Shown here in pieces: positions 1 to 64,000 of a stretch of 64,000 nucleotides of DNA. The stretch lies in assembly GCF_041146795.1 (NCBI RefSeq), contig NC_135178.1:7136844-7200843 (forward strand). Direction: 5' to 3'. Made by a program: the position numbers and the translations under genes. Source of the DNA: Maylandia zebra. Lineage: Eukaryota; Chordata; Actinopteri; Cichliformes; Cichlidae. The notes beneath the pieces are model-generated. The model was not told the origin of the DNA. It did not search any database and worked only from the letters and a program-made list of their open reading frames with translations. The first letter of the stretch is position 1, and every line of letters starts with the position of its first letter.

Positions 1-1090
1 GACTTTATGCTAACTATTTTGGTTTCATCAAATTTATCGTTTTTTACCGCCAACATCAGGATCATTTCTAGCAACAGCAGTGATCTGTTAGCACTCTGCT
101 GCTGCACAGCAATCAAACAGTATGTAACCAAACAGCCCACAGACTAAAACATTACACGTATCTACCTGTTGTACAGTTTTCACACGAACATCTCCACTGT
201 CAGCATCTTGGCAGCAAAATGAGGGATGTGAGGAGAAGAGGCGGTCTGATTGACAAAGTGTTAGCCAAAGTTTTATATCACAGGCAATCATTTTAAAACA
301 GAGTATGACCACAATTAACAAAGTAGATGCCATTTTTATTCCATATGACCCCAAACTAGTTTTTACAGAGTTTAACGTGGTTATAGAGGTCACATCAGAA
401 AGACTTCAATAGGTCTGGAAGTTACATGAGTTAAGGCAAAGTTTCATTGGCTTTATTTTCCTAGCCTGAAGCTATAACCATGTTTTATGCTGGCTATGCC
501 ACAGGCGAGGTTAATAAGCTGGTGAGCATGATGGAGTATTTAGCAGCTCACAAGCTACAAATATAGCTCCAAATGTTGCTTTGCTCAGTATGTTAACAAC
601 CCCTTGCTTCCTGACACTTGAAGGTATATCTTATTATAGTTTCTATCCAAGAGGCCAAACCTAGACAGAGTCTAATCCATACTCACAGCTCTATGAGGTT
701 GTACCTATATGGGTTGTTCTTGGGTAAAGGTGATTTGAGCTAAATGCTAATTAGAAGTGACTAATACTCGCAGTGATGTTAATTTAGCATGTTAGCATCA
801 TATTACATTTAATAATTAGCAAAAACACAAAATGCAACTAATGCTGAGGGGTATGGAAATGGTTTAGCAAGTTTAATAAAGGCGTGAATAAGTAAGAAGT
901 ATAAAAATAATAATTACAGAGTTGTATTAATACATACCACTAAAAGGAATGAGTATTCGGGCCAGATTAAAAAACCAATTTTTTAAAAAATAGATTAAAG
1001 TCCAAATACTATTTTGAGAAAAAAGTTGAAATGTGGAGTCATATGAACTTGGAAGAGTTGGCCGGATATTGTACAAAAAATAAACTGGCT
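1..1090. other. non-coding, probably susd1 intron
   Basis: No exon, RNA gene or clear repeat is recognised. The stretch is AT-rich, and its open frames are short and lack splice context or family resemblance. Because the first susd1 exon seen (3219) starts in mid-codon and mid-protein, this DNA is inferred to lie in a susd1 intron. Confidence 0.5.
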
Positions 1091-1242
1091 GGCAGTGGAC
1101 AGATACAAGGAAACTGATGGTTACACCCTCATGCAATAAAGAGGATTTATGTTGTATCAGACAACCTGATCTTCTGATACAGCCTGCATCCTCTTTGCTC
1201 CACAGAGGTGTAACCACTGATATCCTCACATCTGTCCATTGC
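1091..1242. repeat. imperfect hairpin (foldback) repeat
   Basis: Arms 1091-1146 and 1188-1242 are imperfect reverse complements. Both contain the blocks GGACAGAT, TGGTTACACC and AAAGAGGAT in matching order. Inside the loop a second inverted pair, GTATCAG (1154) and CTGATAC (1174), gives a nested stem. Weaker complementarity seems to continue outward on both sides. It could be a degraded palindromic MITE or a transcribed hairpin; no target duplication was found. Confidence 0.55.
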
Positions 1243-1340
1243 AGCTATTTCCTTTTGCACAGATGCAGTAAGATTCCAAGATTGTTTTTCCTTCTGAACA
1301 GATGTAGTTTTCTGCACCATCTCTTAAAAATCCAGAAGTA

Positions 1341-2946
1341 CAGTGGGGCAAAAAAGTATTTAGTCAGCCACTGATTGTGCAAGTTCCCCCACTTAAAATG
1401 ATGACAGAGGTCAGTAATTTGCACCAGAGGTACACTTCAACTGTGAGAGACAGAATGTGAAAAAAAAATCCATGAATCCACATGGTAGGATTTGTAAAGA
1501 ATTTATTCGTAAATTAGGGTGGAAAATAAGTATTTGGTCACCTCAAACAAGGAAAATCTCTGGCTCTCACAGACCTGTAACGTCTTCTGTAAGAAGCTTT
1601 TCTGTCCCCCACTCGTTACCTGTATGAATGGCACCTGTTTGAACTCATCATCTGTATAAAAGACACCTGTCCACAGCCTCAAACAGTCAGACTCCAAACT
1701 CCGCCATGGCCAAGACCAAAGAGCTTTCGAAGGACACCAGGAAAAGTATTGTAGACCTGCACCAGACTGGGAAGAGTGAATCTACAATAGGCAAGAAGCT
1801 TGGTGTGAAAAAATCAACTGTGGGAGCAATCATCAGAAAATGGAAGACATACAAGACCACTGATAATCTCCCTCGATCTGGGGCTCCACGCAAGATCTCA
1901 TCCCGTGGGGTCAAAATGATCATGAGAACGGTGAGCAAAGATCCCAGAACCACACGGGGGGACCTGGTGAATGACCTGCAGAGAGCTGGGACCAAAGTAA
2001 CAAAGGTCACCATCAGTAACACACTACAACGGCAGGGAATCAAATCCCGCAGTGCCAGACGTGTTCCGCTGCTGAAGCCAGTGCATGTCCAGGCCCGTCT
2101 GAAGTTTGCCAGAGAGCACATGGATGATACAGCAGAGGATTGGGAGAATGTCATGTGGTCAGATGAAACCAAAGTAGAACTTTTTGGTATAAACTCAACT
2201 CGTCGTGTTTGGAGGAAGAAGAATACTGAGTTGCATCCCAAGAACACCATACCTACTGTGAAGCATGGGGGTGGAAACATCATGCTATGGGGCTGTTTTT
2301 CTGCCAAGGGGACAGGACGACTGATCCGTGTTAAGGACAGAATGAATGGGGCCATGTATCGTGAGATTTTGAGCCAAAACCTCCTTCCATCAGTGAGAAC
2401 TTTGAAGATGAAACGAGGCTGGGTCTTCCAACATGACAATGATCCAAAACACACCGCCCGGGCAACAAAGGAGTGGCTCCGTAAGAAGCATTTGAAAGTC
2501 CTGGAGTGGCCTAGCCAGTCTCCAGACCTCAACCCCATAGAAAATCTGTGGCGGGAGTTGAAAGTCCGTGTTGCTCGGCGACAGCCCCAAAACATCACTG
2601 CTCTCGAGAAGATCTGCATGGAGGAATGGGCCAAAATACCAGCTACTGTGTGTGTGCAAACCTGGTAAAGACCTATAGTAAACGTTTGACCTCTGTTATT
2701 GCCAACAAAGGTTATGTTACAAAGTAGTGAGTTGTATTTTTGTTATTGACCAAATACTTATTTTCCACCCTGATTTACGAATAAATTCTTTACAAATCCT
2801 ACCATGTGGATTCATGGATTTTTTTTTCACATTCTGTCTCTCACAGTTGAAGTGTACCTCTGGTGCAAATTACTGACCTCTGTCATCATTTTAGGTGGGG
2901 GAACTTGCACAATCGGTGGCTGACTAAATACTTTTTTGCTCCACTG
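1341..2946 (+). mobile_element. Tc1-like DNA transposon, nearly intact
   Basis: The element is 1606 bp, flanked by TA on both sides (1339-1340 and 2947-2948), as expected for Tc1/mariner insertion. It has long terminal inverted repeats of about 200 bp (1341-1540 and 2747-2946), both beginning CAGTGGRGCAAAAAAG. The repeats are almost identical, which points to a fairly young insertion. It lies in the susd1 intron on the same strand as the host gene. The transposase frame is open apart from one shift near its end. Confidence 0.93.
1706..2668 (+). CDS. Tc1-like transposase with C-terminal frameshift
   Basis: The open frame gives 320 residues. The N-terminal half carries two helix-turn-helix segments (about residues 1-50 and 75-115) that bind the terminal repeats. 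The C-terminal half holds the DD34E catalytic core: first Asp in the SDETKVELF motif, second Asp in HDNDPKHTA, and Glu in [11 protein letters not shown]. Family members are usually about 340 residues. Here a GT dinucleotide run near 2649-2657 appears to have gained two bases, so the frame ends early with VCVQTW, while the usual tail ending in NKGYVTK is still readable in the next frame up to 2727. All catalytic residues precede the shift. The long antisense frame across this region is a shadow. Confidence 0.93.
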
Positions 2947-3172
2947 TATTTTGTAGAGGGTCAATGCTAATTTCATTAGGGAGATTTGAAACAACAACTT
3001 ATTTATTAAAATACTTAAAAAAAAATTCTTTTTTAGTTTATTCTTTTAAAAAGTATATATTTTAACCATAATATTCTATCATGCAGTTACTTATCTCACA
3101 TTATTTGGGTTTATGAAAATGTCTATAAACTCTAATGGTAATTATTCCCATGGACCTTTTCCACACCTTTGA

Positions 3173-11364
<8,192 letters not shown>

Positions 11365-13640
11365 TGCTCCTGAGTGCTGACGTGCTCTAATACTGTCCTG
11401 AGTTTCTAGCAGTACATTTTGTAAATAGTTATTATTTTATATTAAATATTATCACCATATTAAACTTATTAAAATCATTTTTTGACACAGACTCACATTG
11501 TGATTATTGGGTGTGCAGAGGTCCTCTCTTCTGTTCCAGGATCTCAGGGTCAGTTTATGATACTAAAGTCCTTTAAGAAGCAAGTCTTTCCTGTCTGCAG
11601 AGCACATTAAAATGTGTCAGAGCACTCATCAGGACACAGAAAGTGTGTGAGCAGAATGTCTCTCAACTTCTGGAAGACTATGTCCGGGTCAATGGTGTGA
11701 TGAAGAAGAGACTTGGCTTCCACACGTTGACCTGTTGTTTGCTAGTCATCAGTGAAACCAAACATCCTTGGTGATGTGGGCCCTCTTAGTTCTACTCTGT
11801 TTTGTGATGCAGTCGTGGTTTTGGATTAACGTTGCACAGTTTTGACACACCACTCAAGAAATGCTCTGAATGTCATAGAAATGCTCGTAGAGAAAGAAAG
11901 AAAGTGCAGACAATGTAAAGTGTATATAAATATATATATACCCCTCACACTTTGAAAGTCTTATCTCACACTACAGCTGCAGTGCAAACTCACATATCCC
12001 TTTTTGGAGTAAAGATCCTTCAAAGATGGGAAGAGTGACACGATTCCAAGTGCATGAAACTCCTTTGTCGCTTTAGTTAGAGTTCTCCTGCAAAAGCAGA
12101 AGTGTTGTTTGTGATGAGATTCTTACCAGTTTGAAAAATGAATGGAATAAACATCATGCCTCTTACCCTTCCTTTTCATGCATGTGAGCTACAATGATCT
12201 TCACCATTAATCGCCTGGTGGAATCTTTCAAACTCCCAGTTTATTCATACTCATGGATGACAGTCACCCCTGCTGGTTTGGAAGTTGGAATCTGCGCCAC
12301 TGTCTAAATAAATTTGATACAAACCACAAAACAACTGACAAAAAAAGGAGACAATTTTAACCCAAACAACTATTTGTTTTCCTCTAATCTGTTTTATCTT
12401 CGTGTTTAAGCTTTTTCAAGTAATGGTCACTAAAGAGCCAAGTGTGAGCCTATTAAGTAATGTATCAGAATCAGAATACTTTATTGATCCCTAGGGGAAA
12501 TTATTTTGGTTACAGTGCTCCAGTTCAAACAGTAACAAAGACAGACAGTACAAAAAGTAAGGAATAGCACAATACATACAATATATACATGCATATATAT
12601 ATATATATATATACATATGTTACTTATTGATAAATAGCTGAATAAGAAAGAGCATGTGCAAAAAGGGTGTAGCTATTGCAGTAAGTGTAAGTGCAATATG
12701 TATGTATCTACATTTCTTGCATGTATGCTGTCCAATAGAGGCTGAACCATTTGACATCCAGCATCGCTTGTGTCACTGCTCTGAATGCTGGTGGTTGACA
12801 CAGACAATGTATCTGTTAGACTTGGAGAGGAGGGCTCTTCCAGATGTTGCTGCAGGACAGTCAAATATGAGGATCACAAATAAAAATATTAGAATATAAG
12901 GCATATACAATCAAAAATCAACCAAAACAAAACTACCATTTATGAAACTTTTTGTCTAAAAAGTTTACTTTTTGGACTACACCATTATGAATGATCCCAT
13001 AGTCCATTTCTATCTCAAAAATCCTATTCATCATCCTAGTCCATATTTTTTTGTGCATGTCATTATTGATCACTAAAGAGTTATGACGTATCATAAATTA
13101 TAACTGTCATAGACACATATTGCTTCCCAAGTCATTTGACAGGGGTCCATAAATCACTGGTTTGACATAGTGGTCTTTGTGTGTATAGGATCACAAGTCA
13201 AATCTGTCAAAATTCTTCCATAGATTTCAATTCAAGATTCAACTACCAGCTCGCTTTAGTCTAGACTTGCAAAAGAAGTGTATAACCTTTCAGATCACCT
13301 TCCCACCTTGAGCTTATTCTATGGCTGTGAGCACTTGAAATCATTCACCTGCAAACCACTAAATTATGATAATAATCGATTATCTGTCAGAGACCTAAAA
13401 AAAAAAATGCTGCTGCCACAAGAAATACTGAAATATTACGTTATTTTACAAAGGTTACTCTTGGGACCTTCAGCAGAGACTGAACCTGATGACAGATCTG
13501 ATGGAGCCTGGAAGCTAAAAAATCTGTCCACACCAATTATATGATCTCGAAAGGAGAAAAAGATGGCGTATTAACGATGGGGCTGGAATACTACCACTAA
13601 ACAGTATTATGGGGCATATTTGAATGTGGAACGCGTTTCC
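11365..13640. other. susd1 3' UTR and intergenic DNA
   Basis: A likely polyadenylation signal, ATTAAA, lies at 11441-11446. The rest has no recognised gene. A repeat fragment starts near 12463 with ACTTTATTGATCCCTAGGGG, a phrase typical of the 3' end of a common fish retroelement read in reverse; it extends through an (AT)n run (12596-12612) to about 12700. Short frames at 12654 and 13278 show no splice context or family match. Confidence 0.45.
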
Positions 13641-13679
13641 AGAGACAAGCCGAGAGATGTGTGTACTGGGCCTTTAAAG

Positions 13680-13776
13680 GTGTTTTGCATCCGGAGCAGC
13701 TCCCTCATATCCCCCAGACAGGCCAACGTCTCACCTACAGCATCACAAACCAGTTTGTTTACAAGGGCTTAAGCAG
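13680..13776 (+). other. zbtb26: probable non-coding first exon of zbtb26
   Basis: AAGCAG followed by GTACGC at 13777 is a good splice donor. The coding exon starts after a CTACAG acceptor at 15046, and the local sequence is GC-richer than its surroundings, as expected of a fish promoter and leader. The upstream boundary is a guess and no transcript evidence is available. Confidence 0.4.
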
Positions 13777-14568
13777 GTACGCAACACTCAGTACTGCGAG
13801 GAAAAAGTGAAAGTGCCGTTTTAGAGCTCGTTATAAAGCAACAGTGAAGCATGTTATAGGACAGCCTGGGCGGCTGGCTGAACAGTAAGGAGTAGGCCGA
13901 GGGGACACATAGAGCTGTGTGATTGATGCCATTTAGCAACAGTACAGCTAACGTTAGCCATGGACGTGTTATACCAGATTAATGTATTTTTTGGGGGGGT
14001 TTACTCAGGTTTACTCTAAATAAAGGCCAGACTTTAACCTTGCGTTAGCTGGGCGCTACGCTAATATACTCAGACAACGATAGTCAAGTTGCAGTGTTCG
14101 CTTAAAACAGACCGATAATTTCATATTGTCTTGTTTATCGGTACATTCTGGCAATATTGTATCATTAATACACCCACATTTCCTTTTAATGCGTTTCTGA
14201 GTAAGGCTGTAATGGCTATTCAACACTTTCATATTTAATTTAAATATTGCTCGTCAATGATGTTACCGCCGTGAAAAGCAGTTATAGTAGCAGCCGATTT
14301 AAATTAGCATTTTTTGTTGTCTTATGTCACACTGGTCAACGCCGAATTAAAGCGTGGACAGTCATTTTTAATAGGACATTGAAAGATAACCGCTAACTAA
14401 GAAACTTTTGAAAGCGATAGCCTTGTAATTATTAAATTGACCGGTTTGTGAATCGAGTCTGGCCTCGCGCTCTCCAGGCAGCACACGCAAGGTTGATTGT
14501 TGTGGTTATAATTAGTATGGCTGTAATTGACACAGGTGACGTTAACTATATAAACTATATAGTGGGCG

Positions 14569-14601
14569 GGTACATACACACACACACATATATATATATA
14601 T
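14569..14601. repeat. (AC)n(AT)n microsatellite
   Basis: A dinucleotide run of ACACAC followed by ATATAT in the zbtb26 intron. Confidence 0.9.
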
Positions 14602-14738
14602 GCATGTGTCTGTGTATTTTATTTTATTTTTTAATTTTTTTTAAACAAAATCTTTAAAATGTTTACATCCAGGTAAAACCACCTGCCACCTAAAGTTAAA
14701 AATTTTAATCGGTGTCCAGATAGTGCGTGACCTTAGAA

Positions 14739-14955
14739 CAAGGGTGGGGGAACTCCAGGCCTCAAGGGCCAGCGTCCTGAAGGATTTAGATGTTTCCTTC
14801 ATCCAACACAGCTGATTTAAATGGCTGAATTACCTCCTCAACATGTCTTGAAGTTCTCCAGAGGCCTGGAAATGAACTAATCATTTTATTCAGGTGTGTT
14901 GACCCAGGGTGATATCTAAAACCTGGCCCTTGAGGCTTGGAGTCCCCCACCCCTG
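14739..14955. mobile_element. hAT-type MITE with 8-bp target duplication
   Basis: A 217-bp element in the zbtb26 intron with inverted ends (left CAAGGGTGGGGGAACTCCAG, right ending CCCCCACCCCTG) and a perfect 8-bp flanking duplication, CCTTAGAA, at 14731-14738 and 14956-14963. Eight-base duplications are characteristic of the hAT superfamily. It has no coding capacity. A relative lies at 31831-32024. Confidence 0.85.
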
Positions 14956-15069
14956 CCTTAGAACTAGACTTGATTCGCAAAATTTATAGTAGCCTATTCC
15001 TAGGAGAGATATTCAGTCTTTGTATTTTCATGTTGGTCTACTACAGCTGCTGTGGTCCCCTGGTTCACT

Positions 15070-16398
15070 ATGGCCCAGAACCAAGTGATTCTGCAGTTCC
15101 GCTTCGCCACATTTGGAGACTCCATGCTACAGAAGATGAACCTTCTGAGACACCAGAGGCGCTTCTGCGATGTTACTGTTCGCATCAACCAGCTGGAGGT
15201 CCCTGGTCACAAAGTGGTGTTTGCTGCTGGCTCCTCTTTCTTAAGGGACCAGTTCATCCTTCAGCAGGACTCCAGGGAGGTCCAGATCTCTATGATCCAG
15301 GAGGCAGAAGTTGGCCGACAGCTGCTGCTGTCCTGCTACACTGGCCAGCTGGAGTTTCCTGAGCTGGAGCTGGTGCATTACCTGACAGTGGCCAGCTTCC
15401 TCCAGATGGGCCACATTGTAGAGCAGTGCACTCAGGCCCTCAGCAAGTTCATCAAACCACAGGCTTCACGCCAGCTGGAAGTGGATATAAAAATGCGGAG
15501 GGAGAAGAGGGAGGAGAGTTTATCCTCCCAGGCAAAGATAGAACAAGAGCGCTCTCAGGTGCAGACTGTCCATCAGGAGGAGGAGGAGGAAGAGGAGGAG
15601 GAGGAGGAGGAGGAAGAGGTAGTGGAGCAGGTGGAGCAGGATAATAACGATGATGAAAGCGAAGATGATGATGTGATTATACAGCCCAAAAGCCCTGTCC
15701 AGATCTTGACCAGGCGTCCAAGGCAAGGCATAGTGGAGAGTGACATCACTATAGTAAAGGTGGAGTCTGTGTCTGATGTTGCAGAGAACTCCATCACCGG
15801 TCACTTCTCCACCAACCCTCCTGCAGAGCTCCACTCCCCTGAGCCCCAGCACTCGCTCATTAATTCCACCGTTGACAGCCGCAGCAGTGAGATGGCGGTT
15901 CCGCCTGGCGTGACGGGATACCCACTTAGCCCTCCTCCTTCATCTCCACCTGCAGAGAAACACATCGGACACCAGAGGAACTACGACAAGCCTCTCCAGT
16001 GGTACCACCAGTGCCCCAAGTGCGCCCGAGTCTTCCGCCAACTCGAGAACTACGCCAACCACCTCAAGATGCACAAGCTCTTCATGTGCCTGCTGTGCGG
16101 CAAGACCTTCACGCAAAAGGGCAACCTGCACCGGCACATGCGCGTTCACGCCGGCATCAAACCCTTCCAGTGTAAGATCTGCGGTAAGACTTTCACCCAG
16201 AAGTGCTCGTTGTTGGATCATCTAAATCTGCACAGCGGAGATAAGCCACATCGCTGTAACTACTGTGACATGGTGTTTGCTCACAAGCCAGTTCTCCGCA
16301 AGCACCTCAAACAAATCCACGGGAAGAACAGCTTCGATAATGCAAATGAAGGCAGCCTGCACGACGGCGGGGTGGACTTTGAATTCGGACGAATATGA
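15070..16398 (+). CDS. zbtb26: BTB and C2H2 zinc finger transcription factor ZBTB26
   Basis: One coding exon encodes 442 residues; as I recall, human ZBTB26 is 441. The BTB domain (about residues 10-125) mediates dimerisation and co-repressor contact; it reads GDSMLQKMNLLRHQRRFCDV and continues with GHKVVFAAGSSFLRDQF and EVGRQLLLSCYTG. Four C2H2 fingers occupy about 310-420 (CPKC, CLLC, CKIC, CNYC). The middle is acidic, with a long Glu run near 170-185, and includes HSLINSTVDSR. ZBTB6 is the nearest alternative, but LEFPELELV and ALSKFIKP fit ZBTB26 better. The start is the ATG at 15070; an in-frame GTG at 15052 was rejected. The acceptor CTACAG ends at 15046, so the 23 bases before the ATG are 5' UTR. 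Confidence 0.85.
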   Translation: MAQNQVILQFRFATFGDSMLQKMNLLRHQRRFCDVTVRINQLEVPGHKVVFAAGSSFLRDQFILQQDSREVQISMIQEAEVGRQLLLSCYTGQLEFPELELVHYLTVASFLQMGHIVEQCTQALSKFIKPQASRQLEVDIKMRREKREESLSSQAKIEQERSQVQTVHQEEEEEEEEEEEEEEVVEQVEQDNNDDESEDDDVIIQPKSPVQILTRRPRQGIVESDITIVKVESVSDVAENSITGHFSTNPPAELHSPEPQHSLINSTVDSRSSEMAVPPGVTGYPLSPPPSSPPAEKHIGHQRNYDKPLQWYHQCPKCARVFRQLENYANHLKMHKLFMCLLCGKTFTQKGNLHRHMRVHAGIKPFQCKICGKTFTQKCSLLDHLNLHSGDKPHRCNYCDMVFAHKPVLRKHLKQIHGKNSFDNANEGSLHDGGVDFEFGRI

Positions 16399-17020
16399 GA
16401 TCACTTTGGACTTACTGGCTGTGCTGTTTGAGAACACAGTAACAAAGGCGGCCACGTGAGTGAGACGTTCACTGACATGGATGATGGGTTACCTAAAGGA
16501 TACAAACATGAACAAAGTTTTTCTGATCGGCACATCACTGTAGCTTCATTACTGTGGACTATTTGTCTTTCTTTTGTACAATACAGTGTAGATGCCTTCA
16601 TCTCATACTTGAAAATTGAAAAACACTGAAATGCATCATAATGTTTGAACATCATTAGTTTTATTAATGCATTGCCATGTCTTTGTGTCTACCCTGTCCT
16701 TTAAAGAACTGCACAATGAACAGTATCCATTTTTATGTTGTTTATGTACACAATCTGCTGTATGATTACTTTTTAAACTGTATGACTATGGCAACGTGGA
16801 CTTAGGAGAAACTTGAAAGAGTGGAGATGCAACATTATTTTACATAAGGCAAGCTATGTCATTTTGTCTTGGTGGCCAAAGTGTCTGTTAGCCTAAGGGG
16901 TCTTCTTTTTTTAATAGAATTTATATCTGAGGTACTATTGGACCAAAGTGACATTGTATCTGTCCTGTGTTCATGGAAGTCAATGTGAGTTACGAATAAA
17001 GAAATATTCTTAACTGTTGC
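16399..17020 (+). promoter_or_regulatory. zbtb26: zbtb26 3' UTR with poly(A) signal
   Basis: A canonical AATAAA at 16995-17000 lies about 600 bp after the stop and is followed by T-rich sequence, a plausible transcript end. No other feature is seen in this interval. Confidence 0.6.
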
Positions 17021-17479
17021 TTTTGTTTTCTTACCGTTACTCATTGCTTCATTGTTCACGCACAACAGAAAATTCCCATGTTAGTGTCCAGTCTGTAGTA
17101 ATGCTCCAATGCCGTTCTCAGTGTGTGCTTGTTTTTACAATTTTTAATCAGATCGAGTTGGCAGTATCTGAAAGTGGCATGGAAATTTCTGGTGAGTTGT
17201 TTCAACAAAGGGTTCTGTGTTTCCTGCACTTTCAGTATTTCCACATTTTGAAAGAAGATGCTGTACTCTTTTAAAGAGAGGTTTCGCACCGCTTCACAAA
17301 ATGAAATCAAATATTATGTCTAATTCTATGCTTTCAGTGTGTATCCGATGTTGAACAGCAGAGATGACAGTAAGAACCTGTTAGACCTCGTTTGCAGCCA
17401 CGTCTTGCTCACTTTGGAACTGGTTTATTTAACAGATGGGTCCACATGATTCGTCATAAAGGTGAAGGTGCACGGTAAG

Positions 17480-17650
17480 GTGAAAGACCCCACAACATCT
17501 GAGAGAAGTCCCCAATCATAAGCTGACCCTTTATAAGCAAGCAATTGGCAACAGTGGGAAGGAAAACTTCTTCTCCTGACAGAACCAGGCTCGTGGATGG
17601 GCAGCCATTCTCCACAACCTGTTGAGGGTGAGAAAAGGGAGATGTGTTTA
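17480..17650 (+). repeat. interspersed fish repeat fragment
   Basis: Contains AACAGTGGGAAGGAAAACTT and CAGAACCAGGCTCGTGGATG, phrases of the same abundant family as 6215-6345. Boundaries are approximate. Confidence 0.5.
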
Positions 17651-17689
17651 TACAGTTACGAGTGACATTTATGAAAATGTGTTAAATTA

Positions 17690-17830
17690 ACCACTGGCGA
17701 CCTGTCAAGGGTTCACCCTGCTTCTCTCATTAAGACAGCTGGGATAGGCTCCACCCACCCCCCCAAACCCCATCCCCACCCACCGTGACCCTGACAAGGA
17801 TAAGTGGAAGAGAATGGATGGGTGGATAGC
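17690..17830 (+). repeat. interspersed repeat 3' end with ATGG-type tail
   Basis: Phrases ACTGGCGACCTGTCAAGGGT, GACAGCTGGGATAGGCTCCA and the GGATGGGTGG tail mark the end of a common fish repeat. Other pieces of the family are at 24540, 33413 (reverse) and 58815 (reverse). Confidence 0.6.
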
Positions 17831-18397
17831 ATTACCTTTGAAAGAATAAAATAATATACAGTTAAAATGAATAGGCCTACTGTACCCAAGACTAGGTAGG
17901 CTTGCAAACCTTTAGCAGGACTGATATTTTCTCCAGTGTAGTTACTTATAGTTACTGCCTTTGTATATGTGTATTTATATTACTTAGATGTTGGCCCAAC
18001 ATTTATTCTTCAGAAGTAGAAAGGTGGCAGGAATAAATCCTTCTGTTTTCTTGAGCCAAGGCTGGCTGTTATTGCACTCGAGGCAGCCCTATGCTGGAGC
18101 GTTGTGTTTTGACCCAATATTTGTTTTGGCTTTCTACATCAAATAACCCAATACAAGTAGTTAAATAATCGTATTTACAGCAATGTACTTAAACATGTCC
18201 AACAGTCTAATGTCAGCATAAAATAAGTTTACCATGACAGTATGTAAGTTGTCTAAACTGGAATTAGTGTAAAAACACTATGCTTAAAATTGTATTTGCC
18301 AAGCAGTAAATGTGATTTGAATATAATGAATTTGAATAAGGACGGCTTTGTCGAGTCGTCATTGTTTCACATATCTTCATTGGTTCGTGGTGTAGCC

Positions 18398-21300
18398 ATG
18401 AGCAAGTCAGCAGGCTGCTGCAAGAGATTCCTGCACTATGCTTTTGACTACGAAACACCAAAAACGCTGGTTATTCCCAGCTTAGGTGTAGGATTTGTGT
18501 TCAGGTTCACCCAATTCTTGGTGGTGATGTATGTGGTTGGGTAAGTACCCAATAAAATCAGAGGAGGGGATTGATTGGTTGGGGATGTGGTAATATGTGG
18601 ATTATGAAATGATGTTTTTGCTTGCACAGTTAAACTCAGACATTTCTGCAAACCTGCTGTAGGTATGTGTGTGTGGTGCAGAAGGCCTACCAGGATACAG
18701 ATACTGTCATCAGCACCGTCACCACGAAAGTGAAAGGTTTCGCTTTCACCAACACATCTGACACGGAGCCTCGTTTTTGGGATGTGGCTGATTACATTAT
18801 CCCTCCTCAGGTACTGAAACGTGCATTTTAGGATTTCTGTCATTTTATATGTGAGGGGGGAGAACAGCATAACAGGTTTTGGCTTTTTTCATTCCCTGGA
18901 AACTTTTTCCCTGCTCTACTTTCTGACAGAGTGATCATTCATTCTTTGTGCTGACGAATATGGTTGTGACCCCAAAACAAGTGCAGTCACATTGTCCCGA
19001 GGTGAGTCACTGCTGTTACAAAACAGATAACCAGAGCCAAGGGTCGGCCATGTCTTGCCAAACTCGCACAACCATTGATGAAGACCATTAGAGTGCCAAG
19101 TACATGGTGATTGTCCTGTATTAACAGCTTATTTTTTTCTATTACTACATTTCTCTGTGGCTATTGTTTTTCAGTTGGGGGAAATCATAAATATGATTAT
19201 AAACCCTTTTAAAGTCAAGTGTATCATATTTTCTGTGAGTTTTTCCCCCACGGCAAGTAAATTGCACAAAAATACCTGATGCAGGAAATATGGCACAAAT
19301 CATAACTCATATAGCCAAATGGATACTTATCTAATTAAAAATTGTTAGAAGACTCAAGAAACTTCAGGCTTTAAAGGGTTAAGTATTAAATACTTTTTAA
19401 TGTTTGCATTAACCCTTTAAAGCCTAGATAATTTTTTAAAATTGGGAGCTTCTGACAAAGATTTTTAATTAATTTAAAAATGTAATTAATCTGTTTGTGT
19501 CATATTTTCTACATCCAGCATTTAAAAATGTATTTATTTATTTAATTGTTTTGCATATTATTGCTTAAAAATGTTTGTGAAATTTATTTAGGATTTTTAA
19601 CTTCACCTTCAAATATACACATTAACACTGGAGATTTTTCCTGCAGCTTCCAAGCCCATCAACTACTTGTGTGGATGACTGCAACTGTGTCGAGGGACGC
19701 AGTGATCCCCGGGGCAACGGTAGGCCTTCCTCCCTGATGATACAGCCCCTTTAATATTTGTGGCCTCACGCAGCAAAAACTCAGCGTGAAATTTATTTTC
19801 CACCCAGGTATACAGACGGGACTGTGTGAGAACTACTCCACCACTGCACGGACCTGTGAAGTGCTCTCATGGTGCCCACTTGAAATAGACACTAAGCTGC
19901 CTGAGTAAGAATATATTTACCATGTTAGAATATTTGTTACTAGTTCCAGGACTGTGGAGGCTTGATGTGTTGTTTCATGTCCTGCAGGCATGCGCTGCTG
20001 GTTGCAGCAGAAAACTTCACCGTGTTGATCAAAAACAGCATCACGTACCCAAAGTTCAACTTTCACAGGTCGGTGAACTGCATTTGAATGTAAGAGGGAG
20101 ATCTGTAGATGCTTAAGCAAACATACAGAGTCACAGTTTTCCCCATTAAACCGGAGCCTTGTCCTCCTTCCTCCAGAAGAAACATACTGCCTCATGTGAA
20201 CTCCTCATACCTGAAGAGGTGTGAATTCAGCCGTCTCACAGACCCACACTGTCCCATATTCAGACTCAAGCATATTGTCTCAGAGGCTGGGGAGGATTTT
20301 CAAGACATGGCTGTGAAGGTGAATCGAATGATCGTTGTCTTTCTGTACTGGAATTCATTGTTCAAGTTCCTGTATGGTCTTCCTCCAGTATATATGTCTC
20401 ATAAGCAGGATGTGAGCCAGTACAGCCCTCAGGTTCCCTGGCTCCCGTCTGATAGTCACTCCCACAGTTAGTGTAATGTATGCATTTTTATGTTCTCTGT
20501 GGTCGCTCCATATCACAAGGCAAAAACCTTTCTAGCTTCTCTGCTCTGTGCTGCGATTAAAGTCTACCATGGGAGCTGAGAACAGCTGGAAATGCTGAAC
20601 TCTTAAAGCCATTTTTTGGCTTTCCATTAAGTGTGGTTGAGCACTATGTAGCTGTTTCACCTTCATTGTAGGATACATTGTTTTACATGGTTGTCTCTTT
20701 AAACTCTGAAAAGCGGGTATAAGTTAACATTTCATTCAGTATTGCCATATTTGAACTTAATAATTATTGTCTTACTCTGTTTTCAATTGTAGTTGGTGTT
20801 TTCAACCAAATTTTAGGTCCTTACAGGTTCTTATCTATATATATTATGATCATGGTTGCCTAGCAATGGCCATTGAAGCTTTTTTTTTTTTTTTTGCATT
20901 TATGCTCCTACAATAAAACACATTTTACTATTTCAGTTTCATGGCCAAAAGCACAAGCAGTCATTAAAATACTGTGGCATAGGCGTGTACTAGTTTTATA
21001 CCATTCTTTGTTATTGTTTTTTGTCCAAACACTACTTTTTGTAGTGACTATTATATTTTAATTGTTGTGTTTAATTACATCAGTACAGATCTAACCTAAA
21101 TTTAAAGGTGCTAACTGAATAATCCTGAACTGAGTGATTTGTTTTACAGGGGGGTGTCCTTGGTATTCTTATTGACTGGAGCTGTGATTTGGACTGGTGG
21201 GCAGGGGAGTGTTTACCTAAATACAGCTTCCGGAGGCTGGACAACAAACATCCTGTCAACAATGTGGCCCCTGGTTACAACTTTAGGTGAAAAACTTTTT

Positions 21301-21943
21301 TTTTTTTTTTAAACAGACAGGTACTGATGAATGTATAAGGCTGAATAAAGAACTGCTAAAACTTCTGTCTTTTAGATTTGCTAAATACTACAAGGCAGCA
21401 GATGGAGAGGAAACCAGAACGTTAATCAAAGCTTACGGGATCCGCTTCGACGTCATTGTGTTTGGAACTGTGAGGCCTGACTAATCTTGAAACAGCAATG
21501 ATTTTATCAAGAACGGTCCGTGTTTTTACTTTAGTCTTATGGTAGTTTGGGGTTCTTACAGGCAGGAAGATTTTCCATCGTTCCAACCATAGTGAACTTG
21601 GGTGCAGCCTTGTCATTCCTCAGTTTGGTGAGAAGAGAAATGTTCAGACTAGCATCCGTATAAGTGATGAAACACCAAATTTTAAATGTTTTGACTATTT
21701 TCGTTCAGGTGCCCGTGGTTGCTGACTGGTTTTTGGTGACTTGCTCAAGGAAACGAGATCTTTACAGCAGACACAAAACAACACATCTCACTGAAGATGC
21801 AGACAGTGCATCGGTAACTGACTTTTCTCCTTCACTTTCACTGATGATCTTTAGTACTGACTAAGATCTTAAATGTTGGTCTGTTTGTTTGTGTTTTTTT
21901 TGTAACACAGGTGTCAATGGGGACCACCTATGGAACCCAGTAG
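18398..21943 (+). CDS. P2X purinoceptor (ATP-gated cation channel), subtype unresolved
   Basis: Twelve coding exons, as is usual for P2X genes: 18398-18540, 18663-18810, 18930-19001, 19647-19719, 19808-19904, 19988-20068, 20177-20318, 21150-21286, 21376-21469, 21562-21627, 21709-21813 and 21911-21943. They join to 396 residues. The protein forms trimeric plasma-membrane channels opened by extracellular ATP. Visible hallmarks: TM1 (about 28-50), TKVKG and NFRFAKYY in the ATP site, [28 protein letters not shown]2 (about 330-360) and YSRHK matching the YxxxK trafficking motif. The ectodomain has eleven cysteines instead of the usual ten (extra one in TTCVDDCNC). The C-tail is only about 35 residues. 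Sequence resembles P2X5, P2X6 and the non-mammalian P2X8; I cannot separate these by eye. Confidence 0.92.
19275..19518. repeat. palindromic foldback element in P2X intron
   Basis: Left arm 19275-19382 and right arm 19409-19518 are inverted copies. The inner ends are near perfect (AGGCTTTAAAGGGTTAA and its complement), and outer blocks such as GAAATATGGCACAAA match ATATGACACAAA on the other strand. It looks like a non-autonomous foldback MITE. No target duplication was resolved. Confidence 0.6.
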
Positions 21944-22190
21944 CAGGAACAACATTTTTCTACAGAGAAATTGGAACCCTCATGAAACGAGACGTTAAAA
22001 CATCATTTGAATATTTCACTAAAACCATTAAAATGTGATAATAGAAAGAAGGAGGATAAACAATGATGGAGGAAGAACTCTGGCTTTTATTTAAGTAGCA
22101 CCTACAAAACACTCACTAGTAAAAGTATAAATGTGTAATCTTCAAAATATAATTATAATACCAGCAGCAAATGAAAGGTTTCAGAATAAA
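21944..22190 (+). promoter_or_regulatory. P2X 3' UTR with poly(A) signal
   Basis: AATAAA at 22185-22190 follows the stop by about 240 bp and is a plausible transcript end. Confidence 0.55.
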
Positions 22191-23141
22191 ATACAGTTCT
22201 GGGCTACTAATTACTGATCATTAATATGTTCTTTTACAGCTTATTTTATTATTAGTGCAGCTTATTATTTGCACTTTTGAGTAGTTTCACCTAAAATAAT
22301 GTATTATCAGTTACCAGGTAATTGTATTTGAGTATTCAATTGAGTCAAAAACATGTAGTTATGTGAAAATAAATGGAAGTATCGTTACAGATTATTTGTA
22401 TAATGTATTAGGACCTGGAATCATCATCATTCATATGTGCAATAATGATTGCGGAGCATGGTGTATTTTATGAGCCAATTGTTTTTTCCTTTTGCCACTA
22501 ATACATTTTTTAACACTTGAAGACACAACAGACAAACACTTGAATTTCCTGTCCCCCTATTCTTCTAGTCACATGACTTATAGTGAGTAGTATACATAAA
22601 AAAAAAACATCGTCCGTTTAAAATGTTAGTGAATAGTAGGATTAGTCCTGAAATACTTTAGTAAAGTTTGCCTACTAATAGTTCAAATCTATGGTTCAAA
22701 TATGTAGTAGTAAAAGCGCGTGGATACAGTTCTCATAAGAAGCGTTAAAGTCTCCTCCACACCACATGGTGGCAGCATAACGCAAGCAAACACAAGAAGC
22801 GTCTCAGTACGCGAGTAAACACGGAATAGAGCAGAGGAGCGTCTCGTTTCGAGGCATCGGCACGAAAAACCGTCCTGAAAATGAGTTTTTGTTACTGTTT
22901 TTCTTGTTAGTTATGTGTGTGCGCCTCGCAGCGGCGTGAGTCACAGAGCTGTTCGCGTTTTATCAGCAACAGAGCGATAAATAGTGCTAGCCTGGACGCT
23001 TGTAGTCGGGGAGCTAGTTTTTTTTTTAACTAGTTAGCATCGATGAGGGCACCCAGCCTCGCCCTCAGTGCTGCAAACAAGACTGACCAGCTGGTACTGA
23101 GTTAGTTACCGGGCGGTCTGTGGGAGAAAGAAACCAGCAGA
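22191..23141 (+). other. intergenic DNA and gucd1 promoter/leader
   Basis: AT-rich to about 22680, then GC- and CpG-richer from about 22720 (GCGTCTCAGTACGCGAG, GTCTCGTTTCGAGG), consistent with a fish promoter and 5' UTR just before the gucd1 ATG. No TATA box is obvious. Confidence 0.45.
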
Positions 23142-25730
<2,589 letters not shown>

Positions 25731-26780
25731 TGGATTTGGATTTTTGTCATTATAGGAATATCAAAATGCTGCAGATCCCCAGTCTAATGACACCTCCTCC
25801 TGTCTGCTGTCACAGATCCCCCTTTTGCAGGCTTTTTTCCTCCGGTGCCAAAAAGCCTGCTCACATATATACATGTACTGTATATGCCAACACTACTTAA
25901 CTTTTGAATGATTCACCCTGGGAAGAATTAGGAATCCAGGATGGATCCTTTTATTTCTGTTTTTGTGATGAACAGATATTTCAGATTCATCTTATTGTCA
26001 ATGTGGACGTTTTTACTGACTGCAGTTGTACTGGAATCTCACACTGAGTGCACAGACTTGCACAACTGTGGCAGAACTGCGGGAAACATGAGCAAGAGTA
26101 GAATTTACCAGGAAATTGTGTGCACATAATTCAGGGCCGATGTTGATAATACTTGGAGTGTTCATTTCTTTGTTCTGCTCAGTGTTAATGTGAAGCTGCT
26201 CATCCGCCCCCCCTCCAGCCTCGCCTCTACCTGCCTTTTAAAAATCCTCCCGACTCACCGCATTTTAATCAGACGATTCTGTAAACAGGGAAATACAGGA
26301 AGCAAGTCACGAGAGTATCAGGTAATTAATGCTCTAAATTGTGACTCAAATGATGAAGCAAGTTCAATGCAATACTCCATAGATGTATGGAACTCATGGA
26401 CACTCAGCTCGGACGTGATGAAACGTGACTTCACCGGATTCAATTGCTTCACTGGAAAAGCAGCTCCGCATGTGTCCTGTGCCTTTGGGGAATGTGCTGG
26501 ATACATGGATGCGTTAGGACTAGGATAAGTCATTTTGGTTTGTAAATGAAGACGAGGTCATTTCCTCATTGTCACGGAGTTTTATTTTTAACTTACATGT
26601 TTTTGCACTACACTTTCATACCAGACACGATTATGTTATTTAAATTATATTGCTTTTCCGAATCAAGGAAAAGTGGGTCCTGTCTGGTTGTGCTTCTGGA
26701 TGAAAACCACAAGTTTTATTTTTTTATTCAGTATAGATAGCGCTTTTATTATATGTTGTGATTAAAACATTTGAACAGCC
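25731..26780 (+). other. gucd1: gucd1 3' UTR and flanking DNA
   Basis: A possible poly(A) signal, ATTAAA, lies at 26761-26766. The open frame at 26190-26528 has no recognisable domain, and its composition does not suggest a gene. Confidence 0.4.
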
Positions 26781-26899
26781 TTGTTGTTTTCGTCTGCTTT
26801 ATATAGGTTTAATAGTGAACTCATACCTTAAACCTCATGTTATAGGTCAAATCTTATATAAACAACATCAAGTGCTGTGTAGTTGGGACACTGTTTAAA

Positions 26900-27230
26900 A
26901 GGGAATTAAAAAGATTTGCTGTTGCCTGCACTCCAGCGTCGTCTCCGCACCTAAACAGAAAAATGAGTACGGTCAGGCATCTGTGACCACAGTGTACCCA
27001 TCTTCAGATAGCTGCTTCCAACAAGATAACACGCCAGCTCACAAAGCTCAGATCATCTCAAGCAGGTTTCTTGAGCATCAGTTTGCTTTATTCCGATCAT
27101 TTCCACAATCACCAGACCTAAATCTAGTACAGCACCTGTTTGATGTGGTGGAACTGGAGATTCACAACAACTGAGGCTACTGAATCAATGTGAACCAAAA
27201 TCTCAAAGGAATGTTTATTGTATTCAAATA
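26900..27230 (+). mobile_element. Tc1-like transposon remnant
   Basis: A frame from 26983 reads SCFQQDNTPAHKAQIISSRF and then SPDLNLVQHLFDVVELEI. These are the second Asp and the final Glu regions of a Tc1 DDE core; the usual final E of NPIEH reads Q here. It is a short 3' piece between gucd1 and upb1, with ends approximate. Confidence 0.7.
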
Positions 27231-28003
27231 AGGATGTTAGCATGTCTAGTTGAACTAGACTGGTCTAAACACTCCATTTCCAGTCACTTCTCTTTTGCTT
27301 TGTATGATGTCAGTAGGAGGATTGAAACAAACAATTTCTTTCAGAGGACGAACTGAATTGAGACCCAGTATTAGATTAAAAAAAAGTATTGTTTTAAGCC
27401 ATTAAATACTACTGGTGGTTCCAGTAGAGTACAATGGCAAAAATATGGAAGTGAAAATGTGCACAACCCATAAACCCCATAAATTATGTCTACTGTGATT
27501 TTCCATCTCAGGCCTACTTCTCACCCAACTTCCTTAAGAAGATTTATGTGTTCATTCTGAATGAAATTATAAGAATCAGTTGTTTGAAACAGGGAACCAC
27601 TTTTTCTAAACCATTAAAAAGTACTTCTAATACTTCTAGTACTGCTGCATTTCAACCCTGCTGGTGCTTTTCCCCTTGTTAGCTGTCTGCCACAGGAGAG
27701 CTGCGGGCTACAACGCCAATTCAAAAGCCAGTGTGGCCTGTAGGAAAATGTCTGTTACAGCCAATGATTTAAAAGGTGATTTGAAACACCAGGTTCATAG
27801 GTGATCTTTAATTCAGCAATGTTTCAGTTTAACAGTTCAAATGAGAACAGGACAAAGGTTTGACTTGAATGTTTTTTATCACATTAAATGATAGAAATCA
27901 GTCAGTCTGACAGACGTGATCTTTGTGTCAAATTAAATCTGAACTAAGCATGTTTCCTGCTGCAATAGGCTATAATAAATGTGCACTATTTGTAGAATAT
28001 GTT
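27231..28003. other. intergenic / upb1 3' UTR
   Basis: Nothing definite is seen. The portion adjoining 28004 should be upb1 3' UTR on the minus strand, with a possible ATTAAA signal (reverse) near 27807-27812. Confidence 0.35.
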
Positions 28004-31000
28004 CTACTCTTTTACTATTTTGGGTTTGAAGTCATGCTGAACAGCTTTGGCAAGTTGTTCTGCGTACTCAGCATACCGTCCAGTCATCTGCAAAGAAAAA
28101 GACACTGAAGAAGTCAGTCAAGGTTGCAAAAAATAGCTGAAGTGAATATACAACCATCCAGTCATTGTGCATAATTTACCTGGAGAATTGGAGGATGCAC
28201 ATATAGGTGTGGTAGCAGCGGACATACAGACATGTTTGAATTCTGCATACATATAATCTTTTTGTGCCACTCATTCATTACATTCAAGGATTTCTGAGGG
28301 AAATATTGTTCGTCTCATCTTTGTTTTTGGAATAATACGATCAGAGATTTTAAATGAAACTTTATTTCTAATCAAAATTTCTAACATTTTAAAAGGTTAC
28401 AATTTGTTAAATTTACCTTGAAACTCCACTTGTCACTTATTTGTCTATTCAGGTTGAGATCCATTTCTACCACGAGCAGCCCATCCCGGGTCCTAGAGAG
28501 GCCTGGCGTGCGACTGCCGTCGGGAGCTGCCACGTAACTGGACCCATAAAAATGTCCAAAGTCGTGGTGAGCTGAAAAAGCCAAGAAAATTGAGCTAAAT
28601 CAGAGTCAAAATGTAGTTATTTGAAAAAGTGATTTGAAGTTTTGATATTTAAAAAATTAAAACATGATTTTTTTCTTCATAAAAAATTATTTTTATTCAA
28701 GTCCAAAAACTGCACACAAAAAAAAAACACTTTTTCAAATCAATAAAATTTTTGACCCTGATTTAGCTCCATGCAAGAACACCAAATCATTTTCTCTTCT
28801 GTTCATTAAGGACACCTTAAATAATTAACTCCCTCAGGCAGAATTAGCTTCATCCGCTTCACCATACAGTCATTTTTTGATAACACCATATGAAGAGATA
28901 CGTGCATACATCCTGGGACTTAAGAAAATAAAACCTTTACCTTTTTTCCCATCACCAGACGTGAATTCACTTTTGAAATGTTCCTGTAGAAAAGATTATT
29001 TTTGGCATGATTTCATATTTTGTCATTCATCACAAATATGTTGGAATGATTCCTGCAAACTTACTGTCCCAACACGGTTAATGGCACACGTAAAACAGTG
29101 GTTAGCGATTGCTGCATTTCTGGCCTCTATAGACCACATGGGTTCACTGCAGAGAAGAAACAATATTATCATCGCATTATTTAGATATACTATGTAATAA
29201 TGGTAGCGGCATGTCAATGATAACATTGCTTCAACCTGAATTCAGGGTCTAGGTATGGCAATCTGAGTATTTAATCTAACCTTTTTCTGAACGTAGGAAT
29301 ATGGATGACTAAAGCACATTATCAGTTACCACAATACCTGGATCACAAGGGCTGTCTGCACCATAGAAAGCTTACTGTTCCACTATTATTTTTGCATTTT
29401 CTTAGCTTACCACTGGTACCATGTGCCAGCAAAACAATACTGGACACCATGGACATGGGGAGGGGGGGGCTCCCTTACCTCAGAGCTCCAACTGTAGCCG
29501 AAGGGTTGAAGATGATCTCAGCTCCATTCATGCTGTACATGAACCAATTGAGTGGATGATGACGGCCGTAGCAAATATTCACAGCAATCTTCCCAAACTG
29601 TGTCTGGAACACTGTGTGGCCAGTGTTGCCCTCCATGTAATATGTAGACTGAGTAGAAAACACGAGACAATGACAACAGCAGTTTTTCAGTTCCTGCACA
29701 GCCACAGTGGATCGTTTAGATCACTCACCTCATTAAAGTCCCCGATCCTGGGAATGTGGTTCTTCCTGCTCTTTCCCAGCACGTTTCCAGAGTTGGAGAT
29801 GACCACCGCCGTGTTCCACAGGGTGCCGTGTAACTCCTCTCTCTCCAGAATTGGTGAAACTATGACCATGTTGTACTTTTTGGCCAGCTAATTGTAGAAT
29901 TGCAGAACTGTTAGGTTTGCAGTCCCCAACGTATTAACCGCGCTGCAGCAAAGCTCTACAATCTCACCTCTTGGCAGAAGCGTGTGGTGTTTCCTTCTTC
30001 AGCAGACTCTGCGAACTCTGTCCATGGTTCTTTCTCACGGGTGCAGAACGCAAAGGGCATGGCTGATAACGAAAGAAACAAAAACCCCAGTCTCTGTTGG
30101 TACCTATTCTGTATGTTTGTTGGATAGGTTTAGAATTCTTGCACATGGACACTCACTCCAGGTCTCCTGAAAGCAGACAATGTTTACACCACACATGGCT
30201 GCTACCTCAACCATTTCACCAATTCGGCTGTGCATGGCACTGATCTGTGAAGGGAGAGCAGTGATAAAATATTAACACCAGTCACTTCTACCAATGAAAT
30301 GGAGCAATATTATTCATGGTATTGATGCTTTTCGTCAGGTAAATTATTTAAGCAGATACATGTTGAATACTTCTCTTGAACAATGTACATGAAGAGTTTT
30401 ACAGAAAGTCATTCAGTCACCTTACAGCTTCCTGTCTGTATCTCTCTGCTAATGTACCTCAACAGGTTTGGTACATGTGGTCTTCTGGTTAGTACTGTAG
30501 TGTGTAACTAGTAACCTGATCCAGGACGGGGGCATCAGTGGGCAGAACAATGTGGTGCTGAATGAGTCCCACTCGGATGTTTCTGGGTGGCCTGAGTTGT
30601 TCCTGTGCCGCATCAAACTTATATCCTTTAAGCTCAAAGTCTCGCTCAGAAGCAGCTTCCACAGCACAGGCTGAGAGGTCCAGCTTCCTGTAAGACAGTG
30701 TTCAGAAAATAAAGCATTGTTCTTTTTGTGTTTCAGGTCTTTGCTTTGAGAAAGAAATTAAATAAATCTTTGAAACAAAATAAATGAATAAATACATTAT
30801 TATCAGAGAAAGAAAGGGTACGTTAGCTGGCGGAAGCTTTTCAAGAACTCCTTGATCACAATGACAGAGCTCCTGAAGTCCCCTGCAGAGATGTGGGCAA
30901 CCATCTTTTCAGGCACTTGAGCAAGTAGGCATTCATGGTATAGAGGCTTGAGAGGACTGAGAGCAAGTGGGAGTACTTGTCTGGCCTGACAAGATCACAA

Positions 31001-32643
31001 ACTGAACTGTCTGGACTCATTTTAGGTTTTTCTCAGTGGCAGTGACAGGGAGACTAGTAAAAATCAGGTACTTTTTATGTAAATGACATGATACTTTTTT
31101 GATGATCTGAAAAAGAAGACTCGGAGTTATTGATGCGCATGTTTAGTTTTTTAGTATTTAATGTTGTAAATGAACAATAAAGTCTTCAAATGCGGAGAAG
31201 ATGAAGAGATAAGCATACTTACACTGTAGAGTTGCATGGCCTGCTTGGACACAGAAACTGCACATATAGTTAAGTCCATATATATTTGGACAGTGACACA
31301 AGTTTTGTTTTTTAACCTTTTACTGAAAAATCTTACTTTTATAGTTATATAATGGACATGGGCATAATGTGTAGACTCGCTGCTTTCATTTTTAGGGTAG
31401 CCAGATATAAATTGAATGAAGGGTTTAGGAGTTTCAGCTCCTTAACATGTGCCACCCTTTTTTGACTCAAAGGCTACATCATTATCAATAAAGCAGATAA
31501 AAGGCCAGGAGTTGATTTGAGGTGTGGTGCTTGCATTTGGAAGATTTTGCTGTGAACAGACAACGTGGACAAAGTAGCTCTCCATGCAAATGAAACAAGC
31601 CAACCTTAAGCTGTGAAAACAGGAAAAGAAAACATCCAAGAAATTGCTACAGTATTAGGAGAGGCAGAATCTACAGTTTGGTCCATCCTGAGAAAGAAAG
31701 AAAGCACCATTAAACTCATCAATGCAAAAACACCGCACACCCATGGAAGACAACAGCGGTGGATGATCGCAGATTCATTTTCATGGTGATGAGAAACCCC
31801 TTCACAACAGCCAACCAAGTGAACAACACTGCTGTCCTGCAGCTTTTAGATGCATCCCTACTCCAACACAGCTGAATCAAATGGTTGGATTACTCTTCAG
31901 CATGCCATCAAGTTTGGGAAAGGCCTGATAACAAGTCATTCGTTTGATTCAGATGTGTCAGAACAAGGATGCGTCTAAAAGCTGCAGGACAGTAGCTCTC
32001 GAGGATTGGAGTTGGACACCCCTGATCTAAAGTGTACTAAAAAAAGCGTAAATTAAGGCCATCATTGCCATCAAGAGGTTTTCAACCAAGTATTAGAAAT
32101 GAGCATTTTATTTTCAGTTATTGAATTTGTCCAGTTACTTTTGAGCCCCTGAAATGAAGGGCTTGTGTTAAAAAATGCTTTACTTCCTCACATTTTTATG
32201 CAATTGTTTTATTCAACCCAGTGAATTAAAGCTGAAAGTCCGAGTTGTTTCATTTAAAATTCATTGTGGGTAATTTACCGAACCAAAATTAGAAAAAAGT
32301 TGTCTCTGTCCAAATATTTATGGACCTAACTGTATGTAGGGTTTTTTAGTCTATACATTTATCAAACCTGTCTCTGTGCTGGCTGTAAGTTATCCTTCAG
32401 CTTGATCAAAGTCCACTGAGCAGAATAATAATTTACCAGGAACCAGAACAACAAAGAAGGAAACATAAAGAGAAACGGGAAAGCCCAATACTTCCTTTAG
32501 TAAATTTAAAAGAAATGCAGTATAAGTACAACAACTCACTTTGTCTCCTTCCCAAATAAGATGCGTTTCACCTCCACCAACTCGGCCTCTGGCAGATGGG
32601 ACTCCAGAGATTTCTCCAGAGATTCAAACTCACATGCGGACAT
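28004..32643 (-). CDS. upb1: Beta-ureidopropionase (EC 3.5.1.6)
   Basis: This cytosolic enzyme of the nitrilase superfamily hydrolyses N-carbamoyl-beta-alanine to beta-alanine, ammonia and CO2, the third step of reductive pyrimidine breakdown. Ten exons on the minus strand, in coding order: 32643-32540, 30687-30516, 30244-30157, 30062-29968, 29887-29729, 29648-29479, 29146-29065, 28983-28941, 28571-28417 and 28087-28004. They join to 383 residues; as I recall, human has 384. The catalytic triad is present: Glu119 in CFQETW, Lys195 in SRKNHIPR and Cys232 in NICYGRHHP. The C-terminus is KPKIVKE. Intron 1 contains a Tc1 element with a nested hAT MITE. All frames and splice sites are intact, so the gene looks functional. 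Confidence 0.96.
31267..32332 (+). mobile_element. degenerate Tc1-like transposon in upb1 intron 1
   Basis: Inverted ends match: left TAGTTAAGTCCATATATATT, right complement CAGTTAGGTCCATAAATATT. TA sits on both sides (31265-31266 and 32333-32334). The inside keeps part of the transposase helix-turn-helix ([20 protein letters not shown]) with stops nearby. It lies opposite to upb1 transcription and is interrupted by a hAT MITE at 31831-32024. Confidence 0.8.
31831..32024. mobile_element. hAT-type MITE nested in Tc1 element
   Basis: Inner inverted repeats TGTCCTGCAGCTTTTAGATG (31833) and its complement (ending 31992) are followed by a right end finishing GGACACCCCTG. Part of the left end seems lost. 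It resembles the MITE at 14739-14955. Insertion into the Tc1 copy shows it is the younger of the two. Confidence 0.65.
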
Positions 32644-32920
32644 CTCTGCAGGTTTCTGTTGGTTTTGCAGCTCAACAGCAGAAGCAGCAGTATTTGATGG
32701 GATACTCTCGTTATATAATCCTTAGTGATTTCGAAAGAGTAGAGGAGCCCCCAGCTGTGGTTTGTGGAAGCCGGTCATTGACCTGAGACACGGCACTGCT
32801 GGCTGTGGCATTTGTGTTGAGCTGCAGATTAACCGAAGAGTTTGCTTGAATAATAAATGTGTTACCAAACTTAGGAGCAGGCTGAGCAGTAGCTATACTC
32901 TTCAATATTTCCACATCCTT
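32644..32920 (-). other. exon-like open frame upstream of upb1 ATG
   Basis: On the minus strand a strong acceptor (pyrimidine-rich, ending TTACAG) precedes 32920. The frame then runs 70 codons from KDVEILKSIATAQ to a TAA at 32711, close to the upb1 start. It could be part of the upb1 5' UTR exon or the last exon of an unrelated or decayed gene. I do not recognise the peptide. Confidence 0.3.
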
Positions 32921-33412
32921 CTGTAACAGCAAAATGAGAACAAATTTAAGTTTGCTGATTGATATTTAATATCAGTTTTTTCATTTTTCTCCTTGCAGCA
33001 CAGCAAATCAAAATAATTACTCACAAAAAAAAATCGGTGTAGAAAATGGCTTTAAAACACTGGGCGTGATTGTCATGTGCATCTCTGTGTTCTATTGGAT
33101 GCTGATGCTGCACAAGAGTTTAAATAAATCAGTGAGTAAAAGTTAAAATCCCATCCAAATAGCTCAACAGTCCACAATCTGTATAATCAAAAAATACATT
33201 CAAAGAACCTAAATTATATCTAGAGATTATATTGATCGTAAAATGGCTTTTTTCAGGATCATATACATTATATATTTTAGATTGCGACTAATGATCTTTT
33301 GACATATATATGTTTCTTTAATGTTGCAGCGTCTGCTGATTTTAATGTAGATCATCTGGAAAATAATAAGTAAATAAAGATTCGAAATAAATGGACTGGA
33401 ATATTAAAGAAC
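32921..33412. other. intergenic, nothing recognised
   Basis: AT-rich sequence upstream of upb1 with no coding, RNA or repeat signature that I can support. Confidence 0.4.
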
Positions 33413-33665
33413 AAATATCCATCCATCCATTCGCTTCCGCTTATCCTTTTCAGGGTCGCGGGGGGCGCTGGAGCCTATCCCAGCTGTCATAGGGCGAAAG
33501 GCGGGGTACACCCTGGACAGGTCGCCAGTCTGTCGCAGGGCTAACACATAGGGACAGACAACCATTCACACTCACATTCACTTGCACATTCACACCTAGT
33601 GACAATTTGGATTAATCAATTAACCTATCCCCACAAGCTGCATGTCTTTGGACATGCAGCTTAAA
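33413..33665 (-). repeat. interspersed fish repeat with ATGG tail, reverse orientation
   Basis: Starts with CCATCCATCCATTCGCTTCC and contains GGAGCCTATCCCAGCTGTCA and CCCTGGACAGGTCGCCAGTC, the reverse of the family seen at 17690. It ends near the GCATGTCTTTGGACATGCAG palindrome. Confidence 0.65.
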
Positions 33666-33802
33666 GAACAAATATTTACCTCCAAATTTATAAAAGTATC
33701 ATTACACTGAAATACTTAAAGTGCAAGTATATTAAACCCGTACTTAAGTAAACTGCTAAAGGTACTCAGCTACATTCCTACTGGTCCTATCCATGTGCTA
33801 AT

Positions 33803-34260
33803 CCAGGGGTGTCAAAGTCATTTAACATTGCGGTCCACTTTGACTTTAAGTGGAGCCAGACCAGTGAAACTCCCCTTGCTGTCAGTGTAAAGAAGTTACA
33901 TAGTTAACGGTTTTTCTACATGATAAAGAAAAAGCTTCTATGATAAAGAAAGAAATCAGTGTTTAAGATTTGGCCAAAAGTGTTTGATACGAAAAATAGG
34001 TTTTGGCCACTAAGAATTTGTTTTAGAGAATGGAGTCTAGTAGCAATTCAGAAAAATTGTAATAGCTGTCATTAGTTCATTTGTTCTCAATAGCCAACAT
34101 ATTTCAAGGAAACTGAAATTGAATGAGTTGTTTTAAATGTAGCAAAAATTTAAAAACAAAGAAAGAATACATGTTTCTGGTTTATCAGAGTCATGTTGTA
34201 ATGTGGGCAAGGCTTTGGGAAGTAGGGTTGCTGAGAGAACTACAGCACCCCCTGGTGGAT
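33803..34260 (+). repeat. hAT-like repeat end and unclassified DNA
   Basis: The start CCAGGGGTGTCAAAGTCATT, followed by TTAAGTGGAGCCAGACCAGT, resembles the end of a common vertebrate hAT-like repeat. The remainder up to the next element carries no recognised feature. Confidence 0.4.
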
Positions 34261-35848
34261 GGTAAAGGCAACCCAGATAGCAAGACGACATTGAATTGAT
34301 GTTGATTTTTCATCCGATCCGTCGTTATGGTTGAAATGCCAATGTTGTAACAACATTGAAATACCGTGGTAAACCGACGGTCTTACTATAGGGACGTTGT
34401 AATGATGTTGATTTACCTTTGTTTTTTTGTCATTGATATTTGATCTTTTTGTAGTCGACCAGGTGACAACAACAACATCGAGAAAACGTCTATTTATAGT
34501 TTACCATCATTCGGCGCCGGTCACCATCAAAAAGCCATCGATTTGTAGTTGAGCGTTAAATTGCATTGCAACTGAGCGGGTATAAAGTACCGGAGAAAGT
34601 AAAAAAATTTTGTTCTTTTGTTATCAATGACTTTGGTCTAGTTCACCAGCTTTAAAAAATCGTGTCGACGTGCAATTTATGTATAGTTGACCGGGAGCAG
34701 CGATCACTTGGACTATTCCGCAGCACCCCTCTCAGTGGTACATCCCTCCAGGTAACCATTGTCTTGTACAGTAGAGCGGGACATTAGATTTACTTTCAGC
34801 GGAATTGACCGGAGAAGGGGCATCAGTTCATGCACTGCACTGGCCTGCACCACGATTAGTATAAGGTAAGAATGAATGAATTTTTTTCTATTCGTTATTT
34901 TGACGGTTGCATTTGAATAACAGTAAAAAACTCGTTAATGTAAAGTTTCGGACAAAATGTTTGAGCCCGAAATTGTGTCTACTTTCATCTTACAATCCGG
35001 CAACAAATAAAGTGCACTGCGAACAAAGTCTATCAACAAAGAAAACATTTCGTTTCATACTTTTCCGTGATATTCCCTTACAAAGCTAGCTTTAACGCTT
35101 CGAGGGTTCCTTTGTTCTTGCCATCGCCTCGGCGCTTGACCGACTTTCGCTCTGTAGTTGCTTTTTAGCATACTACTACAAAAAATTGTAAATCTGTGAT
35201 ATATGATTGATAAACGTAAAGGTAACTGTATAAATGTGTTCAATGACTTTGTTACTTTTAATGATTGGAGAGCACCCGCTTCAATTCGCACTCAATTCAA
35301 ACTTTAGTTGCACGCTCACCTAACTTGCGTTTGCACCTTTTGTCCACACGTAAACTGCGTTTTCGTTAACTGAAGACTGAGATTTTTAAAGACGCCTGCT
35401 GGGGTGGATATTTTTCGAAAACTCCGTTTCAGCATTTAGGTGTGGACGAGGAAAACGGAGAAAACGCAGCAAAGGTGTGCGCCTAGTTTGATGTCACACT
35501 GTACGCCACGTTTTTGTCTCGGTGCCATGAATTCCTACAATGGCAAACTTAGACAAAATACTGTTAATTTTATTATTTTCAGTGTTTAAATGCTTACATA
35601 TACACACGCAGTTACTGTCCCTTCACACACAGGACTCGGTTCAGCTTCTATAAGCCGTCTTTGTATCTAGTTTTCCCTCTTTATTGACATTGTGCCCTAT
35701 TTTTCCTCTTTTTTTCAGATCTGATTTGGTAACTTCCATCAATAAGTAAGAAACTCACGTCGTTAAATAAATTCCTAGTGTTAAACAATTTGCTTATTTG
35801 GCTATTTCCAAATATAGCACTATTTGTTTAATCTGATATACACTGACA

Positions 35849-37848
35849 ATGACATCACGCTGGTCAAGGAGGCGCAAATTACGGAAAATGGTTGAGGCAG
35901 CAGAGTCAGATATACTCAGGCACTTTAAAGAGATGGTTGCTGAAAAACATAACCAAAACGGCAATGCACAAGTTAAAGTTAAGCGACCGCAGGTTGCGGA
36001 AGAGTCTGGTGTGTCCCACTGTTGTCACCCAGGTATAGACAGTCAAGTATTTACCAGTCGCTATGAGCAGATTTCAGAAGTATGTGAGACCTATGTATCA
36101 CCCAACAAGGATAATGACTGTGACCGCAGTTTTCCCCCCCAGCCCACTGACAGCAGGCATCATAATGCCCCGCCCAGCTTCCGGCACCTTTCGCCACTCC
36201 GGCAAAACACACAAAACGACACAGCTTTGCGATCTCCCCAGCATGCAGAGTCAGATGTCGAGGACTTCTTTATAGATGGTATGCTTTTAAAGCTGAATCA
36301 CAATGTCATTGTGCTCTTATCTTCAAAACACCAGTTTATACTCCTGAATGTCATCTTGTTGTGATTTTTTTTTTTTTTTTTTGTGAGGCCACTATTACAA
36401 GGCAAGTTCGAAAATCTTGGAATTTCACATTTTACATGGTATAAATTGTAAATGGCCTATATTTGTACAGCGCTTTAACTAGTCCCTAAGTACCCCAAAG
36501 CGCTTTACACATTCAGTCATCCACCCATTCACACACAATTCACACACTGGTGATGGCAGCTACATATAGAAATATCAAATATATGTGACATGCAAAAACT
36601 AGCAAACACTTTTAGCAGTTAGAACAACTTATACTTGAATGCAGAATGTTACACCATCACTTATGGATCTATTAGTTTTTCCCCTCACTGCTTAAGCCAT
36701 TAATCTTTCTAGAATTGTTCTTTGAAACAGATGCGACCTCACAAAAGATGTTAACGATGCTGTCAGACCTGACCAGAGCAGTTAACGAACTCCGTGAGGA
36801 GGTCAGAGCCATCCGCCATCCCTGCTGCAATGAATCGGTAGATGCTGGGGTACTGCCTCTGGATTTGCCCTTGCACAACATTGAGGAGCTAAACAATGCA
36901 GAGGCAGCTCTTCAATCACAAGAAGCAAATAAGGCAATGGTAAGTATATAAAGGTTATGTACACTTTGTAACTATAAAGTGTAATAGCTGTCAGATGTGA
37001 TTTAAATATTGATTATACACACAAGCACTTGCATGCACATTTAGGACATGAGACACGCTAATTCCATCTCTTAAAATGTGTCTATAGGTGAGACGCTTTG
37101 CCTTGATTGGAGGGACCACACTGGAGGTGCGAGTCCGCCATGTAATGGCTTATGCCATTACAAACGAGCTGGCCTCGGTACTAAACTGGGCAGGGAAAAA
37201 AACCAAGGACCACACAAAGCAAAAAAGGGCATTTAAAGATACAGCGCTGTGCAGATGCATATTTGGTAAGTTTTACTGTTTATTGTAGTTTTATGAGCCT
37301 AAAGTGAACAATAAAGGGATCAATTGATCTGCTGGGTGTGTTTCACATTTCCTATGTCCGGTTTTTGCTATATTACTTTGTCTTTCTTAATAACAAGACT
37401 TTCATGTCCGGTTAATCTGGAGATGGAGTCTTTGGTCTTTGGCTTGTTTAGTCCTCGGGTTGTAGTTTTTACAGCCCGAGGACCCAATGTTTATTTTGTT
37501 TTAAAGGATACACGGCACACCATGCTAAGACTTATCACTTTTTCCGCTCATAGCTCTTTGGGAATCAAATGTGGCAGATTTACGCCTGGTGACTTTCAGG
37601 TTTATCAGCCTAGGAGTTTACATACTTTCTCCCCGCTGAAGACAGTTAACAAGAGCTTATTCATGTGCTCTAATTCACTTTTGTGCGTGTGTGTGTGTAT
37701 TTTTGTCCTAGATGGCCTGACGCAGCAGTTAGGGGCAAACTCTATGTCCGAGTTTGTCTTTGCACAAGCAGTGCAGAAATGGCTCCGATACGCCCCAGAT
37801 CGTTTGGGTGGTGCAGGACGCACATCATGCATCCCCATCCCAGAGTAA
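35849..37848 (+). CDS. DUF4806 domain protein encoded inside a transposon-like element
   Basis: Four exons (35849-36278, 36713-36939, 37088-37265 and 37712-37848) join with correct GT/AG sites and phases to 323 residues. The N-terminus is basic (MTSRWSRRRKLRKM) and is followed by a low-complexity, probably disordered region. Residues about 150-175 (MLTMLSDLTRAVNELREEV) look like a short coiled coil. The C-terminal 100 residues match DUF4806: RFALIGGTTLEVRVRHVM, ITNELASVLNWAGKKTK, FKDTALCRCIF and AVQKWLRYAPDRLGG. The function of DUF4806 is unknown. Such proteins recur in fish and invertebrate genomes, often near transposons. A poly(A) signal AATAAA follows at 37899-37904. With no stop or shift in four exons, it is either young or under selection. 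Confidence 0.8.
36430..36545. repeat. interspersed repeat in intron 1 of the DUF4806 gene
   Basis: Contains TGTACAGCGCTTTAACTAGT and AAAGCGCTTTACACATTCAG, phrases of a common fish repeat. A relative in reverse sense is at 51965-52095. Confidence 0.5.
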
Positions 37849-38035
37849 AAAATTACAAACTTCTGTGAAACATAAATGTAAATAGGAAACTGTCTTTTAA
37901 TAAAGTATTTAGCAAACAAAACTATTGACCTTTTTTTTGTTTAGTTTTTTTTCTGTGTTACATCACATGCAATGCTTTGTTATTTTAGGATATTAATATT
38001 GACATGATACATTGTGAGACATTTTTTTTATCCTT

Positions 38036-39304
38036 CAAGCTCGGGTCCTCTACCAGAGGCCTGGGAGCTTGAGGGTCCTGCGCAGTATCTTAGCTGTTCC
38101 CAGGACTGCGCTCTTCTGGACAGAGATCTCCGATGTTATTCCCGGGATCTGCTGGAGCCACTCGCCTATCTTGGGAGTCACCGCACCTAGTGCTCCGATT
38201 ACCACGGGGACCACCGTTACCTTCACCCTCCACATCCTCTCGAGCTCTTCTCTGAGCCCTTGGTATTTCTCCAGCTTCTCGTGTTCCTTCTTCCTGATAT
38301 TGCTGTCATTCGGAACCGCTACATCGATCACTACGGCCGTCTTCTTCTGTTTGTCTACCACCACTATGTCCGGTTGGTTAGCCACCACCATTTTGTCCGT
38401 CTGTATCTGGAAGTCCCACAGGATCTTAGCTCGGTCATTCTCCACCACCCTTGGGGGCATCTCCCATTTTGACCTCGGGACTTCCAGGTTATACTCGGCA
38501 CAGATGTTCCTGTACACTATGCCGGCCACTTGGTTATGGCGTTCCATGTATGCCTTGCCTGCTAGCATCTTGCACCCTGCTGTTATGTGCTGGATTGTCT
38601 CTGGGGCATTTTTACACATCCTGCACCTGGGGTCTTGCCTGGTGTGATAGACCCCAGCCTCTATGGATCTTGTACTCAGAGCTTGTTCTTGTGCTGCCAT
38701 GATTAGTGCCTCTGTGCTGTCTTTCAGTCCAGCTTTGTCCAGCCACTGGTAGGATTTCTGGATATCAGCCACCTCCTCTATCTGCCGGTGGTACATACCG
38801 TGCAGGGGCCTGTCCTTCCATGATGGTTCCTCGTCTCCCTCCTCTTTCTTGGGTTTCTGCTGCCTGAGGTATTCACTGAGCACTCGGTCAGTTGGGGCCA
38901 TCTTCCCAATGTATTCTTGGATGTTCGTTGTCTCATCCTGGACTATGGTGCTGACACTCTCCAGTCCCCGGCCCCCTTCCTTCCGCTTAGCGTACAGCCT
39001 CAGGGTGCTGGACTTGGGGTGAAACCCTCCATGCATGGTAAGGAGCTTTCTTGTCTTTATGTCAGTGGCTTCTATCTCCTCCTTTGGCCAGCCTATTACC
39101 CCAGCAGGGTACCTGATCACGGGCAGGGTGTACGTGTTGATGGCCCGGATCTTGTTCTTACCATTCAGCTGACTCCTCAGGACTTGCCTGACCCTCTGCA
39201 GGTACTTGGTGGTTGCAGCCTTTCTAGCGGCCTCTTCATGGTTCCCATTTGCCTGCGGGATCCCCAAGTACTTGTAACTGTCCTCTATGTCTGCAATGTT
39301 GCCT

Positions 39305-39309
<5 letters not shown>
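38036..39309 (-). mobile_element. R4/Dong (Rex6)-like LINE, 5'-truncated, open frame
   Basis: Read on the minus strand, the copy runs from about 39309 to 38036 and keeps an uninterrupted frame of about 418 codons to the stop at 38050. It encodes the end of the reverse transcriptase region (YKYLGIPQANGNHEEAARKA), a zinc-binding CRMCKNAPETIQHITAGC motif and a restriction-like endonuclease (PDIVVVD, IDVAVPNDSNIRKKEHEKLE). The 5' end abuts a 74-bp (AT)n tract. Related R4-clade elements are known to insert into simple repeats. It sits inside the DUF4806 element, so it came later. The clade assignment is by domain pattern and not confirmed. Confidence 0.82.

Positions 39310-39382
<73 letters not shown>
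39310..39382. repeat. (AT)n microsatellite at LINE 5' edge
   Basis: About 36 uninterrupted AT units, then ACATACATAC. The LINE frame continues into this tract as alternating Ile and Tyr codons, which is an artefact of the repeat. Confidence 0.95.
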
Positions 39383-39387
<5 letters not shown>

Positions 39388-39736
39388 CATACATGCATGC
39401 AGTAGTTTAGTATTGGTTAAGAAATGTAGATTTCCAGTCATGATTTAATTGTTGTTTTAATAAAAAGCAACTGTGCGAAAGAGGTGGAAAATCAACACCA
39501 TAGCTCAACAGTGTTTCAATATCAGAATCTGACATTGTTTCATTGTCAACAGTATTAGAAAATATAACGTCGAATCAATGTCAGGTTTCAACATTGATTC
39601 AACATCAAAACCTGACGTTTCAACATTAAAAAAGGGTGCAAGAATGACGTTAGGTCAACGTCACACCTCAACGTTGATTCAATGACATCGCCTGATATTG
39701 ACTCAATATCGTTTCAATGTTTCCTTGCTATCTGGG

Positions 39737-40840
39737 AACGCACAGCAGGAAAACGGGGTACAACGTTTTTTTTAATTAGCAAGACATCCTTTCATGGACA
39801 AACATTGTGTTTTTAATTAGATTGTTCTATACTTATTTTAAGGACCATAATCACAGATGAAAACATGCATTGTAGATTTACACTTAAATGTTTATGTAAA
39901 TCTTTTTTATATTTATGTTGAGAGCGCACCTTCCACATCCTGTGGAAGTAACCCCACCATCTAACACGTTCCCGCAGCTGTGTGCATGACTGAAAATCAG
40001 TTTAGTTCAATTTCTTTCGTTCCCTTGAGTTTTCCTAATGAACACAGCAAGCAAGTCCTCAATGCAGGCAAATCCAATCACATCATCATTAATTCTTTGG
40101 CAGTGCAGTATTAGCAGGGAGCGCGCAGACTGTAATACACTGCAGTTAGATTTCTGGTAAAGAAAAACCTGAGACAATTTTTCCATCAGTAATTCATTAA
40201 GCGCACTTATTCTGTTTGATTTCATTTTTATTTTTATATTATCTTTTTTTTTTTTTTTATTTAGCGCAAAGAAAAGTTTAACGCCAACTTGCAGAAAGTA
40301 GCGAAAGTTTAATCCAAGTGGTTCAAATTTCAAAAAATCCAAAAGGCAAAATGCAGGAAAAGAGGGAGGGAAAACTGTGGGAAAGGATTCAGACTAAATA
40401 CACAATATGGAGAATATAAGGTGCAGGTGAATGAAATCTGACAATAAGCAGGGCGGGAAGAGAACAAAGGCAGGAAGTCAAGAAAATGGCAAGGAAACAG
40501 CTCTCAAAATATATCAGAAAGTCACTGAAAGATGGACAAAAAGGAACTCACACAGACAGGCAGGAAGCCACAAAAGACATGAGGAAAAGGAAAATGCTTA
40601 GAAACACAAGAAACTAGGAAGATACACAGCAGCTCATACTTCTAATTTACCTCTCTGTGACATTCTGGTTACAGTAACAATTTAATGCAGAAATATAAAA
40701 TCTCAAAATGTAACTTATTCTATTGAACTTCTTCAATATTGACTATTATTAACTAAAAAGAAATCATCCACTTTAGCTCAGTTAAAATAGAAATATAGCA
40801 AAGTATTCAGATTTATACATATAAATTGACAGTGTTAAAT
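39737..40840. other. intergenic, nothing definite
   Basis: AT-rich with an oligo-T run at 40246-40258 and an A/G-rich stretch (40330-40660) that may be old repeat sequence. No gene is supported. Confidence 0.4.
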
Positions 40841-41908
40841 TTAGTGGCTCTTGCTGTTTGCAGGAATGTTTTTGGTCTGAGGCATCCGTCTCTTTCTAGT
40901 CTTTCTGTCTGGCTCTTTGTCAGTCAGCCTCTTCAGCAGTTCTACAACAGAAGCAATGACAAACCACATGAGGTAACTTTATGTTTGTTTTGTAGCATTT
41001 TCACAATGGCAGGAATGGGTTTGTCCAGCAGGAGGCCTCAGAGAGCCACTTCCACAGCCCCGATGTTATTCTTATCATTAATATTATTTTATTGTTACCT
41101 GTTAATTCAGGATGACTTTGACTGTTGTTGTTCTGAAGGGAGACATATTTCTGACCTCCAGCCTCATGGTCTCCTGAGGAAGCACAAGAAGTCACGGGCA
41201 TGCTTTCAAGCATAGGTAAAATCATACTTTACATTCAGCTTTCAAAAAATTAGGATGGCAACATGCATTTCATTCACGATACCCCTGAAAGCACCAGAAT
41301 TAGTTTGTCCTGCCACTTATCATCATTACATCAATATATTTGGAATCTAATTATTTAGACCAGACACTGATAACATAATTAGGTTTTGAAAATGCTTTTA
41401 TAATCTGGGTGTTTGTTCCTCTGAAGTCCTGCTGATGGATGGACCAGACGGACTCACGGCAGACTCGCAGGAGGACGTAGTAGTGTCTGGCTACCAGCAC
41501 ACTGCTGGCCAGAGCCAAATTGTGCTGCTTGGCTGCCAGGTTCATCACTTTACCACTGCTGTCCATCAGGTCCACACAATCTGCAGGAAGAATTTTGTTG
41601 CTTTTAGAATTTGTATAAGAACAATTGAAAATGATCCAGCATTTCAGTCCAGTACCTTTGGAGTCCACACCAGCCCTCTCTTTCAAATGATTGAGGAAGT
41701 TTATCAGCTTACAGTTGAGATTGAACATTTCCATCCTGCCCTCTGCCAAGAAGTCATGCACATGCATTCACAAAAAATTTGGAACAAATGCTGTAAGGTG
41801 CAAAAAAAAACCAAAAAACCTGCATGCCTGCAAACCTTTAAGCCTGCATGTACAGTATTAACATGCCCAGAAACTTTACTAACCTCCAAACAAGACATTC
41901 ACAAACAT
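40841..41908 (-). CDS. C22orf15/CXorf65-family small protein
   Basis: Five exons on the minus strand, in coding order: 41908-41884, 41742-41656, 41580-41458, 41173-41099 and 40941-40841. They join to 136 residues with all phases consistent. The protein starts MFVNVLFGEGRMEMFNLNCK, continues INFLNHLKERAG, DCVDLMDSSGKVMNLAAKQH and YYVLLRVC, and ends in a basic tail (KTRKRRMPQTKN). As I recall them, human C22orf15 (MFIKVMFGAG..., 148 residues) and CXorf65 share the start, the Leu-rich ubiquitin-like segment, the YVL strand and the basic end. C22orf15 also maps to human 22q11.23, the region of adora2a. Function is unknown; a ubiquitin-like fold is my inference. Which of the two is the true orthologue is not settled. 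Confidence 0.8.
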
Positions 41909-42654
41909 TTTTAGGTCCAGACTCCTGACAGCAGTTAAGCTCCAGTGATACTAGAGGTAGAAGAAGACTGGGCACAAAGTGGAACAATAAAAGCATTTTA
42001 GTGTTGTGGTCTGCACTTTTTCACACATCCACCGCCCTGAGAGAGTTAAACACACACACACACGCATGTTCCCTCATTTGCATCCACCTCTCCTCGCTCA
42101 CAAAGCTTGAGTCTTTTAAAAGGATGAACAGGGGACTGTTTCTGCTTGTATCCATGGAGTCTCTACACACAGTGAGACCGGCACTCTGGGCTTAACAGCT
42201 GCATGGGCGGAGATGTCAGTATTGAAAAAAAAAAAGCTGGCTTTATTGTTTCCCGCCACAGACTGGAACCCAACACCATTTGCACTTACAGTAACTGACT
42301 TATAAAGACAGATACACCGAGATTTCATTTTGGTACCACAGAGGAAGGATAGAAGTTTAAAATAACAAAATTCAAATAAACAGCCAACATCAATAAAAGA
42401 TAAGTTCTATCATCTGTTCATTTCTGGTGTATAGTTACATTACAGACACTACTACACTCAATCAAAAGCAATGTGGAGTCTCTGTAGCTCAATCTGCCAC
42501 ATGAATGACTGATTCCTTAAAGCCTCTGTAATTAGTATTTTATAAAAGATCTTTTCCTACTGGCTACTTTCAGCTGCTACTTGTCATACCTCAGCTTTAG
42601 GTTTGAGTTCATTCATTTGCTAATGAATACCAGAACACACAACAATGATACCTG
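41909..42654. other. intergenic, nothing definite
   Basis: Includes a short (AC)n run near 42049-42062. No coding signal is supported upstream of the C22orf15-like gene, so its promoter is presumably here. Confidence 0.4.
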
Positions 42655-44252
42655 TTCAGAGACTTCATCATTTCTTCACTACCAGACACACTGGACCCAC
42701 TACAGTTCGCTTACCGTCCAAATCGTTCCACAGACGATGCCATCTCTCATCTCCTCCACACATCACTCACTCACTTGGACACTAGAAGGGGGAATTATGT
42801 TAAAATGCTCTTCATAGACTACAGCTCTGCATTTAATACCATAATTCCCTCCACACTCACCACCAAGCTGGAGCATCTGGGACTCAGCTCATTTATGTGT
42901 CAGTGGATCTCCAACTTCCTAACTGGCAGACCACAGGCAGTAAGGATGGGCGGACATGTCTCAGCCTCCACCACTCTCAGCACTGGAGCCCCCCAGGGGT
43001 GTGTTCTGAGCCCCCTGCTGTACTCTCTGTACACATATGACTGCGTGGCCACTACCAGCTCCACCACCATCATCAAGTTTGCTGACGACACCGTCGTGGT
43101 GGGCCTGATCTCTGATAACAACGAGACGGCCTACCTGAAGGAGATTAGGAATCTGGAGAACTGGTGCCAGAGGAACAACCTCCTTCTAAACGTCAGTAAG
43201 ACAAAGGAGCTGATAGTGGACTTCAGCACTAAGCAGGAGAGGAACTACCAGACCCCCGTCATCAACGAGTGCCCAGTGGAGAGAGTGGACAGCTTCAAAT
43301 ACCTCGGAGTTCACATCACGCAGGACCTGTCATGGTCCTGTCACATCAACTCCGTGGTGAAAAAGGCCCGACAGCGTCTCTACCACCTCAGACGCTTGAG
43401 AGACTTCCAACTGCCCTCCAAGGTGCTCAGGAACTTTTACTCGTGCACCATAGAGAGCATCCTGGCGGGAAACATCTTAACCTGGTTCGGGAACAGCACC
43501 ATGCAGGACAGACGAGCTCTACAGAGGGTTGTGCGGTCAGCTGAGCGCACCATCCGCTCCGAGCTCCCTGACCTGCACTCAATCTACAGCAGGCGGTGCC
43601 GGACCAAGGCCAGGAAGATCGTGAAGGACCTCAGCCATCCCAACAATGGACTGTTCTCTCTGTTGAGGTCAGGAAAGCGATTCCGCTCCCTGAAGACCAA
43701 CACAGAGAGACTGAGGAGGAGCTTCTTCCCGCAGGCGATACGGTCTCTCAATCACACCACCACACAGTACTGACCCACACATGCAGTTCTTACACACACA
43801 CTGGACTTTCTGGACTTTGTTTTTGCACAACACTGGTCACTATATTCTTCATTTCCAGTTAATACTTGTACAGCTGCTGTTATTGTGTATATATTTATTT
43901 ATATTTAGATTTCTTCATACATTCTTATATAGTTCTATATTGTGTATTTTGTTGTACAGTTATTTTATTTTCAACTTTAATTTATATATTTTATCTTATT
44001 CTTCCCAGTTAAATTTACCCTTCATTCTAATTTGTGTTGTACAGTTATTTCATTTTTAACCTTAATTTATATTTTATTCCTTCCTAGTTAAATTTACCCT
44101 TTTTAATTTTTCATATTTATTTCCTTTCTTATTCATAGCCTTTTCCTTTTTTGTTTTCTTTAGGTCACGAGCAGTTGTCCAAGCATTTCACTACATATCG
44201 TACTGTGTATGACTGTGTACGTGACAAATAAAATTTGAATTTGAATTTGTTC
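42655..44252 (+). mobile_element. L2-clade LINE, 5'-truncated
   Basis: A frame open from about 42657 to the stop at 43773 encodes reverse transcriptase motifs: [53 protein letters not shown] and [15 protein letters not shown], then the C-terminal region typical of L2. A 480-bp 3' UTR ends in tandem TTTGAA units at 44228-44252, the usual L2 tail. The endonuclease half is missing. The open frame and clean tail suggest a recent insertion. Confidence 0.88.
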
Positions 44253-44319
44253 AATACCTGTCCAAAAATAACTTAGATTTGCCCAGAAGCAAAAGTCATT
44301 TCCATTTCCCCATTACTAG

Positions 44320-46382
44320 GCTGTAGTATAAGAGACTGCAGAACCAGACTCACCTGGATTGATTACAAGAAGGCCTATGACTCAATGCTCCACACCTGGA
44401 TCCTGGAATGCCTAGAACTATATAAGATCAACAGGACCCTAAGAGCCTTCATCAGGAACTCAATGGGGATGTGGCGGACAACACTGGAGGCCAAACTCAA
44501 GCCCATAGCACAAGTCACCATCAAGTGCGGGATCTACCAAGAAGATGCTCTGTCCCCACTGCTGTTCTGCATAGGCCTGAACCCCCTCAGTGAGATCATT
44601 AACAAGACTGGCTACGGATACCGACTACAGAACGGAGCAGTTGTCAGCCACCTCCTGTACATGGATGACATCAAGCTGTATGCCAAGAGTGAATGAGACA
44701 TCGATTCATTGATCCACACTACCAGGCTATACAGCAATGACATCGGGATGTCATTCGGGCTGGAGAAGTGTAGTCGGATGGTAACAAAGAGAGGGAAGGT
44801 AGTCAGAACTGAGGGGATCGAGCTACCAGAAGGCAACATTGCAGACATAGAGGACAGTTACAAGTACCTGGGGATCCCGCAGGCGAATGGGAACCATGAA
44901 GAGGCCGCTAGGAAAGCTGCAACCACCAAGTACCTGCAGAGGGTCAGGCAAGTCCTGAGGAGTCAGCTGAATGGTAAGAACAAGATCTGGGCTACCCCTG
45001 CTGGGGTAATAGGCTGGCCAAAGGAGGAGATAGAAGCCACTGACATCAAGAAAAGAAAGCTCCTTACCATGCATGGAGGGTTTCACCCCAAGTCCAGCAC
45101 CCTGAGGCTGTACGCTAAGCGGAAGGAAGGGGGCCGGGGACTGGTGAGTGTCAGCACCACAGTCCAGGATGAGACAAGGAACATCCACGAATACATCACA
45201 AAGATGGCCCCAACTGACCGAGTGCTCAGTGAACACCTCGGGCAGCAGAAACCCAAGAAAGTGGAGGAAGGCGAGGAACCATCATGGAAGGACAGGCCCC
45301 TGCACGGTATGTACCACCGGCAGATAGAGGAGGTGGCTGATAACCAGAAATCCTACCAGTGGCTGGACAAAGCTGGACTGAAAGACAGCACAGAGGCACT
45401 AATCATGGCAGCACAAGAACAAGCTCTGAGTACAAGATCCATAGAGGCTGGGGTCTATCACACCAGGCAAGACCCCAGGTGCAGGATGTGTAAAGATGCT
45501 CCAGAGACAATCCAGCACATAACAGCAGGGTGCAAGATGCTAGCAGGCAAGGCATACATGGAACGCCATAACCAAGTGGCCGGCATAGTGTACCGCAGCG
45601 GTCCCCAACCCCCGGGCCTCGGACCAGTACCGGTCTGTGAGTCGTTTGGTACCGGGCCGCAAGAGTTGAGGCTCAGGTGTGAAATGTATGGTTTTCAGGG
45701 TTTTTATCGGTTTTCAGCGTTATTTTGTTATCGTTTTTATCGTTTCATTCCTGGGTCTTTTCACGTGTGTTATGAATAAATCTTCTTTTTTCGGTACCGG
45801 TACTAGTTTCATTTTGTTGTATTTATCCGCGACACCTTAAAGGCCGATCCGTGAAAATATTGTCGGGCATAAACCGGTCCATGGCGCAAAAAAGGTTGGG
45901 GACCGCTGGTGTACAGGAACATCTGTGCCGAGTATAACCTGGACGTCCGGGGTCAAAATGGGAGATGCCCCCAAGGGTGGTGGAGAATGACCGAGCTAAG
46001 ATCCTGTGGGACTTCCAGATACAGACGGACAAAATGGTGGTGGCTAACCAACCGGACATAGTGGTGGTAGACAAACAGAAGAAGATGGCCGTAGTGATCG
46101 ATGTAGCGGTTCCGAATGACAGCAACATCAGGAAGAAGGAACACGAGAAGCTGGAGAAATACCAAGGGCTCAGAGAAGAGCTCGAGAAGATGTGGAGGGT
46201 GAAGGTGACAGTGGTCCCCGTGGTAATCGGAGCACTAGGTGCGGCGACTCCCAAGCTAGGCCAGTGGCTCCAGCAGATCCCGGGAACAACATCGGAGATC
46301 TCTGTCCAGAAGAGCGCAGTCCTGGGAACAGCTAAGATACTGCGCAGGACCCTCAAGCTCCCAGGCCTCTGGTAGAGGACCC

Positions 46383-46385
<3 letters not shown>
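44320..46385 (+). mobile_element. R4/Dong (Rex6)-like LINE, second copy, interrupted
   Basis: Starts within the reverse transcriptase (DYKKAYDSMLHTW, LLYMDDIKLYAKSE) and runs to the same 3' end as the minus-strand copy (CTCTGGTAGAGGACCCGAG), followed by (AT)n. Damage: one stop at 44695-44697 just after YAKSE, a loss of about 30 bases near 44990 relative to the other copy, a hAT insertion at 45596-45908 and a one-base shift near 45945. It retains zinc-binding CRMCKDAPETIQHITAGC and the IDVAVPNDSN endonuclease motif. It is therefore older than, or less protected than, the copy at 38036. Confidence 0.85.
45596..45908. mobile_element. hAT-type non-autonomous element inside LINE
   Basis: A 313-bp element with terminal inverted repeats CAGCGGTCCCCAACC and GGTTGGGGACCGCTG. 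It is flanked by GTGTACCG (45588-45595) and GTGTACAG (45909-45916), an 8-bp target duplication with mismatches. The uninterrupted LINE copy shows GTGTACAG at this point, which confirms the insertion site. Confidence 0.9.

Positions 46386-46459
<74 letters not shown>
46386..46459. repeat. (AT)n microsatellite at LINE 3' edge
   Basis: About 37 AT units directly after the LINE 3' terminus, either the original target or part of the element end. Confidence 0.95.
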
Positions 46460-46464
<5 letters not shown>

Positions 46465-47727
46465 TTTTTCATTGTTTTTTCATCCAATGTTAGCTGAGCT
46501 CGCCATATGAGTTATTTAGTGATATTTAATGTTAAGAAGTATTCTACTGACTTTATTTTGCAGTGTTGTGAAATTCAACTGTATTGCATTCAAAAATTGT
46601 CACTAGTTGTCTTTTGCATTGTCACTTTTTTTTTTTTTATTAATACTGGGCTTTTTTTTTTTACACAATTTAACAATCATTGTTGTAACCTTTTATGATG
46701 TATCTTTTAAAAATTATAGAACTTGATTCAATTTGATGGTAAGAACGACAAATAAAAATTTTTTGGCTTTTATCTCATTGTTTTGAGACATTGACATTCA
46801 ATCATTGCCTCATAGTTCAGTGCAAAACAATGTCTTGAAAGTGCGTCTGTGGACCATCATTCAAAAGAACCACATCCAGAAAAGTATTTATTGTATGAAG
46901 ATAAAGTTTCACGGCCATAATGCAAAAAAAAAAAAAAAGTTTTCTTATTTGAGATGAGGTGATCCAGCTGAGGAGATAAGATTTACAGCTCAAAAGATCT
47001 CCTGTGTCCTTTGCCCCACAGGAGGACACAGGACATCTTTTTTGGCTGTGAAATCTTTAACAAGGAATAGGCCTCAAGAGCTGTTCTGATAAAAACTGCA
47101 AAAATAAAGAAACGCCAAAAATGATGACAATTTAATCCACCATTTCTCCGAATGACCAGATCACGAGCCTGTCTGCTGAAAAGCCAGTGGGATGTCTGGA
47201 GGTGTTCCTGCAGCTCCTGAATAAAGACAGGGATATTGCAGCCATTGCAAAAATGTATACACAGCAAGCACACATTAAAAGTGTGAAAGGATTTATTTAA
47301 AGACAGCACTTGGTGCCAGTCTACTTGTGAGAACATAGAGAGCAGTAATGGACATCTGCAGATAATTTATCATCTGAATTTGACTTAAATAAGCATACAT
47401 TCATGGATGGTGTTGAAATTTCCACAGAACAACTTGTGAAGTGGCTGCACATTACAAACCACCCCCGGTCATGTGGGTTGATAAGACGTAGCCTTCCGGT
47501 AACAATAGCGGTGCCTTTTAGACTTATTCTGAGTTCAATTGACATGTCACTGTATTTAAATAGTAGAGACAGTTTTCAGTCCTGTTTCGTTTATCTCAGT
47601 GAGTGACATTCATTGTCTGTCAGCTGTTTACAGTACTCCCATTGGAAATTAGAGATTCATGGTGATCCTGAGCAGACATTCACAACTAACTGCGAGGAAT
47701 TAGCAAATGATCCCTGCGGCGCATAGA
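46460..47727 (-). other. adora2a: probable adora2a 3' UTR and flank
   Basis: No gene is recognised. Being directly downstream of the adora2a stop, much of it is likely 3' UTR. Several reverse AATAAA candidates exist (for example around 46886 and 47285), and none can be preferred. Confidence 0.4.
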
Positions 47728-50211
47728 TCAGTGCACTTTATCTAGCTCGCTACAGCAGCTCTTCCTGTCCTGGGTGTTGAACAGCAGTGCAACCTGTGCT
47801 GGGGCGAGGTTCTGTCTGCAGTTTTCCTCCAGGATCTCTGGTTCAGAGCAGTCGTTCCCCGCCGGGAGCTGAGTCTGCCTGAGGGCTTGAAGTGGACACG
47901 TCCCCACTTTGGGGCAGTGGGCGATAACAACTGACAGAGGCGGGTGAGACACTGTTGCCAGACCACCCTCTAAAGGGGAGATGTGAGCAGGACAGCGGCA
48001 GGAGTTCTCACAGGTACTGCTGCTGTGCTCTGTGAAAAGGTCAAAGCTGAGGCCATTTGCTTTGAGCCTGATGGAGTCCGTGATGCTGTTGTGAGTAGAG
48101 TTCCGCTTACTCCCGCTGCTCTCAAACACCTCCCGCTTCCCCAGGATGTGCCGCCTAATAATCCTACGGAAGGTGTGCCGGAACTCTCGGATGCGGTAGG
48201 CGTAGATGAAGGGGTTGACCACAGAGTTGGCATGGGATAGGATAATGGCCACATACATAACCAAAGCAGGAGGACGATCACACTGAGGACAGAAGAGGGT
48301 GAAGCAGTTAATGATATGTAAAGGAAGCCAGCAGACCGCAAACAGGCCCACAATGATGGCCAGAGACTTGGCAGCCTGGACCTCTTTCTGCAGGACGGAG
48401 CGGGACTTTTCCCCATGAGACGCTTTTACTTCAATCAGCATGAGCTGGTGGCGAGCTGCCATGAAGATACACAGGTAGATGGCCAACATTAGCAGCAAGG
48501 GGATCAGCACACAAGCAAAAAAGTTGAAGTAGACCATGTACTTCATGTTGACAACATCCTCAAACAGGCACTTCATCATGCCCGGCTGGCAGGGGCTGCT
48601 TTTGGTTTCGTTGGTGCCGTTTCTTGACTCCCCACCATGCCAGCCCATCATGGGGGTCAAACCGATGATGATGGATAAAATCCAGCATATGGCAATGATG
48701 CCTCGAGCCCGCTGTCCTGTCACCAAGCTGTTGTACCTGGACAGGGAGACAATACACGTGTCAAGCTTCAATTGTCTTTCAGCTCCTGAGAACTCAGAGA
48801 TAAAGGTTTGTTTCCCTCTGCCACAATGACCTCTATAAACCTCATAAGAAAGCTTCCGTCCCTTGTTTGAATTAATTATTACTGTATACGAAAGTACCCC
48901 GCTGATTTATCATTTGCTTATGCGATCGTTCCGTGGAAGCAACTCTCATACCGGAACTACAAGAGACAAGAATAAACAAACTGAGTCTTTCAGGACTCAG
49001 GACTCCTCAAAGGAAGGAGCCTATTTTTGGTTCGCCTGTAGCACAGTGTGGGAGAGCAGCTGAGACATTTGGCTTGTTTCTATCACATTCTTCAGATGTT
49101 AAAGTGCAAAGGTTAATACTGCAAAAACACCCCCCCCCCCCCCCCCCCCCCTCTTTAGGGATGTACAAACACAACGCAGAAGAGCCCTCACATACGTATG
49201 TTCAGCAGGAGGAGTGTGTTCGAGCCCTAAAGGGCGAGACGTCTGACCGGCGCAGCAGTGCGGTAACGATGAGGTCACAGCATCACTGTCACTGTCAGGT
49301 CTGCAGATGCACCGTCGTTGGCAAATTTGCATGTTAAATCAACATCTCACTGGGTTTGGAGCTTTTTTGTTGTTATTTTTACATTACAATAATAAAAGTA
49401 AGTTTACAAAACAGGCTTACACAGTCTGTGTAAGCAATTAGAGCGATATTTGTTTGATTGCTCCGGGGGGAATTTGCCCTGTGGGAGACGCTGTTTCTGA
49501 ACAGTCTTATTCAGCCATGGAATATCTGGTTCAAATGTCAAATGTTTTAACCAACAGAAATGAAATGAAACGTTGGGCGTCATCGTGAGAATTCTACTGC
49601 TTCTGATTAAAAACACACATTGGACTAAAGTAAGAATTAATTAAGAGTTAAAACGTTCCTATTTTGTTTTCCAAATCTGATCTTCGTTTCTTTCTGTGCT
49701 TGGACATGTTGAAAAAATGGTTTTTAAGTAGTAATCAGCTGTTTTACTAATGCTAATCAACTGTTTATTGGTGCCTTATTAACACACGTAATAATGCAGT
49801 TATAAAGGATTTCACTTATTCTATTAACTCATTAATTTTGCACCAATAAATGATAAATGATCCACTTTTCCTCATGGTTACTGACCTGAGTGGTATCTTG
49901 ATTGCAATGTAGCGATCTATAGCGATGGCCAGCAGACTAAAGATGGAGCTCTGTGTGAGAACCAGCACAAAGCACGCAATAAACAGGCAGCCATAGAAGT
50001 TGGAGCAGAACCCGATGCTGATGACAATGGCAAAGGGAATGGCCAGGACGCCCACGGCGATGTCGGCCACAGCCAGCGACACCACGAAGAAGTTGGTGAT
50101 GCTCTGGAGGTTACTGTTGAGGGCCACGGCCCAGCAGACCAACACATTTCCCAGCACTGAGAAGATGGCAATCAGCAGCTCCAGGGTGATGTAGAAAAAT
50201 TTGTCCCGCAT
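47728..50211 (-). CDS. adora2a: Adenosine receptor A2a (Gs-coupled GPCR)
   Basis: Two coding exons on the minus strand (50211-49886 and 48736-47728) join to 444 residues; as I recall, human has 412. The single intron splits the codon after the DRY motif (IPLR/YNSLV), the position shared by adenosine receptors. Seven transmembrane segments are evident. Key residues: DRY at 99-101, ligand-contacting Phe167-Glu168 in CLFEDVV, Asn252 in HIINCF, and NPFIY at 283-287. The Ser/Cys-rich C-tail of more than 130 residues separates it from the short-tailed A2b. Signalling is through Gs and cAMP in response to extracellular adenosine. Flanks upb1 and specc1l fit the human order. Which fish A2a duplicate this is cannot be told here. 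Confidence 0.95.
49130..49151. repeat. poly-C tract in adora2a intron
   Basis: A run of 22 C on the plus strand (poly-G in the adora2a sense strand), inside the only coding-region intron. Length may vary or be misread in sequencing. Confidence 0.9.
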
Positions 50212-51964
50212 GATGAGGCAAACAGCGAAGAGGTCACTAATGCGGGGGGAGGAAATCTCACCTCAACGTCCATAGCTGCAGCCTAGCAGCTGCTGAACTC
50301 AGCCTTGTCACCTCCAGAGAAACAGCCACTAGATTCCACAAAACAGTGACTCCTTCACACCTGCTCAGCTTAAAATACTGAAAAAGAAAAATGAATCACA
50401 TGGAGCTATCATCACTCCGCATGCAGGGTGCAGTCACCTCCATTCTGTCCTCATAAAAAAGCTCTTCTGCTGTCCTCTCCCCTCAGCTCCTTCCCCTCGG
50501 CGTCCTTTTCCCACGAGCTCCTTGAAAGGCTGAGATGATGCCAGCAACAGACATCACAGTGACATCGCTCTGTTGGAAATAAAAAAAAAAAGGTGCAAAA
50601 GTGAAAAAGAAGAAATGCTCCTACAGTAGAGGAAGTGAATATGGGACTTTGTATTAGGTATAAAGCGAGGCACCCTGTTTGCATTTGAAAGATCTACAAA
50701 CACAATACAGGTTCCTTCTTATCAGTTATGAAGTACACTTATATGGGCGTTATAGGGTACACTTATATATAGTCACAATATTTCCAGAAGCATCAGCAGC
50801 TTTAATAAAACCACAGACACCTTTCATAAAGCCACATTACACTGCAAAAAAAAAGAAGCAATGTCACTGTTCGGTTGTGTGAGACTTTTAGTTGCTGATG
50901 CCTCCTATAAACAGTCTTTCTGACCCTGCAAAAGGGCAGTGGGAGAGCAACTTGTGTAGCCTCCATCAGCACGAGCATGCACGGCTCCACGTTGTAGCAA
51001 ACTGCTGTCAAAATGCAGTTTGAATCATTTATACTGTGCTAAAATCCGATGTTATACTACAATACTGCAACATAATTCAGATTTGCTCTGACAAGCACAG
51101 ACTTGTGACAGTTTCTGATGTTTAAGTTCAGACACTCAATTTAGAAGTTTATATCCATTATGTTTTGTTTAGACTTTGATTGTCGTGGATTTGCGATGTG
51201 ATTTCCAGCATTTGTGTAGCCAAGAACAGCAGACCTTGACTCCTGTGGTAGATAAAGATTTTCAACTAGTAAAAAAAACAGGGAAAAATAAGAAATGCGA
51301 TCTTATCTTGTGATAATTCAAGAGAAATGGGCACTGAACTCAACGTGAACCTGTTTTATGGATTACTTCTGCAACAGTTGTGATCACATACAATAGAAAG
51401 TTCAGAGGTGTGACGCTGCATTGGCCTTAAGCCTGCTATCGTCTGAGGCACGTCCATGCAGCAGCTTATTTTGAAAATGTACATTAATATTACAGTAAAA
51501 ATCACCTTTCACAGTTATAACAGTTAACTATGACCTTAACATAACTGTAGATGGTCAACTAAAAGGCTGGCTGTACTAAACTGCAAAGCCTCAATTCTAC
51601 AAAGTATGTGAACATGTTAGTGTTGATTCCAGAAGCTGCGCTGTACACAGTGTAAATGCTACATGCTGGTAAATGTAGCTGTTAGATATTTACTGTTATT
51701 ATTTGTTACAGCAGGTTCAGGACAAAAGGTTCTGCTACAGTGAAAATCCTGTGTGTCCAGTTTTATAATGCATGCTGTACAGTATTATATGACGGCTAAA
51801 ATGCGATTCTCTCAGTTCTGTGAGCGCTAAAACTAAAACGAAACATTGTGACCACAGGAAGTGCGCATTGAGAGATGAGTCACACTCAGAGTATCGTAGT
51901 GGGTTTTGTAGCTGCTGTCTTTCAGGCAATTCAAAACAGATAAGACCAAAGATAAGTAAATAAA

Positions 51965-52095
51965 TGTATTACTTGTGCTTTTATTGAAAAGCACAAGTGT
52001 GTGAATGTGAGAGTGAATGAATAGTGGAATTGTACAGCGCTTTGAGGTTCTCGAAAAGCTCTATATAAATGCAATCCATTATTATTATTATTAAT
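51965..52095 (+). repeat. interspersed repeat 3' end
   Basis: Contains GAATTGTACAGCGCTTTGAG and TCTATATAAATGCAATCCAT, followed by an ATT run. Related in the opposite sense to 36430-36545. Confidence 0.5.
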
Positions 52096-52239
52096 AATAT
52101 TATACGTGATTATATGACTATATGTGTATAAATGATCAATTCTTTGTTAGCAATTTTTCCAAATATGATTAAAAAGTAATATTTCAATATTAGGTTTGTT
52201 TTTACCAACCCAGGCAGCTATCTTCATTGACATAATGGT

Positions 52240-52440
52240 TTCCCTAGCCCCTTACCCTAAACCTAACCAGAACCTAATTGTAACCCTGACCCTAAAGCCA
52301 CATTTTGAGCCTCAAAAAGGCCTTCAAACTTGTGAGGACCGGTATGTGTGTTCTCACAAGTGACTGTTGGTTCTCACAAGTATAGTAGAATGCAGATTTT
52401 GGTCCTCACAAGGATAGCTAGACAGGAATACACACACACA
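52240..52440. repeat. fish interspersed repeat with CCTAACC-like head and CA tail
   Basis: Begins CCTTACCCTAAACCTAACC, contains CTTGTGAGGACCGGTATGTG and TTGGTCCTCACAAGGATAGC, and ends in ACACACACACA. This phrase set is common in fish genomes. The telomere-like start is part of the repeat. Confidence 0.55.
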
Positions 52441-54846
52441 CAAACAAAAGAGGGAAAAAAACAGAAGAAAAGAAGAAGAAAAAGTTAAGCTTCGTACTTG
52501 AAAAGATTTCCCTATTTTGCAAAATATCATTAGGATGCAACAAAAGGTAAAATAATGATAAAACGGGAAGATGAACAGGGAACAGAAATAACCAACAAAG
52601 GAAAGGAACACATGTAATGTAATCTGATCTTGAAACTACCAATTCCTTATTTTGGAATTTAGAAATTTCTTTGAAAAACAAATATCGTTTTTGACCCCAG
52701 AAATGACTTCTAATGATCAAATAGGACTAAAGTCTTAATGCTGAGTACAATGTATTTGTAGATAGCAGATGGCTTTTTTGGTTCAAGTCACATTAAATGA
52801 TGCAATACAGTGAATCAAAGGGCTTTTTGTGCCATAAAGGAATTTATTTTCAAAAGCTCTGTTTTTAAAGGTAAAATATTTTATACTCACAAAATCTCTC
52901 ATTGACCTCATCTGAGGTGGGAATGATATGATCTGAATTTTGAGAAAAAAGACTTAAACAAATAACAAAAAGGTGGATAAAACCGAACTCCAATCAAAGA
53001 AAATTAAACCTTTTACAAGAAACAGACAAAATGATCCAAAAGAGAATAAGCGTGATGATGGAAAATGGTAAATTCATATTTAAAATCTTCTTTTCTATAA
53101 GTTTAAATGGGTGGAAACACATTAGTATGGAACTGTGTCTGCAAGCGTGTTGGTAAAGTGTTGCGTTTAATGCATTTAAACATGAGTTTATAGCATGTTT
53201 TTCTCTTTTCCGTGACTTGCAGTTTTGGATAGAGTTAAGTTTTGCTGTCAACAGGATAAGGAAGCTGTCAAAAAAGAAGTACGCTTCATACGAGCAGTAT
53301 TACAACTCTGCAGTACAAAAGCAGATAAGAGCAAACACCTTTGTAAACATTTTTGGGTGAAATATCGTAGCGAGAGGGAAAAAAAGAATTGTAGCACAAT
53401 TCTTGGAAGTTTGATATGGCTTGTGGTCTATTCTCAGTCAGACTATAGTTTAGATGCCTTGATAGCTTTGAGCCGTCAGCACGCAGCTCACTGAGCTTAC
53501 AAATAGAAGCTGTTTTTGTGCTGCTGAATTCCCTCTGAGGGGATGTTTGTGAAGGTTAGACTGAGTTTTCAAAGATACCAGCTGTGATGGAACACAAAGG
53601 TCTTTGCTCTCCCAGTCATGCTTTTCCCTCAGGGTTAGATGAGCCATTAATACTAAAATACTGCTATTCCACGTTTGCGTGTCATCAGGAGATATCCTTT
53701 TAATTCCAAAGGGCTTATAAATAAAGTTTTAACTGTTGCTGTTTTAAGAGATGTTGGTGTGCGACTAGAATTCCAGTGTTTTTTATGTATCAGTACTTCA
53801 CAGTAATAATCCCAAAGGACAAGAAAGGAAATCATGAATTTCTTAAAACTGCACCAGTGATTCTCCCATGCTAGCCACACAGTAAGAAGCTGTCCTAAAA
53901 TAAAATTATGAGACACATCAGAGAAGCTCCAGGGAGTAATAGTGAGACAGGGTTAGGGTGCAAGCTTTGGTTCACAGCAGCCACTTTGAGGGATGAAATC
54001 TGTACAAATATTGATATTTATTAGTATCTTTGTACTGAGAAAGATAAAGAAGAAGTCAGCCAATGCAGCACACCAACAATAAACCACAGCATATCACCAC
54101 CCTTTACCACTGCACAAGAGAAAATTAAAACTTGAGCTTCCTGTCACCGCAGGCTCTCGCTATGCTGTCCATACAAAGTGCCAATACTGCTGCAAGCACA
54201 GTGAGTCGCCTCACTATCTCTGAGCATCTGTGTTGACTCTTTTGCACTAAAGCATCGTAGCATATTGAGAAGCAGGTAACAGTGATCAAAATTACAGTCT
54301 GATTAAATAATATAATGAAATCTGGGCTTAAACAGTAGATTTTATGGTGAGAGTGTGTCAAGAAATTAACAACTGGGCTAAAACAATTAGCCAAAAAAAA
54401 TGGATTTTCAAGTCTGACCGATTTATTATGAAGGCAATGTCATTGTTAGCTATATGCCAATTTTTGGCTTCACAATTTGTAATGACTTAGAGCTCAAAAT
54501 GTAAAAAGTAAAGACACAAAGGGAGAGACACCCTTCAAACAAAACGAGTGTTAGCTTAAACCATTAGCTTAGGCTCTAGATATAGTTAAAAATATACTGA
54601 TAGCGAAGAGTAAGCTACTGGATAACAGGGATTTAAAGTAGCCTAAAACAGATGGATAAATGAGTGAAAATAGGGCATTGCAATTATGAATAAATACCTG
54701 TTAGCTGGAATTAGCAGGTAGCTGTAAACTGGATAATGGTATTGGATAAAAGTAGTAACTAAATATTTGGATATTACAGGTGAAATTGCTAAAGCTAACG
54801 ACAAGAGTAGGTAGTGGTTGAAGCAGGTCATAGTTGTTAAATTAGA

Positions 54847-54890
54847 CATAAGATAAGATAAGATAACCTTTATTAGGTTATCTTATAGTT
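54847..54890 (+). repeat. AGATA microsatellite and retroelement tail
   Basis: Tandem AGATA units lead into ACCTTTATTAGGTTATCT, resembling the reversed tail of a fish LINE or SINE. Confidence 0.5.
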
Positions 54891-57559
54891 ATATACATAG
54901 TAGATAAATACTTAAATGTGTAGCTTAGAGTCGTGTAGCATAGAACTGGATAAATGAAAGCTAAAGATAAAAACTAATGGTTCAAAATTTTATGGATACG
55001 CAACTGCTGAAAAAAATGGAAACATTTCTAGATGAATGGTTAGAAAAAAGTTATGGATATTTTGTGGTAAGTGTTGAAAACAGGCCTACTGGTCTAAACA
55101 GTGACAGTTAACTGATGTCTACTTATAAAACCAGTCTTATTAAACAACACCCAGTTTATGATGAAACTAAACACACACTGAATATGTGTCCTACATCAAG
55201 TAACAGCCTGTAACAAATCACAAAAGACGAGTAAAGTAGAGTGGTCACTGCTGTGTGACACAGTCCACTTGACTCTGTCTTTGTGTCTGCACTTGACTCA
55301 TGGCCACAGTTACTCACATGAAGACACCAGGGGCAGAAAGCAGCTGTGCACAGTGACCCCCCACCTGTTGTGGCAATCTCGCTAATAAATCAAGGAATCT
55401 CTGTATGTGTGTTCTTCACATGGAGACAAACGTTTATTCTTTCTGCCTCAGACCTGGTGGCTGTGCAGCTCAGGCCCTGACCAAGTGCACTGTCCGGTCG
55501 GGGTACTTTGAATGAGTGGTGTTCCCATTTCACAAGGTCTCTAGTTGCTAGGTAACATCTTTGACTTCACAGATGATGTCACACTGTTCTGTGACCACTG
55601 TCACCAGTTTATGTAACATAGTTTATGAATCAACATCCTCCACTCTAACATGTACATGCTACTACACCTTAGGGAGGAGACTTGTTAAAAACAAATTAAT
55701 TTAAGCATATGTAACATTTGACACTTTAATAGAGGGACCACAGCGCCAGCAGTGCTGTTATCATTTCATATGTTGCATTTTAGAAGAATTATTCAGATTA
55801 TGTGTCATAAAAACAATGATTGCAGGACAACAGGGGTACCTGATACTGTGATGGTAATGTTTTGCTCGTTTGTTTTTGCTTTTTATGTCTTTTCTTCTTC
55901 TTCTTTTGCACTTGAACATGATGTAATTGATTGTGAGGACAAGCAAAGCTGCATTATTTCTGTGCAACATAAACTAATTACGGCACTACAGCTGTTTTAT
56001 TACTGAATCTCGAGTCTTCCGGTTGCAGAGGAAGCCCAGGTCGCAATACAGGTTTAAGAGATGAAGTATTTCATTTATTAGGTTAAGTGTTCAACAGGCC
56101 GTGTTATAATAAGCTCACCGGGGATTTTGTGGAATCACTATCAGCAGACTTTTTTTCTGCAAGCCTCTGAGAAAACCCACAGTATGCAAATACGCACTAG
56201 ACATCAGTTTCCACAGAAACCTCACCTGTTTCTCATCTTGCCGTGGGCACTAAAGCAAAAATACGACTGTTACATGAAAATGTTCATTCACGTGTTCATA
56301 GTGTGAAAACTGAAAGCACTGCCAGTGAAAGTGAAGTCTGCGTTTAATTCATTTTTGCGCAAGATGCAGTCAGTCGGCGCGCACGGCTTACCTTTCTCTC
56401 CGCAGGCTTCCTTTCCTACAAATGGCAAAATTTTGATATCCAAAGGCACTTGATGAAACGAGGCGACAGAAAAAGTCGACTTAAAAATATTACGCAAATG
56501 ACGGTTTTCACTTCCCACTGAGCGACCAACTTCTTCAATTCACGCCTTAAATTTTCCGTCCAGCTGCACTTCACTTTTTTTTCTTCTTTTTGTAAAGTTG
56601 ACTTTAAAGCGCAGCTCAATAATAAAAACACACCATCGAGCTCTGATCGACGTGTCTCCACTGAAAGAAAGAAGACTCCTGCTTTTGTCACTTCACAAAG
56701 ATGAGATCTGCTCTTTACTCTCGCTCTGCTCCGGTCAAGTGAGTGTCTCTCGCTCTCTCTCTCTCACACACACACCCTCCATAAAACAGGCTGGCTGTAC
56801 CTCAGTTTCCTCTTCGGGGTCAGACAGCTAAAAGCATGCTGTGTATACGCGATGATGGTGATGATGTCACGCGTTAAACACGGTGTGTCTGCTGTGCAAC
56901 TTGAGATGCTCTGAATCAGTTAAGCCGGTTATCTTTCTAACACAGAGGGACAATTATCCGGTTAGTGCTCGGTACCAGAGCTCTGTCGCGTTTTATTACC
57001 TGGATAATGTATGTTGAGTGGAAATGTAATGTTCTAGCCCCGGGCGAGGTTCAAACCCTGCGTGACATAAACAAAGGTGCAGATTTCAGGGGGATGTGCG
57101 CTCTTTTTAAATCCCGTCGTCCGGTATGAACCGTCACCACCCCTGACTCAACTCCGTCTCGCTTTCTCGCCTTTTCTTTAAAAGTCATTCTTTTAAAAGT
57201 AGTCTTGTCCAACAGTTCTTCAGGCTTCCCGAAAGTCTCCCAAAGGGTTTCTTTGGGATATTTGCTGATTTTTCACCAACTTTCAGTCTAGTCGTTGTAC
57301 CTGACATTTTATTAGAGACATTTTGTGTCTGTGTGCGTATTATGCCCCTTCACACTGACCTGTGAATCATTCAATTAAAAATACAAAGGAAAAGAAAGAA
57401 AAGGCACCTAACTCAACTGATGGAGTGTTGTGTGTGTAGACACAACAATAAGCTTTATCTACACATAACAGACAACTTGGCAAAGAATCAATTTTAAAAT
57501 GTCTTTCTGTATTGTGTTACCATCTTGTTACAAAAGCACAGCATTCGCTCCAATTTCTT

Positions 57560-58430
57560 CATCTGAACACCAAAGACAGTCTGACAGGCATAAAATAGTG
57601 TTTGTACAGCAAGATTCTCAAAAAGATGTTTGCTAAAAACTTGGCATATCTTGATGAGACAGAAGTGTCATCAGAAATGGTGTCAATAAAGGTTAGCTGT
57701 TAGGAAGCCATTCTTAATGAAGGGAAACAGAGAGGAAAGGACGAGGAAGTTACACAAGAACAAAAGTCAGTAAGTCAGTAAGGGGTCTTATGAGTGATGA
57801 ATCCAATTCTGAAGTTCTTGGTTTGTCATCAGTATGTACAGAGAGGTTGAGTGAGAGGGACAGGGAGTGTCTACAGCCATCTGTAAAAACAGTAGAGGCT
57901 CAGTGGTGTTGGCGATCTTTCCAAAATTGATGGAATTATGAAGACAGAAAAGTACTGGGTCAGATTTTGAACCACCATGTAACATCTGGAAACCATCTGA
58001 TTGCCAACAACACCATTCTTGAGCGTGAATATGATCACTGCCAAAGCAATAAAAGCACACCTGGATAGACATTACTGAAGCAGTGTGGGATCATCCTGAC
58101 AGAGAATGGAACAAAAGGCAGAAGAGTTCTGAATCTCTCAGTCTTTTTTATTATTGTAGGGTCTTTACCTGACAGTATAAATGGCCTTAAGGCGACTGTC
58201 TTTGTCATTTGGCACTTTAAAAACAAAGCTGAATTGAATGTCCTTGAAGAAGCCTGAAGAATTGTTCCTGAACACTTCTTACAGGAATGACAAGAAAGCT
58301 GCCTAAGATTTTCCAGGCTTGTACCAAATATTGAAACTTGAAGTTTTGCAAAATCTGTTTTCCATACTGTATTTTCGAGCATGTTTGTACATGATTCAAT
58401 ACATTTTTGCACCCATTTTCCTTGCAAAAT
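57560..58430 (+). mobile_element. degraded Tc1-like transposon
   Basis: Phrases match a fish Tc1 family in order: CTACAGCCATCTGTAAAAAC, AAATTGATGGAATTATGAAG, GAAGCAGTGTGGGATCATCC and TGACAAGAAAGCTGCCTAAG. The catalytic core is partly deleted (the block with the second Asp is missing) and stops are frequent. Ends are approximate. Confidence 0.65.
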
Positions 58431-58814
58431 CAAAAAAAAAATTGTTTGATTTGAGACTTTTTCACAGTACTATAGTGTTGTGATCAGTCAGCTGGTACCA
58501 TGTGTAAGCACGTCGATGACCATGGAAGAAAATGGGAGCTAAGGTTTAGTAGTAATTTGTTTTCCAATATAGAAGTGCTGTTTATCCAGTACTTCTGAGG
58601 TAATGTAGCCTGCTTCTTGTTTTCAGGCTACTTGGTAATAGATGAGATGTACTTGACTTCCTAAGACCATCAAAGGTATGTGATAAGATAACTGGAATGT
58701 TGGGAGGTTTTATACATGAGCAATTAACTAAACATCCAGCGGGTTACACAATGAAACACATAAATCAGTCTAATACAAAACGGATAACTGGATAAGTGTT
58801 TTACTGTCATCCAG
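58431..58814. other. intergenic, nothing recognised
   Basis: No coding or repeat feature that I can support. Confidence 0.4.
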
Positions 58815-59115
58815 CCTTTTATCCTTAACAAGGTCGGGAGTGGGGGCGATGGGGCACCTGGAGCATATCGCAGCAGTCACAGGGCAAAAGGCAGGGTGAG
58901 AGACAACCACTTGCACTCACTCCTATGGCCAATTAACCTAACCCCACTAAATGCATGTCTTTGGTCTGTGGGAGAAGCCATAGCACCCACAGAGAACCCA
59001 TGCAAACATGGGAGAACATGCCAACTACACACAGAAAGGCCTGCGCCAGTTGTTGGAGTCAAACTCAGGACCTTCTGGCTGTGAGGCAACAGAGCTAACC
59101 ACCATGCCACCATCC
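58815..59115 (-). repeat. long copy of the ATGG-tailed fish repeat, reverse
   Basis: Runs from ATCCTTAACAAGGTCGGGAG through CTAAATGCATGTCTTTGGTC to CAGAGCTAACCACCATGCCA. It is the fullest copy of the family in this window and is diverged. On the minus strand its head (GGTGGTTAGCTCTGTTGCCT) is vaguely tRNA-like. Confidence 0.6.
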
Positions 59116-59504
59116 TGCACTGTTTTGATCATTTGATCTGAAAAGAAGCCAGCGCAACAGAAGGACAAACAAGTAGTTCATATCCGTGTGTGTGTGGTGA
59201 ACTATAATGAATGAGACGATCTGAAAGCCACACTGGATTATGTCCTACTTTATGTTTGTTATGTGGTACCTGATTTTTGTCCTTTAACTAAAGACATTTG
59301 CACCACAGAATGATGCAGCAAACGTATAAACTGGTGCAAGAGAAGCAGAATGCAGGAAATAAGGTTTCTGATGCTCATCATTTCCTGGGGAAGGAACATC
59401 TTCTCCACCACCCCCACCTCCCCAAGCCCAGCCCACGGCTGAAAAAGGACAACAAACATGGCTGTTCAAATGGTCCTTTATAACTACGAGAGAAAAAACA
59501 AAGC

Positions 59505-62500
59505 AAAACCAGAACGCTTTTTTATTTCTTACAACTGATTATCATCATAGTGTGCACTTAATACTGTAGCTTAGTCCCTTTATACACACACGCATACATA
59601 CACACATTTATTCAATCAGCTTTCACTTAGCTGAGGGACTGTTTCAGCACTGCATGTAGTGTGATCAGGAAAGTAAATCCACTTCAACGACAATCTGCAT
59701 CAGACTGTAAAATGTGGTATTATTATTAAAACAATACGAAAAAAGGCAACATGGAAACAAAAAGACAAATTAAAGCATGTTCAGTGAAATTCTCAGAGCA
59801 TTTTCAAGTAAACAAAGAAAAATACAAGTAGCATGATGTAGTGGACCCACTAAAGACATAAAGCTCTCTTCACATCCTCTTTAAGGGCCTTTTTCTAAAG
59901 GACCAAACAACGTCGTCCATCGCGGCTGCATCATGTGGCGGTGGAATGCGCGCCCTAGCTTTTGCTGGCCGTCTGGTCTCTCCTCAGCAGGCTGGGCTCG
60001 GCGGTCATCAATCACCACACGTCAGCACACGCTGGACGTTGTAAAAAAGAAACGGTCCCAAGATCACTAAAGCGTGATCAAAACACATTCCACTTTCAGG
60101 ATCGCGAGGCTTCGAATCTCCTTTGCGCCTCTCGTTCCTGTCGGGAGCAATAAAACACATGGGCCAGCGGTGGAATCAGGCAGAGCACAATGTTTTTTTA
60201 AAAGAAAACTAACAAAAGGCTGCTAATCCTCAGCGTCTCGCCATCAGCAAAGAGCCTCTGCCTTCAAAAGTCATTAAATAACTCAGTCTCACTCCATCTT
60301 GTACACAAACAGTCGATGTGACGGGCTCGTGTGCTCACTTCAGATCACTGGATGTCCACCGCTGTTTTACACACAGTAGCAACGAGCTTTTGGCAAACGG
60401 CTCGCTTCGAAATCAACACAGAAAAATGTCGTTTCTAATGCAGCTATTGATACCAGCTGGCAGCTCTACGCACCACAGTCACCTTAACCGGAGACACGAA
60501 GAGGAAAGTCCAACATCAGCTTCAAAAACAAAAAGATTCACAGCCATCGCTCATGATCAGCGTTTCTCGAGAGGCACCAACATGAAAGAGAGGGTTTTTC
60601 CACAAAACCACGTCCGCACTGTGAAACTGGTCTGGAAATACGGCTGCAGCTTAAAAATGTCACATTTTCAGTCTGAGAAATATCTGCTGAACTATTAAGG
60701 CAGGATATTATTGTGGAATACATTAAAAAAAAAAAGCTTATCTCAGTGCAGCTATTCAAAGTGTGTGTGTTATAAATCGATAAACATGTAAGACAACGTT
60801 AGCACTGACTTCACTATAATGCACTACGCAAATAAATAGAGTGAACTTGGTATGTTGAGGCACACAGCAGTCAGACAGCGTGACAGTAATGGTGCAGACT
60901 GAAGTTAGAGTTATTACATGGCATCGTGCTCCACAGTATTTCCTTAGCAATGCTTGGTCATATTATCAACTTTATTTACACCGCAAAAGCACAAAATCAC
61001 CAAAACATTTTGCATATTGCAAAATGGATTACCTAATAATTTGTGTATAATTAAAATAAACGGCCTTGCAACATTTCTGGACGTTAAAGGAAGAGTTTAA
61101 AATCTTGTGTAACATATGCGTTTGGTTTCTTGCTACGAGTTTGATCTTAATATGTCTGATTCCCCCCTTAAAGGTCACACGTTGTGCACCATTCATGTGC
61201 TTATTTGATTACCTTTTGGAAGTCCAGTTCTAGCCACCTGCAGGTGCAAATATATAAATTCACCATAGACCTCGATTGTACACAGAAAGCAAACATCTGC
61301 ATCGAAACATCCAGATTTTCACATCTGGGACACTCGGGGACAAAGCAATAAAGGGAGGTGCGGGTGCTTGTTGCTTTTTTTGACACATAGTTGTGCACCT
61401 TGATTTTGAACTCTTGACTCGAGGAAGGCAAGTGTTAACCACTACCATTTTCTTCTACAAGATGAAATTTAACTTAAAGGGTCACTGATTTGACACAGTA
61501 CAGGAGGTCCTGTTTGCATCGCACACACAAACATCCAAGTAGTCAGAACAGAATTTCCAGGGAAAGCTCTAAAAATAGCAGCTGAAGGCAGTCTAAAGGT
61601 GCAGAAGGAGGTGACCTTGAAGGGTAAGGCGTTTGCTTTTCACAGACAGTTCACAGAACTTTTGATCACACTTTACAGATCAGAGCCAAACTGAGGTTTT
61701 CATGTCTGGTTACTGGCAAGAAAGCAGCAAAACGCATCACTGAAAACATCCACCTGCTGCTTTAACTGAAGCACTGCTTTGGCCTAAAATAAATTTTTAA
61801 AAAAGCTCATGAAAGTGTCTAGTCTTGCTTCCTAAAACCAGAGCCTGGCATGAAATCTACAGCTGAGTCCATTATCTAAGGTTCTAGTTTTCTAGTTACT
61901 CATAGCTTGATTATGATGAAATGTGTGCTGTATGTGCCCAATGAACGAAGTGCACGACGGCAACTCCAGGCCTATAAAATACAAACACGTTATATAGTTC
62001 TTCAAATGAATATTAGTCTAAAGTCTTGGATCTATTACAGAAAACCTATCATAGTGTGTTAGTGCGGCTTAACAACAGAAAAGTGCAGCAGAGTTGTAGA
62101 ACAAAGTGCACACCTGTCCTTGAAAGCAGTCAGTCGTGATCAGCATCAATGAATGAATGAATCTGAAACTAGTTTGGCAACTCCTCAAATCCTCAGCTTT
62201 ACAAACTGGAGAAGAAGAAAAAAAGAGCTTGTTTTCTGGTCTCCTGCATCAAAACTCACACAGGCACTTTATCCGTTGTATGAGAGGCATCTGTTATCGC
62301 ACTGCAACATCTGGAAGACTTGGAGTAAAATCCTGCATCTGTCTCAAGTCTGACCAAAGGGAATTTACAAAGTTTTAGGGGGAAATTCCAACATGACTAA
62401 CCTTTGGTTTCTTATAATGTAGAAACTGAACATTTACGGGGGGAAACATCCAGTAATTATTCCCCATCAAGAAGAAAAGCCTATGACAAACCTTATGCTG

Positions 62501-62991
62501 CAAAGCAGAGTGTTTAAAGTCAGATTTGATGGAATTCCCCTTGAACAAACTACAACCTGGAGAATGGGTGCAGAGCGGAGAAACGTATGCAAGACCAATC
62601 CAGATAGAAGGCACTGAGACTTGGCTTCTTTTTCACGCTGCTACTTCAGGCATGAATTGGAGGAAAAGATGAACCACAGGTATTCACATCCTGTCCTTCT
62701 CATGGCTTTCTAGTATAATGGTAAACAAACAGGCAAGCCCCTGGACTACAACTCCACACAAGGGTCTCCTTAGCTGCAGTGTGAGGATGTGGCACTTGTC
62801 CAGCAAAGTCCTGGTCTGCAGTTAGTGTTGTTAAATAGCGTGGACACACTTGCAAGCATGACAGTGCTGCTGTGATGCATGGGGAGGGAGTAAGGAAGAG
62901 TTGACCGTGCAGTTGGATTGTTGCTGAGAGCTCATGACGGTCAGTGTGGCTCTGATTGTGCTGCAGGAGAAGGGCGAGGGAGACGGTGAAG
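59505..62991 (-). other. specc1l: specc1l 3' UTR (about 3.5 kb)
   Basis: Directly downstream of the specc1l stop on the minus strand. AATAAA in reverse at 59521-59526 is a plausible end. Frames such as 60318-60698 lack any family match and are taken as chance. The transcript end is inferred only. Confidence 0.5.
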
Positions 62992-63081
62992 TCAGGTCTC
63001 AAAGTACTTGTAGATGGCTGTAACGTAAGTCATGACACTTTGCCAGTCTGGCCTCTCTGTGTGCACCATCTCATTAATGTC
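62992..63081 (-). CDS. specc1l: Cytospin-A (SPECC1L), last coding exon
   Basis: A 90-bp terminal exon preceded by a clear acceptor (TTTTCCAG on the minus strand) encodes 29 residues and a stop. It starts [20 protein letters not shown] and ends TAIYKYFET, the end of the calponin-homology domain of cytospin-A. The protein is a cytoskeletal cross-linker that binds actin and microtubules and acts in cell adhesion and facial development. The rest of the gene lies beyond 64000. The position beside adora2a matches human chromosome 22, which argues against the paralogue SPECC1. Confidence 0.9.
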
Positions 63082-64000
63082 CTGGAAAAGACAAACAGAC
63101 ACTTTAGACACTACATATTTTATATGATGTTTTTCACTTCATTAAAGGGCGTTATTTATAATTTATCAATAATGATTATGGTTAAACACAACCAAGTCGT
63201 CTTGATAATAAGAGTTGCCAACTCCAGCTGTAACAGCAGTAAGTAAACCCTGAGTGAAGCATTTGATTTATGATATGTACCTACTGATGAACAAGGCCGT
63301 ATAGCATTGGAGAGGATCCTGTATAATATTTACATTTTCAACCCATTCAAATAAACTTCCAGATGAGTTTGACATTCTGGGAAACTCCTTAGACTTGAAC
63401 ATAATCATGTTCAATGTGAGTCTACAGCTAGCACCTGGTCAGCATGCTTTCAGTTAGCATAAAGGAAAAACAGCTAACCTGGCTCTGTGGAATGGTAACA
63501 AAATCTACCTGTAAGCACCTCCAGATCTCACTGACCAACACGTTTCATCTCATTTGTGTAATCTCAAGCATCACCCTGAAGAACGAAGTCAAAAGCCATG
63601 CACCATAACTTCCTGATAAGCTGTCTCTAAAGCTAATATAACTACAAACACTACATTTAAAACACAACCCAGACATTTAAAATTGTATTAAGGGTAAAGT
63701 TAAGCATGATTACAGCTGGTCTAACAGGTGGCTGCTGTCACAGCTCTCTGCAAGGCTTCTCCTCAGCTCATTCAAGTCACTGCTGGACCTCCTAATCATG
63801 CCCGAGCCCCTCTGCAGCATTTTCAGGGGAGCTATGTGACAAACAGCACGAGGGTGATCACCTTAACACGCTATTTAAAAAGCTGGTAGCAGTCTATAGA
63901 TAGCAGTGATAATTTCATTCTTTAATAACCTTTGTAATAGTTTTTGTCAACAACCTTTTTTTTGTGGAACAAGACTATATCTAAGATGAAATGTACTGAC
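63082..64000 (-). other. specc1l: specc1l last intron with a repeat fragment
   Basis: Intronic by position. About 63355-63560 contains AACAGCTAACCTGGCTCTGT and GGTAACAAAATCTACCTG, phrases of a widespread fish repeat. No further specc1l exon was found. Confidence 0.5.

Follow-up and report, generated by a model that had tools for sequence, protein, structure and literature searches.

A recently mobile DNA transposon family with a DUF4806 gene in the genome of Maylandia zebra

The element in the window

The 64-kb stretch of DNA analysed here (hereafter called the "window") contains one member, about 5.5 kb long, of a recently mobile DNA transposon family of the Maylandia zebra genome. Matching inverted ends 5.5 kb apart had been noticed in an earlier, sequence-only reading, and we located them at 34272-34284 (plus strand) and 39724-39736 (minus strand). 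The neighbours of the element are a gucd1-like gene on one side and an adenosine-receptor-like gene on the other. The element and its flanks are composed of the following features.

34270..34271: AA to the left of the element, presumed to be one copy of a 2-bp target site duplication, equal to the AA at 39737-39738 (6.7% by chance alone)
34272..34305, plus strand: left terminal inverted repeat, 34 bp, 28/34 identical to the right end
34340..34358: subterminal palindrome CAATGTTGTAACAACATTG, candidate protein-binding site
34581..34586, plus strand: TATA-like box TATAAAGTACCGGAGAAAG of a putative element promoter, which occurs in locus L041 as well
34863..34870, plus strand: splice-donor-like site of a putative untranslated leader exon
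35849..36278, plus strand: exon 1 of the DUF4806 gene
36731..36939, plus strand: exon 2, with coiled-coil-like heptads (by eye) and the start of DUF4806
37088..37265, plus strand: exon 3, with most of the DUF4806 match
37712..37848, plus strand: exon 4, with the stop codon
37899..37904, plus strand: AATAAA polyadenylation-like signal
38040..39308, minus strand: later insertion, a 5'-truncated LINE piece containing an open frame of 418 codons; a related copy lies at 44824-46385
39309..39391: (AT)n microsatellite bordering the LINE piece
39591..39605: subterminal motif AYRTTGNNNCAAYRT
39694..39710: subterminal palindrome GATATTGACTCAATATC
39703..39736, minus strand: right terminal inverted repeat, 34 bp, 28/34 identical to the left end
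39737..39738: AA to the right of the element, presumed second copy of this duplication, pairing with the AA at 34270-34271

The 13 bp of the ends alone are not significant, because shuffled windows contain on average 17.9 exact inverted pairs of 13-mers no more than 10 kb apart. The sequence CCCAGATAGCAAG has no further match in the window at up to two mismatches, and its match count at this threshold was equalled in 39 of 100 shuffles. The ends extend to 34-bp inverted repeats with 28 identical positions, which none of 100 shuffles attained (best, 25); the real window also holds inverted pairs of up to 34/34, of which the 25 listed lie within two LINE copies. Moreover, the two subterminal stretches have 56 seven-mers in common, as compared to a mean of 14.5 and a maximum of 50 among 1603 random pairs. 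The same type of left terminal inverted repeat occurs in L037 and at several single ends, and the right repeat is identical to the right end of copy L026 at 31 of 34 positions.

The DUF4806 gene has the four exons described previously, although its spliced coding sequence of 954 nt, with GT-AG introns throughout, encodes 317 rather than 323 residues. Residues 186-272 match Pfam DUF4806 (PF16064) with 34.9 bits, above the curated cut-off of 25, and the protein thus belongs to this family. The view that DUF4806 lacks an assigned function no longer holds, since a paper of 2024 describes it, with reference to Pan et al. 2023, as a BEN DNA-binding subtype (PMC11075544). For the window protein itself, a PDB sequence search gave no BEN match, and no BEN model was among the Pfam matches.

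Near the right end, the element is interrupted by the LINE piece and the (AT)n stretch, neither of which appeared in the earlier reading.

Copies in the genome and the condition of their genes

The exact 13-bp end occurs 133 times in the genome, while the reversed-pattern control gave no occurrence. The 100 listed of these 133 places include 27 facing pairs, one of them in the window. We fetched all 26 other pairs, as the sequence-only reading had proposed, and read 31 of the 46 listed single ends. All 26 pairs are flanked by exact 2-bp target duplications, with twelve different dinucleotides, and 2 bp is the longest exact flank match in every case (lengths 1-12 tested). They represent 25 independent sites, as L027 and L028 have common flanks. 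With its 27 pairs, counting the window, and the duplications at the 26 others, the family displays the hallmark of a DNA transposon, namely paired inverted ends with target duplications at several loci. A 7-bp duplication at the window element (5/7) was dropped as a candidate, because the 26 other copies show exactly 2 bp.

The family has amplified recently. Identities reach 99.56-99.74% in the 3.83 kb class (4 copies), 98.51-99.42% in the 3.3 kb class (7 copies) and 99.44-99.87% in the 3.0 kb class (3 copies), within a sample selected by two exact 13-bp ends and hence biased to young copies. Copies that lie at different sites reach 99.9% identity, which means that they moved recently. By tblastn, all 26 other pairs contain the same DUF4806 gene, whole or in part. 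More divergent relatives, about 20-30% diverged, also bear pieces of it: L022 and, among the single ends, L013, L057, L059 and L065. Paired elements without DUF4806 may exist, as in L042, where the ends lie ~3 kb apart, one of them has two mismatches, and no DUF4806 match was found.

In most copies, the DUF4806 gene is broken. A deletion in exon 3 is common to 8 of the 26. An N-terminal exon is present in 18 of the 26 but not in the window copy, and all 18 versions of it contain an in-frame stop (in the frame read). The copies therefore moved without coding for an intact full protein, and the protein may accordingly be unnecessary or supplied in trans. The proposed dN/dS comparison, with the window copy as the reference, gave values below 1 in each of the 26 comparisons (0 to 0.87), which are not independent of one another.

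Exon 1 in its window form is unique among the 27 paired copies, and the whole 317-codon frame of the window copy is open. The first part of this exon (approximately residues 1-93) has no match in any of the 26 others, and a segment of its last third has its homologue in an internal DUF4806-gene exon of the relative L022. As judged from these alignments, the window gene is open but rearranged, lacking the N-terminal exons of the relatives and having a new start joined to an internal exon. It is not the full gene of the family, because it lacks the N-terminal exon of 18 of the 26 others. The undamaged exons had been taken as an argument for recent movement or selection. The argument for selection is weak for the window copy, because the 418-codon LINE frame inside the element, presumably unselected, is also open, and because 49% of simulated copies of the window coding sequence were still open at 2% divergence (substitution only).

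Five of the single ends read (L009, L050, L054, L056 and L062) look like chance 13-mers, with no family sequence behind them. End-pattern matches in one bacterial contig (L001) and four related viral contigs (L002-L005) were likewise taken as chance: none of the five has an opposite end, no DUF4806 match was better than E 0.87, and the strongest match to the element covered 22 bp of the end, in L001 (E 0.004). For relatives of the window protein, viral contigs gave one pattern stretch, which was not confirmed, a genome-contig collection gave 21, none confirmed, and a plasmid collection gave none. Strings of the end searched in the literature returned nothing relevant among the matches listed.

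Search for a transposase and the subterminal palindromes

The sequence-only reading saw no transposase, and Pfam also recognised none in those parts of the window element that were scanned: the plus-strand frames from 34272 to ~35830, the minus-strand frames at ~34272-35200, and two further open frames of at least 100 codons outside the LINE. An open frame of 56 aa that runs inward from the right end had no Pfam match. As a location for a transposase remnant, the first 1.6 kb was rejected, with nothing above the cut-off in the plus-strand frames or in the minus-strand frames up to ~35200 (best, IF3_N, E 0.46), and exon 1 as a transposase exon is weakened by its partial match to the internal exon of L022. 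Of the 26 other copies, L026 was scanned with Pfam, and its frames of at least 90 codons contain no transposase. Open frames longer than 181 codons are absent from 25 of the 26; the exception is L036, where they lie in nested inserts. L023, L030, L036 and L038 were rejected as autonomous long versions: their alignment to the standard element is interrupted by additional stretches between matching blocks. A transposase divided among many small exons could in principle be present. In none of the copies examined did we recognise a transposase belonging to the family, so the elements probably move with a borrowed enzyme.

The palindromes are restricted to the ends. The motif AYRTTGNNNCAAYRT occurs 150 times in the terminal 300 bp of the 27 copies (16.2 kb of ends) and not at all in 86.5 kb of middles. 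The motif was first defined from the ends, and its recurrence across copies reflects shared ancestry. The window contains four matches, as compared to 0.19 expected, and four were reached in none of 100 shuffles. Four to six palindromes lie near the right end in 24 of the 27 copies, and one lies near the left end in 18; the window copy has only three such sites in its ends. For the right-end array, the candidate binding sequence reads RATRTTG-NNN-CAAYATY.

Proteins with related domains suggest how these sites might be used. BANP, which oligomerises and has a coiled coil at its N-terminus, binds to CGCG sites (PMC11472053), and NACC1 selects the palindromic ACATGT (PMC7764960). In Harbinger, the Myb-like protein binds the terminal inverted repeats, and both genes are required in vitro (PMC9179366). 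We propose that transposition occurs by cut-and-paste, with a transposase supplied in trans, and that the element-borne protein would bind the subterminal palindromes as an oligomer. The bound protein may help the enzyme to find the ends or may regulate the element, a role that would be comparable to that of the Myb-like second protein of Harbinger. The family has probably carried a BEN-like gene for a long time, and its product probably binds the palindromes. Overall, we consider it fairly likely that this is a helper-dependent family with 34-bp inverted repeats starting with CCCAGATAGCAAG and a spliced DUF4806 gene of its own, the product of which serves the ends or regulation.

Alternative explanations and known systems

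At seven of the 31 single ends read (L041, L044, L048, L052, L053, L063 and L066), a window-type left end is followed by an rva_4 integrase gene (7.8e-80 in L041; pieces of the L041 gene matched at 88-100% in all seven). The left end is identical over 39/39 bp in five loci and 36/36 in L066, and at 87% over 79 bp in L063; the promoter/leader region is present at ~77% in all but L063. This integrase-type transposase could be the family's own enzyme, and the DUF4806 elements would then be derivatives, in which DUF4806 replaced it or stayed after its loss. However, the similarity among the seven loci also continues leftward beyond the end. The end is thus embedded in a longer repeat, which we therefore demoted from autonomous partner to a rival. 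Furthermore, no right end was found at up to 2-3 mismatches in the 3.3-9.2 kb of inward sequence read, and the gene has no match in any of the 26 paired copies. At its right boundary the repeat reads ...CCATAC in three of the four copies compared, and a left junction coincides with GTATGG... in two, with the shared sequence of these two continuing to the left of the junction. These sequences resemble the TAYGG..CCRTA ends of IS3EU families in fungi, whose duplications are 6 bp long (PMC12730594). By eye, we saw no such duplication at the compared junctions, and the assignment to IS3EU is tentative. We regard rva_4 as an unlikely enzyme of the family.

Alternatively, a non-autonomous transposon could have captured a functional fish gene, which would now drift as cargo and play no part in transposition. 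The introns, TATA-like box and leader region of the DUF4806 gene are like those of a host gene, and it is damaged in most copies of a family that nevertheless moved recently. Against this, dN/dS is below 1 in every comparison, and the presence of at least part of the gene in all 26 pairs and in the ~20-30% diverged relatives means that any capture was old. The sequence-only reading had left the choice between an accessory factor and a captured host gene. A transposon with a DUF4806 gene and no visible transposase is upheld, and the 26 further pairs, all with 2-bp duplications and some or all of the DUF4806 gene, favour a long-standing transposon gene over a recently captured one. Capture in the distant past is possible; drifting cargo we consider improbable. 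That the window element is a domesticated, selected gene with a new N-terminus seems very improbable: it alone of the 27 has exon 1 so formed, and its 317-codon frame is fully open, but an unselected copy could stay open by chance.

The 2-bp duplications and CCC...GGG termini distinguish this family from several known superfamilies. Tc1/mariner has TA in every copy, whereas the window family has TA in 7 of 26. The duplication of piggyBac and Kolobok is TTAA, in contrast to the varied 2 bp in 26 of 26 here, and IS3EU has TA...TA termini and a 6-bp duplication. The hAT and Zisupton duplication is 8 bp, and EnSpm/CACTA has CAC...GTG termini and a 3-bp duplication (PMC12730594), both unlike the window family. 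ISL2EU, a group of two-gene transposons found in teleosts, is defined by a DDE transposase and a YqaJ exonuclease (PMC9179366), neither of which turned up in the parts of the window element that were scanned or in the L026 frames of at least 90 codons. PIF/Harbinger (PHIS) is among the closest parallels, as a DNA transposon with inverted repeats, short duplications and a second, DNA-binding protein as part of the system (PMC9179366), to which the DUF4806 protein would be comparable. However, its duplication is canonically 3 bp instead of 2 bp (related lineages have 0, 2 or 3 bp; PMC12730594), its DNA-binding protein is Myb/SANT instead of DUF4806/BEN-like, and neither its transposase nor Myb/SANT was found in the same scanned parts and L026 frames.

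Several animal lineages have many DUF4806 genes, and no reason for this abundance is known. If such genes travel in palindrome-ended transposons, their copy number, and perhaps their DNA target, would be explained in a testable manner. If our reading is true, then the family is young, with its transposase still to be found, and BEN-type proteins join the DNA-binding partners of eukaryotic DNA transposons. More tentatively, there may be a lineage whose only gene encodes a BEN-type protein dedicated to its own subterminal palindromes, with a borrowed catalytic subunit, and the DUF4806 expansions of zebrafish and Hydra could be its traces; we hold this extension to be possible but doubtful. The window protein resembles DUF4806/BEN-domain proteins (BANP, NACC1 and the zebrafish Chr4 Region-2 genes) in the DUF4806 domain and a coiled-coil-like stretch ahead of it. 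The window gene lies inside a mobile element, whereas the zebrafish and Hydra genes were compared at the level of the genes themselves. Hydra has many DUF4806 copies. The name DNA-2-8_DR denotes a class by duplication length, and the likeness of the window family to such unclassified fish DNA transposons with 2-bp duplications is one of class, as read from the name. DNA-2-8_DR is described as specific to zebrafish Chr4 Region-2, the same region that contains four zebrafish-specific DUF4806 genes (PMC11075544).

Ends of the element and its copies in the host genome

A pattern search of the window confirmed the two 13-bp inverted ends where the sequence-only reading had placed them, and revealed no additional match in the window with up to two mismatches allowed. 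Shuffled windows contain a mean of 17.9 such 13-bp inverted pairs by chance, and the 13 bases alone therefore mean little. The left and right ends are identical at 28 of 34 bases, a level reached in none of 100 shuffles, and the stretches behind them have more seven-mers in common than any of 1603 random pairs. A 5′-truncated LINE piece and an (AT)n tract are located near the right end; by subtraction of both, the element is 4113 bp long. The (AT)n tracts adjoin both LINE copies of the window (39309-39391 and 46386-46459), one on the 5′ side and the other on the 3′ side. The second LINE copy contains a 313-bp element (window 45596-45908) with the ends CAGCGGTCCCCAACC and the 8-bp flanks GTGTACCG/GTGTACAG, which is hAT-type by its look.

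The host genome (962 Mb, 63 contigs; the window is C12:7136844-7200843) contains 133 exact matches to the 13-bp end, and none to the reversed control. The 100 matches listed of these 133 include 27 pairs of ends (54 matches) that face each other at distances of 2.4-8.4 kb, the window's own pair being one. Other loci with both ends, which the sequence-only reading had proposed to look for, thus exist, and all 26 were fetched. Every one of them has the longer ends (28-31 of 34 bases alike, left vs right), an exact 2-bp target duplication (TA in seven, AA in four, and ten dinucleotides among the remaining 15) and a match to the DUF4806 protein, which is limited to exon 4 in the copy L014 and to a distant match in L022. 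Two copies on contig C6, L027 and L028, separated by about 36 kb, are the same insertion with shared flanks, apparently through duplication of one insertion together with its surroundings. Since they are the only ones among the 26 fetched copies with common flanks, these 26 represent 25 independent sites.

The copies fall into size classes of high internal identity: four 3.83-kb copies on four contigs (99.56-99.74%), three 3.0-kb copies (99.44-99.87%) and seven 3.3-kb copies (98.51-99.42%). The window copy and L037, mutually 91-95% alike in aligned blocks, stand apart as a subgroup: their left ends are of another type, with about 70% identity to the main one across the first 230 bp. The older relative L022 is 71-81% identical to L026, another of the paired copies, but its first 309 bp are at 93%. 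DUF4806 pieces are present in older relatives as well, namely L022 and the single ends (listed matches lacking a facing partner) L013, L057, L059, and L065. The family is mobile, generates 2-bp duplications, carries the DUF4806 gene, spread recently, and has palindromes specific to its ends.

Structure and decay of the DUF4806 gene

The four exons of the window gene join in frame, as previously read, while the product has 317 residues and not 323. The DUF4806 domain spans residues 186-272, and exon 2 contains leucine/valine/isoleucine heptads by eye. A WPPY-containing N-terminal exon is present in 18 of the 26 other paired copies; in the frame read, all 18 have an in-frame stop, at the same place in 17 and elsewhere in L015. 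Two linker exons are also kept in 17 of these 18, and L022 keeps the second one. None of these three exons was found in the window copy, and the window gene is therefore without them, and starts with a 5′ part of its own. Window exon 1 and an internal exon of L022 agree in their splice donor context, and the L022 exon matches the window exon within the latter's last third, at 50% across 38 aa (E 0.001).

Across the copies, exons 2-4 are better kept than the N-terminal exons. The dN/dS calculation suggested earlier yielded values of 0 to 0.87 for exons 2-4 against the window copy, below 1 in 26 of 26, in comparisons with shared ancestry, few changes, and alignment to the window frame only. Most of the copies seen carry a broken gene, and eight (L016, L020, L024, L025, L033, L034, L035, and L038) have a large exon-3 deletion in common. 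The low dN/dS values, together with the stops and the exon-3 deletions, indicate that constraint probably acted on the gene in the source lineage, and that most copies are now broken.

Subterminal palindromes and the putative helper protein

The palindromic motif AYRTTGNNNCAAYRT, defined on the window element's own ends, occurs four times in the window versus 0.19 expected, with three sites in the element's ends and the fourth at 17988. The terminal 300 bp of the 27 copies contain 150 sites (18 left, 132 right), and the 86.5 kb of middles contain none. The right end bears 4-6 sites in 24 of the 27 copies (three in L030, two in the window copy, one in L022), usually at matching distances of 17, 28, 111, 135, 159, and 194 bp. 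These 150 sites are one ancestral arrangement repeated by copying, rather than 150 independent events.

DUF4806 has been called a BEN DNA-binding subtype, with 2023 work cited for it (PMC11075544), and the BEN protein BANP, which also has a coiled coil, oligomerises and binds a CGCG site (PMC11472053). Zebrafish Chr4 Region-2 has four zebrafish-specific DUF4806 genes (PMC11075544), and DNA-2-8_DR is among its specific repeats. Two Hydra species have 69 and 54 DUF4806 copies, tabulated with transposase domains (PMC7642931), and DUF4806 is among the domains enriched in beetle species-specific genes (PMC13270666).

We propose that the DUF4806 protein binds the subterminal palindromes and serves as a helper, in a role that would resemble that of the Myb-like protein of Harbinger (PMC9179366). 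What weighs most against this proposal is the successful spread of copies whose gene is broken, and hence the protein would either act in trans or be dispensable. In the openly accessible papers searched, none was found to describe a transposon that encodes a protein of the DUF4806 or BEN type; the family may already be in Repbase, without a name.

Source of the transposase and the rva_4 repeat

The absence of a visible transposase, already noted from the sequence, holds in the paired copies: 25 of the 26 have no open frame longer than 181 codons, and a Pfam scan of frames of at least 90 codons in L026, the one copy scanned among the 26, gave nothing above the cut-off. A transposase gene of many small exons could nevertheless be present in them. 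The exception, L036, has longer frames, which lie where extra sequence breaks its alignment to L026. This copy is a standard element enlarged by extra stretches (oriented coordinates 95-1567 and 3562-5174), in which inspection by eye alone suggests a piggyBac-type transposase as well as a frame resembling reverse transcriptase. We propose that a transposase supplied in trans moves the DUF4806 elements.

The single ends include one candidate enzyme. Among the 46 listed, 31 were read 1.5 to 9.2 kb inward, and in seven of the 31, an rva_4-type integrase gene lies behind a window-type left end, with the promoter/leader region also present in six of these. They belong to a dispersed repeat (L041:201-3409, and also L044, L048, L052, L053, L063, and L066), with the left end CCCAGATAGCAAG upstream of the integrase gene. 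The sequence left of the end is likewise common to these loci, over at least 100 bp in six and over 59 bp in L066, where it resumes after an insert, and the repeat extends 1.5-2.4 kb left of the end in all five loci read there. Since the shared sequence continues past the end, the end is internal in these loci. As the simplest account, another transposon may have acquired part of a DUF4806-type element, namely its left end and promoter, which would now stand before the transposase gene of that transposon, in an apparent promoter capture. The rva_4 integrase is matched by none of the 26 paired copies, and the mismatch of termini speaks against this enzyme moving the DUF4806 elements.

The L066 insert (joined coordinates 1950-2340) starts with GGGGCAGCACGGTGGCACAGTGGTTAGCACTG, which we take to resemble a tRNA-type SINE. 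The window itself contains an open Tc1/Sleeping Beauty-type transposase frame of 341 codons with HTH and DDE_3 domains (1643-2665), and a reverse transcriptase ORF (42649-43770). The latter is matched by ALKBH8_N of Pfam too, which probably reflects the model itself.
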